The translations under genes and the position numbers were made by a program. Below the pieces are notes generated by a model that saw only the letters and a list, made by a program, of their open reading frames with translations, ran no database searches and was not told where the DNA came from. A stretch of DNA of 64,000 bases from Nocardioides sp. (GTDB lineage: Bacteria > Actinomycetota > Actinomycetes > Propionibacteriales > Nocardioidaceae), in contig NZ_JASEEQ010000017.1 in the NCBI RefSeq assembly GCF_030019515.1, forward strand, positions 1 through 64,000. Direction: 5' to 3'. This document shows positions 1-64,000 of this stretch, piece by piece. Position 1 is the first letter of the stretch. Each line of letters begins with the position of its first letter.

Positions 1-160
1 GGGCCTCGAGCTCGGCGACCCGGGCGGCGACCTGGGTCAGGTGGGTCAAGGTCTGTGCGGTCTCGGCGGGGTCCATCGACCAGAGCGAGGCGTCGGCGTT
101 GTTGGTGCTCGCCGGTCCGTCAACCGCCTCTGGGCCGCTCGGGGCGAAGGGCATCCTCAT
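1..160 (-). CDS. DUF222/HNH endonuclease-family protein, N-terminal fragment
   Basis: The minus strand is open from an ATG at 160 to the window edge (53 codons); an in-frame ATG at 154 is the alternative start. The peptide runs from MRMPFAPSGPEAV through ASLWSMDPAETAQTLTHL to AARVAELEA. This acidic leader followed by a Leu/Ala-rich helix resembles the start of DUF222-HNH nuclease proteins, which occur in many copies in Nocardioides-type genomes. The HNH part would lie beyond the window, so the family call is an inference from a short stretch. It is divergent from the gene at 312, leaving 151 bp for two promoters. Confidence 0.5.
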   Translation of the reverse strand, partial: MRMPFAPSGPEAVDGPASTNNADASLWSMDPAETAQTLTHLTQVAARVAELEA

Positions 161-311
161 GGGTGACAGCGCGCGATGCGAGGTTCCGCGGCGACGGCGT
201 TCTCCCGCGCTCGACGAGACTGGCCTGGACCAGTTGCCAGGGGAACGTAACGAGTGTCACTGACCGGACGTTGGGGCGGCACCATCCTCACCTCGCCCAC
301 AAGGGGTACCT

Positions 312-1658
312 GTGAAACGTTCACCCGCCGCCGGCGCCGCTCTCGCCCTGGGCGTCGCAGTCTCTGGCCTCTTCGCGACCACGGTAGGCCCGGCCACCGT
401 GGCGCCCGCCAACGCTTCCGTGCAGGGCCTTCTCGACGATGCTGCCCTCTCCGGCGTGTTCACGGGCGGGCGGCTGCCCGCCGGCACCTTGCACGTCTCC
501 ATCAAGGAAGGCGACTGGCGCGAGTTGCCCGAAGGGGGCTCGTTCGAGCTGTACCCGGTCCCCGTAGATGGCGTGCACATCTCCGGCGACACCTGGTGGG
601 TTTCGCTCGACCCGGCCAGCGTCCCCGCGAAGTTCGTCGCATCCGACGGCCAGGTCGACTTTATGATCGAGGGGCATGACCCTGCCTCTGGAGACGCCGT
701 GTTCCACACCGTCTCCGCACAGCGCGTCACCAGCCTTGCCGGAGACCTCACCCGGTGGATCCGCGCCGACGCGCCGATCCAGGAAGGCTGGATGTCGATG
801 CCCGGGCTGCCGTCCACTCAACCGATGAACACCGCGGCAGCACCGACGGTTCCCGTGTTCGGTGGCGCCGACGCCGGCAGCGACAACCTCGAAGCCGACA
901 TGAACACCTCTACGGTCATCCCGGACACGGGCGAGCTCACCGGCATCCCCCTCGAGCTGATCAAGAGCCCGACCGGGTCCGTTGCAGACGACGGCGGCTC
1001 AACGGACTACGGTTCGCTGCTGCCGACTCCGGACAGCCTCGCCAGCGTCGACGCTGCGGCGGCGGCACCGTACAACTGCCAGGAGATCAGCGGCTACCGC
1101 GGCGACCTGCAGACGACCATTGCCACGGGCTACCCCGTCGGGGGCGACGAGTCCAGCCTCACCTACACCTCGACCTTGAAGACGACGTCGGGAAGCGCGA
1201 TCTCGGCGTCCGGCGGGTGGAGCGAGTCCGGCACCGAGAGCACCACGGACGGTTGGGGAGCGGACTTCTTGAAGGACTCCTCCAAGCGCAGTTACCGGAC
1301 GGTGGTCACTTACGGCTACTACACCTGCTACAACGTCGCCGGCTACTACTCCCACTGGGTGTTCCCGATCAAGCAGCCAGGTGCCGCCTACTACTACTAC
1401 CTTTCCAGCGCCCCCAACTGGACCCGCTGCCAGCCCGTGTACAACGACATCATCTGGAAGCGGGAGCAGGCGAAGGAGAACGCCTACGAGTCGAGTTACG
1501 GTGTGAAGGCCAAGAGCTACATCGGTATCGAGATGACCTCGCGGCACAGCTACAACCTCTCAGGCAAACTGCGTTACCACGTCACGCACGGCAACAAGCG
1601 CGTCTGTGGCAACAACGACTCTCCGGGGCAGGCCGGGAAGGTTCAGGAGAAGTACTGA
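312..1658 (+). CDS. Unrecognised exported protein, 448 aa
   Basis: Begins at a GTG preceded by AAGGGG at 301-306. Residues 1-36 form a signal peptide: a Lys/Arg start, an Ala/Leu/Val core and an AxA-type cleavage region near residue 35. The middle (about 250-310) is rich in Ser, Thr and Gly. The C-terminal third is rich in aromatics (YGYYTCYNVAGYY and a run of four Tyr) and holds several Cys that could form disulfides outside the cell. I do not recognise a family. The stop overlaps the ATG of the next gene by one base (TGATG), so the two are translationally coupled and probably act together. Confidence 0.8.
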   Translation: MKRSPAAGAALALGVAVSGLFATTVGPATVAPANASVQGLLDDAALSGVFTGGRLPAGTLHVSIKEGDWRELPEGGSFELYPVPVDGVHISGDTWWVSLDPASVPAKFVASDGQVDFMIEGHDPASGDAVFHTVSAQRVTSLAGDLTRWIRADAPIQEGWMSMPGLPSTQPMNTAAAPTVPVFGGADAGSDNLEADMNTSTVIPDTGELTGIPLELIKSPTGSVADDGGSTDYGSLLPTPDSLASVDAAAAAPYNCQEISGYRGDLQTTIATGYPVGGDESSLTYTSTLKTTSGSAISASGGWSESGTESTTDGWGADFLKDSSKRSYRTVVTYGYYTCYNVAGYYSHWVFPIKQPGAAYYYYLSSAPNWTRCQPVYNDIIWKREQAKENAYESSYGVKAKSYIGIEMTSRHSYNLSGKLRYHVTHGNKRVCGNNDSPGQAGKVQEKY

Positions 1659-2326
1659 TGCGGACCGCGGTCAGCGCCATGCTCCGCCACCGTCTGGCTG
1701 TGGCCGTCGGCACGGTTGTCGTGGCGCTGGCCGCGTTCGGGCTCTGGACGCTGCCCAGCATCAGTCCCAGCGCCCGCGGCGGCGATGGGCCGGGCCCCCT
1801 GACGATCAAGGCCGGTAACACCGAACTGGTCTTCCCCGCGCCGCCGGTTTCTGCCTCCTGGTCCGCGACGGCCGGCGGACTCCTCCTGTGTGCGCCAGGG
1901 TCCGAGGTCGCCATCACGAAGGTCGCCCCGCTGCATGGCTCCAACGCGGAGACCTTCGACGCCTACGTCCGGTCATTCACGATCCGGTCCCACGCCGACC
2001 CTGTCGCCGAACCCGTCATCGGCGGGTACGGGACGCCTCCGCGGATCGGCGGCCGCGGGGACGCACACCAGGACCGGCTGGCCGGTCACCTCCAAACCGC
2101 GGCGGGCGCCACCGGTCTCCGACCGCCGCGCTGTGAGGACTCAACAAGCGCACCCGGAGAAGCTGCCGTAGAGCTCATGGTGGGGTTGACCGCAGGACGC
2201 CAGGGGGCCGCTTTCGACGGGTTCACGGTCGACTACGATGTGGCCGGGCACCACTACCGGACCCGGGTCAACCTCCGGGTCACGCTATGCGGCACGAGGG
2301 TGACCGAGCCTGACTGCCCCCGCTGA
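1658..2326 (+). CDS. Unrecognised membrane-anchored or exported protein, 222 aa
   Basis: Starts at the ATG that overlaps the stop of the upstream gene; a GGAGAAG ribosome site lies in the end of that gene. Residues 10-30 are one hydrophobic segment after an Arg-containing start, so the product is either anchored in the membrane or exported. The rest is a soluble extracellular domain with about four Cys (LLLCAPGS, PPRCEDS, VTLCGTR, EPDCPR). No family is recognised. With the previous gene it forms a two-gene unit for coupled exported proteins. The DNA downstream is less GC-rich and carries a pseudogene. Confidence 0.75.
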   Translation: MRTAVSAMLRHRLAVAVGTVVVALAAFGLWTLPSISPSARGGDGPGPLTIKAGNTELVFPAPPVSASWSATAGGLLLCAPGSEVAITKVAPLHGSNAETFDAYVRSFTIRSHADPVAEPVIGGYGTPPRIGGRGDAHQDRLAGHLQTAAGATGLRPPRCEDSTSAPGEAAVELMVGLTAGRQGAAFDGFTVDYDVAGHHYRTRVNLRVTLCGTRVTEPDCPR

Positions 2327-2370
2327 CGCTCTCACCGGCGCGCTCCCTGGTACCCCGGTGACGCCGCACG

Positions 2371-2700
2371 ATGGCTACACGGGTGCTCCACCCCAGCGCC
2401 TTCGGCGACAACGGGCGGCCGGGGCGCAGCCGAGGGCTCCTCGCACCAACGAGCACAGTCGGGGTGGGGTGCGCTTGGTAACTTGGTCGGCTGGTAGTGG
2501 CGCCGTCCCACCGGCGAAACGGCGTCGCTTCGAGTCTCGTGGCTGCCTCGATGTGCATGATCGGGATACAACTCTGGGCGACGTGCGTCGCAGACGGAGC
2601 CACCCAGCGGATGCTCACCCACCACCTCGGGTGGTCGGGCTTCTCAAGCCTTCGGTGGTACGTCGACCCGGCAACGCGGGTAGCGGTGCGCTCCGTGTGA
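2371..2700 (+). pseudogene. GNAT N-acyltransferase remnant with an in-frame stop
   Basis: One frame reads from ATG 2371 to a TAA at 2479-2481 and then continues open to a TGA at 2700. The second part contains LGRLVVAPSHRRNGVASSL, a typical GNAT acetyl-CoA-binding strand and loop (R-R-x-G-x-A), followed by helix and strand segments ending HHLGWSGF, like the C-terminal half of GNAT or FeeM-type N-acyltransferases. The part before the stop (TRVLHPSAFGDNGRPG) also looks coding. A single nonsense codon, and perhaps loss of the 5' end, has inactivated it. Third-position GC is lower than in its neighbours. A sequencing error at the stop cannot be excluded from one sequence. Confidence 0.5.
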
Positions 2701-3050
2701 CTGCGGCACAAGTACACCATCGGCGAACGAACTCAGGCGTGACGTATCCACGCTAAGCGACATAGGACGTGTGCTCGGAAAGTCAACAGTCAGGACGGAC
2801 GAGCGTGAAAGAACTTCGAGGACGTCGGGCCCATGGCGAGGTGGCGGCCAGTGACCCGGGAGGCGAAGCGCAACCCGACGCCGACCTCTCCCGTTAGCTG
2901 CCGAGAACCGCAACCACCAGCCGACCGCGAGCCGAAGCACAGCCGGCACCAGTCGGGTAAGGCCCTGCCCGTGCTTGCGGGGCCTCGCCGGCGCTCGCTG
3001 CTCGACCACCGGTGGCATCGGCGGCGACGACCCTCGACGCCGGGGGTGGC
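2701..3050. other. Intergenic stretch with no supported gene
   Basis: These 350 bases between the GNAT remnant and the convergent lipid-kinase gene hold no reading frame with actinobacterial codon bias. Base composition is more even than in the flanking genes. A 30-codon frame from a GTG near 2807 has no usable ribosome site. The tract looks like decayed DNA. Confidence 0.5.
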
Positions 3051-4001
3051 TCAGGGCAGCAGCATCGAGTACGCGCCCGGCTCGACCCGCCAGGTGCGCT
3101 GCCGCTCGGGGCCGTAGATCTCGCCGTCCGCACTGCACCAGAACGGCCCGCCGGAGACCGAGACGGTGGTGCCTCGGAGGTAGGTGCTGTCGTCCTGCCG
3201 GTGGTGGGTGCGCAGCCCGAGGCGCGCGCCGTACAGCAGCCGGGACACCGGCCCGACGGCCCGGGAGATCATCACGTCGACCTTCCCGTCGAGCGGGCTG
3301 GCCTCCGGGGTCAGGTGGGTGCCGCCGCCGACGGACGGGCCGTTGCCGATCGCCACCATCAGCACCGGGTCCGCCAGGTCGCAGACGACCTCGCCGTCGA
3401 CCTCGACCCGCAGCCGCACGCTCGGCGGGTCGATCGCGGTCAGCGCCGCCCCGATCGGGTAGCCGAGCTTGCCCAGGTTGAGCCGGCCGACGCCGATCGA
3501 CCCGAGCCGGCCCTTCCACGTCGCGCCCTTGCGGCTGGCCTCGGCGCCGGCGCCCACGTGCACGCTGTTGACCACGATCTCGCCGACCTCGTCGACGACG
3601 AGGTCCATGCGCCGCGGCCGGTCGCGCAGCACCACGCGGGCGGCCTCCTCGATGTCGAGCGGGATGTCGGTCCCGCGCGCGAAGTCGTTGCCGGTGCCCA
3701 GCGGCAGCAGCCCGAGGACCGCGCCCGTCAGCTCCTGGCGGCGGTACAGCGCGGAGATGACCGCGTGCAGGCTGCCGTCGCCGCCGGCGACGACGATCCG
3801 GCGCGAGCCAGCGCGGTGCAGCACGCCGTCGAGCTCGCCGGGGTTGGCCGTGGCCGCCACCTCGACCGAGGCCCGCTCGCGGAGCACCGCGAGCGCGGCT
3901 GCCAGCGACTCCTCGTCGGAGGTGCCGGCCTCACTGTTGGTGATCACGAGGAGGGGGTCCACGTCGCGGACCCTATCCGAGCCGTCGAGGCCGGCCCTCA
4001 C
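3051..4001 (-). CDS. Diacylglycerol kinase family lipid kinase
   Basis: A 316-residue protein of the DAGK/YegS/sphingosine-kinase family, which phosphorylates lipid hydroxyls with ATP at the membrane. The nucleotide motif GGDGS lies at residues 73-77 and the conserved GTGNDFAR at 102-109. The C-terminal beta-sandwich half contains GNGPSVGGG and a late DGE. Length matches the family (about 300). The start is a GTG at 4001; a short N-terminal extension precedes the first core strand (PLLVITN). The gene is divergent from purA with 80 bp between starts. The lipid substrate cannot be told from sequence. Confidence 0.88.
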
Positions 4002-4025
4002 CCTTTGGTAACGTGTGGCCGCAAG

Positions 4026-4051
4026 AGCTCCGGTGCACTTGTGCCGGAGCT
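4026..4051 (+). promoter_or_regulatory. Stem-loop with T-rich tail in the purA leader
   Basis: AGCTCCGG at 4026-4033 pairs with CCGGAGCT at 4044-4051; GCAC/GTGC extends the stem inside with a small bulge. It is followed by TGTTTCGTTTCTTG, an unusual T-rich stretch for this genome, 17-30 bases before the purA ATG. The form is that of an intrinsic terminator or attenuator. As no gene ends just upstream on the plus strand, an attenuator of purA is the more likely reading, but there is no visible ligand domain. Confidence 0.45.
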
Positions 4052-4081
4052 GTTTCGTTTCTTGTGGAAGTGAGCGCGCAG

Positions 4082-5380
4082 ATGCCCGCGATCGCCATCA
4101 TCGGTGCCCAGTGGGGTGACGAGGGGAAGGGCAAGGCGACCGACCTGCTCGGCACCAGAGTCGACTACGTCGTGAAGTTCAACGGCGGCAACAACGCCGG
4201 GCACACGGTCGTCATCACCGACGCCTCCGGGCACACCGAGAAGTACGCCCTGCACCTGCTGCCCAGCGGCATCCTCACCCCCGGCTGCACACCCGTCATC
4301 GGCAACGGCGTCGTCGTCGACCTGGCCGTGCTGTTCGAGGAGCTGGAGGCGCTCGAGCAACGCGGTGTCGACGTCAGCCGGCTCCGGATCAGCGCCAACG
4401 CGCACGTGATCGCGGACTACAACCGCACCCTGGACAAGGTCACCGAGCGCTTCCTGGGGTCCCGGCGCATCGGCACGACGGGACGCGGCATCGGCCCGAC
4501 GTACGCCGACAAGATGAACCGCATCGGCCTCCGGATCCAGGACATCTTCGACGAGAAGATCCTGACCCAGAAGGTCGAGGGCGTGCTCGACCTCAAGAAC
4601 CAGGTCCTCACCAAGATCTACAACCGCCGCGCGGCCACCGTCGAGGCGACCGTGGAGGAGCTGCTGGCCTTCGCCGACCGGCTCCGGCCGATGGTCTGCG
4701 ACACCGGGCTGCTGCTCAACGAGGCGCTCGACCGGGGCGAGACCGTGCTCCTGGAGGCCGGGCAGGCGACGCTGCTCGACGTCGACCACGGCACCTACCC
4801 GTTCGTGACGTCCTCGTCGGCGACCGCCGGCGGTGCGTGCACCGGCTCGGGGATCCCGCCGCGCCGCCTGGACCAGGTGATCGGCATCGTGAAGGCCTAC
4901 ACCACCCGCGTCGGCGAGGGGCCGTTCCCGACCGAGCTGTTCGACGAGTTCGGTGCCCACCTGAGCAAGGTCGGGGCCGAGTTCGGGGTCACGACCGGCC
5001 GGCCGCGACGCTGCGGGTGGTACGACGCGGTCATCGCGCGCTACGCCGCCCGGGTCAACGGGGTGAGCGACTTCGTGCTCACCAAGCTCGACGTGCTCAC
5101 CGGTCTGGACCAGGTGCCGGTGTGCGTCGCGTACGACGTCAACGGCGTGCGCCACGACGAGATGCCGGTCAACCAGAGCGACTTCCACCACGCGGTCCCG
5201 ATCTACGAGTACCTCCCCGGTTGGTGGGAGGACATCTCCCACGCGCGGACGTTCGAGGAGCTCCCCGCCAACGCCCAGGCCTACGTCAAGGCCGTCGAGG
5301 CGCTGTCCGGGGCCCGCATCTCGGCCGTCGGCGTCGGACCCTCCCGCGACGCGACCATCGCCATCCACGACCTGATCTGA
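4082..5380 (+). CDS. purA: Adenylosuccinate synthetase
   Basis: Makes adenylosuccinate from IMP, aspartate and GTP, the first committed step to AMP. The 432-residue length is normal. The N-terminal P-loop-like GDEGKGK lies at residues 12-18 with catalytic Asp13 and His41 (NAGHTVV); the IMP-binding TTGRGIGP and the C-terminal TKLDVL follow. I chose ATG 4082 because homologues begin [18 protein letters not shown]; an in-frame GTG at 4070 would add four residues. GGAAG at 4066-4070 is the ribosome site. A T-tailed hairpin lies in the leader. It heads a plus-strand run of purine genes that is interrupted by unrelated genes. Confidence 0.97.
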
Positions 5381-5393
5381 GACCGTTCGGGGC

Positions 5394-6290
5394 ATGCCCG
5401 ACCCCACCCCGCTCGACCCGGTGGCGGCGATCGACCGCCTGCGGGCGGCGTTCGGCGGACCCGCCGCCCACCGCACCCTGCACGCGAAGGGCCGGTTCTA
5501 CGCCGGCACCTTCACCCCCACGGCCGAGGCGGGCGCGCTCGGGCGCGCACGCCACCTCCACGAGCCGACGCCGGTGCTGGTCCGCTGGTCCAACGCCGGC
5601 GGCAACGCCGCCGTCCCGGACCCGAAGCCCGACATCCGGGGCATGTCCGTGAAGTTCCGGCTCACCGACGGCACCTCGACCGACCTGCTCGGCCAGACGT
5701 CGCCCCGGTTCCCGACCGACGACCCCGAGGAGTTCGTCGCGATGACCGAGGCGTCGGTCCACAAGCTGACGTTCCCGCTGTTCCTCGCCCGGCACCCCCG
5801 GATGGTGCCGGCGATCGTGGCCGGCGTACGGGGCAAGGCGATCTCGTCGCCGGTGACGTTCGCGGAGACGACGTTCTACCCCATCCACGCGTACGGCTGG
5901 CTGGACGCCGGGGGTCGGCGCACCTGGGTCCGCTACTCGTTCGTCCCCACCGCGACGAAGGCGGACCGGCTCGAGCGGCGCTTCACCGGGCCGGACCGGC
6001 TCTTCGAGGAGATCGCGGCCCGGCTCGACCGCGGGCCGGTCACCCACGAGGTGCGGGTGCAGGTCGCGGGCGAGGGGCACGACCCGCACTCGGCGACGTC
6101 GGTCTGGAAGGGCGCCCGCGAGCTGGTCGCCGGCCGGATCGTGGTCGCCGAGGCGCTGCCCGACCAGGAGGACGCCGGCCCGGTGGTGTTCGACCCCACC
6201 CGGGTGGTGGACGGCGTCGAGCTCTCCGACGATCCCATCCTGCGATACCGCCCGGTGGCCTACACGGAGTCGGTCTCGCGCCGCGGCTAG
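5394..6290 (+). CDS. Small catalase-related heme peroxidase
   Basis: A 298-residue protein of the catalase superfamily, of the short MAP2744c/SrpA-like peroxidase type rather than full-length catalase (about 480). HAKGRFYAGTF near residue 26 carries the distal His; WSNAGGNA and IRGMSVKFRL follow the catalase barrel pattern; near the C-terminus LRYRPVAYTESVSRR supplies the likely proximal Tyr heme ligand with its Arg. It would reduce peroxides, probably organic ones, in the cytoplasm (no signal peptide). It starts 13 bp after purA and is likely co-transcribed with it. Confidence 0.8.
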   Translation: MPDPTPLDPVAAIDRLRAAFGGPAAHRTLHAKGRFYAGTFTPTAEAGALGRARHLHEPTPVLVRWSNAGGNAAVPDPKPDIRGMSVKFRLTDGTSTDLLGQTSPRFPTDDPEEFVAMTEASVHKLTFPLFLARHPRMVPAIVAGVRGKAISSPVTFAETTFYPIHAYGWLDAGGRRTWVRYSFVPTATKADRLERRFTGPDRLFEEIAARLDRGPVTHEVRVQVAGEGHDPHSATSVWKGARELVAGRIVVAEALPDQEDAGPVVFDPTRVVDGVELSDDPILRYRPVAYTESVSRRG

Positions 6291-6301
6291 GGTTGCGGCC
6301 C

Positions 6302-7582
6302 GTGAAGATACTCGTCATCGGCACGGGCGGCCGCGAGCACGCTCTGGCCCGGGCGCTCTCGCTCGACCCGGCGGTGACCGAGGTGCATGCCGCGCCGGGC
6401 AATCCCGGCATCGCCGCCGTCGCGGCCCTCCACGCCGTGGACCCGATGTCGGGCGGTGCGGTCGCCGACCTGGCCGAGCGGCTGGGCGTCGATCTCGTGG
6501 TCGTCGGACCCGAGGCGCCGCTGGTCGCCGGGGTCGCGGACGCCGTGCGCGAGCGGGGCATCGCGGTCTTCGGGCCGTCGCAGGCGGCGGCGCGCCTCGA
6601 GGGCTCCAAGGCGTTCGCGAAGGACGTGATGTCCGCGGCCGGGGTCCCCACCGCTGCCTCGGTGCTCTGCACCTCCGCCGGCGAGGCCGCCGGAGCGTTG
6701 GAGCGGTTCCGGGCGCCGTACGTGGTGAAGGACGACGCGCTGGCCGCCGGCAAGGGGGTCGTCGTCACCCGGGACCGTGACCAGGCGCTCGAGCACGCGG
6801 CGCTCTGCACGTCACGAGGGGGCGGCCGGGTCGTGGTCGAGGAGTTCCTGGACGGCCCCGAGGTGTCGGTGTTCGCGATCTGCGACGGGTCGACGGCCTA
6901 TGCGCTGCAGCCCGCGCAGGACTTCAAGCGGATCTTCGACGGCGGTCGCGGGCCCAACACCGGCGGCATGGGCTCCTACACCCCGCTGACCTGGGCGCAG
7001 CCCGACCTGGCCGAGGTCGTCCTCGCGACCGTCGTCCGGCCGACCCTGGACGAGATGGCCCGCCGCGGCTCGCCGTTCGTCGGCTGCCTGTACGTCGGCC
7101 TCGCGCTGACGCCCGGTGGGCCGCGGGTCATCGAGTTCAACGTCCGGTTCGGCGACCCGGACATCCAGCCGGTGCTGTCGGTGCTCGAGTCCCCGCTGGG
7201 CCAGCTGCTCGCCGCCGCGGCCGCGGGACGGCTCTCCGAGGTGCCCGCTCCGGTCTTCCGCGACGGTGCCGCGGTGACGGTGGTGCTCGCCTCCGCCGGC
7301 TACCCCGAGTCCTCCTCGGCGGGCGACGTGATCACCGGCGTCGACCTGGCCGAGCAGCAGGACGGGGTGGACGTCATCCACGCCGGCACCGCGGTCCGCG
7401 ACGGCGACCTGGTCACCGCCGGCGGCCGGGTGCTGGCCGTCCGCGCGGTCGGGGCCGACGTCGCCGAGGCGCGTCGTACGGCGTACGCCGCCGCCGACCT
7501 CGTCTCGTTCCCCGGCCTGCAGCGGCGCTCCGACATCGCGGCCGAGCCGCTCGGGGTGGTCGAGGGCGGGTCCCTGCGTTGA
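6302..7582 (+). CDS. purD: Phosphoribosylamine-glycine ligase
   Basis: ATP-dependent ligation of glycine to 5-phosphoribosylamine, step 2 of purine synthesis. The 426 residues begin VKILVIGTGGREHAL, the diagnostic GARS N-terminal nucleotide fold. An ATP-grasp domain follows (KDDALAAGKGV, then IEFNVRFGDPD as the metal/ATP-binding strand) and a C-terminal barrel domain. GTG 6302 is preferred over the in-frame TTG at 6293, because homologues start directly with the KxLVIG strand. It lies 11 bp after the peroxidase gene and 41 bp before purB, in the same direction. Confidence 0.96.
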   Translation: MKILVIGTGGREHALARALSLDPAVTEVHAAPGNPGIAAVAALHAVDPMSGGAVADLAERLGVDLVVVGPEAPLVAGVADAVRERGIAVFGPSQAAARLEGSKAFAKDVMSAAGVPTAASVLCTSAGEAAGALERFRAPYVVKDDALAAGKGVVVTRDRDQALEHAALCTSRGGGRVVVEEFLDGPEVSVFAICDGSTAYALQPAQDFKRIFDGGRGPNTGGMGSYTPLTWAQPDLAEVVLATVVRPTLDEMARRGSPFVGCLYVGLALTPGGPRVIEFNVRFGDPDIQPVLSVLESPLGQLLAAAAAGRLSEVPAPVFRDGAAVTVVLASAGYPESSSAGDVITGVDLAEQQDGVDVIHAGTAVRDGDLVTAGGRVLAVRAVGADVAEARRTAYAAADLVSFPGLQRRSDIAAEPLGVVEGGSLR

Positions 7583-7623
7583 CCCGCCAAGGGCGGGCGG
7601 CGGGCGTGGGAGAATCACCACCC

Positions 7624-9042
7624 GTGACCGTCCCCAACGTCCTGGCCACCCGCTACGCCTCCGCCGAGCTCGCCCGCATCTGGTCCCCCGAGCACAAGAT
7701 CGTGCTGGAGCGGCAGCTGTGGATCGCGGTCCTGGAGGCGCAGCGCGACCTCGGCATCCCGATCCCCGACGGGGTGGTCGAGGCGTACCGGGAGGTCGTG
7801 GAGGAGGTCGACCTCGAGTCGATCGCGGCCCGGGAGCGGGTCACCCGCCACGACGTGAAGGCGCGGATCGAGGAGTTCTCGGCGCTCGCGGGCCACGAGC
7901 ACATCCACAAGGGCATGACCTCGCGCGACCTCACCGAGAACGTCGAGCAGCTGCAGGTCAGGCAGAGCCTGGCGCTGGTCCGCGACCGGGCCGTCGCCGC
8001 GCTCGCCCGGCTCGGCCGGCTGGCCGCCGAGCACGAGGCGACCGTGATGGCCGGACGCAGCCACAACGTCGCCGCGCAGGCGACCACGCTCGGGAAGCGG
8101 TTCGCGACGGTCGCCGACGAGATGCTGGTCGCCCTCGAGCGGGTCGAGGACCTGCTGGTGCGCTACCCGCTGCGCGGCATCAAGGGCCCGATGGGGACCG
8201 CGCAGGACATGCTCGACCTGCTCGACGGCGACGCCGGCAGGCTCGCCGAGCTCGAGCAGCGGGTCGCGGCGCACCTGGGCTTCGAGCGGGTGCTGACCAG
8301 CGTCGGGCAGGTCTACCCGCGCAGCCTTGACCTCGACGTCGTCAGTGCGCTCGTCCAGCTGGTGTCCGGCCCGTCGAACCTCGCGACCACGACCCGGCTG
8401 ATGGCCGGCAACGAGCTGGTGACCGAGGGCTTCAAGGAGGGCCAGGTCGGCTCCTCGGCGATGCCGCACAAGATGAACAGCCGCTCGGCCGAGCGGGTCA
8501 ACGGGCTCTCCGTCGTGCTGCGCGGCCACCTCTCGATGGTCAGCGAGCTCGCCGGCGACCAGTGGAACGAGGGCGACGTCTCCGACTCCGTCGTACGCCG
8601 GGTCGCCCTGCCGGACGCGTTCTTCGCCGCCGACGGGCTGTTCGAGACGTTCCTGACGATCCTCGACGAGTTCGGCGCCTTCCCCGCGGTGATCCAGCGC
8701 GAGCTGGACCGCTACCTGCCGTTCCTCGCCACCACCAAGGTGCTGATGGCCGCGGTCCGCAACGGGGTGGGCCGGGAGGTCGCCCACGAGGCGATCAAGG
8801 AGGCGGCGGTCGGCACCGCGCTCGACCTGCGCCGCGGCCAGGCCGAGAACGACGTCTTCGCCCGCCTCGCCGCCGACACCCGGCTGGGCCTGACCGCCGA
8901 CCAGCTCGCGTCCCTGGTGGCCGAGCCGATCACGTTCACCGGCGCGGCCGTCGCGCAGGTGCAGGCCGTCGTCCGCCGGATCGCCGAGGTGACCGACCGG
9001 CACCCCGCGGCCGCCGCGTACGGCCCCGGCGACATCCTCTAG
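7624..9042 (+). CDS. purB: Adenylosuccinate lyase
   Basis: Cleaves SAICAR to AICAR and adenylosuccinate to AMP, so it serves both the trunk pathway and the AMP branch begun by PurA. The 472 residues belong to the fumarase/aspartase superfamily. The signature SSAMPHKMN is at residues 277-285 on the mobile catalytic loop, and TSRDLTENV near 99-107 forms the substrate site. GTG 7624 follows GGGAGAA at 7609-7615 and matches the usual start VPNVLATRYAS. It follows purD closely and is likely in the same operon. Confidence 0.96.
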   Translation: MTVPNVLATRYASAELARIWSPEHKIVLERQLWIAVLEAQRDLGIPIPDGVVEAYREVVEEVDLESIAARERVTRHDVKARIEEFSALAGHEHIHKGMTSRDLTENVEQLQVRQSLALVRDRAVAALARLGRLAAEHEATVMAGRSHNVAAQATTLGKRFATVADEMLVALERVEDLLVRYPLRGIKGPMGTAQDMLDLLDGDAGRLAELEQRVAAHLGFERVLTSVGQVYPRSLDLDVVSALVQLVSGPSNLATTTRLMAGNELVTEGFKEGQVGSSAMPHKMNSRSAERVNGLSVVLRGHLSMVSELAGDQWNEGDVSDSVVRRVALPDAFFAADGLFETFLTILDEFGAFPAVIQRELDRYLPFLATTKVLMAAVRNGVGREVAHEAIKEAAVGTALDLRRGQAENDVFARLAADTRLGLTADQLASLVAEPITFTGAAVAQVQAVVRRIAEVTDRHPAAAAYGPGDIL

Positions 9043-9148
9043 TCGGGCGCTGCGGGCTGCCGGCCCCAGGTGACGGTCTCGGCCACACCCCGGCCGGAGC
9101 GCCCGCGCGCAGCGCCTCGACGTCGGCTGGCGCAGGGAGCGCAGTGCC

Positions 9149-9436
9149 ATGGGCGATGATGGCGCCATGCGCAGTGCCGTCGACGTGACCGTCACCGGCC
9201 GGGTGCAGGGCGTCTCGTTCCGCTACTACGCCGAGCGCGAGGCGGACCGCCTGGGGGTCGCTGGCTGGGTCCGCAACGAGCCCGACGGGACGGTGGCGGC
9301 CCACGTCGAGGGCGCTCCCGGCGCGGTGGACGGCTTCGTGCGGTGGTGCCACGACGGCCCGCGGCTCGCCCACGTCGAGAGGGTCGACGTACGCGACGGG
9401 CCCGACGAGGGGCTCACGTCGTTCGGGGTCCGGTGA
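9149..9436 (+). CDS. acyP: Acylphosphatase
   Basis: Hydrolyses acyl phosphates; a ferredoxin-like alpha/beta fold of 89-95 residues. GRVQGVSFR at 17-25 supplies the catalytic Arg25, and GWVRNEPDG supplies Asn43 (numbering from ATG 9149). GGGAG at 9135-9139 favours ATG 9149; ATG 9167 would remove six residues and gives a start closer to most homologues. It lies alone between purB and a convergent gene that ends 7 bp away. Confidence 0.92.
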   Translation: MGDDGAMRSAVDVTVTGRVQGVSFRYYAEREADRLGVAGWVRNEPDGTVAAHVEGAPGAVDGFVRWCHDGPRLAHVERVDVRDGPDEGLTSFGVR

Positions 9437-9443
9437 CCCCGCG

Positions 9444-10061
9444 TCAGGCGCGCGCCGTACCGCCCCAGTTGGCGAGCTTGGCGGCGACCGCGCTCAGGTC
9501 GGCGCGCCACACGTCCTCGGGCACCGGCGGCAGGATGTCGTCCCACTCGACGGCGTAGGAGCCCAGGATGCTCGGCTGGCCCAGGGTGCGGGCGAAGAAC
9601 CACACGTGGCAATGGGAGCCGCCGTCGCCCCAGCGGTTCACGTGCACGCGACCGATGTGGGGGAGCCCCTGGACGATGCGGACCACGCGGTTGGAGATCC
9701 GGCCGAACTGGGAGGAGAGCTCGTCGTCCAGGTCGCCGAAGTCCAGGTGCTCGCGGGTCCACAGCGTCAGCACCAGCGGCATCCCGGACGGCTTCGCGTC
9801 CCGGGTGAGGATCCAGTCGTCGTCCTCCCAGACGACGCGGTCGGCCTCGAAGCCGGCACACGCGGCGCACGGCCGGCCGCCGTCCTCGCCGACCCGCGGC
9901 TGCTCCTCGGCGGGTGGTGGCAGCACCTTCGGTACGACGGCCCCGTCGACGGCCTCCCAGGGGAAGACGTCCCACTCGGCGCTCGGCGGCGTCGGCAGCC
10001 GACCCTCGGCCCCGACCGCCGCCACGACCCTGGCGTACACCTCTTCAGCGGACTCCGGCAT
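9444..10061 (-). CDS. HIT-like superfamily protein, 205 aa
   Basis: The C-terminal half contains RVHVNRWGDGGSHCHVWFFAR with His150 and His152 placed like the H-x-H part of the histidine triad, after a beta sheet, so a HIT-like nucleotide-hydrolase fold is likely. A CAAC pair at residues 65-68 in the linker could bind zinc, as in GalT-like HIT relatives. The substrate is unknown. The start is ATG 10061 or the upstream in-frame GTG at 10070, which would add three residues. It is divergent from purC, with 62 bp for both promoters. Confidence 0.65.
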   Translation of the reverse strand: MPESAEEVYARVVAAVGAEGRLPTPPSAEWDVFPWEAVDGAVVPKVLPPPAEEQPRVGEDGGRPCAACAGFEADRVVWEDDDWILTRDAKPSGMPLVLTLWTREHLDFGDLDDELSSQFGRISNRVVRIVQGLPHIGRVHVNRWGDGGSHCHVWFFARTLGQPSILGSYAVEWDDILPPVPEDVWRADLSAVAAKLANWGGTARA

Positions 10062-10123
10062 ACCGGACACTGTCTCAGACGCTCCCGGGCCGAGCCGCCC
10101 TCGGCTCCTCCTAGAGTGGGCCC

Positions 10124-11008
10124 GTGCCCGACCTCAACATCCCGACCGCGCCGGCGATCCCGAACGCCACCCACCTCCACTCCGGCAAGGTCCGCGACCT
10201 CTACGAGCTGCCGGGCGGCGAGCTGCTGATGGTCGCCAGCGACCGGATCTCGATCTTCGACTTCGTGCTGGACACGACGATCCCCGACAAGGGCGAGATC
10301 CTGACCCGGATGTCGCTCTGGTGGTTCGACCGGCTCGCCGACCTGGTGCCCAACCACGTCCTCTCCACCGACGTCCCCGAGCAGGTCCGGGGCCGGGCCG
10401 TGGTGTGCGAGCGGCTCGACATGTACCCGGTCGAGTGCGTCGCCCGCGGCTACCTCACCGGCTCCGGGCTGGTCGACTACCGGGCGTCCGGCGCGGTCTG
10501 CGGCATCGCGCTCCCGGCCGGGCTGGTGGACGGCAGCCGGCTGCCGGAGCCGATCTTCACCCCGGCCACGAAGGCCGAGCTCGGCGAGCACGACGAGAAC
10601 GTCTCGTACGACGCGGTCGCGGGCACCATCGGGTCCGAGCGAGCGGCCGAGCTCCGCGACCTGACGCTGCGCGTGTACGCCCGCGCGGAGACGATCGCCC
10701 GCGAGCGCGGCATCGTCCTCGCCGACACCAAGCTGGAGTTCGGCGCCCGGCCCGACGGCACGACCGTGCTCGCGGACGAGGTGCTCACGCCGGACTCCTC
10801 GCGCTTCTGGCCCGCCGCCGAGTGGGAGCCCGGCCACGCGCAGCCGTCGTACGACAAGCAGATCGTGCGCAACTGGGCGCTCTCCCCGGAGTCCGGGTGG
10901 GACCGATCCTCCGGCGAGGCCCCGCCGCCGCTGCCGGCCGAGGTCGTCGAGCGGACCCGTAGCCGGTACGTCGAGGCCTACGAGCTGCTCACCGGCGAGC
11001 GGTGGTAG
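10124..11008 (+). CDS. purC: SAICAR synthetase
   Basis: Phosphoribosylaminoimidazole-succinocarboxamide synthase: joins aspartate to CAIR with ATP. At 294 residues it is the long actinobacterial/fungal-type form. Conserved blocks include HSGKVRDLY near residue 19, VASDRISIFDFVL, the central VVCERLDMYPVECVARGYL with the substrate-binding Arg, and LADTKLEFG with DEVLTPDSSRFW. Starts at GTG 10124. Its end overlaps the start of the next small gene by 7 bp. PurE and PurK, which make its substrate, are not in the window. Confidence 0.96.
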   Translation: MPDLNIPTAPAIPNATHLHSGKVRDLYELPGGELLMVASDRISIFDFVLDTTIPDKGEILTRMSLWWFDRLADLVPNHVLSTDVPEQVRGRAVVCERLDMYPVECVARGYLTGSGLVDYRASGAVCGIALPAGLVDGSRLPEPIFTPATKAELGEHDENVSYDAVAGTIGSERAAELRDLTLRVYARAETIARERGIVLADTKLEFGARPDGTTVLADEVLTPDSSRFWPAAEWEPGHAQPSYDKQIVRNWALSPESGWDRSSGEAPPPLPAEVVERTRSRYVEAYELLTGERW

Positions 11009-11418
11009 TCGTCGCCTTCGCGGTGCCCCGGGAGGTCGCCTTCGACTACCTCGTGGACCCGCGACACCGGCCCGAGTGGCAGTCGAGCCTGGCCCGGGTC
11101 GAGCACGTCGACGGCCAGGTACAGGTCGGCCAGACCTGGGTGGACGTCACCCGCCCCGGCTTCCGGCCGCGGATGGAGACCACCGAGCTGGACCGGCCGC
11201 GGCGCTGGTCCGAGCGAGGCACCTGGCACGGCCTCACCGCCGTCCTCACCCTGGACTTCGCCGAGGCCCCCGGCGGGTGCGAGGTGACCGCCACGATGAG
11301 CGTCACCGGTCGGGGCGCGGCGGCGCTGCCGGCGCGGGTCCTGGGCGCGCTCGCTCCCCGTGCGGTCGGGGCCGACCTGCGCCGAGCGGCGAGTAGGTTG
11401 ACCTCACGGCCCTGGTAG
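11002..11418 (+). CDS. SRPBCC-superfamily (START-like) protein
   Basis: A 138-residue helix-grip domain: VPREVAFDYLVDPRHRPEWQ near the start is the usual opening of SRPBCC/polyketide-cyclase-like proteins, followed by strands that end in the amphipathic C-terminal helix (ADLRRAASRL). Such proteins bind a small hydrophobic ligand, which cannot be predicted here. GTG 11002 lies inside the end of purC (7-bp overlap), so translation is probably coupled. An acyl-CoA ligase gene follows, consistent with a lipid-related ligand, but this is only context. Confidence 0.7.
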   Translation: MVVVAFAVPREVAFDYLVDPRHRPEWQSSLARVEHVDGQVQVGQTWVDVTRPGFRPRMETTELDRPRRWSERGTWHGLTAVLTLDFAEAPGGCEVTATMSVTGRGAAALPARVLGALAPRAVGADLRRAASRLTSRPW

Positions 11419-11444
11419 AGACCGCAGCGATGGAGGCGACGCAC

Positions 11445-13031
11445 GTGACGACGTACAACCTGGCGACCCTGCTCGAGGGCAGCGCCGCCACCCACCCGGA
11501 CCGCACGGCGATCGTGCTGAACGACACCCGGCTCACCTACGCCGAGGTCGACTCGTTCGCGAACATGGTCGCCAACCTGCTGGTGTCGCGCGGCATCCGG
11601 CCGGGTGACAAGGTCGCGCTGTCGTGCCCCAACCTGCCCTACTTCACGGTCGTCTACTTCGGCATCCTCAAGGCCGGCGCCACCGTCGTCCCGCTCAACG
11701 TGCTGCTCAAGGGCCGCGAGGTGGCCTACCACCTCGCCGACTCCGAGGCGAAGGCGTACTTCTGCTTCCAGGGCACGCCCGAGCTGCCGATCGGCGAGGC
11801 CGGGTACGCCGGCTTCACCGACACCCCGGACTGTGAGCACTTCTTCGTGATCACCGCCGACCTCGGCGCACCCTCGCCGATCGACGGCACCCCCGAGAAT
11901 CCGGTGGAGACGATGGCCCAGGCGATGGCCGGCCAGCCGGGGACCTTCGACAGCGTCGCCACCGACGAGGACGACACCGCGGTGATCCTCTACACCTCCG
12001 GGACCACCGGGCAGCCGAAGGGCGCCGAGCTGCGGCACCGCAACATGCGCGACAACGCGCTGCTCGGCGAGCCGCTGTTCGGGGCCGATCCCGAGAAGCC
12101 CGACACCTACCTGTGCGTGCTGCCGCTGTTCCACTCCTTCGGCCAGACCGTCAGCCAGAACGGCGCGTTCGCGTACGGCGGCACCGTCGTGATGCTGCCC
12201 CGCTTCGAGCCGCACGCGGCGCTCGACCTGATGCTCAAGGAGCGGATCACGTTCTTCGCGGGCGTGCCGACGATGTACTGGGGGCTGCTCGGCGCGCTCG
12301 AGGACGGGGTCGACGTGTCCGCGCTGGCCGACAACCTGAGGGTCGCGGTGTCCGGCGGCTCGGCCCTCCCGGTCGAGGTGCACAAGGAGTTCGAGAAGCG
12401 GTTCGGGGTCACGATCCTCGAGGGCTACGGCCTGTCGGAGACCTCGCCGGTCGCGAGCTTCTCGAAGTACGGCGAGCCCGCTCGCCCGGGCTCGATCGGC
12501 GTGCCGGTCCCGGGCGCGGAGATGAAGCTGATCGCTCCCCCTGACGCGGGTGGGGACTGGACCGAGGTCGAGGGCGCCGGCGAGATCGGCGAGATCGCGA
12601 TCAAGGGGCACAACGTGATGAGGGGCTACTTCAACCGGCCCGACGCCACCGCCGAGGTCATCCGCGACGGCTGGTTCCGCTCCGGCGACCTGGCCCGCCG
12701 CGACGAGGACGGCTGGTACTACATCGTCGACCGGTCCAAGGACATGATCATCCGCGGTGGCTACAACGTGTACCCGCGCGAGATCGAGGAGGTCCTGATG
12801 ACCCACCCGGGCGTCTCGCTGGCCGCGGTGATCGGCGTACCCGACGAGAGCCACGGCGAGGAGATCAAGGCCGTGGTGATCCGCAAGGACGGCTCCGACC
12901 TGACCGAGGCGGACCTGATCGCCTGGTCCAAGGAGCAGATGGCCAACTACAAGTACCCGCGCCAGGTCGAGTTCGTCACCTCGCTGCCGATGACCTCCAC
13001 CGGCAAGATCCTCAAGCGCGAGCTGAGCTGA
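11445..13031 (+). CDS. Long-chain fatty-acid-CoA ligase (ANL superfamily)
   Basis: Activates a carboxylic acid to acyl-AMP and transfers it to CoA. The 528 residues carry all adenylation core motifs: YTSGTTGQPKG at 183-193, EGYGLSET, the hinge-region GWFRSGDLA with DRSKDMIIRGGYNVYP, and the C-terminal STGKILKREL with catalytic Lys near 521. GTG 11445 is chosen over ATG 11430 because TGGAGG at 11431-11436 sits eight bases upstream and homologues begin at this point. The exact chain length cannot be deduced. It ends facing a convergent gene with a perfect palindrome between them. Confidence 0.9.
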   Translation: MTTYNLATLLEGSAATHPDRTAIVLNDTRLTYAEVDSFANMVANLLVSRGIRPGDKVALSCPNLPYFTVVYFGILKAGATVVPLNVLLKGREVAYHLADSEAKAYFCFQGTPELPIGEAGYAGFTDTPDCEHFFVITADLGAPSPIDGTPENPVETMAQAMAGQPGTFDSVATDEDDTAVILYTSGTTGQPKGAELRHRNMRDNALLGEPLFGADPEKPDTYLCVLPLFHSFGQTVSQNGAFAYGGTVVMLPRFEPHAALDLMLKERITFFAGVPTMYWGLLGALEDGVDVSALADNLRVAVSGGSALPVEVHKEFEKRFGVTILEGYGLSETSPVASFSKYGEPARPGSIGVPVPGAEMKLIAPPDAGGDWTEVEGAGEIGEIAIKGHNVMRGYFNRPDATAEVIRDGWFRSGDLARRDEDGWYYIVDRSKDMIIRGGYNVYPREIEEVLMTHPGVSLAAVIGVPDESHGEEIKAVVIRKDGSDLTEADLIAWSKEQMANYKYPRQVEFVTSLPMTSTGKILKRELS

Positions 13032-13054
13032 TCGGGACGCGGCGGCCCCCGGAG

Positions 13055-13082
13055 GAGTTTCATCGGCCGGCCGATGAAACTC
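13055..13082. repeat. Perfect 28-bp palindrome between convergent genes
   Basis: GAGTTTCATCGG...CCGATGAAACTC is an uninterrupted 28-bp palindrome located 24 bp after the acyl-CoA ligase stop and 14 bp before the stop of the convergent membrane-protein gene. It can serve as a bidirectional terminator-like hairpin. Its GTTTC...GAAAC frame with a central CGGCCGGCCG is shared with the palindromes at 19222, 21660 and 36239, so it looks like a variant of that repeat family. Confidence 0.85.
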
Positions 13083-13095
13083 GGCGACCGCCCGG

Positions 13096-13599
13096 CTACG
13101 CGAACGGGTTCGGCAGGGCGCCAGGCAGCCCGGCCAGCAGCTCGCGGGCCTGGCCGGCGACCTTGTGCTCGACGAGCACCTCGTACTTGGTCGCGACGAC
13201 CTGGGTGACCGAGGAGAAGTCCCGCCGGCCGCGGGTCAGGGCGTAGCCGAGCAGCGCCCAGACCAGCCCGAAGACCGCGCCGAACAGCATCGTGGAGACG
13301 ATCATCGCCAGCGCGTTCTCGTCGACGAAGATCGCGAAGACCAGCCCCACGAACAGGCCGAGCCAGATGCCGGACAGGACCCCGCCGAGTGCGACCCGGC
13401 CGGTGGTGAGTCGCCCGGTGATCCGCTCGACCCGCTTGAGATCGGTGCCGACGATCATCAGGTGCTGCACGGGGAAGTGCTGGTCGGAGAGGAAGTCGAC
13501 CGTCTTCTGGGCGGTGGCGTAGTCGTCGTAGACGGCGAGGGACTGGGGGAACTCCAGCTTCAGCGGGGAGGGACCCGGGACTCCGGTGGGCATGCTCAT
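13096..13599 (-). CDS. General-stress-protein-like membrane protein (YflT/DUF1269 type)
   Basis: A 167-residue protein. Residues 20-65 form a soluble domain (SLAVYDDYATAQKTVDFLSD, then LMIVGTDLKRVERI) typical of the general stress protein 17M/YflT-like N-terminal module. Two glycine-rich membrane helices follow at about 72-92 and 96-120, and the end is cytoplasmic. The role is unknown; relatives are stress-induced. ATG 13599 and ATG 13593 are both possible starts. It is convergent with the acyl-CoA ligase and divergent from purS, 51 bp away. Confidence 0.75.
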   Translation of the reverse strand: MSMPTGVPGPSPLKLEFPQSLAVYDDYATAQKTVDFLSDQHFPVQHLMIVGTDLKRVERITGRLTTGRVALGGVLSGIWLGLFVGLVFAIFVDENALAMIVSTMLFGAVFGLVWALLGYALTRGRRDFSSVTQVVATKYEVLVEHKVAGQARELLAGLPGALPNPFA

Positions 13600-13650
13600 G
13601 CCGTCCAGTCTGGCGCGGACCCCGTGCCGGGACCACCTAGACTGTGCCGC

Positions 13651-13941
13651 GTGCCGCGCGTAGTCGTCGATGTCATGCCCAAGCCCGAGATCCTCGATCC
13701 CCAGGGCAAGGCCGTCCTCGGCGCGCTGCCGCGCCTGGGCTTCAGCGGCGTCACCGACGTCCGCCAGGGCAAGCGGTTCGAGCTCGAGGTCGACGGCGAG
13801 ATCACCGCGGAGGTGCTCGAGCAGGTGCGCCAGATGGCCGCCACGCTGCTGTCCAACCCGGTGATCGAGGACTTCACGGTGGCGATCGAGACCGTGCCCG
13901 CCGCCGTGTCGGTGGTCGACCCCGCCGAGTCGCGCTCGTGA
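13651..13941 (+). CDS. purS: FGAM synthase subunit PurS
   Basis: Small structural subunit of the three-part formylglycinamidine synthase PurS-PurQ-PurL, which converts FGAR to FGAM. The 96-residue protein begins [19 protein letters not shown] and contains [17 protein letters not shown], the family hallmark. It is slightly longer than the usual 80-85 residues at its C-terminus. Starts at GTG 13651. Its stop overlaps the purQ GTG by four bases (GTGA), so PurS and PurQ are made in a coupled way. purL lies 5.4 kb downstream. Confidence 0.95.
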
Positions 13942-14606
13942 AGGTCGGGGTCGTCACCTTCCCGGGCTCGCTGGACGACGTCGACGCGCAGCGCGCGGTC
14001 CGGGTCGCCGGCCACGAGGCGCTCGCGCTCTGGCACGGCGACCACGACCTGCGCGGTGTGGACGCGGTGATCCTGCCGGGCGGCTTCTCGTACGGCGACT
14101 ACCTGCGCTGCGGCGCCATCTCGCGGTTCTCCCCGGTGATGACCGAGGTGGTCGAGGCCGCCGGGCGGGGGATGCCGGTCCTCGGCATCTGCAACGGCTT
14201 CCAGATCCTGTGCGAGTCCCACCTGCTGCCGGGCGCGCTGATCCGCAACGACCACCGCAGGTTCGTCTGCCGCGACCAGCGGCTGCGCATCGAGGACACC
14301 GACACGCCCTGGACCGCGGCGTACGCCCCCGGCGCCGAGATCACCGTCCCGCTGAAGAACGGCGAGGGCGGGTTCGTCGCCGACGCGGAGACCCTCGACC
14401 GGATCGAGGGCGAGGGCCGGGTCGTGGCGCGCTACCTCGACGGCAACCCGAACGGGTCGCTGCGCGACATCGCCGGCGTCACCAACGAGCGCGGCAACGT
14501 GGTCGGCCTGATGCCGCACCCCGAGCACGCCGTCGAGGACCTCACCGGCCCGGGCACCGACGGGCTCGGATTCTTCGTCAGCCTCGCCGAGCGGGTCCTC
14601 GCGTGA
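13938..14606 (+). CDS. purQ: FGAM synthase glutaminase subunit PurQ
   Basis: Class I glutamine amidotransferase that feeds ammonia to PurL. In the 222 residues the nucleophile elbow LGICNGFQ places Cys85, and the catalytic pair His194 and Glu196 lies in [21 protein letters not shown] at 47-59 is the PurQ-specific block. The GTG start overlaps purS by 4 bp, and the stop overlaps the GTG of the next gene by 4 bp, giving a tightly coupled three-gene unit. Confidence 0.97.
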
Positions 14607-15049
14607 GCCCGCAGCTGGCCTTCCGCCGGGTGGCGATCGCCGAGGCGGTGACCTGGGCGCTGCTCCTCGCCGGCATGTTCCTCAAGTACGTCACCGAGAC
14701 CACCGAGCTCGGCGTCCGCGTCTTCGGGATGATCCACGGCGTCGTCTTCATCTCCTACTGCCTCACCGCGGTCCTGGTCGCCGTCGACCAGCGCTGGAGC
14801 CGCGGCCGGCTGCTGCTCGGCCTCGCCGCCGCGGTGCCGCCGTTCGCGACCGTGCCGTTCGACCGGTACGCCGAGCGCCGCGGTGGCCTCGGCACCGCCT
14901 GGCGGCTCACGACCTCCGCGCCGACCGGTCGCGTCGACCGGCTGGTCGGCTGGCTGCTGCGCAACCCGCTCCACGGCGCGCTCGCGGGCGTGGTCGCCGT
15001 CGGCGTCCTCACCGGGGTCGCGCTGCTCGTCGGACCGCCTGCCGGCTGA
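14603..15049 (+). CDS. DUF3817 membrane protein
   Basis: A 148-residue integral membrane protein starting at a GTG that overlaps the purQ stop by 4 bp. Residues 3-30 hold [23 protein letters not shown], and 40-65 hold [21 protein letters not shown], the characteristic DUF3817 pattern. Two more hydrophobic stretches lie near 75-90 and 125-145, the last after a [14 protein letters not shown] segment. The function is unknown. Translational coupling to purQ is notable because nothing about the family suggests a purine role. Confidence 0.8.
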
Positions 15050-15070
15050 CGCCGCCGGGGCCGATCCGGC

Positions 15071-16495
15071 TCAGCTGCGCACCCGGGCGGAGTTGAGCGC
15101 CCTCCAGGTCTGGTTGCCGGCGACGCCGGTGACGTCGAGCCTCACGAACTTCTGCCAGGCCTTGAGCGCGCTCGTGGTGCGCTCGTCGAAGACGCCGGTC
15201 GCCTTGACCGGGACCTCGCGGTCGGTGACGGCGTTGAGCGTCCGCTGGACGCGACGCACCGCCGGGCCCACCGACCCGAACTTGACCACGGTGCGCTCGC
15301 CGGCACTCAGCAGGGACACCCAGTTGCGGCGCGACCAGGTCGACGAGACGGCCAGTCCGACCTGGGCCTGCCAGGCGTTGGCCGCCTTCACGGTGCGGGT
15401 GGTGTAGAAGCCGCTGACCTTGCCGGCGTACAGGCCCTGCTCCTGCAGGAGGCACTGCAGCGCCTTCACCTTCGCGGGGGGCGGGGTGGTGCCGGTGCTC
15501 GCCGGCTGGAGCGTCGGGTAGAGCCCGAAGCCGATCTTCACGCCGCCGCAGTGGGTCTCGGGAACGGCCACCGAGCCCTGGCCGACGTCGAGGAAGTTGC
15601 GGTCGATGTTGATCGTCACGCCGCCCCAGGTCTCGTCGTGACCGCCCTGGTACTGCTTGATCCGCGCGTGCGGACGCCAGCCGTCCTCGCGGATGTACGA
15701 CGAGGACGTGTTGGCCTTGCCGTCCCAGCGGGCCAGCCAGATCTGGTCGGGCAGCACGACCTGGTCGGGCCGGTTGACCCGGGCGTCGTCGAGCATCTTG
15801 ATGCCGGACCCGGCGCTCGAGTACACCCCGGAGAGGTACCCGAGCCGGTGGATCTGCCAGGTCCAGCCGCTGAGGAAGGCCAGCGCGGACTCGCGGCACC
15901 TGGTGTTGCGCAGGTCGAAGCCCTCGAGGTCGTACCAGAGCGTGCTGCCCGGCGCGATGCCGAGGTCCGAGGCGGCGCCCACGCTCTTGATCGCCTCGGC
16001 CTTGCCCTGCTGCTTGGCCTTGCTGTACCCGCCGTTGGCGCCCGGTCGCGGGATGATCGTCGCGTCGTCGCCGTACCGCGGGAACCGCGGCTGGCAGGAG
16101 GCCTGCGGGCCGAGCGTGATCGGCAGCAGCCGCCAGCCCTTCGCGAGCTGGCGGCTGACCCAGGTGGGGGTCAGGTTCGGCTGCTCACGGCAGGCGCGGG
16201 AGTCGCCCGAGACGTAGATGCCGACCGCGAAGAACGGCGAGCTCTGCAGCCAGTGGTTCATCTTGCGCTGGTCGGGGGTGTGGCACTGGTCGAAGCCGAA
16301 GCCGGTGAAGTCGCCCGGTGTGACCGGGTTGGCGGCCCGCTTGCCGACGGCCGCGGCGGAGGCGGTGCCGGCGGCGTCGGCCGGACCGCCGGGGCCGAGG
16401 GCGGCGACCGTCGTCACCGCGAGCAGGCCGCCGGTGGCGGCGACGAGTGCGCGCCGCAGCAGGGTGCGAGGGGTCCGGGGGGAGGGGCGAGACAT
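15071..16495 (-). CDS. Exported DUF1906 glycoside-hydrolase-like protein with peptidoglycan-binding repeats
   Basis: 474 residues. Residues 1-42 are a twin-arginine-like or Sec signal peptide (RRALVAATGG core, AxA site near 41). The DUF1906 domain (about 60-300) begins GFGFDQCHTP and includes LWYDLEGFD with acidic residues placed as in Rv2525c-like and GH25-like TIM barrels. Two peptidoglycan-binding-like repeats follow, at about 340-390 (VKALQCLLQEQGLYAGKVSG) and 405-465 (VRRVQRTLNAVT). It probably acts on or binds the cell wall. The gene converges with the DUF3817 gene, with 21 bp between stops. Confidence 0.85.
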   Translation of the reverse strand: MSRPSPRTPRTLLRRALVAATGGLLAVTTVAALGPGGPADAAGTASAAAVGKRAANPVTPGDFTGFGFDQCHTPDQRKMNHWLQSSPFFAVGIYVSGDSRACREQPNLTPTWVSRQLAKGWRLLPITLGPQASCQPRFPRYGDDATIIPRPGANGGYSKAKQQGKAEAIKSVGAASDLGIAPGSTLWYDLEGFDLRNTRCRESALAFLSGWTWQIHRLGYLSGVYSSAGSGIKMLDDARVNRPDQVVLPDQIWLARWDGKANTSSSYIREDGWRPHARIKQYQGGHDETWGGVTINIDRNFLDVGQGSVAVPETHCGGVKIGFGLYPTLQPASTGTTPPPAKVKALQCLLQEQGLYAGKVSGFYTTRTVKAANAWQAQVGLAVSSTWSRRNWVSLLSAGERTVVKFGSVGPAVRRVQRTLNAVTDREVPVKATGVFDERTTSALKAWQKFVRLDVTGVAGNQTWRALNSARVRS

Positions 16496-16729
16496 GGCGG
16501 GAGCTCCAAGTCGAAGGCAGGAGAGGTAGCGGGTGGAAGTCGGGCTGCCTCCCGTCGAGGTCCAGCAACCATAACCTCAGAGGTCACACCCGTCACAGCC
16601 TTCGACGAACTACCGACCTGGAGTTCCGGGCCGCCGGGCGCAAGGTTCGCGCAAGCGGCGGCGCCGTCCGCGCGATCGGCTCAGGCTGGGAGTGCTCGTG
16701 CCGATGGCTCGATCGAAGGGGGAACGATC

Positions 16730-16987
16730 ATGGGCGATGCCGAGACGACCTGGACCGGGGGGGACACCACCTGGACCACGCCGCCCTGCCTGGGCCTGGT
16801 CCCGCACTTCCACGGCGACCCGGCGATGGGCGGGGTGCCGCAGGCGAGCGCGGACGGCCACTGGTGGTGGGACGGCCGGCACTGGACCCCGGTGCACGTG
16901 CCGACCCTCGCCGACGCCCGGGCGGCGGCCCAGGAGACGGCCCAGGAGACGGCTCAGCCGGCCCCCGCCTGGGCGAGGGCCGGCTGA
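16730..16987 (+). CDS. Small Trp-rich protein, 85 aa
   Basis: Begins at ATG 16730 after a strong AAGGGGGAA ribosome site at 16716-16724. The centre reads PQASADGHWWWDGRHWTPV, the W-W-D-G-x-x-W motif found in DUF2510 domains and other small actinobacterial proteins. Most known copies are fused to membrane segments, whereas this one stands alone. The C-terminus is Ala/Gln/Glu-rich with a repeated AQETAQETAQ. The function is unknown. It converges with the exporter gene that ends at 17012. Confidence 0.65.
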   Translation: MGDAETTWTGGDTTWTTPPCLGLVPHFHGDPAMGGVPQASADGHWWWDGRHWTPVHVPTLADARAAAQETAQETAQPAPAWARAG

Positions 16988-17011
16988 GCCTGCCGAGCCG
17001 TCGTACCGCGG

Positions 17012-18469
17012 TCAGGCCGCCTCGGCGGCCACCGCCTCGACCTGCTCGACCTGCTCGTCGGGGAGCCCGACCGGCCGCGGCGCCCGCACGGGCAGCCCGA
17101 CCAGGGCCACGACGGTCGCCAGCGCGGCGAACGCCGCCGAGGTGAGGAAGGCCGGCTGCAGGCCCGGGACCAGCTCGCCGGGTACGGCGCCCGCGGCGTA
17201 GACCGACACGATCGCGGCCACCCCGACGGCGCTGCCGAGCTGCTGGGTGGTCTGCAGCAGGCCGGAGGCGGACCCGGCGTGCTCGGGCTCGACGCCACCG
17301 AGCACGGTCGCGGTGATCGGCATGAACACCAGCCCGGTGGCGAGACCGGCGATCACCATCGGCCCGAACACCGCCGCGAGGTAGCTGTCGGTGGTGCCGA
17401 TCGTGCTCAGCCACGCGTAGCCGGCGGCCAGCGCGGCGCTGCCGACGAGGATCATCGTCCGGGCGCCGAACCGGACCAGCAGCTCGGGCGTGACCCGCGA
17501 CATCGCGAAGATGCCGAGGCTGAACGGCAGGAACGCGACGCCGGCCATCAGCGGGCCGAAGCCGAGCACGCCCTGGACGTACTGCACGACCAGGAAGAAC
17601 ATCGACAGGTTCGCGCCGATCATCAGTGCCATCACGGCGAGCGCGGCAACCCGGGGCCGGTTGCGCACGAGAGCCGGCTGCACCATCGGGTGCGGGTGGC
17701 GCACCTCGGTGCGGGCCAGCAGGGCCAGCAGGGCGACGCCGATCGCGAAGCCGCCGAGGGTGCGCGCCGCGGTCCAGCCGTGCTCGGGGGTGCCGATCAG
17801 CGCCCAGACGAGGGACACCGCGCCGAAGGTCGCGCTCAGCGCCCCGACCACGTCGAAGCGGCCGGGGCGGCGGCGGGTCTCGTCGACGTACCGCGGCGCG
17901 AGCAGGAGCACGGCGATCCCGAGCGGGACGTTGATGAACAGCGTCCAGCGCCACGACCCGACGTCGGTGAGCAGGCCGCCGAGCAGCAGCCCGATCGAGG
18001 CACCGCCGGAGGACACCGCGCCGAACAGCGCGAAGGCGCGGTGGCGCGCGGCCTCGTCGGGAGCGCTCGTGGTGAGCAGGGCGAGCACGCTCGGGGCGGC
18101 GAGCGCGGCGCCGACGCCCTGGAGGGTGCGCGCCGCGATCAGCTGCCCGGGCGTCTGGGCGAGACCGCCGAGCGCCGAGCCGAGGGTGAACACGGCGAGC
18201 CCGGCCTCGAAGACCTTGAGCCGGCCGAAGACGTCACCGAGCCGGCCGCCCAGGAGCAGCAGGCCGCCGAAGGCGAGCGTGTAGGCGTTGAGGATCCACG
18301 ACAGCGACGCCGGGCCGAAGCCCAGGTCGGCGTCGATGCGGGGCAGCGCGACGTTCACGACCGTCGCGTCGAGGACGAGCATGAGCTGGGCGACCAGCAC
18401 GATCGCGATGCCGGTGGCCGCCCGTCCCGCGTTCGGCGGGAGGTCGGTGGGGAGGGTGTCACGGGACAT
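17012..18469 (-). CDS. MFS drug exporter, DHA2 (14-TM) family
   Basis: A 485-residue EmrB/QacA-type multidrug:proton antiporter. After a short cytoplasmic lead the first helix reads IVLVAQLMLVLDATVVNVALP, with the membrane Asp and the VNVALP motif typical of DHA2. Motif A is present as GGRLGDVFGRLKVF, and about 14 hydrophobic segments follow. ATG 18469 is the family start; the frame extends upstream into the divergent regulator but has no coding look there. The TetR-type gene at 18600 is divergent with operator-like repeats between, so substrate-induced derepression of the exporter is likely. Confidence 0.9.
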   Translation of the reverse strand: MSRDTLPTDLPPNAGRAATGIAIVLVAQLMLVLDATVVNVALPRIDADLGFGPASLSWILNAYTLAFGGLLLLGGRLGDVFGRLKVFEAGLAVFTLGSALGGLAQTPGQLIAARTLQGVGAALAAPSVLALLTTSAPDEAARHRAFALFGAVSSGGASIGLLLGGLLTDVGSWRWTLFINVPLGIAVLLLAPRYVDETRRRPGRFDVVGALSATFGAVSLVWALIGTPEHGWTAARTLGGFAIGVALLALLARTEVRHPHPMVQPALVRNRPRVAALAVMALMIGANLSMFFLVVQYVQGVLGFGPLMAGVAFLPFSLGIFAMSRVTPELLVRFGARTMILVGSAALAAGYAWLSTIGTTDSYLAAVFGPMVIAGLATGLVFMPITATVLGGVEPEHAGSASGLLQTTQQLGSAVGVAAIVSVYAAGAVPGELVPGLQPAFLTSAAFAALATVVALVGLPVRAPRPVGLPDEQVEQVEAVAAEAA

Positions 18470-18515
18470 GAGGTGAGGTCCTGTTCTGGCCCGGCGGGCC
18501 GCGGTACAGTAGATC

Positions 18516-18562
18516 CGGAGGATGACTCCGCTTCCTGCACCACGATACGGAGACAGTCTCCG
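18516..18562. promoter_or_regulatory. Paired inverted repeats between exporter and TetR gene
   Basis: Two related inverted repeats lie 47 bp after the exporter start and before the TetR gene: CGGAG-N5-CTCCG at 18516-18530 and the perfect CGGAGAC-A-GTCTCCG at 18548-18562. The shared half-site CGGAG and the location between divergent genes fit a TetR-family operator that represses both promoters. Confidence 0.6.
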
Positions 18563-18599
18563 GTTAGCAAGGCCTTTCTTCGATTGGGGTGAGATCTCC

Positions 18600-19148
18600 G
18601 TGCGTGCCGACGCCAGGCGCAACTACGACCGGATCGTCGAGGTCGCCCGGGAGGTCTTCCGCGAGCAGGGGTACGACGCCTCCCTCGACGAGATCGCGAA
18701 GCGCGCGGGGGTCGGGCCGGGCACGCTCTACCGGCACTTCCCGAAGCGGGAGAACCTGCTCGACGCGGTCATGCAGTCCTGGGTGGACCGGGTCAACGAG
18801 GCCGTCGCCAAGGCGCTGACCCACGAGGGCTCCGACCGCGAGCTGCTGCTCGGCTGGTTCGAGGAGTATGTCCGGCTGATCAGCGTGCACCGTGGCGCGC
18901 CGGCGAAGATCACCTCGGCGATGGGCGACCCCGACTCGCCGATCATGACCAAGTGCCAGGTCCTGGCCCGGGCCAACGACCGGGTGATCGAGCACCTCCG
19001 CGAGGACGGCGCCATCCGCGACGGCGTCGAGACCCTCCAGGTGTGCCGCCTGGTCGGAGGCGTCGCGACCGTCGCCGACCAGGGCGACCTCGACCCCGAC
19101 GCCGTCCGCCCGATGCTCGCGGTCGTCGCCGACGGGCTGCTGAGGTAG
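18600..19148 (+). CDS. TetR-family transcriptional repressor
   Basis: A 182-residue regulator. Residues 7-55 form the TetR_N helix-turn-helix (IVEVAREVFREQGYDASLDE, then GVGPGTLYRHFPKRENL). The all-helical C-terminal ligand domain is of the TetR_C_33-like type found near exporters. GTG 18600 is preceded by GGGGTGAGAT at 18587-18596 and gives a normal N-terminus; an ATG at 18522 would place the operator inside the coding region. It is divergent from the DHA2 exporter and is its likely repressor. Confidence 0.88.
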   Translation: MRADARRNYDRIVEVAREVFREQGYDASLDEIAKRAGVGPGTLYRHFPKRENLLDAVMQSWVDRVNEAVAKALTHEGSDRELLLGWFEEYVRLISVHRGAPAKITSAMGDPDSPIMTKCQVLARANDRVIEHLREDGAIRDGVETLQVCRLVGGVATVADQGDLDPDAVRPMLAVVADGLLR

Positions 19149-19221
19149 CACGCGCCAGCGGACCACTTCGTCGGTGGCCGAGCAGCGACGGAGCGTGGGG
19201 AGACCCGGGGCGCCGGGCGTC

Positions 19222-19284
19222 GGTTTCCCCGGGTACCCGGGGAAACCAGTACTCCTAGGGCGAAACTTCGGCCCACCAGTGCAG
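19222..19284 (-). repeat. Palindromic repeat element, copy A (upstream of purL)
   Basis: A perfect 26-bp palindrome, GGTTTCCCC...GGGGAAACC with a central GGGTACCC (19222-19247), is followed two bases later by the 34-nt hairpin core in reverse orientation (19250-19284, GGGCGAAACTTCGGCCC in its middle). It fills the gap between the TetR gene and purL. The same palindrome and core recur directly after purL. Confidence 0.85.
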
Positions 19285-19377
19285 GTATTGGCCCACCGAG
19301 CCCCGCCGGGTGGCCCTCCGACGGTCCGGCTCGCGGGCGGATGTGGTCGCGCCGTCGTGCGCCGGTAGATTGACGCC

Positions 19378-21633
<2,256 letters not shown>

Positions 21634-21659
21634 CCGTGGCCGCAGCCGCAGCCTGCGAC

Positions 21660-21720
21660 GGTTTCCCCGGGTACCCGGGGAAACCTGCACTTGTGGGCCG
21701 AAGTTTCGCCCGAGAAGTGC
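21660..21720 (+). repeat. Palindromic repeat element, copy B (downstream of purL)
   Basis: The 26-bp palindrome at 21660-21685 is identical to that at 19222. It is followed directly by the core at 21686-21720: GCACTT pairs with AAGTGC on the outside, and GGGCCGAA with TTCGCCC inside. It begins 26 bp after the purL stop and could act as a terminator. Relative to copy A the core is inverted. Confidence 0.85.
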
Positions 21721-21792
21721 CGGGATCGCCCGAACGGTGTGACGCGTGGGACTCGGACCAGGCCGTCATGGTGGCCGCCCCGAACTCCCCGT

Positions 21793-22575
21793 GTGCGCCG
21801 ACGTACCTTCCTCGCGCTGCCGACCCTCGCCGGGCTGGCGGCCTGCGGCTGCGCTGGTGAGCGGCCCGTGAACGCCGGCACTCGGAGGATCGCCTACGGC
21901 GACGACGCCGCGCAGTACGGCGAGCTGACCGTGCCGTCCGGCCCGTCGCGCGGGGTGGCGGTCGTGGTGCACGGCGGCTTCTGGAAGCCCCAGTACGGCA
22001 TCGAGAACGCCCGCCCGCTGGTGCCGGGCCTGGTCGCCGCCGGCTGGGCGGCCTGGGCGATCGAGTACCGCCGCGGCACCGGGGCCGCGGACACCCTCGC
22101 CGACGTCCGGGCCGCGATCGACGCTCGCCCCCGCGACCCGGGTCCGGTCGTCGGCATCGGGCACTCCGCCGGCGGCCACCTGGCGACGTGGGCGGCCGCC
22201 GGGGGCGGACTGACCCACGTCGTCTCGCAGGCCGGCGTGCTCGACCTGCGCTCGGCGTACGAGCTGGGTCTCGGCGGTGGCGCGGTCGAGGCGTTCCTCG
22301 GTCACCCGCCCGGGCCTGCGGACGCCGGGGTCGACCCGATCCGCCAGGTGCCGCTCGCCGTCCCGGTCTGGTGCGTGCACGGCGGTGCCGACGACGTCGT
22401 CCCGATCAGCCAGTCCGAGGCGTACGTCGCCGCCGCGACGGGGGCCGGCGCGACCGCGGAGCTGGTCCGGGTGGAGGGCGACCACTTCGCGGTGGTCGAC
22501 CCCGACTCGCCCGCCTGGGCCCGCACGCTGCAGATCCTGGACCGGATCACCGACGGCCCCGACGGCGGCGGCTGA
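21793..22575 (+). CDS. Alpha/beta-hydrolase lipoprotein
   Basis: 260 residues. Starting at GTG 21793, an Arg-rich N-terminus and hydrophobic stretch lead to a lipobox LAAC with Cys18, so the protein should be lipid-anchored on the outer face of the membrane. The hydrolase core has an oxyanion HGG at 60-62, the nucleophile elbow GHSAGG with Ser125, an acid within GGADDVVP and a His in EGDHFAVV, the order of the DUF3089/kynurenine-formamidase-like esterases. The substrate is unknown. A longer reading upstream would run into the palindromic repeat. Confidence 0.8.
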   Translation: MRRRTFLALPTLAGLAACGCAGERPVNAGTRRIAYGDDAAQYGELTVPSGPSRGVAVVVHGGFWKPQYGIENARPLVPGLVAAGWAAWAIEYRRGTGAADTLADVRAAIDARPRDPGPVVGIGHSAGGHLATWAAAGGGLTHVVSQAGVLDLRSAYELGLGGGAVEAFLGHPPGPADAGVDPIRQVPLAVPVWCVHGGADDVVPISQSEAYVAAATGAGATAELVRVEGDHFAVVDPDSPAWARTLQILDRITDGPDGGG

Positions 22576-22614
22576 GCCGCCGCGACCACCGGGGACCGCA
22601 GGCCAGCACCGGGG

Positions 22615-22872
22615 TCAGGTCGGCCCGACGACCTCCAGCCGCTCGGCGAGCACACCCGCCCAGGCCAGGTCCGTGACGTACGACGTCACCAGGTCGCGGC
22701 CCTCCGGGACCAGGATCGTCAGGTCGCGGCCGGCCAGCTCGATGCTCGCGCCGGGCAGGTGCAGGGCCCGCTCGGTCGCGGTCGCGGCATCGCCCTCGGA
22801 TGCGAAGCGCAGCGAGATCCGATCGCGGGTCGAGGAGAGGAGTCTCAGGGTGCGGGTCGTCCGGGTCGTCAT
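22615..22872 (-). CDS. Hypothetical protein, 85 aa
   Basis: A short protein starting at ATG 22872 with a Thr/Arg-rich beginning (MTTRTTRTLRLL) and a regular alternation of strands and helices (DLTILVPEG, then a helix with VLAERLEV). No family is recognised. It is divergent from the WYL regulator, 62 bp away, with a shared palindrome between the two starts, so the regulator may control it. Confidence 0.6.
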   Translation of the reverse strand: MTTRTTRTLRLLSSTRDRISLRFASEGDAATATERALHLPGASIELAGRDLTILVPEGRDLVTSYVTDLAWAGVLAERLEVVGPT

Positions 22873-22895
22873 GGCTCGACGCTAGGGAGGCAACA

Positions 22896-22910
22896 GGTCA
22901 GTTCCTGACC
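22896..22910. promoter_or_regulatory. Palindromic operator candidate for the WYL regulator
   Basis: GGTCAG-TTC-CTGACC is a perfect 6-3-6 inverted repeat centred between the divergent 85-aa gene and the WYL regulator gene. The position in a 62-bp divergent promoter suggests binding by the regulator itself. Confidence 0.55.
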
Positions 22911-22934
22911 GCAATCGGATCTAGTCTCGGGGCC

Positions 22935-23900
22935 GTGAACACCAGCGCCCGGATGCTGCGCCTGCTCTCGCTGCTCCAGACCCACCGCTACTGGCCCGGC
23001 GGCGAGCTGGCCGGGCGGCTGGAAGTGAGCCCGCGGACCCTGCGTCGCGACATCGACCGGCTGCGCGAGCTCGGGTACGACGTGGACGCGGTGCGCGGCG
23101 TCGCGGGCGGCTACCAGCTGCGCGCCGGCGGCCAGCTGCCGCCGCTGCTGCTCGAGGACGACGAGGCGGTGGCGATCGCGGTCGCGCTGCGCACCGCCGC
23201 CTCGGGCGCCGTGGCCGGGCTCGAGGAGACCGCGATCCAGGCGCTGACCAAGGTGATCGGCCTGATGCCGCCGCGGCTGCGCCGCCGGATGGACGCCGTG
23301 CACTCGCAGACCGACGGGGTGCCGTGGGGTGGCGGGCCCGCCCTGGACGCCGGGGTGCTGACGACGCTGGCTCAGGCCTGTCGCGACGACGAGCCGATCT
23401 CGTTCTCCTACACCGCCCGCGACTCCGCTGCCAGCGAGCGCCGGGTCGAGCCGCACCGGCTGGTCTCGCTGGGCCGGCGGTGGTACCTGGTCGCCTACGA
23501 CCGGGACCGCCAGGACTGGCGGTCGTTCCGCGTCGACCGGGTCACCGCCCCGCGGGCCTCCGGCCAGCGGTTCCGCCCCCGCGAGCTGCCCGCCCCGGAC
23601 GCGCCCGCGTTCGTCCGGGCCGGGATCCGCTCGATGCCGCAGCGCTACGACGTGCGGGTCCGCTTCGAGGCCGAGGCCGCGACGGTGGCGGCGTACGTCG
23701 ACCGCTGGGCCACCGTCGAGCCCGACGGCCCCGGCGCCTGCCGGATGGCGATGGCCACCGACACCCTGGACTGGCCGCTGATGGTGCTGGCCCGCCTCGA
23801 CGCCCCGTTCACCGTCGAGGCCCCCGAGGAGCTGCGCACCCAGGTCGCCTCGGCCGCCGTCCGCTTCGCCCGCGCCGCCCCGCCGCCCCGCCGCCCGTGA
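22935..23900 (+). CDS. WYL-domain transcriptional regulator (YafY type)
   Basis: 321 residues. The N-terminal DeoR-like winged helix (3-60: ARMLRLLSLLQTHRYWPGGELAGRL, then RTLRRDIDRLRELGYDV) binds DNA. The WYL domain (about 140-220) contains ISFSYTARD, PHRLVSLGRRWYLVAYD and RSFRVDR, and a WCX-type C-terminal extension follows. Such regulators sense a nucleic acid or small ligand through the WYL barrel. GTG 22935 gives the standard start. It is divergent from the 85-aa gene. Confidence 0.88.
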   Translation: MNTSARMLRLLSLLQTHRYWPGGELAGRLEVSPRTLRRDIDRLRELGYDVDAVRGVAGGYQLRAGGQLPPLLLEDDEAVAIAVALRTAASGAVAGLEETAIQALTKVIGLMPPRLRRRMDAVHSQTDGVPWGGGPALDAGVLTTLAQACRDDEPISFSYTARDSAASERRVEPHRLVSLGRRWYLVAYDRDRQDWRSFRVDRVTAPRASGQRFRPRELPAPDAPAFVRAGIRSMPQRYDVRVRFEAEAATVAAYVDRWATVEPDGPGACRMAMATDTLDWPLMVLARLDAPFTVEAPEELRTQVASAAVRFARAAPPPRRP

Positions 23901-23926
23901 CCCGCCCCCGCGTTACAGCTGGGCGA

Positions 23927-25183
23927 TCAGGCGGCGGCGGGCGCCACGGCGGGGGTCTCGTAGCGCGGCCAGTCGGCGGGTCGGGGCACCGAGCGGACGG
24001 AGGCGGACAGGGTCGGGATCAGGGCGACCGCGGCCGTGAGGGCGGTCAGGGTCAGCACCGCCGCCGGGCCGCCGAGTCCGGTGAGCAGCGCCCCCGCGAG
24101 CGCCGGGGCCAGTGGCATCGAGAGCATCGAGGTGAACTGCATCGCCGACTGCACTCGGCCGACCAGCTCCGGCGGCGTGATCGCCATCCGGTACGACCCG
24201 ACCCCGGCGTTGCCGGCGGGGTTGAGGAAGAGCCCCACCGAGGCGGCCGCGGCCATCACCGCGGGGTGGTTCCACAGCGCCAGTGGGACCGAGAGCGGGA
24301 CGAAGCTCCAGGCCACCGCCACGGTCAACGTCCCGGTCGCCAACCGGTCGATCAGCCAGGGCGCGGCCAGCGCGCCGAGGATGCCGCAGAGGCCGATCGT
24401 CGCCTCCACCAGCCCGATCTGGAACGCGGGGAAGCCCGCCTCGACCAGCCGCAGCAGCGCGACGAAGAACAGCGCGTTGACGGTCAGGTTGACCAGGGGC
24501 GACCACAGCAGCAGCACCCGGAAGAACGGCCGGGACCAGGTGAACCGGAGGCCGGCGGCCAGGTCGTGCAGCGCCCGCCCGGCGCCGGCCCGCGGCCGGG
24601 CGGAGAGGTCGGTCCGGATCCGGCCGAGCAGCACCCAGCCCACCGCGTAGCTGACCGCGTCGAAGAGGAACGGCGCCCACCGGGTGGCGGCCACGAGCGC
24701 GCCGCCGAGCGGGCCGCCCACCAGCGACGCGACGTGCTGGCGGGCCTGCTGCTGGCTCAGCGCGGTCGGCAGGTCCTCGGCCGGCACCACCGTGCGGATC
24801 GCGGAGCCCTCCGCCGGGACGAAGAGCCCGGCCGCCACCCCGGTGAGCAGCGCGACGACCAGCAGGTGGGGGAGCGTGAGCACGTCCAGCACGCCCGCGG
24901 CGACCAGCGAGGCGTACAGCAGTGCCCCGCCGCCGTGGGCGAGGCGCATCAGCCGCCGCCGGTCACACCGGTCGGCGAGCACCCCTCCGGGCAGCAGCAT
25001 CGCCACCATCCCGAGCAGGTACGCCGCCTCCGCCGTCGCGGCCCAGAACGTCGATCCGGTCATCGCGTAGCCGACCAGCGGCATCGCGAAGCTGCTCACC
25101 CGCGAGCCGAGCTCGGAGATCGTCTGGGCGCTCCACAGCACGGTGAAGTCGCGGTTGTGGGCGAGGGTCCGGTACGAGGTCAC
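23927..25183 (-). CDS. MFS transporter, MFS_3-like exporter
   Basis: A 418-residue, about 12-TM exporter. It begins YRTLAHNRDFTVLWSAQTISELGSR, the typical opening of the enterobactin-exporter/macrolide-efflux-like MFS_3 group; motif A appears as GGVLADRCDRRRLM. GTG 25183 follows AAGG at a normal distance; an in-frame GTG at 25192 is the alternative. It is divergent from an ArsR-family gene, and two TTGCGCAA sites lie just upstream of its start, so it is probably repressed by that regulator. The substrate is unknown. Confidence 0.87.
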   Translation of the reverse strand: MTSYRTLAHNRDFTVLWSAQTISELGSRVSSFAMPLVGYAMTGSTFWAATAEAAYLLGMVAMLLPGGVLADRCDRRRLMRLAHGGGALLYASLVAAGVLDVLTLPHLLVVALLTGVAAGLFVPAEGSAIRTVVPAEDLPTALSQQQARQHVASLVGGPLGGALVAATRWAPFLFDAVSYAVGWVLLGRIRTDLSARPRAGAGRALHDLAAGLRFTWSRPFFRVLLLWSPLVNLTVNALFFVALLRLVEAGFPAFQIGLVEATIGLCGILGALAAPWLIDRLATGTLTVAVAWSFVPLSVPLALWNHPAVMAAAASVGLFLNPAGNAGVGSYRMAITPPELVGRVQSAMQFTSMLSMPLAPALAGALLTGLGGPAAVLTLTALTAAVALIPTLSASVRSVPRPADWPRYETPAVAPAAA

Positions 25184-25198
25184 GTTCCGCACCTTAAG

Positions 25199-25220
25199 TT
25201 GCGCAATATCAGTTGCGCAA
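25199..25220. promoter_or_regulatory. Tandem TTGCGCAA operator sites
   Basis: The 8-bp palindrome TTGCGCAA occurs at 25199-25206 and 25213-25220, 14 bp apart, each within GTTGCGCAATA. This AT-richer patch lies between the divergent MFS exporter and ArsR-family genes and fits binding of a dimeric winged-helix repressor at two sites. Confidence 0.6.
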
Positions 25221-25252
25221 TAGTGCGTGCGGAATCCGGCTAGGATGGGCGC

Positions 25253-25837
25253 ATGGCGATGTACGACGACCCGCGGGTGCTCCGCGCGATCGCCCACCCC
25301 ACCCGCAACCGGATCCTGTCCGAGCTCTCCGCCGCCGGCTCGCTGCGGGCCGCCGACATCGCCCGCGACCTCGGCGTCCCGGCCAACCAGGCCTCCTTCC
25401 ACCTGCGCCAGCTCGCGAAGTACGGCCTGGTCGAGGAGGCCCCCGACGAGGCCCGCGACCGGCGGGACCGGGTCTGGCGGCTGGTCGACCCCGACGGGAT
25501 CAGCTTCCGCACCCGGGAGATGCTCGACCGCCCGGGCGGCCGGGCGGCGTACGCCGTGTTCCAGCGCAGCGCGGTCGCCTGGGGGCACCACCTCGTCGAC
25601 CGGGCGCTCGCGCCGGATCAGGCGACCGGCCGGGAGAAGAGCGTCTCGGAGTGGGCGCTGCGGCTCGCTCCCGAGGAGGCCCAGGAGCTGCTGGCCGAGA
25701 TGGGCGAGGTGGTGGAGCGGTGGCGGCAGCGCACCCAGGGGCGAGACGACGAGCGCTCGACGTACTCGGTGTACCAGCTGATCCAGCCCTACCCGGAGGA
25801 CGGGACGGCCGGGGACGCCCGGGAGGCCGAGGACTGA
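25253..25837 (+). CDS. ArsR-type winged-helix regulator
   Basis: 194 residues. The N-terminal ArsR-like winged helix covers residues 4-75 (DPRVLRAIAHPTRNRILSEL, then NQASFHLRQLAKYGLV and a wing). No metal-binding Cys motif is present, so this is not a classical metal sensor. The C-terminal 110 residues are helical and probably a ligand or dimer domain. It is divergent from the MFS exporter with tandem palindromes between. Its stop overlaps the ATG of the next gene by one base. Confidence 0.82.
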   Translation: MAMYDDPRVLRAIAHPTRNRILSELSAAGSLRAADIARDLGVPANQASFHLRQLAKYGLVEEAPDEARDRRDRVWRLVDPDGISFRTREMLDRPGGRAAYAVFQRSAVAWGHHLVDRALAPDQATGREKSVSEWALRLAPEEAQELLAEMGEVVERWRQRTQGRDDERSTYSVYQLIQPYPEDGTAGDAREAED

Positions 25838-26196
25838 TGCCCGCCCGTCTCCGCCCGGCGGACCCCGCCGACGTCGCGGCCGCCCTCGACCGGGTGCGCG
25901 CGGGCGAGCCCGACCGGGCCGACCTGCGGCTGCTCACCAAGCACTTCCTCGCCGTCCTCGAGGAGCGGGCGCCGGGCCGGTCGGTGGAGGTGCGGGTCCC
26001 GCCGTACGCCGCCGTGCAGGTGATCCCCGGCGTCCGGCACACCCGGGGCACCCCGCCCGCCGTGGTCGAGACCGACGCCGCCACCTGGATCGAGATCGCC
26101 ACCGGGTCGCTGTCCTGGCCGGACGCCGAGCTGACCGGCCGGGTCCGGGCCAGCGGCGAGCGCGCCGACCTCACGCCGTACCTCCCGCTGGGGTAG
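25837..26196 (+). CDS. Sterol-carrier-like small protein
   Basis: 119 residues translated from an ATG that overlaps the regulator stop (TGATG). The C-terminal half (PAVVETDAATWIEIATGSLSW, then ASGERADLTPYLPL) has the pattern of the bacterial SCP2-like/sterol carrier domain, in which such a strand-helix unit covers a lipid-binding pocket. The N-terminal part is Arg/Asp-rich. The role is unknown; coupling to the ArsR-type gene suggests shared expression. Confidence 0.6.
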   Translation: MPARLRPADPADVAAALDRVRAGEPDRADLRLLTKHFLAVLEERAPGRSVEVRVPPYAAVQVIPGVRHTRGTPPAVVETDAATWIEIATGSLSWPDAELTGRVRASGERADLTPYLPLG

Positions 26197-26276
26197 TCCC
26201 CGAGGACTGCGGGGCGGGTCCCGGCGCGATCACCCCGCAACCGTGAGGCACTGCCCGACTGGTTAGGTTGACACCC

Positions 26277-27614
26277 ATGACCGACGACATCCGCGCCCGC
26301 GTCCAGGCCGTCCTCCCCGGGGTTCGCTCGGACCTGGAGGACCTGGTGCGGATCGAGTCCGTGAGCGCCGACCCGGCACGCGCCGGCGAGGTGCGGCGCT
26401 CCGCCGAGGCGGTCGCCCAGCTGTTCCGCGACGAGCGGTTCGAGGAGGTCGACATCGTCAGCGCCGACGGCGGCGCGCCGGCCGTGATCGCCCGCAAGCG
26501 CGGCCCGGAGGGGGCGCCGACGGTGCTGCTCTACGCCCACCACGACGTGCAGCCCGAGAACGACCACGCCGACTGGGACTCGCCGCCGTTCGAGCCCACC
26601 GAGCGCGACGGGCGCCTCTACGCCCGCGGCGCAGCCGACGACAAGGCCGGCATCGCCGCCCACCTCGGCGCCCTGCGGGTGTACGGCGACGACCTCCCGG
26701 TCAGCGTCACGATCTTCATCGAGGGCGAGGAGGAGGTCGGGTCCGAGACGCTGCCGGCGCTGCTGCGCGAGCACCAGGACCGGCTGCGCGCCGACGTCAT
26801 CGTGATCGCCGACTCCGGCAACTGGGACATCGGCGTGCCCGCGCTGACCACCAGCCTGCGCGGCCTGGTACGGGTCGACATCGAGGTCCGCACGCTGACC
26901 CACGCGGTGCACTCCGGCATGTGGGGCGGCCTGGTGCCGGACGCCCTCATGACGCTGGCCCGGCTGGTCGCCACACTGCACGACGACCGGGGTGACGTCG
27001 CGGTCGAGGGCCTGCACGCCGGCCCGGCCGCCGACGTGGACTACCCCGAGGAGCGGCTCCGCGCCGAGTCCGGCGCGGCGCCCGGAATCGAGTGGATCGG
27101 CACCGGCTCGAGCGTCGAGCGGCTCTGGACCAAGCCCGCGCTCAGCATCACCGGCCTGGACGCCCCGAAGGTCGCCGGCGCCAGCAACACCCTGGTCCCG
27201 GCCGCCCGCGCCCGGATCTCGATGCGCACCGCGCCCGGCGACACCACCGAGAACGCGCTCGCCTGCCTGGTGCGCCACCTCGAGGCGAACGTGCCGTGGG
27301 GCGCCACGCTGACCCACACGGTGGTCGACACGGGCGAGGCCACGCAGATCGACGCGACCGGGCCGGCGTACGACGCCGCCCGCGCCGCGTTCGCCGAGGC
27401 CTGGGACGGCACCGAGCCGGTGGACATGGGCGTCGGCGGCTCGATCCCGTTCATCGCGGAGTTCCTCGAGGCGTTCCCCGAGGCCAGCGTGCTGGTCACC
27501 GGCGTCGAGGACCCCGACACCCGCGCGCACGGGGCCAACGAGGGGCTGCACCTCGCCGAGTTCGAGCGGGTCGTCCTCGCCGAGGCCCTGCTGCTGGGCA
27601 AGCTCGGCGGCTGA
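26277..27614 (+). CDS. M20-family metallopeptidase (dipeptidase)
   Basis: 445 residues of the ArgE/DapE/CNDP-type family. The first metal His and Asp are in LLYAHHDVQPEND, the bridging Asp in RGAADDKAGIAAHL, the general-base Glu pair in IEGEEEVGSE, a further metal ligand in ADSGNWD, and the last His in HGANEGLH. A dimerisation lid domain fills residues 190-320. It hydrolyses small peptides or N-acyl amino acids in the cytoplasm. ATG 26277 is preferred over the in-frame TTG at 26268. Confidence 0.92.
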   Translation: MTDDIRARVQAVLPGVRSDLEDLVRIESVSADPARAGEVRRSAEAVAQLFRDERFEEVDIVSADGGAPAVIARKRGPEGAPTVLLYAHHDVQPENDHADWDSPPFEPTERDGRLYARGAADDKAGIAAHLGALRVYGDDLPVSVTIFIEGEEEVGSETLPALLREHQDRLRADVIVIADSGNWDIGVPALTTSLRGLVRVDIEVRTLTHAVHSGMWGGLVPDALMTLARLVATLHDDRGDVAVEGLHAGPAADVDYPEERLRAESGAAPGIEWIGTGSSVERLWTKPALSITGLDAPKVAGASNTLVPAARARISMRTAPGDTTENALACLVRHLEANVPWGATLTHTVVDTGEATQIDATGPAYDAARAAFAEAWDGTEPVDMGVGGSIPFIAEFLEAFPEASVLVTGVEDPDTRAHGANEGLHLAEFERVVLAEALLLGKLGG

Positions 27615-27707
27615 CTGCCGGGAGCGGACCTCCTCAGGTACGGCTGGCCGCGGCCGATCCCTCCCGGGTGTGAGACGCGCCACAGGGGCCCGTCGGGAAG
27701 GGGCGAC

Positions 27708-29315
27708 ATGGCCATCTCCTCCTGGTTCCGTGACCGGCCGGTCGCGGTGCGGATCCTCGCCGCCGTGGCGGTGGCTCTCTCCGCGCTCGGCGTCGTGGGG
27801 AGCTACGGCGTCCTCGCCCTGGGCTCGGTGAGCTCCGACGCGTCCACGCTGTACGAGCGGGGGGTGCGCTCCTACCAGACGCTGCTCGACCTGCGTGCCA
27901 TGGAGGGCGACACCCGCTTGCTCCTGCGCGACTACGTTCGGGCTGCGAGCGACGGCGAGCGGGCGGCGCTGCGCGAGCAGATCACCGTCACCGACGACCA
28001 GCTCGACGCCGACGTCGCGGAGTACCGGCGGATCGGCGAAGACTCCTTGGGGAGGCGGGCCGAGCTGATGACGGAGTTCGAGTCGAGGCTCGCCACGCTG
28101 CGCTCGCTGCGCGACGAGAAGTACCTCCCCGCGGTCGACGCGGGAGCCGTCGCCGGGGCGACGATGCTGCTCGACCATGTGCTGGCGGACGCCGACGAGA
28201 GCATGGGTGAGCCGATGGACGAGCTGCTCGCGCTGGAGGACGACGCCGCCCGTGCCATGCAGCAGAACGCGGTCTCGGGGTACGAGTCGGGCCGGACCCT
28301 GCTCCTGGCCTTCCTCGTCGCCGGCGTGCTGGTCGCGACGGCCCTGGGCCTGCTGGTGGCTCGCGGGATCTCCCGGCCGGTGCGGTCGGTGATGGCCGTC
28401 CTCGACCGGGTCGGACGCGGTGACCTCACCGGCCGTGTCGAGATCCACTCCCGCGACGAGGTCGGCCGGATGGCCGGCTCTCTCAACGCCGCGACCGACA
28501 CCCTGCGCGACACCGTGGAACGGCTGGCCGAGAACGCCGGGTCGGTGGCCCGGACCAGCGCGGACGTGACCGCCGTGACGCAGGAGATCCGGGCGGCGGC
28601 AGGGGACCTCAGCACCCGGTCGGGCCAGATGCAGGACACGGCCCGGCAGATCACGGCGAGCATCACGGAGGTCGCCGACGGCGCGACCGAGATGGGTGCC
28701 TCGATCGGCGAGATCGCGCAGAGCGCGGCGGACGCGGCCGCGGTCGCGGCCGAGGCCGTCGAGGCCGCTGGGCACACCAACAGCACGGTCGCCCGGCTCG
28801 GCGAGTCCTCGGCGCAGATCGGCAGCGTGGTCCGGGTGATCACCTCCATCGCGGAGCAGACCAACCTGCTGGCGCTGAACGCGACGATCGAGGCCGCTCG
28901 CGCCGGCGAGGCGGGCAAGGGGTTCGCCGTGGTCGCCAACGAGGTCAAGGAGCTCGCGCAGGAGACCGCGCGTGCGACCGGTGTGATCGCCGAGCAGGTC
29001 GAGGCGATCCAGGCCGACAGCGCGGGGGCCGCCGCGGCCATCGCCGAGGTCGCTGCCGTGATCGCCCGCGTCGACCAGCACACGGCCACGATCGCGGCCG
29101 CCGTCGAGGAGCAGACCTCCACGACCAACGAGATGGTTCGCGCCGTCTCAGGTGCGGCGTCGGGGTCGTCGCAGGTTGCCGCCGGCATCGCGATGGTGGC
29201 CGACGCCGGCTCGGCCACTGCCGATGCGGGTGATCGCGGCCGGCGGGCCGCCGACCTGCTGGCGGGCACGAGCCGTGAGCTGGTCGCCCTGGTCGAGCGG
29301 TTCCGGCTCTCCTGA
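27708..29315 (+). CDS. Methyl-accepting chemotaxis protein
   Basis: A 535-residue chemoreceptor. TM1 at about 14-40 and TM2 at 190-215 enclose a helical periplasmic-side four-helix-bundle sensor domain (MCP-type). A HAMP domain (about 215-268) is followed by the long coiled-coil signalling domain with the conserved hairpin tip [28 protein letters not shown] ribosome site at 27696-27703 supports the ATG. No che or flagellar gene is in the window, so its partners are elsewhere. It converges with a GAF histidine kinase, with only 10 bp between stops. Confidence 0.93.
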
Positions 29316-29325
29316 CCGGGCCGGC

Positions 29326-31101
29326 TCAGCCGGCGGGAAGGAACACCCGGAACGTGCTGCCCCGCCCGAGCGCCGAGTCGACCTCGATCCGCCCGCCGTG
29401 CCGCTCGACGACGCGCCGCACGATCGCCAGCCCGAGGCCGGTGCCCGGCTGGGCGACCGCGACCGGGTCGGTGGAGCGGAAGAACTCCTCGAACAGGTGC
29501 GCCTGCTCCTCCTCGGCGATCCCGATGCCGTCGTCGGTGCAGCGGAGCACGGCCTCCTCCCCGATCCGCTCGACGCCGACCACGATGGTCCCGCCCTCGG
29601 GCGTGTACTTCAGCGCGTTGCCGACCAGGTTCGTGACGACGTGGTCGACGTCGCGCGGCTCCGCCAGGGCGAGCACCGGTACGCCGGGCAGGTCGGCGCG
29701 CAGCGTGAGCCGGCGGCCACCGGCCACGGCCCCGTTGAGCTCGACGACCTCCGCCACGGCCTGGCCGAGGTCCACCGGGCGGGCCCGCGCGGCGCGGGTC
29801 TCGGTCGGCTCGTGGAGCAGCAGCAGGTCGTCGACCACGCGAGCCAGCCGGCCGCCGCCGCGCTCGATCGCGGCGGCGCAGGCCCGCGCGGCATCGCTGA
29901 GGCCGGGCTCCGCGGCGAGGATCTCGGCGTACCCGAGGATCGCGCTGAGCGGGTTCTTCAGCTCGTGGGAGACGGTGGCCAGCAGGCGGCCCTTGTAGTC
30001 GGCGATGTCGCGCAGCTCGTCCAGGAGCTGGTGCTCGCGCTCGAGGACCCGCGCGTTCGCGACCGCCCGGCCCAGGTCGCGGCCGATCGCGAGCGCCGCC
30101 GCGGCCTCCTCCTCGCTCCACTCCGCACCGCCCGGTGCGCGGGTCAGGCCGAGGGCGCCGAAGCACTCGTGTCCCGCGCCGACCGGGATGAACAGCAGCG
30201 ACTCGATGTCGAGGCCGGCGAGGAACGAGATCACCTCGGCGTGCTGATCGCCGCCGAGGAAGCCGGGCAACGGACGCTCCGGAGCGATCACGGCCACGCA
30301 CTGGCGCTCCCACGCCCGCGGGGCCTGCGCCGCCACGAGCGCCCCGAGCCCGGAGGGCAGCCGGACCGTGGGGGCGCCGTCGACGTACAGGGGCCCGTCG
30401 CAGCGCCGGTCTGCGCCGAGCCGCTGCACCCACAGCGACTCGGCCCGGAAGCCCTGGGAGATCGCCGGACCGCACTCGGCCAGCACCTCGTTCGCGGACC
30501 GGGTGCCGACGGCGTGCCGGACGATGTCCGCGGCGGCGCCCGCCAGCCGGACCTGCTCGGCCAGCCGCTCGCGCTCGAGCGTGGTGATCACCGCGCGGCA
30601 GGCCTGGCGGGCGTACATCGCGAGGGTCTGCCGCTGGGCGGGGCCGGGCACCATCCCGTCCCGCGGCAGCTCGATGCCCAGGATCCCCAGCAGCGTGCCG
30701 TCCGCCGCCTCCAGCGGCGCCACCAGCATGTCGTCCGGGTGCCAGGCGCCCGGTGCGAGGTGCTCGCGCGGCGCGTCGGACGTCCAGCCCCAGGTGTCGA
30801 TGTCGAGGATCATCCGGTCGTGGGGGACGAACTTCAAGGCGCCCCAGTCGTCGGCCTGCTCGAGCTGCTCGAGCAGCGGGGCCACCGGTGCGAGGCTGTC
30901 GATCAGGCGCTTGCGCGCCTCCTCGGGGCCCACGATCACCAGCGTCTGCAGGTAGCCGTCGTCGCGGACCGCGCTGATCCCGACCAGGTCGAAGCCCGCG
31001 ACCTCGGCGACGCCCTCGGCGATCACCTGGAGGGCGTCTCGGGACTGCCTGTCCGACCAGCGCGACGCGCGCACCGGAGGGACGTCGGGCGACTCGGACA
31101 T
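29326..31101 (-). CDS. GAF-GAF sensor histidine kinase (paralogue 1)
   Basis: A 591-residue soluble kinase without membrane segments. Two GAF-type sensor domains fill residues 20-190 and 200-345, joined to the kinase core by a coiled coil. The phosphoacceptor box LLATVSHELKNPL places His379. The HATPase has an N-box NLVGNALKY near 491, DDGIGI, and GTGLGLAIV. No response regulator is adjacent. The next gene upstream on the same strand is a paralogue with the same domain order, so this is a tandem duplication. Confidence 0.92.
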   Translation of the reverse strand: MSESPDVPPVRASRWSDRQSRDALQVIAEGVAEVAGFDLVGISAVRDDGYLQTLVIVGPEEARKRLIDSLAPVAPLLEQLEQADDWGALKFVPHDRMILDIDTWGWTSDAPREHLAPGAWHPDDMLVAPLEAADGTLLGILGIELPRDGMVPGPAQRQTLAMYARQACRAVITTLERERLAEQVRLAGAAADIVRHAVGTRSANEVLAECGPAISQGFRAESLWVQRLGADRRCDGPLYVDGAPTVRLPSGLGALVAAQAPRAWERQCVAVIAPERPLPGFLGGDQHAEVISFLAGLDIESLLFIPVGAGHECFGALGLTRAPGGAEWSEEEAAAALAIGRDLGRAVANARVLEREHQLLDELRDIADYKGRLLATVSHELKNPLSAILGYAEILAAEPGLSDAARACAAAIERGGGRLARVVDDLLLLHEPTETRAARARPVDLGQAVAEVVELNGAVAGGRRLTLRADLPGVPVLALAEPRDVDHVVTNLVGNALKYTPEGGTIVVGVERIGEEAVLRCTDDGIGIAEEEQAHLFEEFFRSTDPVAVAQPGTGLGLAIVRRVVERHGGRIEVDSALGRGSTFRVFLPAG

Positions 31102-31170
31102 CGCCCCGATCCTACGATCGAGAGCCCGTGACCGTGGCCAGATCGCCTGGTTGGGACGGGGGCGTCGGGC

Positions 31171-33003
31171 TCAGGCGCTCGCGGCCGGCAGCCAGACCTG
31201 GAAGGTGCTGCCGCGGCCCAGGTCGGACTGGATCTCCAGCCGGCCGCCGTGCCGGTCCACGATGCGGCGCACGATGGCCAGCCCGAGGCCGGTCCCGGGC
31301 TGCGCGACCGCCTCGGGGTTGGAGGAGCGGAAGAACTCGGTGCCGAGCCGGAGCAGGTCGTCCTGGGAGATGCCGATGCCCTCGTCGGCGACGGTGAGCA
31401 CCACGTCGTCCCCGGTCCGATCGACCACGATCCGCACCGTTCCCGAGGCCGGGGTGTACTTGACCGCGTTGCTGACCAGGTTGGCGGCGACCCGGTCGAG
31501 CTCGTCGTGGTCGCCCAGCGCGAAGACCGGCCCGGCGGGCAGCTCGACGGTGATCTCGAGCTGCTTCTGCTCGGCGGGCACCGTGATCAGGTCGACGACG
31601 TCGTCGACGATCCGGGCCAGGTCGACCGGGGCGGCGATCATCGGGTCGTCGGGGTCGCCCACCTTGGACAGCAGCAGCAGGTCCTCGATCACCCGGACCA
31701 TCCGGCGCGCCCCGCGGTCCATCGCGTTGAGCGAGGACCGGGTGGTGCCGGTCAGGTCGGGGGAGGACTCGAGCATCTCGAGGTGGCCCATCACCGAGGT
31801 GAGTGGGTTCTTCAGCTCGTGGGCGACGGTGGCGAGCAGCTGGCCCTTGTAGGTGTCCAGCTGCTGGAGCTCCTCGACCAGCTGGTGCTCGCGCTCGAAG
31901 ATGCGGGCGTTGAGGATCGCGCGCCCGAGGTCGTGGCCGATGTCGAGTGCGGTGGTCGCCTCGGCCTCGGTCCACTCCGGAGCACCGGCGGTCCGGGTGA
32001 GCACCAGGTTGCCGAGGCACTCCGGGCCGGCGCCGAGCGGGGTGAACAGCAGCGACTCGACGCCGATCTCCCTCAGGAAGGCCAGCACCAGCGCGCCCTG
32101 CTCGGCGGAGAGCGCCGCGCTGAACGCGCGGTCCGGTGCGACGACGACGACCTGCTGCTGCTCCCACGCGCGGTGCGCGGCACCCTCGGCGATCTCGATC
32201 AGCTCGGGGGTGAGGTGGACGTGGCTCCCGTCGGAGGAGTAGAGCTCGCCGCGAGCGCCCCCGTGCCCGTCGCGGTCGAAGGTCTGCAGCCACATGCCGG
32301 CCGCCCGGAAGCCCTCGACGAGCGCCTCCCGGCTGTCGGCGACGATCCGGTCCAGGCTCAGCTGGGCGGTCGCGGTCCGCACGATCCGGCGCGCCGCGTC
32401 GGCCATCCGCACGCGATCGGCGAGCTTCTCCCGCTCGAGGGCCACCAGCACGGCCCGGCGCGACTGCTCGGCGTACTGGTTGAGCACCGCGCGCTGCGCC
32501 TGGCCGGGACGCCGTCCGTCGATCGGCAGGTCCATGGCCAGCGAGCCGTGCAGGGCGCCGTCGTCGTCGTACAGCGGCGCCACCAGCATGTCGAGCGGGT
32601 GCCAGGCGTTCTCGTCGTCGATCGGGGCGACGTCGGGGACCCAGCCCCAGTCCTCGCCGGCGTCCGGGTCGAGCCGCTCGTGCGGCACGAAGCGCAGCAG
32701 TCCCCAGTCGTCGGCCTTCGCGAGCTCACTGGTCAGCCGGTCGACCGGGGTCCGCCGGCCCTGGAGCTCCAGCCGCGCGGCGTCGCTGCCCGCGACCGCC
32801 ATCACCTCCATCTTCCCGTCCTCGCGGACGGCGCTGATCGCCGCGACGCCGAAGCCGGCGAGCTGGGTGACCCCCTCGGCGATGAGCTGCAACGCATCCC
32901 GGGAAGGAGCGTCCGACCAGCTGGTCTGCTGGTTCGTGACTGGCGGGTCGGGGGTCTCCCGAGACAATTCGTCCTCGCGGTGTTCAGGGATGGCGGACTT
33001 CAT
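31171..33003 (-). CDS. GAF-GAF sensor histidine kinase (paralogue 2)
   Basis: 610 residues with the same architecture as the 591-residue neighbour: GAF (about 35-205), GAF (215-360), HisKA with LLATVAHELKNPL (His395) and HATPase with NLVSNAVKY, DEGIGI and [10 protein letters not shown]-terminal segments such as SRDALQLIAEGVTQLAGFGVAA match SRDALQVIAEGVAEVAGFDLVG of the partner, showing common descent. ATG 33003 is chosen; an upstream in-frame ATG at 33048 would crowd purF. It is divergent from purF (95 bp). No response regulator is nearby. Confidence 0.92.
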   Translation of the reverse strand: MKSAIPEHREDELSRETPDPPVTNQQTSWSDAPSRDALQLIAEGVTQLAGFGVAAISAVREDGKMEVMAVAGSDAARLELQGRRTPVDRLTSELAKADDWGLLRFVPHERLDPDAGEDWGWVPDVAPIDDENAWHPLDMLVAPLYDDDGALHGSLAMDLPIDGRRPGQAQRAVLNQYAEQSRRAVLVALEREKLADRVRMADAARRIVRTATAQLSLDRIVADSREALVEGFRAAGMWLQTFDRDGHGGARGELYSSDGSHVHLTPELIEIAEGAAHRAWEQQQVVVVAPDRAFSAALSAEQGALVLAFLREIGVESLLFTPLGAGPECLGNLVLTRTAGAPEWTEAEATTALDIGHDLGRAILNARIFEREHQLVEELQQLDTYKGQLLATVAHELKNPLTSVMGHLEMLESSPDLTGTTRSSLNAMDRGARRMVRVIEDLLLLSKVGDPDDPMIAAPVDLARIVDDVVDLITVPAEQKQLEITVELPAGPVFALGDHDELDRVAANLVSNAVKYTPASGTVRIVVDRTGDDVVLTVADEGIGISQDDLLRLGTEFFRSSNPEAVAQPGTGLGLAIVRRIVDRHGGRLEIQSDLGRGSTFQVWLPAASA

Positions 33004-33098
33004 GGTAGGGGTCGCGGCGCGGTCGCGGGCCCGTTTCCAACTCCTCAACGGTGGTACGGCGGATGGGACACGGGAGACCCCGCCCGTAGACTGGCCGG

Positions 33099-34643
33099 GT
33101 GCCCTACCAAAGCAGCCCCCGCACGGGAGGCGACGGCAGGCTGACCGCGGCGCTCGACCCCCACGACCAGGGCCCCCAGGACGCCTGCGGCGTCTTCGGC
33201 GTCTGGGCTCCCGGCGAGGACGTCGCCAAGCTCACCTACTTCGGCCTCTACGCGCTCCAGCACCGCGGCCAGGAGTCGGCCGGCATCGCGGTCAGCAACG
33301 GGCGCCAGATCCTGGTCTACAAGGACATGGGCCTGGTCTCCCAGGTCTTCGACGAGACCACCCTCGCCTCGCTCAAGGGACACCTGGCCATCGGCCACAA
33401 CCGCTACTCCACCACCGGGGCCAGCACCTGGCAGAACGCGCAACCGACCTTCCGGCCCACCGCGGACGGGTCGATCGCTCTCGGCCACAACGGCAACCTG
33501 ATCAACACCCACGAGCTCGCCCAGATGGTGGTCGACCTGCCCGGGCCCGGCGACGAGCTCGAGCTGCACACCCGCCCGGTCGAGAACTCCACCAACGACA
33601 CCGGCCTGGTGACCGCGCTCCTCGCCCACCACCCCGACACCTCGCTCGAGCAGCGCGCCCTGGAGGTGCTGCCGCAGCTGCAGGGCGCCTTCTGCTTCGT
33701 GTGGATGAACGAGGACACCCTGTACGCCGCCCGCGACGCCCAGGGCATCCGGCCGCTCGTGCTCGGCCGCCTCGAGCGCGGCTGGGTGGTCGCGAGCGAG
33801 GACGCCGCGCTGGCCACGATCGGCGCGAGCGTGGTCCGCGAGGTCGAGCCCGGCGAGATGATCGTCATCGACGAGAACGGCCTGCGGTCGCACCGGTTCG
33901 CCGACCCGGCCCCGAAGGGCTGCGTCTTCGAGTACGTCTACCTGGCCCGGCCCGACGCCACGATCAGCGGCCGCAGCGTCCACGAGTCCCGGGTCGAGAT
34001 GGGCCGCCAGCTCGCCCGCGAGTACCCCGTCGAGGCCGACCTGGTGATCCCGGTCCCCGAGTCCGGCACCCCCGCGGCCGCGGGCTACGCCGAGGAGAGC
34101 GGCATCCCGTTCGGCCAGGGCTTCGTGAAGAACGCCTACGTCGGGCGCACCTTCATCCAGCCCAGCCAGACCCTGCGCCAGCTCGGCATCCGGCTCAAGC
34201 TCAACGCCCTCGAGCACATGATCCGCGGCAAGCGGATCGTGGTCGTCGACGACTCGATCGTGCGCGGCAACACCCAGCGCGCCCAGGTCCGGATGCTCCG
34301 GGAGGCCGGGGCCCGCGAGGTCCACGTCCGGATCTCCAGCCCGCCGGTGAAGTGGCCGTGCTTCTACGGCATCGACTTCGCGACCCGCGCCGAGCTGATC
34401 GCCAACGGCCTGACGCCCGAGGAGATCGCGGCCAGCATCGGCGCCGACAGCCTCGGCTACATCTCCCTCGAGGGCATGATCGACTCGACCGGTCAGGAGT
34501 CGGACCGGCTCTGCCGGGCCTGCTTCACCGGCGAGTACCCGATTGCGCTCCCCGACGAGAGCCTCCTGGGCAAGCACCTGCTCGAGACCTCGATCCAGGC
34601 GCCGTCGTACGGCAAGGCGCTGCCCGTCCTCAACAACCCGTAG
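33099..34643 (+). CDS. purF: Amidophosphoribosyltransferase
   Basis: First step of purine synthesis: PRPP plus glutamine to phosphoribosylamine. A 29-residue propeptide precedes Cys30 in DACGVFGVW, the N-terminal nucleophile exposed after processing. The Ntn-glutaminase domain runs to about 260; the phosphoribosyltransferase domain follows, with the PRPP loop IVVVDDSIVRGNT near 383-395. Cys residues near the C-terminus (LCRACFTGEYP) suggest the iron-sulfur type of PurF. Starts at GTG 33099. purM follows after 7 bp. Confidence 0.97.
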   Translation: MPYQSSPRTGGDGRLTAALDPHDQGPQDACGVFGVWAPGEDVAKLTYFGLYALQHRGQESAGIAVSNGRQILVYKDMGLVSQVFDETTLASLKGHLAIGHNRYSTTGASTWQNAQPTFRPTADGSIALGHNGNLINTHELAQMVVDLPGPGDELELHTRPVENSTNDTGLVTALLAHHPDTSLEQRALEVLPQLQGAFCFVWMNEDTLYAARDAQGIRPLVLGRLERGWVVASEDAALATIGASVVREVEPGEMIVIDENGLRSHRFADPAPKGCVFEYVYLARPDATISGRSVHESRVEMGRQLAREYPVEADLVIPVPESGTPAAAGYAEESGIPFGQGFVKNAYVGRTFIQPSQTLRQLGIRLKLNALEHMIRGKRIVVVDDSIVRGNTQRAQVRMLREAGAREVHVRISSPPVKWPCFYGIDFATRAELIANGLTPEEIAASIGADSLGYISLEGMIDSTGQESDRLCRACFTGEYPIALPDESLLGKHLLETSIQAPSYGKALPVLNNP

Positions 34644-34650
34644 GAGCCCC

Positions 34651-35742
34651 GTGTCCGAGCCCGTTCCTGGCAACGCCTACGCCGCCGCCGGCGTCTCCAT
34701 CGAGGCGGGCGACAAGGCCGTCGAGCTGATGAAGGGGTGGGTCGAGAAGGCCCGGCGGCCGGAGATGATCGGCGGCATCGGCGGGTTCGCGGGCCTCTTC
34801 GACGCCTCGGCCCTGAAGTCCTACGCCCGGCCGCTGCTCGCCACCTCCGCCGACGGCGTCGGGACCAAGGTCGCGATCGCCCAGGCGCTCGACAAGCACG
34901 ACTCGATCGGCTTCGACCTGGTCGGCATGCTCGTCGACGACCTGGTCGTCTGCGGCGCCGAGCCGCTGTTCCTCACCGACTACATCGCGACCGGCCGGGT
35001 GATCCCCGAGCGGATCGCGGCGATCGTCAAGGGCATCGCCGAGGCCTGCATCGAGGCCGGCTGCGCCCTGCTCGGCGGCGAGACCGCCGAGCACCCCGGG
35101 CTGCTCGGGCCCGACGAGTACGACGTGGCGGGCTCGACCACGGGCGTCGTCGAGGCCGACGACCTGCTCGGACCGGGGCGGGTACGCCCCGGCGACGTGG
35201 TCGTCGCGATGGAGTCCTCGGGGCTGCACTCCAACGGCTACTCGCTGGTGCGGCACGTGCTCCTCGCCCCGGCCGACGCCGGCGGCGCCGGGTGGTCCCT
35301 GGACCGGCAGGTCGACGAGCTCGGTCGCACGCTCGGGGAGGAGCTCCTCGAGCCGACCCGGATCTATGCCCGAGCGTGCCTGGCCCTGGCTCGTCGTACC
35401 CGCACCCACGCGATGTCCCACGTGACCGGCGGCGGCCTGGCCGCCAACCTCGAGCGGGTGCTCCCCGTCGAGCTGGCCGCGACCATCGACCGCCGCACCT
35501 GGACCCCCGCTCCGGTCTTCGACCTGGTCCGGCGGGTCGGCGAGGTCCCTCAGCCCGACCTCGAGATGACGCTGAACTGCGGGGTCGGGATGGTCGCGCT
35601 CACCCACCCCGAGGACGCCGACGCCGCCATCGCCGTCCTCGGTGAGCACGGCCTCCGCGCCTGGGTCGCGGGCGAGGTCGTCCCCGCCGGCGAGGGCCGC
35701 GGCGGCCGGGTCGAGCTCACCGGCCAGCACCCCGGCTGGTGA
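34651..35742 (+). CDS. purM: AIR synthetase (FGAM cyclo-ligase)
   Basis: ATP-dependent ring closure of FGAM to AIR, the step after PurL; PurM and PurL are homologous. The 363 residues contain GVSIEAGDKAVELMK, the glycine-rich GGIGGFAGLF, LLATSADGVGTKV and LGGETAEHPG. GTG 34651 has AGGAG at 34642-34646, overlapping the purF stop region, so the two genes form an operon. The order purF-purM-DUF3073-branched-chain dehydrogenase is also seen in Streptomyces. Confidence 0.97.
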   Translation: MSEPVPGNAYAAAGVSIEAGDKAVELMKGWVEKARRPEMIGGIGGFAGLFDASALKSYARPLLATSADGVGTKVAIAQALDKHDSIGFDLVGMLVDDLVVCGAEPLFLTDYIATGRVIPERIAAIVKGIAEACIEAGCALLGGETAEHPGLLGPDEYDVAGSTTGVVEADDLLGPGRVRPGDVVVAMESSGLHSNGYSLVRHVLLAPADAGGAGWSLDRQVDELGRTLGEELLEPTRIYARACLALARRTRTHAMSHVTGGGLAANLERVLPVELAATIDRRTWTPAPVFDLVRRVGEVPQPDLEMTLNCGVGMVALTHPEDADAAIAVLGEHGLRAWVAGEVVPAGEGRGGRVELTGQHPGW

Positions 35743-35760
35743 CCCGCGCCCGGTGCGCCG

Positions 35761-35815
35761 GGCGGATCCGGGGCGAATCCTCGGCGGATCCGGGGCGGAT
35801 CCGGGGCGAATCCTG
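35761..35815. repeat. Five 11-bp tandem repeats (GGCGGATCCGG / GGCGAATCCTn)
   Basis: Five contiguous 11-bp units: types 1, 2, 1, 1, 2, where type 1 is GGCGGATCCGG and type 2 is GGCGAATCCTC or GGCGAATCCTG. Each type 1 unit contains the palindrome CGGATCCG. The period is one DNA helical turn, so bound proteins would lie on one face. It starts 18 bp after the purM stop and ends 132 bp before the DUF3073 start. Confidence 0.75.
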
Positions 35816-35947
35816 GGACGCGGTGTCGAAAGCGCGAACGGATGTGCGGGAACAGCCCCCCACCAGGTAGCGTTGGGCCCACGAGATATCTATGAGACAG
35901 CCCGGGTGCCACAGTGCCCCGGCCGAGCGTGCGAGGGGGCTGACCCT

Positions 35948-36136
35948 ATGGGGCGCGGCCGAGCGAAAGCCAAGCAGACGAAGGTCGCCCGCGACCTGAA
36001 GTACCGCACTCACGAGACGGACTTCGGGGCCCTGGCCAACGAGCTGCACGGGCGAAGCGACACTGACGACACCGACAAGCTCGAGCCGGAAGAGCTCGAG
36101 AAGTGGTCGGACTACACCGACTCGCGTCGGGACTGA
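35948..36136 (+). CDS. DUF3073 small protein
   Basis: A 62-residue protein beginning MGRGRAKAKQTKVARDLKY, the strongly conserved basic start of DUF3073, and ending in an acidic half (DDTDKLEPEELEKWSDY). GAGGGGG at 35933-35939 is an optimal ribosome site for ATG 35948. The function is unknown; the basic-acidic layout suggests nucleic-acid or ribosome contact. It is conserved beside purM in actinobacteria. A possible promoter with an AT-rich GATATCTATGAG lies near 35883-35894. Confidence 0.88.
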   Translation: MGRGRAKAKQTKVARDLKYRTHETDFGALANELHGRSDTDDTDKLEPEELEKWSDYTDSRRD

Positions 36137-36176
36137 CCCTCACCTGCGCCTAGTCTCCCCGGGGCCCCCCGGTGAC

Positions 36177-36264
36177 GGTTTCCCCGGTTCGCCGGGGAAG
36201 TTGCCACTTGTCGGCCGAAACTTCCCCCGATAAGTTCCGGTTTCCCCGGCCGGCCGGGGAAACC
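36177..36264. repeat. Palindromic repeat element, copy C (palindrome-core-palindrome)
   Basis: The fullest copy of the family: a left palindrome with a decayed right arm (36177-36203, GGTTTCCCCGG...CCGGGGAAG), the hairpin core (about 36204-36238, ACTTGTCGGCCGAA ... GATAAGT) and a perfect right palindrome (36239-36264, GGTTTCCCC...GGGGAAACC around CGGCCG). It sits between the convergent DUF3073 and dehydrogenase genes and probably ends transcription from both. Confidence 0.85.
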
Positions 36265-36296
36265 GCCCCGTCACACCGGGCGAGCCGGCGAACCGG

Positions 36297-37391
36297 TCAC
36301 CCCCGGGTGGGCATCCACATCCCGCGCAGCCGGTTGACCTCGCGCATCCGCTGCTCGGCGAGCCGGTCGGCGGCGATGGCGGGCGGTACGCCGTCGGAGG
36401 CCGCGCGCTCGAACACGCTGAGCGTGGTGTCGAAGATGCCGGTGGCGCGCTGCTGGGCCCGATCGAAGGAGAAGCCCTCCAGCTCGTCGGCGACCTGGAT
36501 CAGCCCGCCGGCGTTCACGCAGTAGTCGGGGGCGTAGAGGACGCCGCGCTCCTCGAGCGCCTTCTCGATGCCCGGGTGGGCCAGCTGGTTGTTCGCCGCG
36601 CCACACACGACCCGGGCCGACAGCGTCTCGACGACCTCGTCGGTCAGCGCGCCGCCGAGGGCGCACGGCGCGTACACGTCGAGGGCCGAGGCCACCAGCT
36701 CCTCGGTCGACGCGACCACCCGCACCGACGGGTGCTCGGCGCGGACCCGCTCCACGGACGGCGGGTGCACGTCGGTCACGACCACGCTCGCCCCGTCCTC
36801 GATCAGGTGACGCACCAGGTGGTGGCCGACCTTCCCGACCCCGGCCACGCCGACGACCCGGCCCTCGAGCGAGGCGGTACCCCAGGCGACGGTCGCCGCG
36901 GCGCGCATGCCCTGGAAGACGCCGTACGCCGTGAGCACCGAGCTGTCGCCGGCGCCGCCGTGCGCCACCGTGCGGCCGGTGACGAAGGAGCACTCCCGGG
37001 CGATCACGTCCATGTCGGCCGAGAAGGTGCCCACGTCGCACGCGGTGAGGTAGCGCCCGCCCAGCGACTGCACGTGCCGGCCGTAGGCGCGCAGCAGCGG
37101 CTCGGTCTTCTGGGTCGTCGGGTCGCCGATGATCACGGCCTTGCCGCCGCCGAGGTCGAGCCCGGCGAGCGCGGCCTTGTAGGACATGCCGCGCGAGAGG
37201 TTCAAGACATCGTGGATCGCGTCCGAGGTCGAGGCGTAGGGGTAGAAGCGGGTGCCGCCGAGGGCCGGCCCCAGCGCGGTGGAGTGGATGGCGATCACGG
37301 CCTTGAGGCCGGTCGCGGGGTCGTTGGCGAAGACGACCTGCTCGTGCTCGGAGCCCAGCTCGAAGACGTCGGCGGACGCGGTTGCAGACAT
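36297..37391 (-). CDS. vdh: Valine/leucine dehydrogenase
   Basis: NAD-dependent oxidative deamination of branched-chain amino acids to 2-oxo acids, which supplies starters for branched fatty acids. 364 residues of the Glu/Leu/Phe/Val dehydrogenase family. Substrate-binding Lys72 ([18 protein letters not shown]) and Lys84 are present. The Rossmann fold carries GVAGVGKVG at 181-189 and the later CGAANNQL. Streptomyces has vdh next to purF-purM-DUF3073 too. Leu versus Val preference cannot be decided from sequence. Confidence 0.92.
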
Positions 37392-37470
37392 GGGTGGTGC
37401 CTACTTTCTGGTGCGGCCACGGGGTGGTGTGGCGCTGACGGGAACGGACCGACAGGGGTGGCGTCGTGTC

Positions 37471-38709
37471 CTAGGACACACCGTAGTCCGCGTGGACCGC
37501 GCGTGCGACGACGACGTCCCCATGGGTGCCGTAGCCCGGCAGCGGCCCGCCGGACGGCCTGCCGTTGAAGCCGACGAGCAGCCAGGAGTCGCCGGTCGGC
37601 ACCAGCGTCGGCCACGGGATGTTGGTGGGGTACGGCGCCTCCAGTGCGCCGGTCTCGCGCAGGTCCAGGTCGAACACGGGGTACCGGCGCCGGACCTTGT
37701 CGCTGGCCAGCACCCGCCAGGCCCCGTCGAGGTGGGCCAGGGTGGTCCCCTCGGTCTGGGTCAGGTCCGTGGCGGCGCCGCGCAGCGTCAGGTCGCCCAG
37801 CGTGGGCCCCGCCGCGACGGCCGGGTGGAACCGGAAGAACCTCGTCGCGCTCACGAAGCCGACCAGCCACCCGTCCTCGCTGCGCACCAGGTGCGGGTCC
37901 CACACGCCCACCGAGCCGAGGCCGTCGACGGGGAGTGCGAGCGGCTCGGTGTCCAGCAGGTGCGTGCCGTTGAGCAGGTCCGCGGTCGTTCGGGCCAGGG
38001 TCACGCCGACGGTGGGCCGGCGCCGGTCGAAGTCGCCCCAGGTGCTGGTCGCGACCAGCCACTCGTCGCCGTCGCGCAGCACGTGCGTCGCGTGGTCGCC
38101 GTACGCCCCCGGCCGGTCCGGGCGTCGGAAGAAGACGTCCGAGAGATGGGTGAGCCCGAGCGTCTCCGGGTCCAGCTCCCACAGGGAGGTGTGCGCGGTG
38201 TCGAAGAAGCCCGGTCCGGCGCTGGTCGCGGACAGCAGCACCCGCCCGCCCGGCACGCCGTCCACCCGGCGCAGGTCGCGCAGCCCGAGCTGCCCGAACC
38301 GGCCGGCGACGGGGGCGTCGCTGCGCAGCCGGGCGAGCCAGGCCTCGTCCCGGGTGTCGACCCGGTCGCGCAGGTCGACCCGGCCGCGGACCAGCCACGG
38401 ACCGGGCCCGCGGGTCAGCACGCTGAGGTGGGTGCCGGTCAGCGCCAGGCCCACCGCGCGCGCGGGCGCCTCGGTGCGGGCGAACCGGCGCGAGCGGTGC
38501 CGGCTGGTCCGGCCGCCCGCGGTCACCTCCAGCCAGGCCGCCGCCCCGTCGTACCGCGCGACCAGGAGGTCGTCGCCGGAGCGCAGCTCGAGCCGCGGAC
38601 CCGGTCCGGTGACGGCGGCGTACGGCGCGCACACCTCCGCGAGCGAGGAGCCGGGGACGACGAGGTCGACGGGCCGCCGGCGCCCGGCCGGCACGAACCG
38701 GGGGAGCAC
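37471..38709 (-). CDS. Predicted beta-propeller protein, glycosidase-like (GH43/GH32 resemblance)
   Basis: 412 residues without a signal peptide. The sequence consists of repeated strand units with blade-like motifs: GFFDTAHTSLWELD, YGDHATHVLRDGDEWLVATS, GVWDPHLVRSEDGWLVGFVS and the final PTNIPWPTLVPTGDSWLLVG. The WDPHL and related acid-bearing turns resemble five-bladed GH43/GH32-type propellers, but catalytic residues cannot be assigned with confidence. GTG 38709 begins two bases after the stop of the hybrid kinase, so the two genes are probably translated together. Confidence 0.55.
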   Translation of the reverse strand: MLPRFVPAGRRRPVDLVVPGSSLAEVCAPYAAVTGPGPRLELRSGDDLLVARYDGAAAWLEVTAGGRTSRHRSRRFARTEAPARAVGLALTGTHLSVLTRGPGPWLVRGRVDLRDRVDTRDEAWLARLRSDAPVAGRFGQLGLRDLRRVDGVPGGRVLLSATSAGPGFFDTAHTSLWELDPETLGLTHLSDVFFRRPDRPGAYGDHATHVLRDGDEWLVATSTWGDFDRRRPTVGVTLARTTADLLNGTHLLDTEPLALPVDGLGSVGVWDPHLVRSEDGWLVGFVSATRFFRFHPAVAAGPTLGDLTLRGAATDLTQTEGTTLAHLDGAWRVLASDKVRRRYPVFDLDLRETGALEAPYPTNIPWPTLVPTGDSWLLVGFNGRPSGGPLPGYGTHGDVVVARAVHADYGVS

Positions 38710-38710
38710 G

Positions 38711-41700
38711 TCAGCGGTCCCCGGCGGTCGCCTGCTGCAGCGCGGCCACCGCGACCTCGACCTCACCGGTCACCGCCGTGAACAGCGGCTCGGCGCCGGT
38801 CGTCGAGCCGGCGATGCCGAGCGCCTCGAGCCGGGCGGCCGCGTCGGCCACCCGCGGCAGCCCCAGGTTGAGCGCGCTCCCCTTGAGCTGGTGCGCCGAG
38901 GTGAGCAGCGCCATCGCGTCGGCCCGGTCGACCGCGTCGCGGATCGCGAGCAGCTGGTCGCCGACCCGGCCGAGGAACGAGGCCGCGGTGCGCTCGAAGA
39001 AGCTCACGCCGTCCTTGCGCAGGCCCGCGAGCATCGTGATCCGCTCCGCGTCGAGCACCCCGGCCGCGGCCTCGCCCAGGCGCGGCTCGTCGCACTCGGA
39101 CGGGTCGGACGGCGGGTCGCCGTCTGCGAGCGCCCACTCGCGGATCGCCCGCTCCAGCTCGCCGGTGTCGATGGGCTTGGTCAGGTAGTCGTCCATGCCG
39201 GCGTCCAGGCAGCGCTCGCGCTCGCCCGCCATGGCCGACGCGGTCATGGCGATGATCGGCACCCGCCGGCCCACCGGCTCCTGCCGGCGGATCCGCCGGG
39301 TCGCGTCGAACCCGTCGAGGCGCGGCATCCGGCAGTCCATCAGGACCACGCCGTACTCGTGCGGTCGGCTGAGCAGCTGCACGGCCTCGACGCCGTCGGA
39401 GGCGACGTCGACCGTGCAGCCGAGGTTCTCCAGCAGCCCCGCGGCCACCAGCTGGTTGATCTCGTTGTCCTCCACGACCAGGACCCGGACCCGCAGGCCG
39501 GGCCCGCCCGTCGGGGCCGGAGCCGGCCGGGTGGTCGTCTCGCCGAGCAGCGCCTGCAGCGCGCCGCGCAGCTCCCCGTGCCGCACCGGCTTGCTGAGCG
39601 AGGCGTGCACGCCGGCGTTCTCGACCTCCTCCCGGGTCACGGTCTGGTCCGAGGTGAGCAGCAGCATCGCCGGGGCGCCCAGGGTCGGGTCCGCGCGGAC
39701 CTGGCGCGCGAGCATCAGGCCGTCCGTGCCGGGCATCATCAGATCCAGGAGCGCCACGTCGTACGGCCCGCCCGAGCTCGCGGCCTCGCGGAGGGCGACG
39801 ATCGCCTCGGCCGCCGAGGCCACGGCCATCGGCCGCATCCGCCACGCGGAGAGCTGCTGCTCGAGGATGAAGCGGTTCGTCTCGTTGTCGTCCACGATCA
39901 GGGCCCGCCGTCCGGCGAGGTGCCGCTCGAGCTCCCGGGTCCGGCCCGCGGTCCCGGAACCGCGCCCGAGCCGGGCCGTGAAGGAGAAGGTGCTGCCCCG
40001 GCCGGGCTCGCTCTCGACCCAGACCTCACCGCCGAGGGCGGTCGCCAGCCGCCGCGAGATCGCCAGGCCCAGGCCGGTGCCGCCGTGCCGCCGGGTCGTC
40101 GAGGGGTCGGCCTGGGTGAACGCGTCGAAGAGCCGCTCGCGGGCCTGCGGCTCGATGCCGACCCCGGTGTCGGAGACGTCGACCTGGAGGTCCACCTCGT
40201 CCTCGTGCTCGGCGACGACCCGGGCCTGGACGACCACCTCGCCGTGGTCGGTGAACTTGACCGCGTTCGCGCCGAGGTTCGTCAGGATCTGGCCGAACCG
40301 TACGGCGTCACCGCGCAGCTGGACCGGTACCTCGGGGTGGCAGGCGACCACGAGCTCGAGCCCCTTCGCGTGGGCCGGCCCGCTGAGCACCGAGGCGATC
40401 TGGTCGAAGACCGCGCGCACGTCGAAGTCGGCCGACTCGAGCTCGAGCTTGCCGGACTCGATCTTGGACAGGTCCAAGATGTCGTTGATGATCCCGAGCA
40501 GGGTCAGTCCGGCACCCTGGAGGTTCTCGGCCAGCCGGCGCTGGTGCTCGTCGAGCTCGGAGAGCAGCAGCAGGTCGGTGAGCCCGATGACGCCGTTCAT
40601 CGGGGTGCGGATCTCGTGGCTCATGGTCGCGAGGAACTCCGACTTCAGCCGGGACGCCTCCATCGCGTCGTCCCGGGCCTCGGCGAGCTGGACGGCGCTC
40701 AGCTCGCGCTCGGCGACGACGGCCAGCTGGTTGGCGATCTGGTCGATGAGCTGGAGGGCGTTCTCGTCCGGCGGCACCTCGTCGGCGAGCAGCTGCGCCA
40801 CCGCCAGGACCTGGCCGCGGACGATGACCGGGACGGCCACCAGGCTGTGCGTCGCCTCGAGCCCCCGCGGTGCGCCGACGAGGACTGCCCCGGCGTCTCG
40901 GGCCCGCGCCGCAAGGGCGTGGTCGAACTCGACCGTGCCGCCGGCCGGTGTCGGCGGGGACTCGAGGTCGACCTCGGTGCCGCTGCCGTTCTCGTCGCAC
41001 ACCCAGGCGCCGACGCCGTACCACCTCGACAGCGCCGGCAGCCCGTGGGCGATCATCAGCATCGCCTCGCGCAGCGAGGTCGCCAGGTTGGCCGCCGTCG
41101 CCATCTGCTGCAACAGCTGCAGGCGACGAGTCGCCTCCGCCGCGACGTGGTCGGCGATCTTCAGGTCGGTGACGTCCTGCACCGTGCCGCCGGTGCGGAT
41201 CGGGGTGCCGGTCGCATCCCGCTCGAGGTAGCCGAGCACCCGGCCCCACCGGATGCTGCCGTCGCGGCGCACGATCCGTCCGTCGACGGAGTACTGGTCG
41301 CCGTCGGCGAGGTCCTCGCGGGCCTCCGCGACCATCCGGTCGCGGTCCTCCGGATGGGCGAAGGAGACCATCAGCTCGACCGTGGCCGGCTCCTCCTGCG
41401 GCTCGAGCCCGACCAGCCGGTAGAGCTCGTCGGACCACGACATCTCGTCGGTGCGCAGGTCCCGCTCCCAGCTCCCGAGCCGGGCGATGTGCTGGGCGTT
41501 CGCGAGCTGGTGCTCGCTCACCAGCAGTCGCTCGAGCAGCTCCTTGCGCTCGGTGTACGGCGCGATCCGGTGCAGCCAGCCGGTCCGGCGGCCGGCCGCG
41601 TCGTGCAGCGGCGCCGAGCTGAGCAGGCCCCACACGGTCGAGCCGTCGGGACGGTAGAAGAACGCCTCGAAGTTCTCCCGGCCCTGCCCGGTCTGGTTCA

Positions 41701-41944
41701 TCTCGCCGAGCCACTCCCAGAAGTTGCGGACGCCCTCCTCGTCGAAGAAGTCGACGACGCGCAGGCCCGGCATCTCGGCCTGGTCGCGGCCCAGCATCTG
41801 CGCCATCCGGCGGTTCGCGTAGGAGGTGACGCCCTCGTCGTCGAAGATCCAGATGCCGTCGGGCAGCAGCTCGAACGAGTGCAGGTCGGGGTCGCCGACG
41901 AGGTCGCCGTACCCGTCCGAGCTCATGGACTGATCATCACCCAC
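38711..41944 (-). CDS. Hybrid sensor histidine kinase PAS-PAS-GAF-HK-REC-REC-Hpt
   Basis: A 1077-residue soluble phosphorelay protein. PAS 1 is at about 22-130, PAS 2 at 155-262 and GAF at 285-415. A coiled coil leads to HisKA with [11 protein letters not shown] (His443), then the HATPase (N-box NLGANAVKF near 556, [14 protein letters not shown]). Receiver 1 (678-800) has Asp734 and Lys785; receiver 2 (818-937) has Asp870 and Lys923; the Hpt domain has His1018 in [11 protein letters not shown]. All phosphoacceptors are present. The final output regulator is not in the window. The start is GTG 41944, or ATG 41926. Confidence 0.94.
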
Positions 41945-42009
41945 GCGCTCCGGGATTGGGGCGGATACCGGGGAGCGGAGCGCTGGTGCCGACCGTCCGC
42001 CTGCGGGGG

Positions 42010-42264
42010 CTAGGCCTGGTCGGTGTCGGCGTACTGCTCGGAGTGGGAGTAGTAGCCGAGTGCCGTGCTCAGGCTCTCCAGCGAGCGCCGGGCGGCGAGG
42101 GCGAACTCGGGCGCAGGGTCGCGGTTCAGGTCGTCGTGCCGGATGGCCCCGAGGCCGATGCTCGGTGCGGCGTTGGGCTCGTCGGCGCGCAGCATCGCGA
42201 CCGCGGTGACCTCATCCCCGTCGTCGGACAGCTCGATGTCGACGTGCCAGGTGGTGGTCTGCAT
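42010..42264 (-). CDS. DUF1876 small protein
   Basis: 84 residues beginning [22 protein letters not shown], the conserved start of DUF1876, with [15 protein letters not shown] at the end. The function is unknown; members are short actinobacterial proteins with a double-stranded-RNA-binding-like alpha/beta layout. AAGGAGAG and AGGAC lie upstream of ATG 42264. It lies upstream of the hybrid kinase on the same strand with a 65-bp gap, and is divergent from the DUF6351 gene. Confidence 0.82.
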
Positions 42265-42426
42265 GTCCTGCTTCTCTCCTTGTTCGCCGGGACGCTCCTC
42301 GTCCCGATGTGAGTCAACAGGGCTGTGACGGGTGGGACCACGGACCACCTGCACCCCTGGGCGGGGACCTTGGTCCCGTTGCGCCCGGGCGACGTGACGG
42401 CCGCCACCGTCCGTCGTTGTCGGGGC

Positions 42427-44706
42427 ATGCGTCCGCGTCTCCTGCTGGTCCTGCTCGCCCTGGTGGCCCCGGTCCTGGTCGCCCTCCCGAGCGGCGGCAC
42501 CGCGGCCGCGACCAGCGGGTCGCTGGTCGTGCAGGTGCTCTCCAATCGGGCCGACCTGGTCTCCGGAGGGGATGCCCTCGTCGCCGTGCGCCTCCCGGCG
42601 GGCGTGGACCCTGGTCGGGTCCGGGTCACCGTCGGCGACCGCGACGTGACGACGCGGTTCGCGATCCGCGCCGACGGTCGGTACGTCGGCCTGGTCGACG
42701 GCCTCGAGGTCGGCCGCAACGTGCTGCGGGCGACCGCGCCCGGCCTGACGGGCGTGGCCGGCGACCGGGCGGTGATCGTCGACCACCCGAACGGCGGGCC
42801 GGTGTTCTCCGGGCCGCAGACCGAGCACTACCGCTGCCAGGGGTCCGCGCGCGATGCGCAGTGCAACGAGCCCGCGACGTACGACTTCCTCTACAGGTCC
42901 ACGGACCCGCTGACCCCCGACCTGCAGCCCTACGACCCCGACGACCCGCCCTCGGACGTCGCGACGACGACCACCGACCAGGGCGTCGAGGTGCCGTTCG
43001 TGGTGCGCCGCGAGCAGGGCTACCAGGACCGCGACCGCTACACGATCCTCACCCTCTTCCAGCCCGGGCGGCCGTGGCGCGCCTGGTCGCCGCAGCAGCA
43101 GTGGAACCACAAGCTGCTGGTCACCCACGGCGGCGGCTGCGGCGCGTCGTACACGCCCGGCTCCCCGCCGCTCGCCGACTACTCCGGCACCTTCGACGGC
43201 GCGCCGCTGATGACGCCGAGCTACGTCACCGCCCTCGGCCTGGGCTTCGCCGTGCTCTCGACCGCGCTGGACAACACCGGCCACAACTGCAGCGTCGCGA
43301 TGAACGCCGAGTCCGTGCTGATGGCCAAGGAGCGGCTGGTCGAGCAGTACGGCGAGCTGCGCTACACGATCGGCACCGGCTGCTTGGGCGGGTCGATCGC
43401 CCAGCACACCGTCGCCAACGCCTACCCCGGGATCTACCAGGGTCTCGTGACGACCTGCTCCTACCCCGACACGTTCACCGCCGGCGCCCAGTTCGCCGAC
43501 TACCACCTGCTGCGGCTCTACTTCGAGGACCCGTCGCGGTGGGCGCCCGGCGTCGTGTGGACGCCCGTGCAGATGGCGATGGTCGAGGGGCACCTCTCGC
43601 ACGTGAACGCCGTGGTGGCCGACGAGGGACTGTTCAAGGCGGCGCTGAACCCGGAGCACCCGTGCTCCGGCACGGTCGACCCCGAGCCCGGCGACCCGGC
43701 CACCCGCTACGACTCCGAGACCAACCCGGGTGGCGTGCGCTGCTCGGTGCTCGACCTGCTCGTCAACCAGCTGGGCCGTCGACCCGCCTCCGTGTGGACG
43801 CCGCAGGAACAGGCCGTCGGACACGGCTTCGGGGGCATCCCGTTCTCGAACACCGGCGTCCTCTACGGCCTCGCCGAGCTGAGGGCGGGCACGATCACGA
43901 CCGCCCAGTTCGTCGACCTCAACGCGAAGCTCGGCGGCCTCGACGTCGACGCCCAGGCGATCCCCGAGCGGATCGCGGGCGACCCGGCCTCGATCGCCCG
44001 TGCCTACCGCACCGGCCTGATCAACGAGGCGAACCACCTCGACGAGGTCGCGATGATCAACCACGGCGGTCCCGACCCGGGCATCGCGCACGACTATGCC
44101 CACGCGTTCTGGACCCAGGAGCGACTGCTGGCCGACCAGGGGAACACCGACAACCGGGTGATGTGGTTCGGGCCGACGCCACTGATCGGCGACGTGCACT
44201 GGGCCGGGGAGGCGCTGCTCGCGATGGACCGCTGGCTCGGCGCGGTCGAGCAGGACCACGGCCCCGAGCCGCTGGCCCGGAAGATCGCCGCCGACCGGCC
44301 CGCGGACGTCACCGACCGCTGCGTGGTCGACCAGGCCGCCGACGCCTGCGACGTCGAGGAGCTCCAGGTGCTCCAGACCCGGCTCTCGACCCCGCGCCAG
44401 GAGGCGGGCGGCCCGCTCGCGAACGACATCGTCGCCTGCGCGCTCACCCCGCTCGACCGGGCCGACTTCGACTTCCTGCTGGTCCCGCTCACCGACGCCG
44501 AGTGGGCCACCCTCCAGGCGACCTACCCCGACGGCGTCTGCGACTGGTCCCAGCCCGGCCTCGGCCAGGGCCCCGCCGAGACCTGGCTGCGCTACGACGC
44601 CGCGGACGGCGGCCCGGCGTACGGCGGCCGCGACCTGCCGCCCGTGCCCGCCGACTCCGGCCTCGGCACCCTCGGCCCGGTGTGGACGGAGATGCTGGCC
44701 AAGTAG
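42427..44706 (+). CDS. Exported DUF6351-family protein
   Basis: 759 residues. From ATG 42427 residues 1-27 form a signal peptide (RPRLLLVLLALVAPVLVAL, cleavage near an Ala-rich site). A short beta domain (SLVVQVLSNRADLVSGGDALV) is followed by a large hydrolase-like domain with GGGCGASYTPG, DNTGHNCSVAMNAES and GTGCLGGSIAQH, the blocks that define DUF6351. The G-C-L-G-G-S segment resembles a Ser-hydrolase elbow; catalysis is unproven. Many paired Cys fit an extracellular location. The upstream frame to 42325 lacks a signal sequence and was not used. Confidence 0.8.
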   Translation: MRPRLLLVLLALVAPVLVALPSGGTAAATSGSLVVQVLSNRADLVSGGDALVAVRLPAGVDPGRVRVTVGDRDVTTRFAIRADGRYVGLVDGLEVGRNVLRATAPGLTGVAGDRAVIVDHPNGGPVFSGPQTEHYRCQGSARDAQCNEPATYDFLYRSTDPLTPDLQPYDPDDPPSDVATTTTDQGVEVPFVVRREQGYQDRDRYTILTLFQPGRPWRAWSPQQQWNHKLLVTHGGGCGASYTPGSPPLADYSGTFDGAPLMTPSYVTALGLGFAVLSTALDNTGHNCSVAMNAESVLMAKERLVEQYGELRYTIGTGCLGGSIAQHTVANAYPGIYQGLVTTCSYPDTFTAGAQFADYHLLRLYFEDPSRWAPGVVWTPVQMAMVEGHLSHVNAVVADEGLFKAALNPEHPCSGTVDPEPGDPATRYDSETNPGGVRCSVLDLLVNQLGRRPASVWTPQEQAVGHGFGGIPFSNTGVLYGLAELRAGTITTAQFVDLNAKLGGLDVDAQAIPERIAGDPASIARAYRTGLINEANHLDEVAMINHGGPDPGIAHDYAHAFWTQERLLADQGNTDNRVMWFGPTPLIGDVHWAGEALLAMDRWLGAVEQDHGPEPLARKIAADRPADVTDRCVVDQAADACDVEELQVLQTRLSTPRQEAGGPLANDIVACALTPLDRADFDFLLVPLTDAEWATLQATYPDGVCDWSQPGLGQGPAETWLRYDAADGGPAYGGRDLPPVPADSGLGTLGPVWTEMLAK

Positions 44707-44756
44707 TCGGCCGGGACCGGCGGGCGGGCCGGGGGGCCGGCGGGCCGAGCGGGCCG

Positions 44757-44880
44757 GCGGTGTGCTGGCAACGTTTCATGGGGGTCGGTCGGTTGCTGGG
44801 TCACCGGTGGCCGGGTGGAGCCGGGGCGGGCGGTGTGCTGGCAACCGGTTGCGGCACATGATCGGTTGCTGGGTCACCGC
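44757..44880 (+). repeat. 124-bp repeat block U: two 51-nt palindromic units upstream of the DUF559 gene
   Basis: Two units begin 73 bp apart, at 44757 (arms partly decayed) and 44830 (intact). The unit form is GCGGTG-N6-CAACCG-N15-CGGTTG-N6-CACCGC, 51 nt. The block recurs with the same 73-bp internal spacing at 45954-46077; the second units of the two blocks are 50/51 identical. The remaining 44707-45002 intergenic DNA shows nothing else. Confidence 0.85.
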
Positions 44881-45002
44881 TGGCCTCAGCTCCGCTCTGA
44901 GTGCCGGCCCGGTCACGATCCACAGCGGTGCTTCCGTCCCGTCGATCCACTTCCGAACAGATGCACGCCCCGACACGGGCGCGGACGTCGTCGACTGTCG
45001 GC

Positions 45003-45965
45003 ATGCGCGATCTACCTCATGAACTCAGGAGCGGCCCGTTCACCCGTGCCCGCGCCCTCGAGCTCGGGGTGACCTCCCGAATGCTCCAGGGGCAGCAGTT
45101 CGTCAGCATCCACCGGGGCGTGTGGCGCCACCGCGAGCTCGAGATGACCAGTACGGGCCTGGTTGCGGCCGCGCGGCTGGCCCTGCCCGATCATGCCCAC
45201 TTGACCGGCATCACCCGACTGCAGGCCCTCGGCCTCGACTTCGGCCCGCGAGCGCCGGTGCGGTTCGTGGTCGAGGGCGATCTGCACCTCGTCCTCGACG
45301 GGGTCTTCCTCCACCGCACCGTCCGGCTTCCACCGACCGACGAGGTCGGGGTGATCCCAGCGGCTGCGTTCATCGCGTACTGCGCGAAGGCTCGCGTGAT
45401 CGATGCGATCAAGGTGGGTGACTGGCTGCTGCACGGCGGGCACATAACCGTCGAGCAGGTCGAGCTCCTGGCGCTCTCCGGCCTGTGGCGCGACGGGGCG
45501 CATGAGGCGATCTGGGTCCTGCCGCACCTGTCTGCGCGGTCGCGATCCCTGAAGGAGAGCGAGACCCGATCGGTCCTGCGGTTCGCGGGTCTGCCGGAAG
45601 CCGAGGTGAACGCGGCCGTCGACGTTCACGAGGAGGTCGAGGTGATCGCCGACCTGGTCTACCGGCGTTGGATGACGATCGTCGAGTATGAGGGGATCCA
45701 GCACCAGACCGATCGCGAGCAGTACGTGGCGGACCTCGACCGCTATGGGCTCCTCCGCGGTGCCGGTCTGCGGTACGTGCAGGTGACCCACGAGAAGCTC
45801 TCCCATCCCAAGATCCTGGTCGGCGAGGTGTATCGGGCCCTGCTCGCGGGTGGTTACGACGGTCCGGTGCCGCGGTTCGAGGAGCACTGGCGGCAGCTCT
45901 TCCTGCCGATCTCGACCGCGGTCGGGCCGCGCCGACTCCGGGCAATCGGCTCGGCGGTGGCCTAG
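45003..45965 (+). CDS. AbiEi-like HTH plus DUF559 endonuclease-fold protein
   Basis: 320 residues. The N-terminus (GPFTRARALELGVTSRMLQG, then FVSIHRGVWR) is the winged-helix start of type IV AbiEi-like proteins. The C-terminal part (about 205-290) reads VIADLVYRRWMTIVEYEGIQH and continues to LRYVQVTHEKL, the DUF559/Vsr-type PD-(D/E)xK fold with Asp and Glu metal ligands. No AbiEii toxin gene is adjacent. ATG 45003 is the likely start although it lacks a good ribosome site. GC is a little lower than in its neighbours. The gene lies between two copies of a 124-bp direct repeat and its last four codons fall inside the right copy. Confidence 0.78.
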   Translation: MRDLPHELRSGPFTRARALELGVTSRMLQGQQFVSIHRGVWRHRELEMTSTGLVAAARLALPDHAHLTGITRLQALGLDFGPRAPVRFVVEGDLHLVLDGVFLHRTVRLPPTDEVGVIPAAAFIAYCAKARVIDAIKVGDWLLHGGHITVEQVELLALSGLWRDGAHEAIWVLPHLSARSRSLKESETRSVLRFAGLPEAEVNAAVDVHEEVEVIADLVYRRWMTIVEYEGIQHQTDREQYVADLDRYGLLRGAGLRYVQVTHEKLSHPKILVGEVYRALLAGGYDGPVPRFEEHWRQLFLPISTAVGPRRLRAIGSAVA

Positions 45966-46077
45966 CAACCGTTCCTGAGGGTGGGTCGGTTGCTGGGTCA
46001 CCGCGGGCCGGGCCGGCGCGGGGTGAGCGGTGTGCTGGCAACCGGTTGCGGCACCTGATCGGTTGCTGGGTCACCGC
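45954..46077 (+). repeat. 124-bp repeat block D: two 51-nt palindromic units downstream of the DUF559 gene
   Basis: Units at 45954-46004 and 46027-46077, 73 bp apart as in block U. The first unit begins within the 3' end of the DUF559 gene and supplies its stop codon. The second is 50/51 identical to 44830-44880. The 411-base gene-free stretch 45966-46376 also holds a CRP-like site and a 12-bp tandem repeat. Confidence 0.85.
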
Positions 46078-46149
46078 CGGCCGCAGCACCACGACCGCGA
46101 CCACGACCGCGCCCCTTGTCACCGGTCCGCACCGGGCGTAGAACTCGAC

Positions 46150-46165
46150 TGTGACCTGGGTCACG
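46150..46165. promoter_or_regulatory. CRP/FNR-family binding-site candidate
   Basis: TGTGA-CCTGGG-TCACG matches the TGTGA-N6-TCACA consensus at nine of ten positions; GTGACC/GGTCAC makes it a near-perfect palindrome. It lies about 210 bp before the start of the large exported propeller protein. Confidence 0.45.
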
Positions 46166-46181
46166 TCCGCCGAACGTCCGC

Positions 46182-46253
46182 CGAACGCCGACCCGAACGC
46201 CGACCCGAACGCCGACCCGAACGCCGACCCGAACGCCGGCCCGAACGCCGACC
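46182..46253. repeat. Six tandem copies of a 12-bp unit (CGAACGCCGACC)
   Basis: Six contiguous 12-bp units, five identical and one with a single change (CGAACGCCGGCC), preceded by a degenerate CGAACGTCCGC. The unit length is a multiple of three, but no translated frame here has a start and a ribosome site. It lies between a CRP-like site and the exported propeller gene. Confidence 0.85.
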
Positions 46254-46376
46254 GCGCACGGTCGCCGATCGCCACGACCTGGCAACTCCACATCGAAGCC
46301 TGACCAACTGACCGGAGCGTCGTTAGGGATCTCGAGGCCGATGGTCGACCTCCGCTCGTCCTCACAGGAGTCCCGA

Positions 46377-49300
46377 ATGCCCAACTCGCTGCGCATGCGC
46401 TGGTTCGCCCTGGCCCTCGCCCTCGCGCTGGTCACCTCCCTGGTCGCGGCGGTGCTGCTCACCCGCCCCGATCGGGCGATCGCCGGTGCCGAAGCGTGCG
46501 CCCCGGGCTTCCAGCCGGTCGACGATGCGCTGCGTGAGGTGCGCGCCGAGATGCGGACCGAGGGGGAGTACGCCGAGGAGGCGGACCACGACGCGGAGGC
46601 CGAGCGTGAGGCCGCGGCCGAGCACGAGGCCGGCGAGGAGCACGAGGGCGACAGCGAGCTGGTCCGCGAGGCGGTTCGCGAGCTGCCGATGCTCCGCGGC
46701 ACCGACCCGGCGGACTGGGACCACTTGTGCGTCGTCAGCAAGCGGCCGGAGTCGCTGAAGGAGCTCAACGCGCTCTTCGAGACCCGGGCGATGGCCCGGC
46801 TCGCGCCCTACGGCGCCTACCGCGACGGTGCGGGGTACGCCGCCGCCCGGCAGGCCGCGACCCTGCGGACCACCCCCGCGGCCAGCGGCCGCGCCCGGCA
46901 GTACGGCCACGGACCGCTGATCGTCGACGACCCGGCCTACCCCGAGGTCAACGGCCTCGGCCTGGCCGACAACATGGGCCGGATCGACAGCTTCGCGCTG
47001 GACCCGGCGCACCAGCGGATCTTCGCGGCGGTCGGCAACGGCGGCATCTGGCGCTCCGACGACCTGGCCGCGCACTGGACCGACGCCACCGGCGACCTGC
47101 CGACCACGGTCACCGGTGCGGTCGGCTGGACCCGCTACCGCGGCGGGCGGCTGATCGCGCTGACCGGCGAGCCGACCTTCGGTGCGTCGGCGTACACCGG
47201 CCTCGGCGCCTACTGGTCGGGCGACCTCGGCCGGCACTGGACCCGCGCCAAGGGCGTGCCCGCCGGCGCGCTCGGCTTCGCGGTGGCCGTCGACCCGGCC
47301 AGCCCCGCCAAGGTCTACCTGGCCACCCAGAAGGGCCTCTACGGCTCGGTCGACGGCGGCCGCTCCTACCGCAACCTGCGGCTCCCCACCGGCCCGTGCG
47401 CCGGCGTCACGAACACCGCCGAGAGGCCCGAGTGCGCGCTGGCCAACGTCGTGACCGACGTGGTCGTCGCGACCAAGGGCGGCGTCGGCACCAGCACCCG
47501 CGCCGGCACCGTGGTCGCGACCGTCGGCTGGCGCGGCGGCCAGCGCACCAACCCCGACGGCTCGGTGCAGTCGCCGCACAACGGCGTCTACCGCTCGGCA
47601 ACCGGCAAGGCCGGCAGCTTCCGCCGGCTGGCGACCTCCGGCTTCGCCGCCCCCGACGCCATCGGCCGGGTCGAGCTCGGCAACGCCGTCGGCCCGGAGC
47701 AGGACCACGACATCCTGTACGCCGTCGTCCAGGACGCCAACCTGCTCAACCACGGCGGTGTCGCCGGCATCGACGCCCCCGACGAGCTGGGCCCCCCGCC
47801 CGTCGGCACCACCGTCCTCAACGGCATCTACGTGTCCACGGACTTCGGCGGGACCTGGACGGAGCTGGCCTCGGGGACCTCGCTGACCGCCGACCCGACG
47901 ACCGGCTCGGCCCTGATCGGCACCGGCACCGCGATCGGGTACCAGCCCGGCGTCCAGGGTTGGTACAACCAGTGGATCCAGCCGGACCCGACCCGGGCCG
48001 ACGCCAACGGCGTCCCGACCCGGCTCGCGTTCGGGCTCGAGGAGCTCTGGACCAACGACCTGGGCCAGGCGGGCACGCCGCTCGACGGCTCCGTGCCGGT
48101 GCACTTCGTGGTCGCCGGCAAGTACTTCGGCGGCGACTCCTGCCTGCTGCTCAGCGCCGGGCTGCCGGCCTGCCCCACCGATCGCGACCCCACCGACGAC
48201 GGCTCCACCACCCACCCGGACCAGCAGGACGGGCTGTGGATCCCCGACCCCGGGGTCGCCGGCGGCGTGCAGCTCGTGGTCGGCAACGACGGCGGCGCCT
48301 ACCGCTACCGGTTCGAGGACGACCCCGACGGCGAGCTGGACAACGGTCACTGGGGCCCCGGCGACCAGACCGGCTTCGACACTCTGATGCCGTACTTCGC
48401 GGCGATGGCCAACGACGGCACCGTCTACGCCGGCCTCCAGGACAACGGCAACCTCAAGATCGACGGCAAGACCCGCAAGCAGTACGAGACGTACGGCGGC
48501 GACGGCTTCTTCTCGGCCGTCGACCCCTTCGACTCCAAGACCGCCTACGAGGAGTACACGAACGGCGCGATCTCGGTCACCGTCGACGGCGGCACCAGCT
48601 GGGCGGGCATCGACCCCGGCCTCACCGCCTCGAAGTTCTCCAACCCGTTCGCGATGGACCCGACCAACGCCAAGCACCTGGTCACCGCCGGGCGTGAGGT
48701 GGTCGAGACGCTGATCGGCGCGAGCACCACCTCCGGCATGACCGACGCCGCGGACGCGGACGCGTCGACCACCACCTGGCGCAAGGTGTTCGACCTCGGC
48801 ACCCGCTCCGCGCCCGGCGACGCCGGCGCGGCGTCGTCCTCGGCCGACCCCGACAACTCGATGTCGGCGATCGCGACCCGCCGCAACGCGACGTACGTCG
48901 GGTTCTGCGGCTTCTGCGACACGCTCAACAAGCTCTCGACCACCGCGTCGCTGTTCCGCAACGGGCTGGCGACCAACGTCGGCGGCGGCGCGGCGGCCGC
49001 CGCCGGGACCGCCGCGGGCTGGCATGTCGTGAAGCCGACGGGCCTGCCGAATCGCTACATCACCTCGATCGCGATCGACCCCAAGGACCAGAAGACGGTG
49101 TACGTCACGCTCGGCGGCTACACCCGGCGCTGGCTGCCGCCGGGCGCCGTCGGCGACGCGAACGCCCAGATCGGCAGCGGCCATCTGTTCGTCTCCCACG
49201 ACGCCGGGCGGCACTTCCGCGACATCTCGGGGAACCTGCCGGACTCGCCGGCGAGCTGGGTGACGGTACGCCGCCACCAGCTCCTGGTCGGCACCGACGT

Positions 49301-50036
49301 CGGGGCGTTCGCCAGCGGCGCCCGCGGCACCCGTCAGTCCGACCCGCGGTTCGCGCGGTTCGCCGGCCTGCCTGCCGCGCCGGTCTCCAGCATCCAGCTC
49401 AAGCCGAACAACCCGAACGTCGCCGTGCTGGCGCTGTTCGGCCGCGGCGTGTGGACCTACACCTTCGCGACGAAGTACCCGGTGCCGGACAACCCCGGCC
49501 CGCAGGTCCCCACCGTCGGCACCGTGGTGAAGGCGTGGGACTTCGAGGCCGACGCCCAGGGCTGGACCGCCGACGGCCTGCCGAGCACCTGGACCCGGGA
49601 GCAGCCCGGCCACGGGTCGGGCACGGCCGAGGACGCGGACGGCTTCGCGTTCGACGTCGCCGGCCCGCTGAACTACCTCGACAACGCCGACACCACCCTG
49701 ACCTCGCCCGCGACCGCGGTGCCGGCCGGCACCGGCGTGCTGCGCTGGTCGATGCGGCTCGACACCGAGGGCGGGTTCGACCCGGTCACGGCGCAGGTCT
49801 CCACGGACGGCGGCACGACCTGGGCGACGCTCGGCACCTACTCGGGCAAGAACCCGGACGCGCCGGGCTGGTCGACGTACGCCGTCGCCTTCCCCTCGCC
49901 GGGCGGTGACGTGCAGGTCCGGTTCCACTTCACCTCGGACTCGCTGTGCTCCGCTCTCGGTGGCCCGGTGTGCTCGTCGACGGACGGGTGGGACGGCGTG
50001 CACGTCGATGACGTGACCCTCGGAACCACGGACTGA
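46377..50036 (+). CDS. Large exported BNR/sialidase-like beta-propeller protein
   Basis: 1219 residues. ATG 46377 with AGGAG at 46366-46370; a signal peptide at 1-33. An acidic, Glu-rich segment (about 50-100) comes next. Residues 190-1040 contain repeated propeller motifs such as GNGGIWRSDDLAAHWTD, KGLYGSVDGGRSYRNL and GIYVSTDFGGTWTEL: the S-x-D-x-G-x-x-W Asp boxes of BNR/sortilin-type folds. A jelly-roll domain (1060-1215, AWDFEADAQGWTADG with a late DGVHVDDV) resembles immune-inhibitor-A-type carbohydrate- or metal-binding modules. It is probably a secreted glycan-directed or adhesive protein; no sialidase Arg triad was identified. Confidence 0.8.
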   Translation: MPNSLRMRWFALALALALVTSLVAAVLLTRPDRAIAGAEACAPGFQPVDDALREVRAEMRTEGEYAEEADHDAEAEREAAAEHEAGEEHEGDSELVREAVRELPMLRGTDPADWDHLCVVSKRPESLKELNALFETRAMARLAPYGAYRDGAGYAAARQAATLRTTPAASGRARQYGHGPLIVDDPAYPEVNGLGLADNMGRIDSFALDPAHQRIFAAVGNGGIWRSDDLAAHWTDATGDLPTTVTGAVGWTRYRGGRLIALTGEPTFGASAYTGLGAYWSGDLGRHWTRAKGVPAGALGFAVAVDPASPAKVYLATQKGLYGSVDGGRSYRNLRLPTGPCAGVTNTAERPECALANVVTDVVVATKGGVGTSTRAGTVVATVGWRGGQRTNPDGSVQSPHNGVYRSATGKAGSFRRLATSGFAAPDAIGRVELGNAVGPEQDHDILYAVVQDANLLNHGGVAGIDAPDELGPPPVGTTVLNGIYVSTDFGGTWTELASGTSLTADPTTGSALIGTGTAIGYQPGVQGWYNQWIQPDPTRADANGVPTRLAFGLEELWTNDLGQAGTPLDGSVPVHFVVAGKYFGGDSCLLLSAGLPACPTDRDPTDDGSTTHPDQQDGLWIPDPGVAGGVQLVVGNDGGAYRYRFEDDPDGELDNGHWGPGDQTGFDTLMPYFAAMANDGTVYAGLQDNGNLKIDGKTRKQYETYGGDGFFSAVDPFDSKTAYEEYTNGAISVTVDGGTSWAGIDPGLTASKFSNPFAMDPTNAKHLVTAGREVVETLIGASTTSGMTDAADADASTTTWRKVFDLGTRSAPGDAGAASSSADPDNSMSAIATRRNATYVGFCGFCDTLNKLSTTASLFRNGLATNVGGGAAAAAGTAAGWHVVKPTGLPNRYITSIAIDPKDQKTVYVTLGGYTRRWLPPGAVGDANAQIGSGHLFVSHDAGRHFRDISGNLPDSPASWVTVRRHQLLVGTDVGAFASGARGTRQSDPRFARFAGLPAAPVSSIQLKPNNPNVAVLALFGRGVWTYTFATKYPVPDNPGPQVPTVGTVVKAWDFEADAQGWTADGLPSTWTREQPGHGSGTAEDADGFAFDVAGPLNYLDNADTTLTSPATAVPAGTGVLRWSMRLDTEGGFDPVTAQVSTDGGTTWATLGTYSGKNPDAPGWSTYAVAFPSPGGDVQVRFHFTSDSLCSALGGPVCSSTDGWDGVHVDDVTLGTTD

Positions 50037-50158
50037 GGGCCACCGGGCGGCCCGCGGCTCCGTCGCGGGCCGCCCTCCCACGCCCTGGCCCGCGTCCTGG
50101 CCCGTGTCCTGGCCTGCGTGTTGGCCTGGGTGTTGGGGGAGTCTTGACGCGACGGCAG

Positions 50159-50563
50159 ATGCTCGGCAAGCGTGCCCGCATGAGGCGTGCCCCGCACGAG
50201 AACGTGGCGACCGTGCTGGTCGACCCTGGGGTGCTGCACGAGCTCGAGGTGCACCTGATGTCGCTGGACCTGTGGGTCTGGCCGATCGCGACCTCGCCGG
50301 TGTACCCCGACGGCCCGCGCGCCGCGTTCCAGATCCGCCGCCGGATGCTGGTCGCCCGGCGCGGCGCCTGGGACGACGCCGCGACCTGGACGCCGGTGTG
50401 GATCGCATTCGGCGAGACCTGGCAGCAGGGCGCGGAGCCGCTGCCCTGGGCGGCCCACGCGACCCTGTGGCGCACCCTCGAGAGGTACACCGGGCGGGTC
50501 CGCTACCGGCTCGGCCTGGGCGGCATACCGCGGCTCGAGATCCCGCGCGAGCGCACCGCCTGA
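50159..50563 (+). CDS. Hypothetical protein, about 134 aa
   Basis: A basic N-terminus (MLGKRARMRRAPHENVATVLV) is followed by strand-rich sequence (ELEVHLMSLDLWVWPIA, then RVRYRLGLGGIPRLEIP) with many Trp. No family is recognised. The frame opens at a TTG (50144) only two bases after GGGGGAG, too close to use; ATG 50159 or ATG 50180 are the candidate starts. Codon bias is normal for the genome. It follows the propeller gene by 122 bp in the same direction. Confidence 0.6.
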   Translation: MLGKRARMRRAPHENVATVLVDPGVLHELEVHLMSLDLWVWPIATSPVYPDGPRAAFQIRRRMLVARRGAWDDAATWTPVWIAFGETWQQGAEPLPWAAHATLWRTLERYTGRVRYRLGLGGIPRLEIPRERTA

Positions 50564-50643
50564 CCGTCGATCCCACGCCTCATGCCCCACGCCCGATGCC
50601 TCACGCCCCATGATCGCGGCCGCGGCCGCGGGTGCACGGGGTT

Positions 50644-50704
50644 GTCGTTTGGTCACCAACGACAATCCGGGCGCGTTCCGGGCCGCCGTTGGTGACCAAA
50701 CGAC
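50644..50704. repeat. Perfect 18-bp inverted repeat with 25-nt loop
   Basis: GTCGTTTGGTCACCAACG at 50644-50661 is matched exactly by its complement at 50687-50704. It lies 80 bp after the stop of the hypothetical gene and 113 bp before the first leader ORF. It could be a terminator or a mobile palindromic unit. GGTCACC at its centre resembles the GGGTCACCG of the 51-nt repeat family, but the rest differs. Confidence 0.8.
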
Positions 50705-50817
50705 GCCCGGCGGCGCCGGCGGGCGGGGAGAAGGTCCCGGCGGAGGCGGGACCAAAGACCCTGCGTCGATCCGGGCCGACCGGGCATCCTGGCCGTTCGG
50801 CATCCCCAGGAGGCACC

Positions 50818-50955
50818 GTGATCCCCCGTGCGCAGCGAGAGGCAGCTGCCCGCCCGCTGTCGGTGCCGCTCGTCCGTCGCCGGGCCGTGGACCACTGCCA
50901 CGTCCGGTCGGCGCTGTGTCGCCCGCGCTGTCGAATGCTCCGTCGAGACAGCTGA
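50818..50955 (+). CDS. Leader peptide ORF 1 of the cys locus, 45 aa
   Basis: GTG 50818 stands four bases after a perfect AGGAGG (50808-50813). Residues 20-36 read [17 protein letters not shown], almost the same as in the second leader. The peptide ends with a third Cys and an Arg-rich tail. Actinobacterial cys operons often start with short ORFs ending in a V-D-x-x-x-x-x-S-A-x-C-R motif, so this is probably a leader whose translation through Cys codons reports cysteine supply. The 37 bases 50887-50923 are identical to 51121-51157 in ORF 2. Confidence 0.7.
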   Translation: MIPRAQREAAARPLSVPLVRRRAVDHCHVRSALCRPRCRMLRRDS

Positions 50956-51039
50956 GCGCTCGCTCCGTCACCGCGCCCTCGCGCGGGCGGGATCGGGCGC
51001 GCCCCGACCCAGCCGCCGCCTACGCGTGAAGGACCACCC

Positions 51040-51165
51040 ATGACCGCCCACGACGACCAGCCGGTCGCCGAGCTCGTCGAGCCGTTCGTCGCCCCCGTAC
51101 CGCTGATCCGTCGCCGCGTCGTGGACCACTGCCACGTCCGGTCGGCGCTGTGTCGCCTGCGCTGA
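51040..51165 (+). CDS. Leader peptide ORF 2 of the cys locus, 41 aa
   Basis: ATG 51040 follows AAGGA (51029-51033). The peptide has an acidic first half ([20 protein letters not shown]) and ends [19 protein letters not shown], with Cys codons TGC and TGT and the stop two codons after the last motif Arg. Seven bases after the stop, GCCCCGGGC (51172-51180) can pair with the same sequence at 51186-51194 (one C-C mismatch, loop TCGCG), a possible attenuator hairpin. Its ribosome site and start context are nearly identical to those of cysK, showing that the region arose by tandem duplication. Confidence 0.72.
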
Positions 51166-51248
51166 GCACCCGCCCCGGGCTCGCGGCCCCGGGCCTCCCA
51201 GCGCGCACCCCGACCAGACCGCCCCCGTACCGCAGTGAAGGACCACTC

Positions 51249-52178
51249 ATGAACATCTACGACGACGTCACCCAGCTCGTCGGCAACACCCCGCTCGTCC
51301 GGCTCAACCGGGTCGTCGGCGACGCCGGCGCCACCGTGCTGGCCAAGCTCGAGTTCTACAACCCCGCCAACAGCGTCAAGGACCGGATCGGCGTCGCGAT
51401 GATCGACGCCGCCGAGGCCGCCGGCGTGCTCGCCCCCGGCGGCACCGTCGTCGAGGCGACCTCCGGCAACACCGGCATCGCGCTCGCGATGGTCGGGGCC
51501 GCGCGCGGCTACCGCGTCGTGCTGACCATGCCCGAGACGATGTCCCGGGAGCGCCGCGCCCTGCTCCGCGCCTTCGGCGCCGAGCTGGTGCTGACTCCCG
51601 GCAGCGAGGGCATGAACGGCGCGGTGCGCCGGGCTGAGGAGATCGCGGAGACGACCGGTGCCGTGCCGGTGCGCCAGTTCGCGAACGCCGCCAACCCGGC
51701 CGTCCACCGCGACACCACCGCCGAGGAGATCTGGAAGGACACTGACGGCGGGGTCGACATCCTGGTCGCCGGCATCGGCACCGGCGGCACGATCACCGGC
51801 GTCGGCCAGCTCCTCAAGGAGCGCAAGCCCGACGTGCAGGTGATCGGCGTCGAGCCGGCCGAGTCGCCGATCCTCAACGGCGGCGCGCCCGGCCCGCACA
51901 AGATCCAGGGCCTGGGAGCGAACTTCGTCCCCGAGGTCCTCGACACCACCGTGTACGACGAGGTGCTCGACGTACCGGTCGAGGAGGCCGTGACCTGGGC
52001 CCGGCGCGCGGCGACCGAGGAGGGGCTGCTGGTCGGCCTGTCGTCGGGTGCCGCGATCTCGGCGGCCGTCCAGGTCGCGCAGCGACCGGAGAACGCGGGC
52101 CGCACCATCGTGGTGATCGTGCCGTCCTTCGGCGAGCGCTACCTCTCGACGCTGCTGTTCGAGGGCCTGGTGGACTGA
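51249..52178 (+). CDS. cysK: Cysteine synthase A
   Basis: O-acetylserine sulfhydrylase: sulfide plus O-acetylserine to cysteine, PLP-dependent. In 309 residues, PLP Lys44 lies in NPANSVKDR, the substrate loop in [10 protein letters not shown], the phosphate-binding GTGGTITG near 177-184, and the C-terminal Ser of LSSGAA. The ATG follows GAAGGA. The two leader ORFs and a hairpin lie directly upstream, so expression is probably controlled by cysteine-dependent attenuation. cysE follows after two bases, giving the complete serine-to-cysteine pathway. Confidence 0.97.
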
Positions 52179-52180
52179 CC

Positions 52181-52798
52181 ATGAGCATCCCGACGCTCGT
52201 CACCTCGGCGCTCGTCGCGCCGCCGCCGGGCCCGGTGCGATGGCGGGACCGGCTGCGCGAGGACCTACGCACCGCGCGGGAGCGGGACCCCGCCGCCCGG
52301 TCCACCCCCGAGCTGGTGCTCGCCTACCCGGGCCTGCACGCCGTCTGGCTGCACCGGCTCGCCCACCGGCTGTGGCACCGGCCCGGTGGCCGGCTGGCCG
52401 CCCGCCTGGTCTCGCACGCCGGCCGGGCGCTGACCGGCATCGAGATCCACCCCGGCGCCACGATCGGGCGCCGCCTGTTCATCGACCACGGCATGGGGGT
52501 GGTGATCGGGGAGACCGCGGTCGTCGGCGACGACGTGCTGATGTACCACGGCGTCACGCTCGGCAGCCGGTCGACGGCGCCCGGCCGCCGGCACCCGGTG
52601 GTCGGCGACGGCGTGGTGATCGGCGCCGGCGCCCGCGTCCTGGGCCCGATCGTCGTCGGCGCCGGAGCTCGGGTCGGGGCGAACTCGGTCGTGGTCCGCG
52701 ACGTGGTACCGGGCAGCACTGTGCTCGGCATCCCCGCTCGCGTGCCCGGCCAACTCGGCGACCAGCTCGGCGACATCGACCCGGCGCTGCTGATCTGA
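52181..52798 (+). CDS. cysE: Serine O-acetyltransferase
   Basis: Makes O-acetylserine from serine and acetyl-CoA, the substrate of CysK. 205 residues of the EpsC-like short form. The N-terminal helices include [13 protein letters not shown] and [17 protein letters not shown], and the left-handed beta-helix of hexapeptide repeats contains [28 protein letters not shown] with the catalytic His pair region and LGSRST. The last residue is Ile, as in SATs whose C-terminal tail docks into CysK to form the cysteine synthase complex; this is an inference. Confidence 0.95.
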
Positions 52799-52831
52799 GC
52801 CGGCGCAGCGGCTCGTGGTCACGTCCGGCCG

Positions 52832-52882
52832 GCGGTGTCCCAGCAACCGACCTGTCGCCCCGAACGGTTGCTGCCGCACCGC
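52832..52882. repeat. 51-nt palindromic repeat unit
   Basis: GCGGTG-TCCCAG-CAACCG-N15-CGGTTG-CTGCCG-CACCGC, exactly 51 nt; all four 6-nt arm blocks match the consensus. It sits in the 114-bp gap between the convergent cysE and regulator genes and may also end transcription. Confidence 0.85.
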
Positions 52883-52912
52883 CCGCCCGCCCCGGCCACG
52901 CCCGGCGAGCCG

Positions 52913-53614
52913 TCAGGCGGGCCCGCCGGCCGCGAGGTGGGCGATGCAGCGGCTGGGCTCCACCAGCGGCTCGAGGTCGGTCGCCTGCACGGTGGCGCCG
53001 GTCTGCTGGAGGATGCCGCGCATCAGGCCCAGGTGGACGGCGCAGACGACCTCGTGGTGCTGCTCGGCGACCTCGAGGAACGGGCAGTGGCTGACCTCCA
53101 GGCGCAGGTCGCCCGGCTCGTCGACGACGCGGGAGTCGAAGCCGATCCGGTCGAGCGTGTCGACGAGCAGCACCAACGACTCGGAGCGGTCCGTGCGCCG
53201 GTACGGCGGTGCCGCCGGGGCGAGGTAGCGGCCCCACGCCTCGCCGGCCTCCTCGGCGGCGGCCGACGGCTCCGGCAGCCGGCCGGTGAGGACGGTGGTG
53301 AGGATCTCCGCCAGCAGCCGGTAGCTGCGGTGGGTGACGGGCGGCGCGGCCGGCGCGACCGCGTAGAGCACCTTGGGCCGGCCGGGCGTGCTGCGGTCCT
53401 CGCGCTCGCGGACGACCAGTGCGTCCTCCGCGAGCGCGTCGAGGTGGAACCGGGCGGAGTTCACGTGCAGCCCGAGCCGGGCACCGACCGCGGACGCGGT
53501 CATCGGCTCGCCGGCGTCCTGGAGGAGCGCGAGCACCCGGGCGCGCGTCGGCCCGAGCCCGTGCGCCGGGTCGTCGCTGCGCCGCGCGTCCTCGCTGCTC
53601 GTCGGCCGTTCCAT
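52913..53614 (-). CDS. HTH regulator with C-terminal Cys cluster (SufR-like layout)
   Basis: 233 residues from ATG 53614. An N-terminal winged helix (about 22-90: TRARVLALLQDAGEPMTASAV, then LHVNSARFHLDALAEDALV) is of the ArsR/DeoR type. The C-terminal domain has Cys177 (SHCPFLE), Cys191 (VVCAVHLGLMRG) and Cys223 (SRCIAH) with nearby His, spaced C-x13-C-x31-C. This recalls SufR-type regulators that hold an iron-sulfur cluster, though the exact SufR spacing is not present. Next to ferredoxin, hemerythrin and NO reductase genes, an NO- or Fe-S-sensing role is plausible. It is separated by 64 bp from the DsbA-like gene on the same strand. Confidence 0.72.
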   Translation of the reverse strand: MERPTSSEDARRSDDPAHGLGPTRARVLALLQDAGEPMTASAVGARLGLHVNSARFHLDALAEDALVVREREDRSTPGRPKVLYAVAPAAPPVTHRSYRLLAEILTTVLTGRLPEPSAAAEEAGEAWGRYLAPAAPPYRRTDRSESLVLLVDTLDRIGFDSRVVDEPGDLRLEVSHCPFLEVAEQHHEVVCAVHLGLMRGILQQTGATVQATDLEPLVEPSRCIAHLAAGGPA

Positions 53615-53678
53615 CGAGCGCCATCGTTCCACGCCGCCGGGCCCGTGCGGTCCGGGCCGGCGCGGCGCGGCGGGGCGC

Positions 53679-54368
53679 TCAGCCGGCATGGGGCAGCGCC
53701 GGGGTCCGGCTCCACCGGCGATCGGCGGTACGGCGGAGCAGCTCGTCGGCCAGCCGCGCCACGGCTGCGGCCCCGGAGAGCGGCGCCTCGTCGTCGAGGA
53801 CCAGCACGGGGAGCGCGTCGAGCCCGGTCGCTCGCCACTCGCGCGTCCAGCGCGCGACCAGGTGCCGGGGAGCGGGTGCGACCGGGTCGTCGCCCACCAC
53901 GGCGTAGCCCCAGTCCGCGCGCGGGTGGCCCGGCGGCCAGCCGCTGCGGATCGCGTCGACGACCAGGGTGTGCACCACCTGCGCGTCGCCGACGTCGCAC
54001 CCGTGCGCCCAGAACGCGTCGAAGAGGAGGTGCCGGACCAGCTCGGCCGCGCCGGCGGCGTACGCCTCGGCGTAGCCGGTGACCGCGGCGGCTGCCGTCT
54101 CCGGGACGAAGCCGGCCAGGGCGTAGGGCAGCCCCTCGTCGGCGCGCAGCCCGGCGGCGACCAGGTCCAGCTCCCGGCGCACGACGGGGAACCGGTCCGT
54201 GCCGGTCCGCGCGTCGTGCGCCGGGGCTCGCACCGCCCGCCAGTCGACCCGCAGGCCGGCGGCCACCAGGGCGTCCACGCGCCGCGAGGCCAGGTAGCTC
54301 CACGGGCAGGTGAAGTCGCCGTAGAGCACGAGCTGGCCGGTCGTGGAGCTGGTCGCCTGGCGGGTCAT
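53679..54368 (-). CDS. DsbA/FrnE-like thioredoxin-fold protein
   Basis: 229 residues. LVLYGDFTCPWSYLASRR at the start is the thioredoxin-like strand and active-site turn with Cys21-Pro-Trp-Ser24, one Cys only, like 2-hydroxychromene-2-carboxylate isomerase/FrnE-type proteins. A helical insertion fills 90-170, and the cis-Pro region is LDALPVLVLDDEAP. No signal peptide, so it acts in the cytoplasm. GGGAGGAG precedes ATG 54368. It is divergent from the ferredoxin-NO-reductase operon and shares its AT-rich promoter region, suggesting joint control. Confidence 0.8.
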   Translation of the reverse strand: MTRQATSSTTGQLVLYGDFTCPWSYLASRRVDALVAAGLRVDWRAVRAPAHDARTGTDRFPVVRRELDLVAAGLRADEGLPYALAGFVPETAAAAVTGYAEAYAAGAAELVRHLLFDAFWAHGCDVGDAQVVHTLVVDAIRSGWPPGHPRADWGYAVVGDDPVAPAPRHLVARWTREWRATGLDALPVLVLDDEAPLSGAAAVARLADELLRRTADRRWSRTPALPHAG

Positions 54369-54401
54369 TGGGGTCTCCTCCCGAAGCCGCGGACGTGCTA
54401 C

Positions 54402-54436
54402 TTTCGTTTCTACAACAGTTTCGTCTAAACAACCAG
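54402..54436. promoter_or_regulatory. Direct-repeat operator in the divergent NO-module promoter
   Basis: Two adjacent, similar 17-18 bp copies, TTTCGTTTCTACAACAG (54402-54418) and TTTCGTCTAAACAACCAG (54419-54436), form the most AT-rich patch for kilobases, between the DsbA-like and ferredoxin genes. Side-by-side direct repeats of this period fit a regulator bound twice on the same DNA face and overlapping the promoter elements. Confidence 0.6.
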
Positions 54437-54457
54437 TGTCGGACCTGAGGAGGGTCG

Positions 54458-54802
54458 ATGGCGTACGTGATCGGCGAGCCGTGCATCGATGTGATGGACC
54501 GGGCGTGCGTGGACGAGTGCCCGGTCGACTGCATCTACGAGGGGGCGCGGTCGCTCTACATCCAGCCGGACGAGTGCGTGGACTGCGGCGCCTGCGAGCC
54601 GGTCTGCCCGGTCGAGGCGATCTACTACGAGGACGACTTGCCCGCCGTGCTCCAGCCCTACCAGGATGACAACGCGCGGTTCTTCTCCGAGGTGCTGCCC
54701 GGACGCGACCAGGCGATCGGCGCGCCCGGCGGCGCCGCGAAGCTGGGCGCCTTCGGTGTCGACACCGCGCTGGTCGCCTCGCGTCCACCACGAGAGGGCT
54801 GA
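54458..54802 (+). CDS. fdxA: 7Fe ferredoxin
   Basis: 114 residues with the full 7Fe pattern: Cys9, Cys17 and Cys50 for a [3Fe-4S] cluster; Cys21, Cys40, Cys43 and Cys46 for a [4Fe-4S] cluster; Cys25 is extra. It begins AYVIGEPCIDVMDRACVDEC like Mycobacterium/Streptomyces FdxA. The C-terminal 60 residues are the usual tail. A GAGGAGG ribosome site precedes the ATG. It is the first gene of the plus-strand NO module and could carry electrons to, or be protected by, the proteins that follow. Confidence 0.93.
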   Translation: MAYVIGEPCIDVMDRACVDECPVDCIYEGARSLYIQPDECVDCGACEPVCPVEAIYYEDDLPAVLQPYQDDNARFFSEVLPGRDQAIGAPGGAAKLGAFGVDTALVASRPPREG

Positions 54803-54805
54803 GCG

Positions 54806-55306
54806 ATGGCTGAACCGGGCACCGATCCCGAGCTGGACCACGGCGAGACCCCGAGCATCGCCGCCCTGCTCGAGGCCGAGCACCACGAGATCGACGACGG
54901 CATCGAGACCTTCCTCGAGGGGCTCGCCCGGGGCGAGCTGCCGCTGCCGCAGCTCGCCCGGGCGGGCGCCGCGCTGCGCCGCCACATCTACCTGGAGGAG
55001 GAGTTCCTCTTCCCGCCGCTGCGCGCCGCCGGGATGCTCGCGCCGGTGCTCGTGATGCTCCGCGAGCACGGCGAGATCTGGCAGACCCTGGACGCGATCG
55101 ACGACCTGGACGGGGCCACCGACCCCGACGGCCTGCGCGAGCGGTGCCGCGAGCTGCTCGACCGGCTCGCCGAGCACAACGCCAAGGAGGAGCCGATCAT
55201 CTACCCGCGCGGGGACGCCGTACTCGACGCCGAGCAGACCGCCGAGCTGCTCGACTACATCGACTCCGGAGAGCTCCCGGAGGGCTGGGTCTGCGCGCAG
55301 GCGTGA
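54806..55306 (+). CDS. Hemerythrin-like (HHE) domain protein
   Basis: 166 residues, an up-down four-helix HHE domain: AEHHEIDDG (His26, His27), LRRHIYLEEEFLFP (His60, Glu64), LREHGEIW (His87) and LAEHNAKEEPIIYP (His123). These provide a di-iron site as in hemerythrins and RIC-type iron-sulfur repair proteins. It lacks the ScdA N-terminal domain. It starts three bases after the ferredoxin stop and precedes the NO reductase, so NO or O2 binding or iron repair during nitrosative stress is likely. Confidence 0.85.
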   Translation: MAEPGTDPELDHGETPSIAALLEAEHHEIDDGIETFLEGLARGELPLPQLARAGAALRRHIYLEEEFLFPPLRAAGMLAPVLVMLREHGEIWQTLDAIDDLDGATDPDGLRERCRELLDRLAEHNAKEEPIIYPRGDAVLDAEQTAELLDYIDSGELPEGWVCAQA

Positions 55307-55403
55307 CGGCCCGCTGGGCATCGCCGGCGCCGCCGCGACGGTTCACAAGACCGGTGCGGCCCGCTACGTTGACCGGGAATCGTCGACTTTCGGGAGCGGC
55401 CTC

Positions 55404-57785
55404 ATGACACTTCACGCGCAGCCGGAAGGTGGGGTCGAGCCGTCCGAGCTCAACCTCTCCAAGGGGTGGATCCAGGGCATCGCCCTGGTCATGGTCTTCG
55501 GGTTCTTCGTGATGGGCATGCTCGCCGCCCGCACGTACACCGACTCGATGCCACTCCCGGACCGGGTCGTGGGTGCCGACGGGCAGACGGTCTACACCGG
55601 CGACGACGTGACCGCCGGCCAGCAGCTCTTCCTGCGCCGCGGCCTGCAGGAGTACGGCTCGATCGTGGGCCACGGCGGCTACCTCGGCCCGGACTACACC
55701 GCGGAGTACCTGCGGCTCTCGGCCGAGGACATCAAGGACTCGCTCACCGAGGCCGGCACCCAGGACCCCGCCGAGGCCACGAGCGCGATGCTGCGCGAGA
55801 ACCGGTACGACGAGGACACCGGCGAGCTGGTGTTCACCCCCGAGCAGGTCGCCGCGTTCGACGCGATCGAGCAGCACTACGCCGACTTCTTCGGCGAGGA
55901 CAGCACCAAGTACGGCCTGATCCCGCGGGTGATCACCGACAAGCAGGAGATCCACGAGCTCACCGCGTTCTTCTCGTGGACGGCGTGGGCGGCGGCGGCC
56001 GAGCGGCCGGGCCACACCTACTCCTACACGAACAACTGGCCCTCCGAGCCGCGGGTCGACAACGCGCCGACGGCCGACATCGTGGTCTGGTCGGGCCTGT
56101 CCCTGGTCGCGCTCCTCGGCGGTCTCGGCGGGCTGTTCGCGCTCTACGGGCGGTGGAGCCGCCAGATCGGCTGGCACGCCACCGAGCAGCCGGCGCTCGC
56201 GTTCCGCCAGCCCGGCGAGGTCGAGATCACCCCGGCGCAGAAGGTGACGGCGTACTTCTTCTTCGTCGTCGCCCTGCTCTTCCTGGGCCAGTCGCTGCTC
56301 GGCGGCGCGATCGAGCACTACCGCGCCGACCTGGCCGGGTTCTTCGGCATCGACCTGGCGCGGGTGCTGCCGTTCAACCTGGCGCGCACCTGGCACGTCC
56401 AGCTGTCCCTGTTCTGGACGGCCGCGTCGTTCCTCGCCGCCGGCATCTTCCTGGCGCCGATCATCTCCGGACGCGAGCCACGCAAGCAGCACCTGCTGGC
56501 CTGGGGCCTGCTGGTCGCCGTCGCGATCGTCGTCTTCGGCTCGCTGGCCGGCGAGGCGTTCAGCGTGTTCGGCGCCGACTGGGCCAAGGGCTCGATCTTC
56601 TTCGACCAGCAGTGGGAGTACCTCGACCTGCCGCGCTTCTGGCAGCTCCTGCTGGTCGTCGGCCTGTTCCTGTGGATCGCGATCATCTACCGCGCCATCC
56701 GCTCGCGGCTGAAGACCGAGCACCCGTTGAACATGCCGTGGCTGTTCTTCTACGCCGGCCTGGCGATCCCGGCCTTCTACGCGGTCGGGATGCTGGCCAG
56801 CACCGGCTCGCACCTCACGGTCGCGGAGTTCTGGCGGTTCTGGGTCGTCCACCTGTGGGTCGAGGACTTCCTCGAGCTGTTCACCACCGTGATGGTCGCC
56901 TACATCTTCGTGATGCTCGGCGTGGTCCGCCGCCGGATCGCCATCCAGATCATCTTCCTCGACGTGATCCTCTACTCCGCCGGCGGCGTGCTGGGCACCA
57001 TGCACCACCTGTACTTCTCCGGCACCCCGGTGGAGCACATGGCGCTGGGTGCGTTCTTCTCCGCCCTCGAGGTCATCCCGCTGACCTTCCTCACCGTCGA
57101 GGCCTGGACGTTCCTGCAGCTGGGCTCGCGCCAGCAGACCCGCAGCAGCGCGCCGTTCCCGCACCGGTGGGCGGTGATGTTCCTGGTCGCCGTGGGCTTC
57201 TGGAACTTCGTCGGCGCGGGCATCTTCGGCTTCCTGATCAACCTGCCGATCGTGTCGTACTACCAGATCGGCACCGCCCTGACGGCCAACCATGCGCACG
57301 GCGCGATGATGGGCGTCTACGGGATGATGGCCGTCGGCCTGGCGCTGTTCGCGCTGCGCTACATCGTCCCGGCGTCGCGGTGGCCGGACCGGCTCGCCAA
57401 GCTCTCGTTCTGGTCGCTCAACGTCGGCCTGGCGTGGATGGTGTTCGTGACGCTGCTGCCGCTGGGCGTGGTGCAGCTGTGGCACTCCGTGAACGACGGC
57501 TACTACGAGGCCCGCACGCTCGGCTACCTCACCGAGCCCGGCAACGCGGTGCTCGAGTGGATGCGGATGCCCGGCGACCTGATCCTGATCCTCGGCGGCG
57601 TGCTGCCGTTCCTGTGGATCACCTGGCTCGGCGTCCGCCACGGCATCAAGGCCACCACCGACACGCTGCCGCCGGAGACCCTGTTCGTGGAGGAGCACGC
57701 CGAGGCCGCCGAGGACCGCACCGGCCGGCCGGCCGACGGGGTCCGGTACGCCTCGGACCGGCGTACCGACGAGGGACTGACGTGA
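55404..57785 (+). CDS. norB: Quinol-dependent nitric oxide reductase (qNOR)
   Basis: Reduces 2 NO to N2O with quinol electrons. 793 residues: an N-terminal TM helix, an extracytoplasmic cytochrome-c-like domain without CxxCH (about 50-225, GQQLFLRRGLQEYGSIVGHGG), then twelve core helices of the heme-copper oxidase fold. Heme ligands are His331 (RTWHVQLSLFW) and His632 (NHAHGAMMG, with His630); the non-heme iron site has His483, Glu487 and His534/His535 (GTMHHLYFSG). It lies in one operon with ferredoxin and hemerythrin genes. No nitrite reductase is nearby, so detoxification rather than full denitrification is indicated. Confidence 0.96.
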   Translation: MTLHAQPEGGVEPSELNLSKGWIQGIALVMVFGFFVMGMLAARTYTDSMPLPDRVVGADGQTVYTGDDVTAGQQLFLRRGLQEYGSIVGHGGYLGPDYTAEYLRLSAEDIKDSLTEAGTQDPAEATSAMLRENRYDEDTGELVFTPEQVAAFDAIEQHYADFFGEDSTKYGLIPRVITDKQEIHELTAFFSWTAWAAAAERPGHTYSYTNNWPSEPRVDNAPTADIVVWSGLSLVALLGGLGGLFALYGRWSRQIGWHATEQPALAFRQPGEVEITPAQKVTAYFFFVVALLFLGQSLLGGAIEHYRADLAGFFGIDLARVLPFNLARTWHVQLSLFWTAASFLAAGIFLAPIISGREPRKQHLLAWGLLVAVAIVVFGSLAGEAFSVFGADWAKGSIFFDQQWEYLDLPRFWQLLLVVGLFLWIAIIYRAIRSRLKTEHPLNMPWLFFYAGLAIPAFYAVGMLASTGSHLTVAEFWRFWVVHLWVEDFLELFTTVMVAYIFVMLGVVRRRIAIQIIFLDVILYSAGGVLGTMHHLYFSGTPVEHMALGAFFSALEVIPLTFLTVEAWTFLQLGSRQQTRSSAPFPHRWAVMFLVAVGFWNFVGAGIFGFLINLPIVSYYQIGTALTANHAHGAMMGVYGMMAVGLALFALRYIVPASRWPDRLAKLSFWSLNVGLAWMVFVTLLPLGVVQLWHSVNDGYYEARTLGYLTEPGNAVLEWMRMPGDLILILGGVLPFLWITWLGVRHGIKATTDTLPPETLFVEEHAEAAEDRTGRPADGVRYASDRRTDEGLT

Positions 57786-58441
57786 TGGACCTGTCGCTCG
57801 GCTCGGTCAGCAGCGACGTCTGGCTCGCCAGCGCGTACTGCGTGCTGCTGGTGGGCCTGGGCCACATCATCGACGCGCTGGCGCGGCGGGCCGCGTCGGT
57901 CGCCGAGGGCGGCGCGTCCTTCGGCTTCAGCTACCACGCCGACCACGACGCCTGGCAGTGCCCGCAGGACCAGTGGCTGTGGCCGAAGTCGTTCGACCCC
58001 GACAACCGGGTGATGCGCTACCGCGGGACGCCGAGCGTCTGCAACGCCTGCCCGGTCAAGCACACGTGTACGACGTCCTCGTCGGGCCGCGAGATCCAGC
58101 GCGCCGTCGACTCCTGGCCGGCCTCCGAGGCGGCCCGCTTCCACCGGGGCATCGCCTGCTTCGTGGTGGTGATGGGACTCGTCTGGCCCGCTGCCGTCGC
58201 GGCCACCGGGCCGGGTGCCACCGGACTCCTCGTCCTCGCGGCCGCCGTCGTCGTCGCGCTCCTACTGAGCCTGCCGCTGTGGTCGCACCTGCACCGCACC
58301 CACGTGTTCCTGCCCGAGGGCATGGCGCACGTGACGCTGGACGCCTCCCTCCTCGAGCGCGAGCAGCACGCCGCGGCCTGGCACGCGCGACGCAGCAGCT
58401 ACGGCTCCGACAAGCGTGCTGGCAGGAAGGTGTCCCCATGA
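57785..58441 (+). CDS. Unrecognised membrane protein with a four-Cys motif
   Basis: 218 residues; its ATG overlaps the NO reductase stop by one base and its stop overlaps the slipin ATG by four. A TM segment at about 13-32, a soluble part and two TM segments near 122-145 and 148-168. The soluble part has Cys59 (QCPQDQWLWP), Cys86, Cys89 and Cys95 (CNACPVKHTC), followed by SSGREI. The Cys part resembles transposase-type zinc-ribbon sequence (C-x2-C-P-x5-C) but is embedded in a membrane protein. It could bind zinc or a cluster and serve NO reductase assembly or electron supply. No family name is known to me. Confidence 0.75.
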   Translation: MDLSLGSVSSDVWLASAYCVLLVGLGHIIDALARRAASVAEGGASFGFSYHADHDAWQCPQDQWLWPKSFDPDNRVMRYRGTPSVCNACPVKHTCTTSSSGREIQRAVDSWPASEAARFHRGIACFVVVMGLVWPAAVAATGPGATGLLVLAAAVVVALLLSLPLWSHLHRTHVFLPEGMAHVTLDASLLEREQHAAAWHARRSSYGSDKRAGRKVSP

Positions 58442-59283
58442 TCGTCGCGACCGTGGTCGTCCTGGTGGTGCTGGCGCTCCTGGCGCTGGTGCTCACCTCG
58501 GTGCGGATCGTCAAGGAGTACGAGCGGGGCGTGATGTTCCGGCTCGGCCGGCTCCGCGGGCCGCTGGGGCCGGGCCTGTGCGTCGTGCTGCCGGGCGTGG
58601 ACAAGCTCTACCGCGTCGACCTGCGGGTCGTGGCCCTGACGATCCCGCCGCAGGAGGTGATCACCCGCGACAACGTGCCGGCCCGGGTCAACGCGGTCGT
58701 GCTGTTCCGGGTGGTCGACCCGGTCCAGTCGGTGATGGTGGTCGAGAACCACGCCGTCGCCACCTCGCAGATCGCCCAGACCACGCTGCGCTCGGTCGTC
58801 GGTCGCGCCGACCTGGACACGCTGCTCGCCCACCGCGCCGACCTCAACGAGGACCTCGCGCAGTCCATCGCCGCGCAGACCGGCCCGTGGGGCGTGGAGG
58901 TCGAGGTCGTCGAGATCAAGGACGTCGAGATCCCCGAGGCGATGCAGCGGGCGATGGCTCGCGAGGCCGAGGCCGAGCGGGAGCGGCGGGCGAAGGTGAT
59001 CAACGCCCGCGGCGAGCTCCAGGCCTCCCGCGAGCTGCGCGACGCCGCCGTGACGCTGAGCGAGGCGCCGGCCAGCCTGCAGCTGCGCTACCTGCAGACC
59101 CTGCTGGAGCTCGGCGCCGACCAGAACTCCACGGTGGTCTTCCCGATCCCGATCGACATCGTGAGCCCGTTCCTCGAGGCCATGCGCACCCGCGCCCCCG
59201 CGGCCGCCGAGACCCCCGCCGTCAACGGCCACGACCGGAGCAGCACCCCGGTGCCGCGTCCCGAAGGAGAGGAAGCCCGATGA
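58438..59283 (+). CDS. Slipin / SPFH-domain membrane protein
   Basis: 281 residues of the stomatin/slipin group. One N-terminal TM hairpin segment (2-25) precedes the SPFH domain: VKEYERGVMFRLGRLRG, VDLRVVALTIPPQEVITRDN and VLFRVVDP are hallmark blocks. The coiled-coil EAMQRAMAREAEAERERRAKV follows, and an extended C-terminus. SPFH proteins form membrane scaffolds. Overlapping starts and stops with the four-Cys protein and with the following gene imply obligate co-expression with the NO reductase module. Confidence 0.92.
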   Translation: MIVATVVVLVVLALLALVLTSVRIVKEYERGVMFRLGRLRGPLGPGLCVVLPGVDKLYRVDLRVVALTIPPQEVITRDNVPARVNAVVLFRVVDPVQSVMVVENHAVATSQIAQTTLRSVVGRADLDTLLAHRADLNEDLAQSIAAQTGPWGVEVEVVEIKDVEIPEAMQRAMAREAEAERERRAKVINARGELQASRELRDAAVTLSEAPASLQLRYLQTLLELGADQNSTVVFPIPIDIVSPFLEAMRTRAPAAAETPAVNGHDRSSTPVPRPEGEEAR

Positions 59284-59558
59284 CCACCGACCACGAGCAC
59301 CCGGGCATCGCCTCCGGGCGGCAGATCCGACTCGAGCCGGTCCGGCCCGGCGTGTGGCTGATCATCCTGGGCGTCGTCCTCGCCGCGCTCGGTCCGCTGT
59401 TCGGCTTCCTGCTCGGCAGCATGATCGGCATCGACGAGGGCGACGACATCGACGCGATCTACCTCTACCTGTTCGCCGGCATCGTGATCGGTGGGATCGG
59501 GGTCGGCGTCGCGCTGCTCGGCGCCCGCCGGGTGCTCCGGGACCGCCGGGCGGCCTGA
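59280..59558 (+). CDS. Small two-TM membrane protein, 92 aa
   Basis: Starts at an ATG overlapping the slipin stop by four bases. A polar N-terminus of about 22 residues precedes two hydrophobic segments (VWLIILGVVLAALGPLFGFLL and YLYLFAGIVIGGIGVGVALLG) joined by an acidic loop (IDEGDDIDA). The end is Arg-rich, so it probably faces the cytoplasm. No family recognised; it is the last member of the module and may associate with the slipin. Confidence 0.75.
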   Translation: MTTDHEHPGIASGRQIRLEPVRPGVWLIILGVVLAALGPLFGFLLGSMIGIDEGDDIDAIYLYLFAGIVIGGIGVGVALLGARRVLRDRRAA

Positions 59559-59613
59559 GCGGGTCGGCGCCCTCCGGTTCCCGCGCCCAGGTGGCGTGCG
59601 AGAGAGTCTGTCC

Positions 59614-60783
59614 ATGACGCAGACCCCGCTCGGCCTGTTCGACACCGACTCCCTCGTCGACCCCGAGGCGCTGGCGATCCGCGACACCGTTCGCCGGTTC
59701 GTCGACGACCGGATCCGGCCGGAGGTCGCCGACTGGTACGAGGCGGGCGCCGTCCCGGCCCGGGAGCTGACCCGGGAGCTCGGCGCGCTCGGCGTCCTCG
59801 GCATGCACCTGGAGGGCTACGGCTGCGCCGGCACCACCGCGACGGCGTACGGCCTGGCCTGCCTGGAGCTGGAGGCCGGCGACTCCGGCGTCCGCTCGTT
59901 GGTGTCGGTGCAGGGCTCGCTGGCGATGTACGCGATCTGGAGGCACGGCAGCGAGGAGCAGAAGCAGGAGTGGCTGCCGCGGCTGGCGGCCGGTACGGCG
60001 ATCGGCTGCTTCGGGCTGACCGAGCCGGACTTCGGGTCCAACCCCGCCGGCATGCGCACCCGTGCCCGCCAGGAGCCGTCGGGCGACTGGGTCCTCGACG
60101 GCACCAAGATGTGGATCACCAACGGCTCGGTCGCCGACGTGGCCGTCGTGTGGGCGCAGACCGAGGGCGGCATCCGCGGGTTCGTCGTCCCCACCGACAC
60201 CCCCGGCTTCTCGGCGCCCGAGATCAAGAAGAAGATGTCGCTGCGCGCCTCGGTGACCAGCGAGCTGGTCCTCGACGGCGTCCGGCTGCCCGCGGCCGCG
60301 GTGCTGCCGGAGGCGACCGGCCTGTCCGGGCCGCTGTCCTGCCTGACCGAGGCCCGCTTCGGGATCATCTTCGGGTCCGTGGGCGCGGCCCGCGACTGCT
60401 TGGAGACCGCGATCTCCTACGCCCGCGAGCGGGAGATCTTCGACAAGCCGCTCGCGGCGTACCAGCTCTCCCAGGCCAAGCTCGCCGACATGACCCTCGA
60501 GCTCGGCAAGGCGATGCTGCTCGCCCTGCACCTGGGCCGGCTCAAGGACGAGGGCCGGCTGCGCCCCGAGCAGATCAGCCTCGGCAAGCTCAACAACGTC
60601 CGCGAGGCGATCGCGATCGCCCGCGAGAGCCGGACCCTGCTCGGCGCCGCCGGCATCACCTTGGAGTACCCGGTCCTGCGGCACGCCAACAACCTCGAGT
60701 CGGTGCTTACCTACGAGGGCACCAGCGAGGTGCACCAGCTGGTCATCGGCCGCGCCCTCACCGGCGAGGCGGCGTTCCGCTGA
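59614..60783 (+). CDS. Acyl-CoA dehydrogenase, glutaryl-CoA dehydrogenase-like
   Basis: 389 residues of the flavin-dependent family. FGLTEPDFGSNPAGM and MWITNGSVADV bind FAD and substrate. The C-terminal TYEGTSEVHQLVIGRALTG has the catalytic Glu368 and the pattern N-L-E-S-V-x-T-Y-E-G-T with G-R-x-x-T-G that is typical of glutaryl-CoA dehydrogenases; Arg in VARFGI-like RFGII is also present. It would oxidise and decarboxylate glutaryl-CoA in lysine/tryptophan breakdown. The substrate remains an inference. A strong terminator follows. Confidence 0.85.
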   Translation: MTQTPLGLFDTDSLVDPEALAIRDTVRRFVDDRIRPEVADWYEAGAVPARELTRELGALGVLGMHLEGYGCAGTTATAYGLACLELEAGDSGVRSLVSVQGSLAMYAIWRHGSEEQKQEWLPRLAAGTAIGCFGLTEPDFGSNPAGMRTRARQEPSGDWVLDGTKMWITNGSVADVAVVWAQTEGGIRGFVVPTDTPGFSAPEIKKKMSLRASVTSELVLDGVRLPAAAVLPEATGLSGPLSCLTEARFGIIFGSVGAARDCLETAISYAREREIFDKPLAAYQLSQAKLADMTLELGKAMLLALHLGRLKDEGRLRPEQISLGKLNNVREAIAIARESRTLLGAAGITLEYPVLRHANNLESVLTYEGTSEVHQLVIGRALTGEAAFR

Positions 60784-60815
60784 GCCGCGGCGGTCGGGGC
60801 CGGCCGAGATGTCGA

Positions 60816-60846
60816 GAGGCCCCCGCCGGACGCCGGCGGGGGCCTC
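60816..60846 (+). terminator. Intrinsic terminator after the acyl-CoA dehydrogenase gene
   Basis: A perfect 14-bp stem, GAGGCCCCCGCCGG (60816-60829) and its complement (60833-60846), with loop ACG and the short tail TTCC. It begins 33 bp after the stop. No long U run, as is common in actinobacteria. It also faces the tRNA-Phe gene on the other strand. Confidence 0.8.
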
Positions 60847-60877
60847 TTCCTGCAGGTCAGGGACCTTGCAGCGCTTG

Positions 60878-60951
60878 TGGGCAGGGGCGGGGTCGAACCG
60901 CCGACCTTCCACTTTTCAGGCGGACGCTCGTACCGACTGAGCTACCTGCCC
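60878..60951 (-). tRNA. tRNA-Phe (GAA)
   Basis: On the minus strand: acceptor GGGCAGG/CCTGCCC, D arm starting GCTCAGTCGGT, anticodon stem TCCGC/GTGGA around CTGAAAA (anticodon GAA), T arm with TTCGACC, discriminator A. All stems close. 3' CCA is not encoded. Confidence 0.95.
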
Positions 60952-61091
60952 AAGCGACGGACACCCTACAGGAGCCGCGCCGGCCGGCGAAAACCGAGGG
61001 CCGCGGCCGATCCCGCGCGACCGGCGGTGCCTGGGCCGGCTCGATTCGTACGGCGTTCCCGGGCGCCCTATGCTTTCGCAGAGCGTGTCCG

Positions 61092-61164
61092 GCCCCCATC
61101 GTCTAGCGGCCCAGGACCCCGCCCTTTCACGGCGGTAGCACGGGTTCGAATCCCGTTGGGGGTG
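61092..61164 (+). tRNA. tRNA-Glu (TTC)
   Basis: Acceptor GCCCCCA/TGGGGGT with a G-U first pair, anticodon stem CCGCC/GGCGG around CTTTCAC (anticodon TTC), T arm ACGGG-TTCGAAT-CCCGT, discriminator G. CCA is not encoded. Confidence 0.95.
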
Positions 61165-61224
61165 CGATCCTCGCCCCCGCTCCGCCTCGATTGGGAGCAG
61201 GCGAGGTGTGTAGGTTAGAGTTCC

Positions 61225-61248
61225 CTGCGCTTCGGCAACGAGGCGCAG
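61225..61248 (+). other. Stem-loop between tRNA-Glu and tRNA-Asp genes
   Basis: CTGCGCTTCG (61225-61234) pairs with CGAGGCGCAG (61239-61248) over ten pairs including one G-U, with a GCAA tetraloop. It could end tRNA-Glu transcription or mark processing; there is no T-rich tail. Confidence 0.5.
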
Positions 61249-61270
61249 ACAGCACGATCAGCACCATCCT

Positions 61271-61344
61271 GGCCCCGTAGCGCAGTTGGTTAGCGCGCCG
61301 CCCTGTCACGGCGGAGGCCGCGGGTTCGAGTCCCGTCGGGGTCG
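61271..61344 (+). tRNA. tRNA-Asp (GTC)
   Basis: Acceptor GGCCCCG/CGGGGTC, D arm GCGC...GCGC, anticodon stem CCGCC/GGCGG around CTGTCAC (anticodon GTC), T arm GCGGG-TTCGAGT-CCCGT, discriminator G. CCA is not encoded. Confidence 0.96.
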
Positions 61345-61353
61345 CCACGCAGA

Positions 61354-61379
61354 CGCCCCGGATCGCGAGATCCGGGGCG
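61354..61379 (+). terminator. Intrinsic terminator after tRNA-Asp
   Basis: CGCCCCGGATC (61354-61364) and its exact complement (61369-61379) with a GCGA tetraloop, beginning ten bases after the tRNA and followed by a mildly T-rich CTCGTCATTTC. Confidence 0.85.
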
Positions 61380-61416
61380 CTCGTCATTTCGGTCCGTCGA
61401 CCCGCCCGCGGGGTCG

Positions 61417-61467
61417 GCGGTGTGTGAGCAACCGTCCGGGGGCTGGGTTCGGTTGCCTGGGCACCGC
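61417..61467. repeat. 51-nt palindromic repeat unit
   Basis: GCGGTG-TGTGAG-CAACCG-N15-CGGTTG-CCTGGG-CACCGC, exactly 51 nt, with all four arm blocks matching. It lies between the tRNA-Asp terminator and the metallopeptidase gene. Confidence 0.85.
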
Positions 61468-61543
61468 TGGCCGGGTGTGGTGTCGCTCGCCGCCACCCAC
61501 CGATGTGGCAGGGGGTCCAGGGTCCATCGACCACAATGGGCTC

Positions 61544-61897
61544 ATGCCGATCGAGATGGCGCCCGAGGACTTCGACGCGCTGGTCGACCGCGCCCTCGAC
61601 CAGATCCCCGACGAGATCGCCGCGCTGGTGCGCAACGTCGTCGTGCTCGTCGAGGACCAGGCGCCGGCGGACGACCCGGACCTGCTCGGCCTCTACGACG
61701 GGATCGCACTCACCGAGCGCTGGGGCGGCCCGATGATGGACCTGCCCGACCGGATCCTGATCTTCCGGGGCCCACTGCTCGACATGTGCGACACCGAGGA
61801 GCAGCTCGTCGAGGAGGTGCGGATCACCGTCGTGCACGAGATCGCCCACCACTTCGGCATCGACGACGACCGGCTGCACGACCTCGGGTACGCCTGA
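61544..61897 (+). CDS. Small zincin-like metallopeptidase
   Basis: 117 residues of the minimal zincin family (DUF1025, MMP-like ACEL/ATPMLP-type). HEIAH at 98-102 gives two zinc His and the general-base Glu; FGIDDDRLHDLGY after it provides the third ligand region. The first 60 residues are helical with an acidic start (MAPEDFDALVDRALDQIPDE). Physiological substrate unknown. It starts at ATG 61544 and is convergent with the next gene, leaving 30 bp between stops. Confidence 0.85.
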   Translation: MPIEMAPEDFDALVDRALDQIPDEIAALVRNVVVLVEDQAPADDPDLLGLYDGIALTERWGGPMMDLPDRILIFRGPLLDMCDTEEQLVEEVRITVVHEIAHHFGIDDDRLHDLGYA

Positions 61898-61927
61898 GGG
61901 CGCGGATCCGGCGCGCCGGCGTACCGC

Positions 61928-62878
61928 TCAGCGTCGGTGGGTCGGCGCCGAGGAGGCCTCGCTGTCCATGTTGGCCGGGGCCTCGTCACGCCACGCGCTC
62001 GGCGGCGCCCCGGCCTCCTGACGCACGAACTCCTGGAGGAACCACCGCTGGAAGCGCTGCTGCTCCGGCGTCCGGGCCAGGGAGAGCAGCCGCTCCTCCC
62101 GGCAGAAGGCGTCGGCCAGGTCGAGCAGCTCGATGAAGCGGCCGATGGTCGCGGCGGTCTCGTGGGGCATGGCCACGTGCAGGTCCGTGGTCGCGGCGCC
62201 GGACGCGAGCGCCCGGTCGATCTGGTCGGCGCCGATCCCCTCGCGCAGGTCGCGCTCGAGCGAGCCGAACAGGTCGGAGAGGTTCTTGGCGAGCGGGTAC
62301 TCGTGCTCGTGGGCGAGCGCGAGCAGGCGGACCTCGCGGCGCAGCTCGCGGTAGTGGCCCTGGAAGTCCACGAACGTGCGCAGCGGGACCCCGCGGATCT
62401 CGATGCGCAGCTCGTCGGCCGCAGCCTGCGCCGACGTGGCCGGCGCGACGACACCGGTCACCACGCCCTCGACCAGGTCGCCGGGATGGGTGCTCGGCAC
62501 GAACCAGACGATCTTGCCGTCGTCCTCGACCTCGACCCCCCAGGCCGTCGAGCACCGGGCGACGATGCTCAGCCCCCGGCCGAACGTCAGCAGCAGGTCA
62601 TCGTCGTCGTGCGGCTCCGGGCCCGGCATCAGGGGTACGTCGGTCGACCCGTCCCGCACCTCGACCCGCGGATGCTCGCGGGTGCCGCGCACGCGCACCG
62701 ACAGCGGCGGCTGGGCGTGCAGCAGCGAGTTGGTGACCAGCTCGGAGACCCCGAGCTCGGCGCACTCCTCGAGCTCGGTGCGCCCGATGTCGTGACAGGT
62801 GCTCACCACCCAGCGGCGTGCGTCCTGCACGCCACGAGGACCCGAGCCCAAGGACAGGGCTGGCCTGTTCAGTGGCAC
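61928..62878 (-). CDS. ATP-binding protein with RsbW-like HATPase domain
   Basis: 316 residues from GTG 62878, which has GGAG seven bases upstream; a TTG at 62893 also opens the frame. The N-terminal 130 residues are a HATPase_c_2 domain: ELGVSELVTNSLLHA (N-box) and VEVRDGSTDVPLM (Asp-x-Gly), then FGRGLSIVARCSTAWGVE, as in anti-sigma kinases and Streptomyces regulatory ATPases. The C-terminal 180 residues are helical (HEHEYPLAKNLSDLFGSLERDL) and unrecognised, so this is not a plain RsbW. No antagonist or sigma factor gene is adjacent. Confidence 0.8.
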   Translation of the reverse strand: MPLNRPALSLGSGPRGVQDARRWVVSTCHDIGRTELEECAELGVSELVTNSLLHAQPPLSVRVRGTREHPRVEVRDGSTDVPLMPGPEPHDDDDLLLTFGRGLSIVARCSTAWGVEVEDDGKIVWFVPSTHPGDLVEGVVTGVVAPATSAQAAADELRIEIRGVPLRTFVDFQGHYRELRREVRLLALAHEHEYPLAKNLSDLFGSLERDLREGIGADQIDRALASGAATTDLHVAMPHETAATIGRFIELLDLADAFCREERLLSLARTPEQQRFQRWFLQEFVRQEAGAPPSAWRDEAPANMDSEASSAPTHRR

Positions 62879-63160
62879 GGTTGGTCTCCACAACGGCTGG
62901 CGGTTGGCGGCGATGCCATTGTCCGCTCGTGTACCCGGGGCCCTTCCGTGCGAAACCTCGGTGGCCTACGAGGTATTCGGCGGTCCAGACGGCTACTCGC
63001 GACGTCATCGTGCGCCGGAGGTCGTTGTGACCGACGGTACTCCTGCGAACTGGCCCGCGCTCGGCTGTCCCGGAAGAATGCGGGTACGGAGGAGCGTTGG
63101 GTCGATAGCAGCACCATCCCCCACGAGGGCCCCGACGAGGATCCCGACGAGAGGTCAGCG

Positions 63161-64000
63161 ATGGCAGGCACCGAGCTCGCCCGGCCGGTCCCGGGTACGA
63201 CGCCGCACCGGCACCAGGTGGTCGTCATCGGGTCGGGGTTCGGGGGGCTGTTCGGCACCAAGGCGCTGCGCCGGGCCGACGTGGACGTGACGATGGTCGC
63301 CAAGACCACCCACCACCTGTTCCAGCCGCTGCTCTACCAGGTCGCCACCGGCATCCTCAGCCAGGGGGAGATCGCGCCGCCGACCCGGGAGGTCCTCAGC
63401 GGCCAGCGGAACGCCACCGTGCTGCTGGGCGAGGTGACCGAGATCGACCTCGCCGCCCGGACCGTGACCTCGCAGGTCCTGGGCCGGCCGACGGTGACGC
63501 CGTACGACTCCCTGGTCGTGGCCGCGGGCGCCGGCCAGTCCTACTTCGGCAACGACCAGTTCGCCGAGTACGCGCCCGGCATGAAGAGCATCGACGACGC
63601 GCTGGAGCTGCGCGGCCGGATCTTCGGCGCCTTCGAGATGGCCGAGCTCGGCGCGGCGCGCGGTGACCACATCGACCACCTGCTCACCTTCGTCGTGGTC
63701 GGCGCCGGCCCGACCGGCGTGGAGATGGCCGGCCAGATCGCCGAGCTCGCGCACCGCACGCTGCGCAAGGACTTCCGCTACATCAACACCCGCACCGCCC
63801 GGGTGATCCTCGTCGACGCCGCCCCGCAGGTGCTCCCGCCGTTCGGCGCGAAGCTCGGGGCGAAGACCAAGACCGAGCTGGAGCGGCTCGGCGTCGAGGT
63901 GGTGCTCGGCGCGATGGTCACCGACGTCGACGAGCGCGGCATCGAGATGAAGTTCAAGGACGGCCGGGTCGAGCGGGTCGACACCGTCACCAAGATCTGG
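63161..64000 (+). CDS. ndh: Type II NADH dehydrogenase, N-terminal part
   Basis: 280 codons to the window edge. The FAD-binding Rossmann motif VVVIGSGFGGL is at about 20-30; HHLFQPLLYQVATG near 51-64 is the NDH-2 signature; VVAAGAGQSYFG and the second, NADH-binding motif FVVVGAGPTGVEMAGQIAEL follow. It transfers electrons from NADH to quinone without proton pumping at the membrane. GAGAGG at 63150-63155 precedes ATG 63161. It is divergent from the RsbW-like gene with about 280 bp between, in which no further gene is visible. Confidence 0.93.
   Translation, partial: MAGTELARPVPGTTPHRHQVVVIGSGFGGLFGTKALRRADVDVTMVAKTTHHLFQPLLYQVATGILSQGEIAPPTREVLSGQRNATVLLGEVTEIDLAARTVTSQVLGRPTVTPYDSLVVAAGAGQSYFGNDQFAEYAPGMKSIDDALELRGRIFGAFEMAELGAARGDHIDHLLTFVVVGAGPTGVEMAGQIAELAHRTLRKDFRYINTRTARVILVDAAPQVLPPFGAKLGAKTKTELERLGVEVVLGAMVTDVDERGIEMKFKDGRVERVDTVTKIW

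Follow-up and report, generated by a model that had tools for sequence, protein, structure and literature searches.

A predicted nuclease gene with an AbiEi-type winged helix in Nocardioides is bracketed by 47-bp palindromes whose inner hexamers covary with its recognition helix

Our analysis of a 64,000-nucleotide stretch of a Nocardioides sp. genome (contig NZ_JASEEQ010000017.1, positions 1 to 64,000; here referred to as the window) revealed a gene for a predicted AbiEi-type winged-helix protein with a Vsr/EDxHD-like nuclease domain that is bracketed by 47-bp palindromes, further copies of which are dispersed through the 4.6-Mb genome. Among relatives of this gene, the inner hexamer of the palindromes covaries with the recognition helix of the protein, and from these sequence comparisons the protein very probably recognises the palindromes. 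We consider it rather probable that the gene and the palindromes constitute a cognate nuclease-palindrome system, laid out like the REP/RAYT pair and served by an unrelated enzyme.

A preliminary description of the region had reported a 124-bp direct repeat around the gene, at positions 44757-44880 and 45954-46077. This repeat is real: 106 of the 124 bases are identical, the 51-bp right halves differ at a single base and the 51-bp left halves at nine in the block alignment, and the similarity stretches to 151 bp with 83% identity. That description missed, however, that every block consists of two 47-bp palindromes, the starts of which lie 73 bp apart and which follow the pattern GGTG-N5-GCAACC-N17-GGTTGC-N5-CACC. 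The exact pattern occurs five times in the window, as opposed to none in 100 dinucleotide shuffles. The elements are located as follows.

44759..44805, no strand: 47-bp element, left block copy 1, with one mismatch (GCAACG)
44832..44878, no strand: 47-bp element, left block copy 2, 73 bp from copy 1
45956..46002, no strand: 47-bp element, right block copy 1, holding the stop codon of the gene
46029..46075, no strand: 47-bp element, right block copy 2, 73 bp from copy 1
52834..52880, no strand: dispersed solo element between convergent genes
61419..61465, no strand: dispersed solo element within a crude ORF call

As had been noted before, the gene ends inside the right block, its TAG codon (45963-45965) falling within the first element of that block. 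The suggestion that the blocks arose by duplication of a target upon insertion was not supported, since they are members of a palindrome family dispersed through the genome and since the palindromes on either side of orthologous genes differ in sequence; target-site duplication was thus rejected. A main role as an RNA hairpin or terminator was also rejected, owing to the fixed length of the elements and the helix covariation described below. As the length stays constant while N5 and N17 vary, a protein-bound DNA dyad suits the elements better than an RNA hairpin, and a search of positions 44500-46500 against Rfam yielded only matches far below the gathering scores and hence no known RNA family. 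Shortly after the right block, a 12-bp tandem repeat (CCGAACGCCGAC) occupies positions 46181-46252.

The open frame of the nuclease gene begins at a GTG at position 44901, and its likely start is an ATG further downstream.

45003..45965, + strand: gene of the AbiEi-type winged-helix and Vsr/EDxHD-like nuclease protein, with ATG 45003 as the likely start
45075..45089, + strand: recognition helix SRMLQ, residues 25-29 from ATG 45003 (residues 28-32 in the numbering of the covariation alignment, used below)

The AlphaFold2 model of the protein was confident (pLDDT of 92.5, pTM of 0.90), with the third helix of the winged helix as the specificity helix. Residues 1-177 of the model match AbiEi (6y8q; Z of 9.1 over 170 residues, 5.3 A), and the structure of Rv2827c of Mycobacterium tuberculosis (1zel) gave a Z of 6.5. 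Residues 182-285 match the catalytic domain of I-Bth0305I (3r3p; Z of 10.1 over 96 aligned residues, 2.5 A) as well as NGO0050 (Z of 9.2) and Vsr (1cw0; Z of 7.3), values to be read with the note of the structure-comparison tool that a Z of 7-8 may occur without kinship. Foldseek returned nothing at E 0.001 with this model, the best matches being AbiEi (0.0068) and I-Bth0305I (0.10, probability of 1.00), and PADLOC reported an AbiEi match with an E value of 0.002. The predicted fold fits the AbiEi-like helix-turn-helix and nuclease fold of the preliminary description. Its DUF559 label turned out to be weaker, as the window protein stays below the Pfam cut-offs (DUF559 at E 0.16, no family reaching E 0.01) and the 47 family members gave weak matches only (REase_MTES_1575 in three, DUF559 in three and AbiEi_4 in one). 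Accordingly, the DUF559/Vsr assignment is based on family members and the predicted fold and not on the Pfam score of the window protein; the MTES_1575 REase itself is described as a Vsr fold in the excerpts available of PMC3710099. Residues E185 and D217 are present in all 47 sequences and E228, E230, H234 and D244 in 46 of them. E185, D217, H234 and D244 may correspond to the E, D, H and D catalytic residues of the EDxHD motif. An early stop in the matched frame was found in four of 49 orthologs (L129, L136, L141 and L145). In agreement with the earlier view of a multicopy gene type, the window's genome (G000) contains eight matches to the family profile, some of them partial; however, the other family genes of this genome do not share the flanks, as none lies less than 9 kb from an element. 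The two neighbours of the gene in the window encode a DUF6351 protein and a sortilin/BNR-type protein.

The proposed connection between the gene and the repeats on either side of it was borne out, palindromes of the same geometry being present beside 44 of 49 ortholog loci. Close orthologs with 47-67% identity occur in 14 other genomes of the genus, and a wider scan raised the number of close loci to 49 (43-67%), spread over Nocardioides, Aeromicrobium, Mumia and Pseudactinotalea. This preferred set represents 48 genomes; a 63-locus set repeats species of both collections. The orthologs are flanked by GGTG...CACC palindromes of 45-47 bp with a variable inner hexamer (GCAACC, GGCTCG, GGCACC, GGACCG, TCCACC, CAGAGG, GCCAC, CCCAC or GGGGG). 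By a strict scan, an element lay within 500 bp of the gene at 42 of the 49 loci, and 112 elements were counted in 94 kb near the genes versus three in 850 kb of farther flank; beside 14 distant homologs, the same scan detected no GGTG...CACC element. The pattern GTGG...CCAC gave 19 near and two far matches, and we interpret most of those near the genes as GGTGG...CCACC elements matched in a shifted register. When lengths of 44-53 bp were allowed, 44 of the 49 loci had an element and 32 had one on both sides, compared with 9 of 341 control window pairs, and the loci missed by this relaxed scan (L100, L108, L138, L146 and L147) revealed longer or imperfect variants by eye. The tabulated elements (66 and 62) start with GGTG and end with CACC by selection, and they almost always stand within GC...GC, which is nearly constant although it lay outside the selection criteria. 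At 15 of 50 loci, the stop codon falls inside an element. The elements of L108 (N. halotolerans) carry GGTCA/TGACC in place of GGTG/CACC, showing that the outer part can change, too. A less sensitive, two-sided 7-mer palindrome test was positive at 26 of 50 close loci, 1 of 624 controls and 17 of 69 distant loci, the last count taking in the low-complexity row L152 and mis-anchored windows.

We then compared the recognition helix at each locus with the consensus half-site, five half-sites being typed by eye. The helix [TS]SRMLQG pairs with GCAACC (6 of 6 loci), [TS]DR[MR]LQ with TCAACC (3 of 3), [TS]ERMLRG with GCGACC (2 of 2), [ST]RDVLEG with GGGGG (5 of 5), [ST]KKMLEG with GGCTCG (2 of 2) and xR[MVQ]LEG with GCCAC. 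Left out of the helix tests were the truncated L118, L138 with no clear hexamer and the four loci with early stops; L153, which has an in-frame stop, was left out of A4. The protein column most strongly associated with each of hexamer positions 1-5 was always located in the recognition helix, at position 1 by a near tie (z of 5.4 in the helix versus 5.3). Positions just outside the hexamer point to other columns, and positions 6 and 7 track the split between two subclades. Across 44 rows, residue 32 and hexamer base 3 formed the combinations Q-A (9), E-C (19), R-G (3), E-G (5), Q-C (2) and others (6). Once distance over the remaining protein had been partialled out, residues 28, 29 and 32, which were picked post hoc from the same covariation data, correlated with the hexamer at r = 0.70, a value reached by none of 5,000 random residue triplets (maximum of 0.23). 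An unselected scan of 7-residue windows ranked TSRMLQG first (0.55), and the best window elsewhere (0.36) belongs to the same helix-turn-helix domain.

In a tree built without the helix columns, RDVLE with GGGGG was sister to PARVLE or TPRMLE with GCCAC/CCCAC three times, and the placement of this pair beside other helices in three parts of the tree indicates that specificity was repeatedly switched or exchanged. Phylogenetically independent pairs joined A with Q in 5 of 5 cases (p of 0.0625, too few for significance alone) and C with E in 3.9 of 9, none pointing the opposite way and the rest showing no difference. At one syntenic locus shared by eight species, the hexamer is GCAACC, GCCACC, GGCTCG or TCCACC (L100 by eye), which indicates that the switching happens in place. 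In Nocardioides astragali, there are two units (L110 and L122), and their hexamers differ (GCAACC and GGGGG).

The palindromes extend well beyond the flanks of the gene. The genome of the window contains 27 copies of the pattern with up to three mismatches, 23 of them perfect, and none of the reversed control pattern; 7 of the 27 lie on the 94-kb contig C8, which comprises the window and beyond. Among the 23 sites whose context was read, 10 were convergent, nine tandem, two divergent and two inside crude ORF calls, leaving 21 outside ORF calls. The GCAACC form (up to two mismatches) occurs in 10 of 58 genomes, G000 counted, often in arrays with 73-bp steps, the tandem array of G010 (C2:174262-174896, L372) comprising nine elements at exact 73-bp steps. 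Across 13 genomes, 143 sites with elements, including some that adjoin a gene of the nuclease family, were classified by crude ORF calls as tandem (58), convergent (36), divergent (8), inside ORFs (37) or at edges (4). Per genome, the sites beyond the gene flanks numbered from at least 2 to at least about 70, mostly just 3′ of genes, and arrays often have steps of 73 or 82 bp.

The link between the elements and the resident protein was analyzed with a covariance model built for the 47-bp type that accepts every paired hexamer but is biased toward its 40 training elements; its counts represent about two matches per site, include the gene's own flanks and refer to no more than 150 scored candidates per genome. 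All 15 genomes with an ortholog gave 10-149 matches among the candidates scored, as opposed to the 22 genomes without one, 16 of which had no match, two a single match and four 15-67 matches (Fisher p of 5e-7). These four are G005 (27), G006 (15), G016 (67) and G032 (45); none of them has a close ortholog, only more distant relatives of the protein, the helices of which were compared by eye only. Beside the arrays of G032, G016, G006 and G005, no significant cognate protein was found in 12 stretches, one of them from G019. Thus, the elements either outlast the protein or are served by a different one, and these four genomes are the main result against a strict dependence of the elements on the protein.

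At the retrieved sites, the dispersed copies mostly bear the hexamer of the resident protein, except in G026. GGACCG was present in at least one arm at 8 of 9 sites of G024, GGCTCG at 3 of 3 sites of G008 (one of four stretches yielded no site) and TCCACC at 2 of 2 sites of G031, and G029, which has two orthologs, contains two element families matching the respective flanks (4 of 19 stretches yielded no site). The second ortholog of G029 (C38:110848-111709, L313) is seemingly split over two frames and has its own GGGACG-like element family. Of the ten G026 sites, two are of its own GGCACC type and eight are GTGTCG-like, and for this second family (GTGTCG/GGGTCG-like; L289, L291-L296 and L298) no cognate protein was found in G026.

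Some sites stay while their hexamers change. At the same gene end, two GCAACC elements of G013 align base by base with two TCAACC elements of G016, GGCTCG in G008 corresponds to a GGCACC-like element in G026, and the same gene is adjoined by GCAACC in G000 and GGGTCG in G026. An alignment of one gene end showed three copies in G000 versus one in G032, and within one shared interval relatives differed by nine versus two elements. Such comparisons are few and available only where both species have elements, and the orthology of L191/L382, L204/L390 and L201/L380 relies on ORF matches. L293/L377 was dropped as a shared site, its element and array being one gene apart. Different hexamers at the same gene end fit selection of binding sites as well as homogenisation driven by the nuclease. 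An alternative that we regard as unlikely, although the strongest of its kind, is therefore that the protein acts in chromosomal regulation or architecture and the palindromes are its selected binding sites at gene 3′ ends, acting in insulation, supercoiling or transcription arrest and re-tuned whenever the helix changes, with the nuclease domain serving repair or being incidental. The shared gene ends of G013/G016, G008/G026 and G000/G026 speak for it, as does the regulation by inverted-repeat binding reported for AbiEi relatives in the excerpts available of PMC7319586. However, sites of G000 are seldom divergent (2 of 23, versus 10 convergent, nine tandem and two inside ORF calls), so that few can be operators; moreover, the changes in copy number between relatives (3 versus 1 and 9 versus 2), the 16 members of the genus without any model match and the almost invariant putative catalytic residues are difficult to reconcile with it.

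The gene itself is found at a limited number of places. Of the 49 orthologs, 22 lie beside the sdh operon, eight at a second shared site and the others, including that of the window, elsewhere; sdhB, checked in six of the sdh-site loci, and a small membrane-protein gene were named from our reading of the sequence, and the neighbouring BrkB gene was assigned by Pfam. The gene thus seems to stay at its position in most lineages and to relocate occasionally. In 18 stretches covering the sdh site in genomes lacking the gene there, no element with intact ends was found, and several of the nine stretches read by eye hold a small membrane-protein-like gene instead of the unit. At the window locus, the downstream neighbour was not present within 1.5 kb of homologs of the upstream neighbour at eight loci of relatives, so that no empty site was found there for comparison. 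A solo element of G026 and a whole but frame-broken unit of G029, which adjoins the neighbouring gene, lie near the same gene, an arrangement compatible with either loss or gain.

These locations also bear on a second and still less probable alternative, in which the gene and its flanking palindromes form a transposable element, the palindromes are the transposition ends of the enzyme and the solo copies are ends or relics. The unit occurs at two or more shared loci and many singletons, the window among them, two units are present in both N. astragali and G029, and the solo element of G026 and the unit of G029 stand beside the same gene, all of which speaks for this alternative. On the other hand, 22 of the 49 loci fall at the sdh-operon site and eight at the other shared site, indicating inheritance mostly in place, the 18 sdh-site stretches of relatives lack any solo element, hexamers change in place, and neither a target duplication nor a fixed outer boundary of the unit was found. 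It is hardly credible that the palindromes are just transcription terminators of the usual kind or GC-rich repeats formed by chance, with an incidental closeness to the gene, for although the genome is rich in GC and they stand at the 3′ ends of genes, their geometry is fixed at 46/47 bp with no match to the reversed pattern, they are enriched beside one gene family, 16 of 22 congeners without an ortholog have no match, and helix-hexamer covariation contradicts it.

Some of the more distant members of the family are bracketed as well. A palindrome common to both flanks was found in 19 of 68 and 11 of 24 distant members (L152 being left out of the 68-member test), compared with 6 of 535 mispaired-flank controls; the other 62 of 92 had no shared palindrome by that test, some perhaps owing to uncertain gene ends. 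The bracketed members include those of Actinomadura and other families of the order, and their palindromes differ from the 47-bp type.

Among known systems, the layout most resembles REP/RAYT, for which the excerpts available of PMC3733652 describe extragenic palindromes in convergent or tandem intergenic regions near gene 3′ ends, single or arrayed and bracketing a nuclease-type gene. Like in a REPtron, the palindromes here bracket a gene (both sides at 32 of 49 loci) and are dispersed outside genes. A difference is their copy number, which here is in the tens. The enzyme, too, is different, as it combines an AbiEi-type winged helix with a Vsr/EDxHD-like domain and is not a Y1 transposase, no Pfam match to a Y1 tyrosine transposase being found at E 0.01 in 47 members; the palindrome ends carry no REP-type GTAG or CGTC tag in the tabulated elements (66 and 62), and recognition looks like the reading of double-strand half-sites by a helix. 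The layout thus works like a REP/RAYT pair, but by enzyme, tag and recognition the system is not a member. The gene of an EDxHD homing endonuclease, or its intron, typically interrupts its own target site; here, complete sites flank the gene on both sides (32 of 49 loci) without being interrupted by it, and the genome retains tens of sites that are intact. The likeness to I-Bth0305I and Vsr concerns the predicted fold of the catalytic domain (Z of 10.1 and 7.3), the DNA-binding part being AbiEi-like, unlike in I-Bth0305I. The dimerisation of I-Bth0305I on a target of nearly 60 bp, as stated in the excerpts available of PMC3943268, nevertheless provides a useful parallel for a 47-bp palindrome. 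The AbiEi antitoxin of Streptococcus agalactiae and Rv2827c of M. tuberculosis, whose own promoters contain the 23-bp inverted repeats that they bind according to the excerpts of PMC7319586, likewise consist of a winged helix-turn-helix and a second domain; the proteins described here differ by the fused nuclease domain and by sites on both sides of the gene and genome-wide. In contrast to AbiE type IV toxin-antitoxin systems, no DUF1814 toxin gene was present among the two neighbours at the window locus, the one locus scanned. In the open-licence PMC literature, we found no earlier description of this nuclease-palindrome association.

Returning to the cognate nuclease-palindrome system that we favour, the N-terminal AbiEi-type winged helix would read the inner hexamer of each palindrome half, presumably as a dimer given the symmetry of the palindrome, and the contact with the near-constant outer GCGGTG would probably be made by a region of the protein that varies less. 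Judging from its predicted fold and the conservation of its acidic and His residues, the C-terminal Vsr/EDxHD-like domain probably introduces nicks or breaks into the DNA of the palindrome or close to it. RAYT transposases are believed to promote the copying and amplification of REPs, and the likeliest mechanism here is that nuclease action would similarly promote copying, amplification and sequence homogenisation of the elements, with recombination between the bracketing copies occasionally moving or deleting the gene. That the palindromes are cut and are maintained, spread or rewritten as a result is our best mechanistic guess.

A broader and more tentative possibility, to which we would give less than an even chance, is that nuclease-palindrome systems, selfish or domesticated, make up a widespread class in Actinobacteria that has so far gone unrecognised, in which each AbiEi-Vsr gene has a private palindrome, found on its two sides and spread over the genome, and the sites are rewritten in place, genome-wide, upon mutation of the helix. 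If true, this class would offer a natural, readable protein-DNA code and a case of concerted retargeting of chromosomal sites that is unrelated to RAYT transposases. For a family labelled 'unknown function' or 'AbiEi-like', a probable DNA target was found from sequence alone, and the natural helix-to-hexamer pairs (Q:A, E:C and R:G at one position) are open to simple testing. Through these pairs, one could learn how the specificity of a nuclease shifts together with that of tens of sites on the chromosome, and the system as a whole suggests a second route, by way of an unrelated enzyme, through which bacteria acquire REP-like palindromes.
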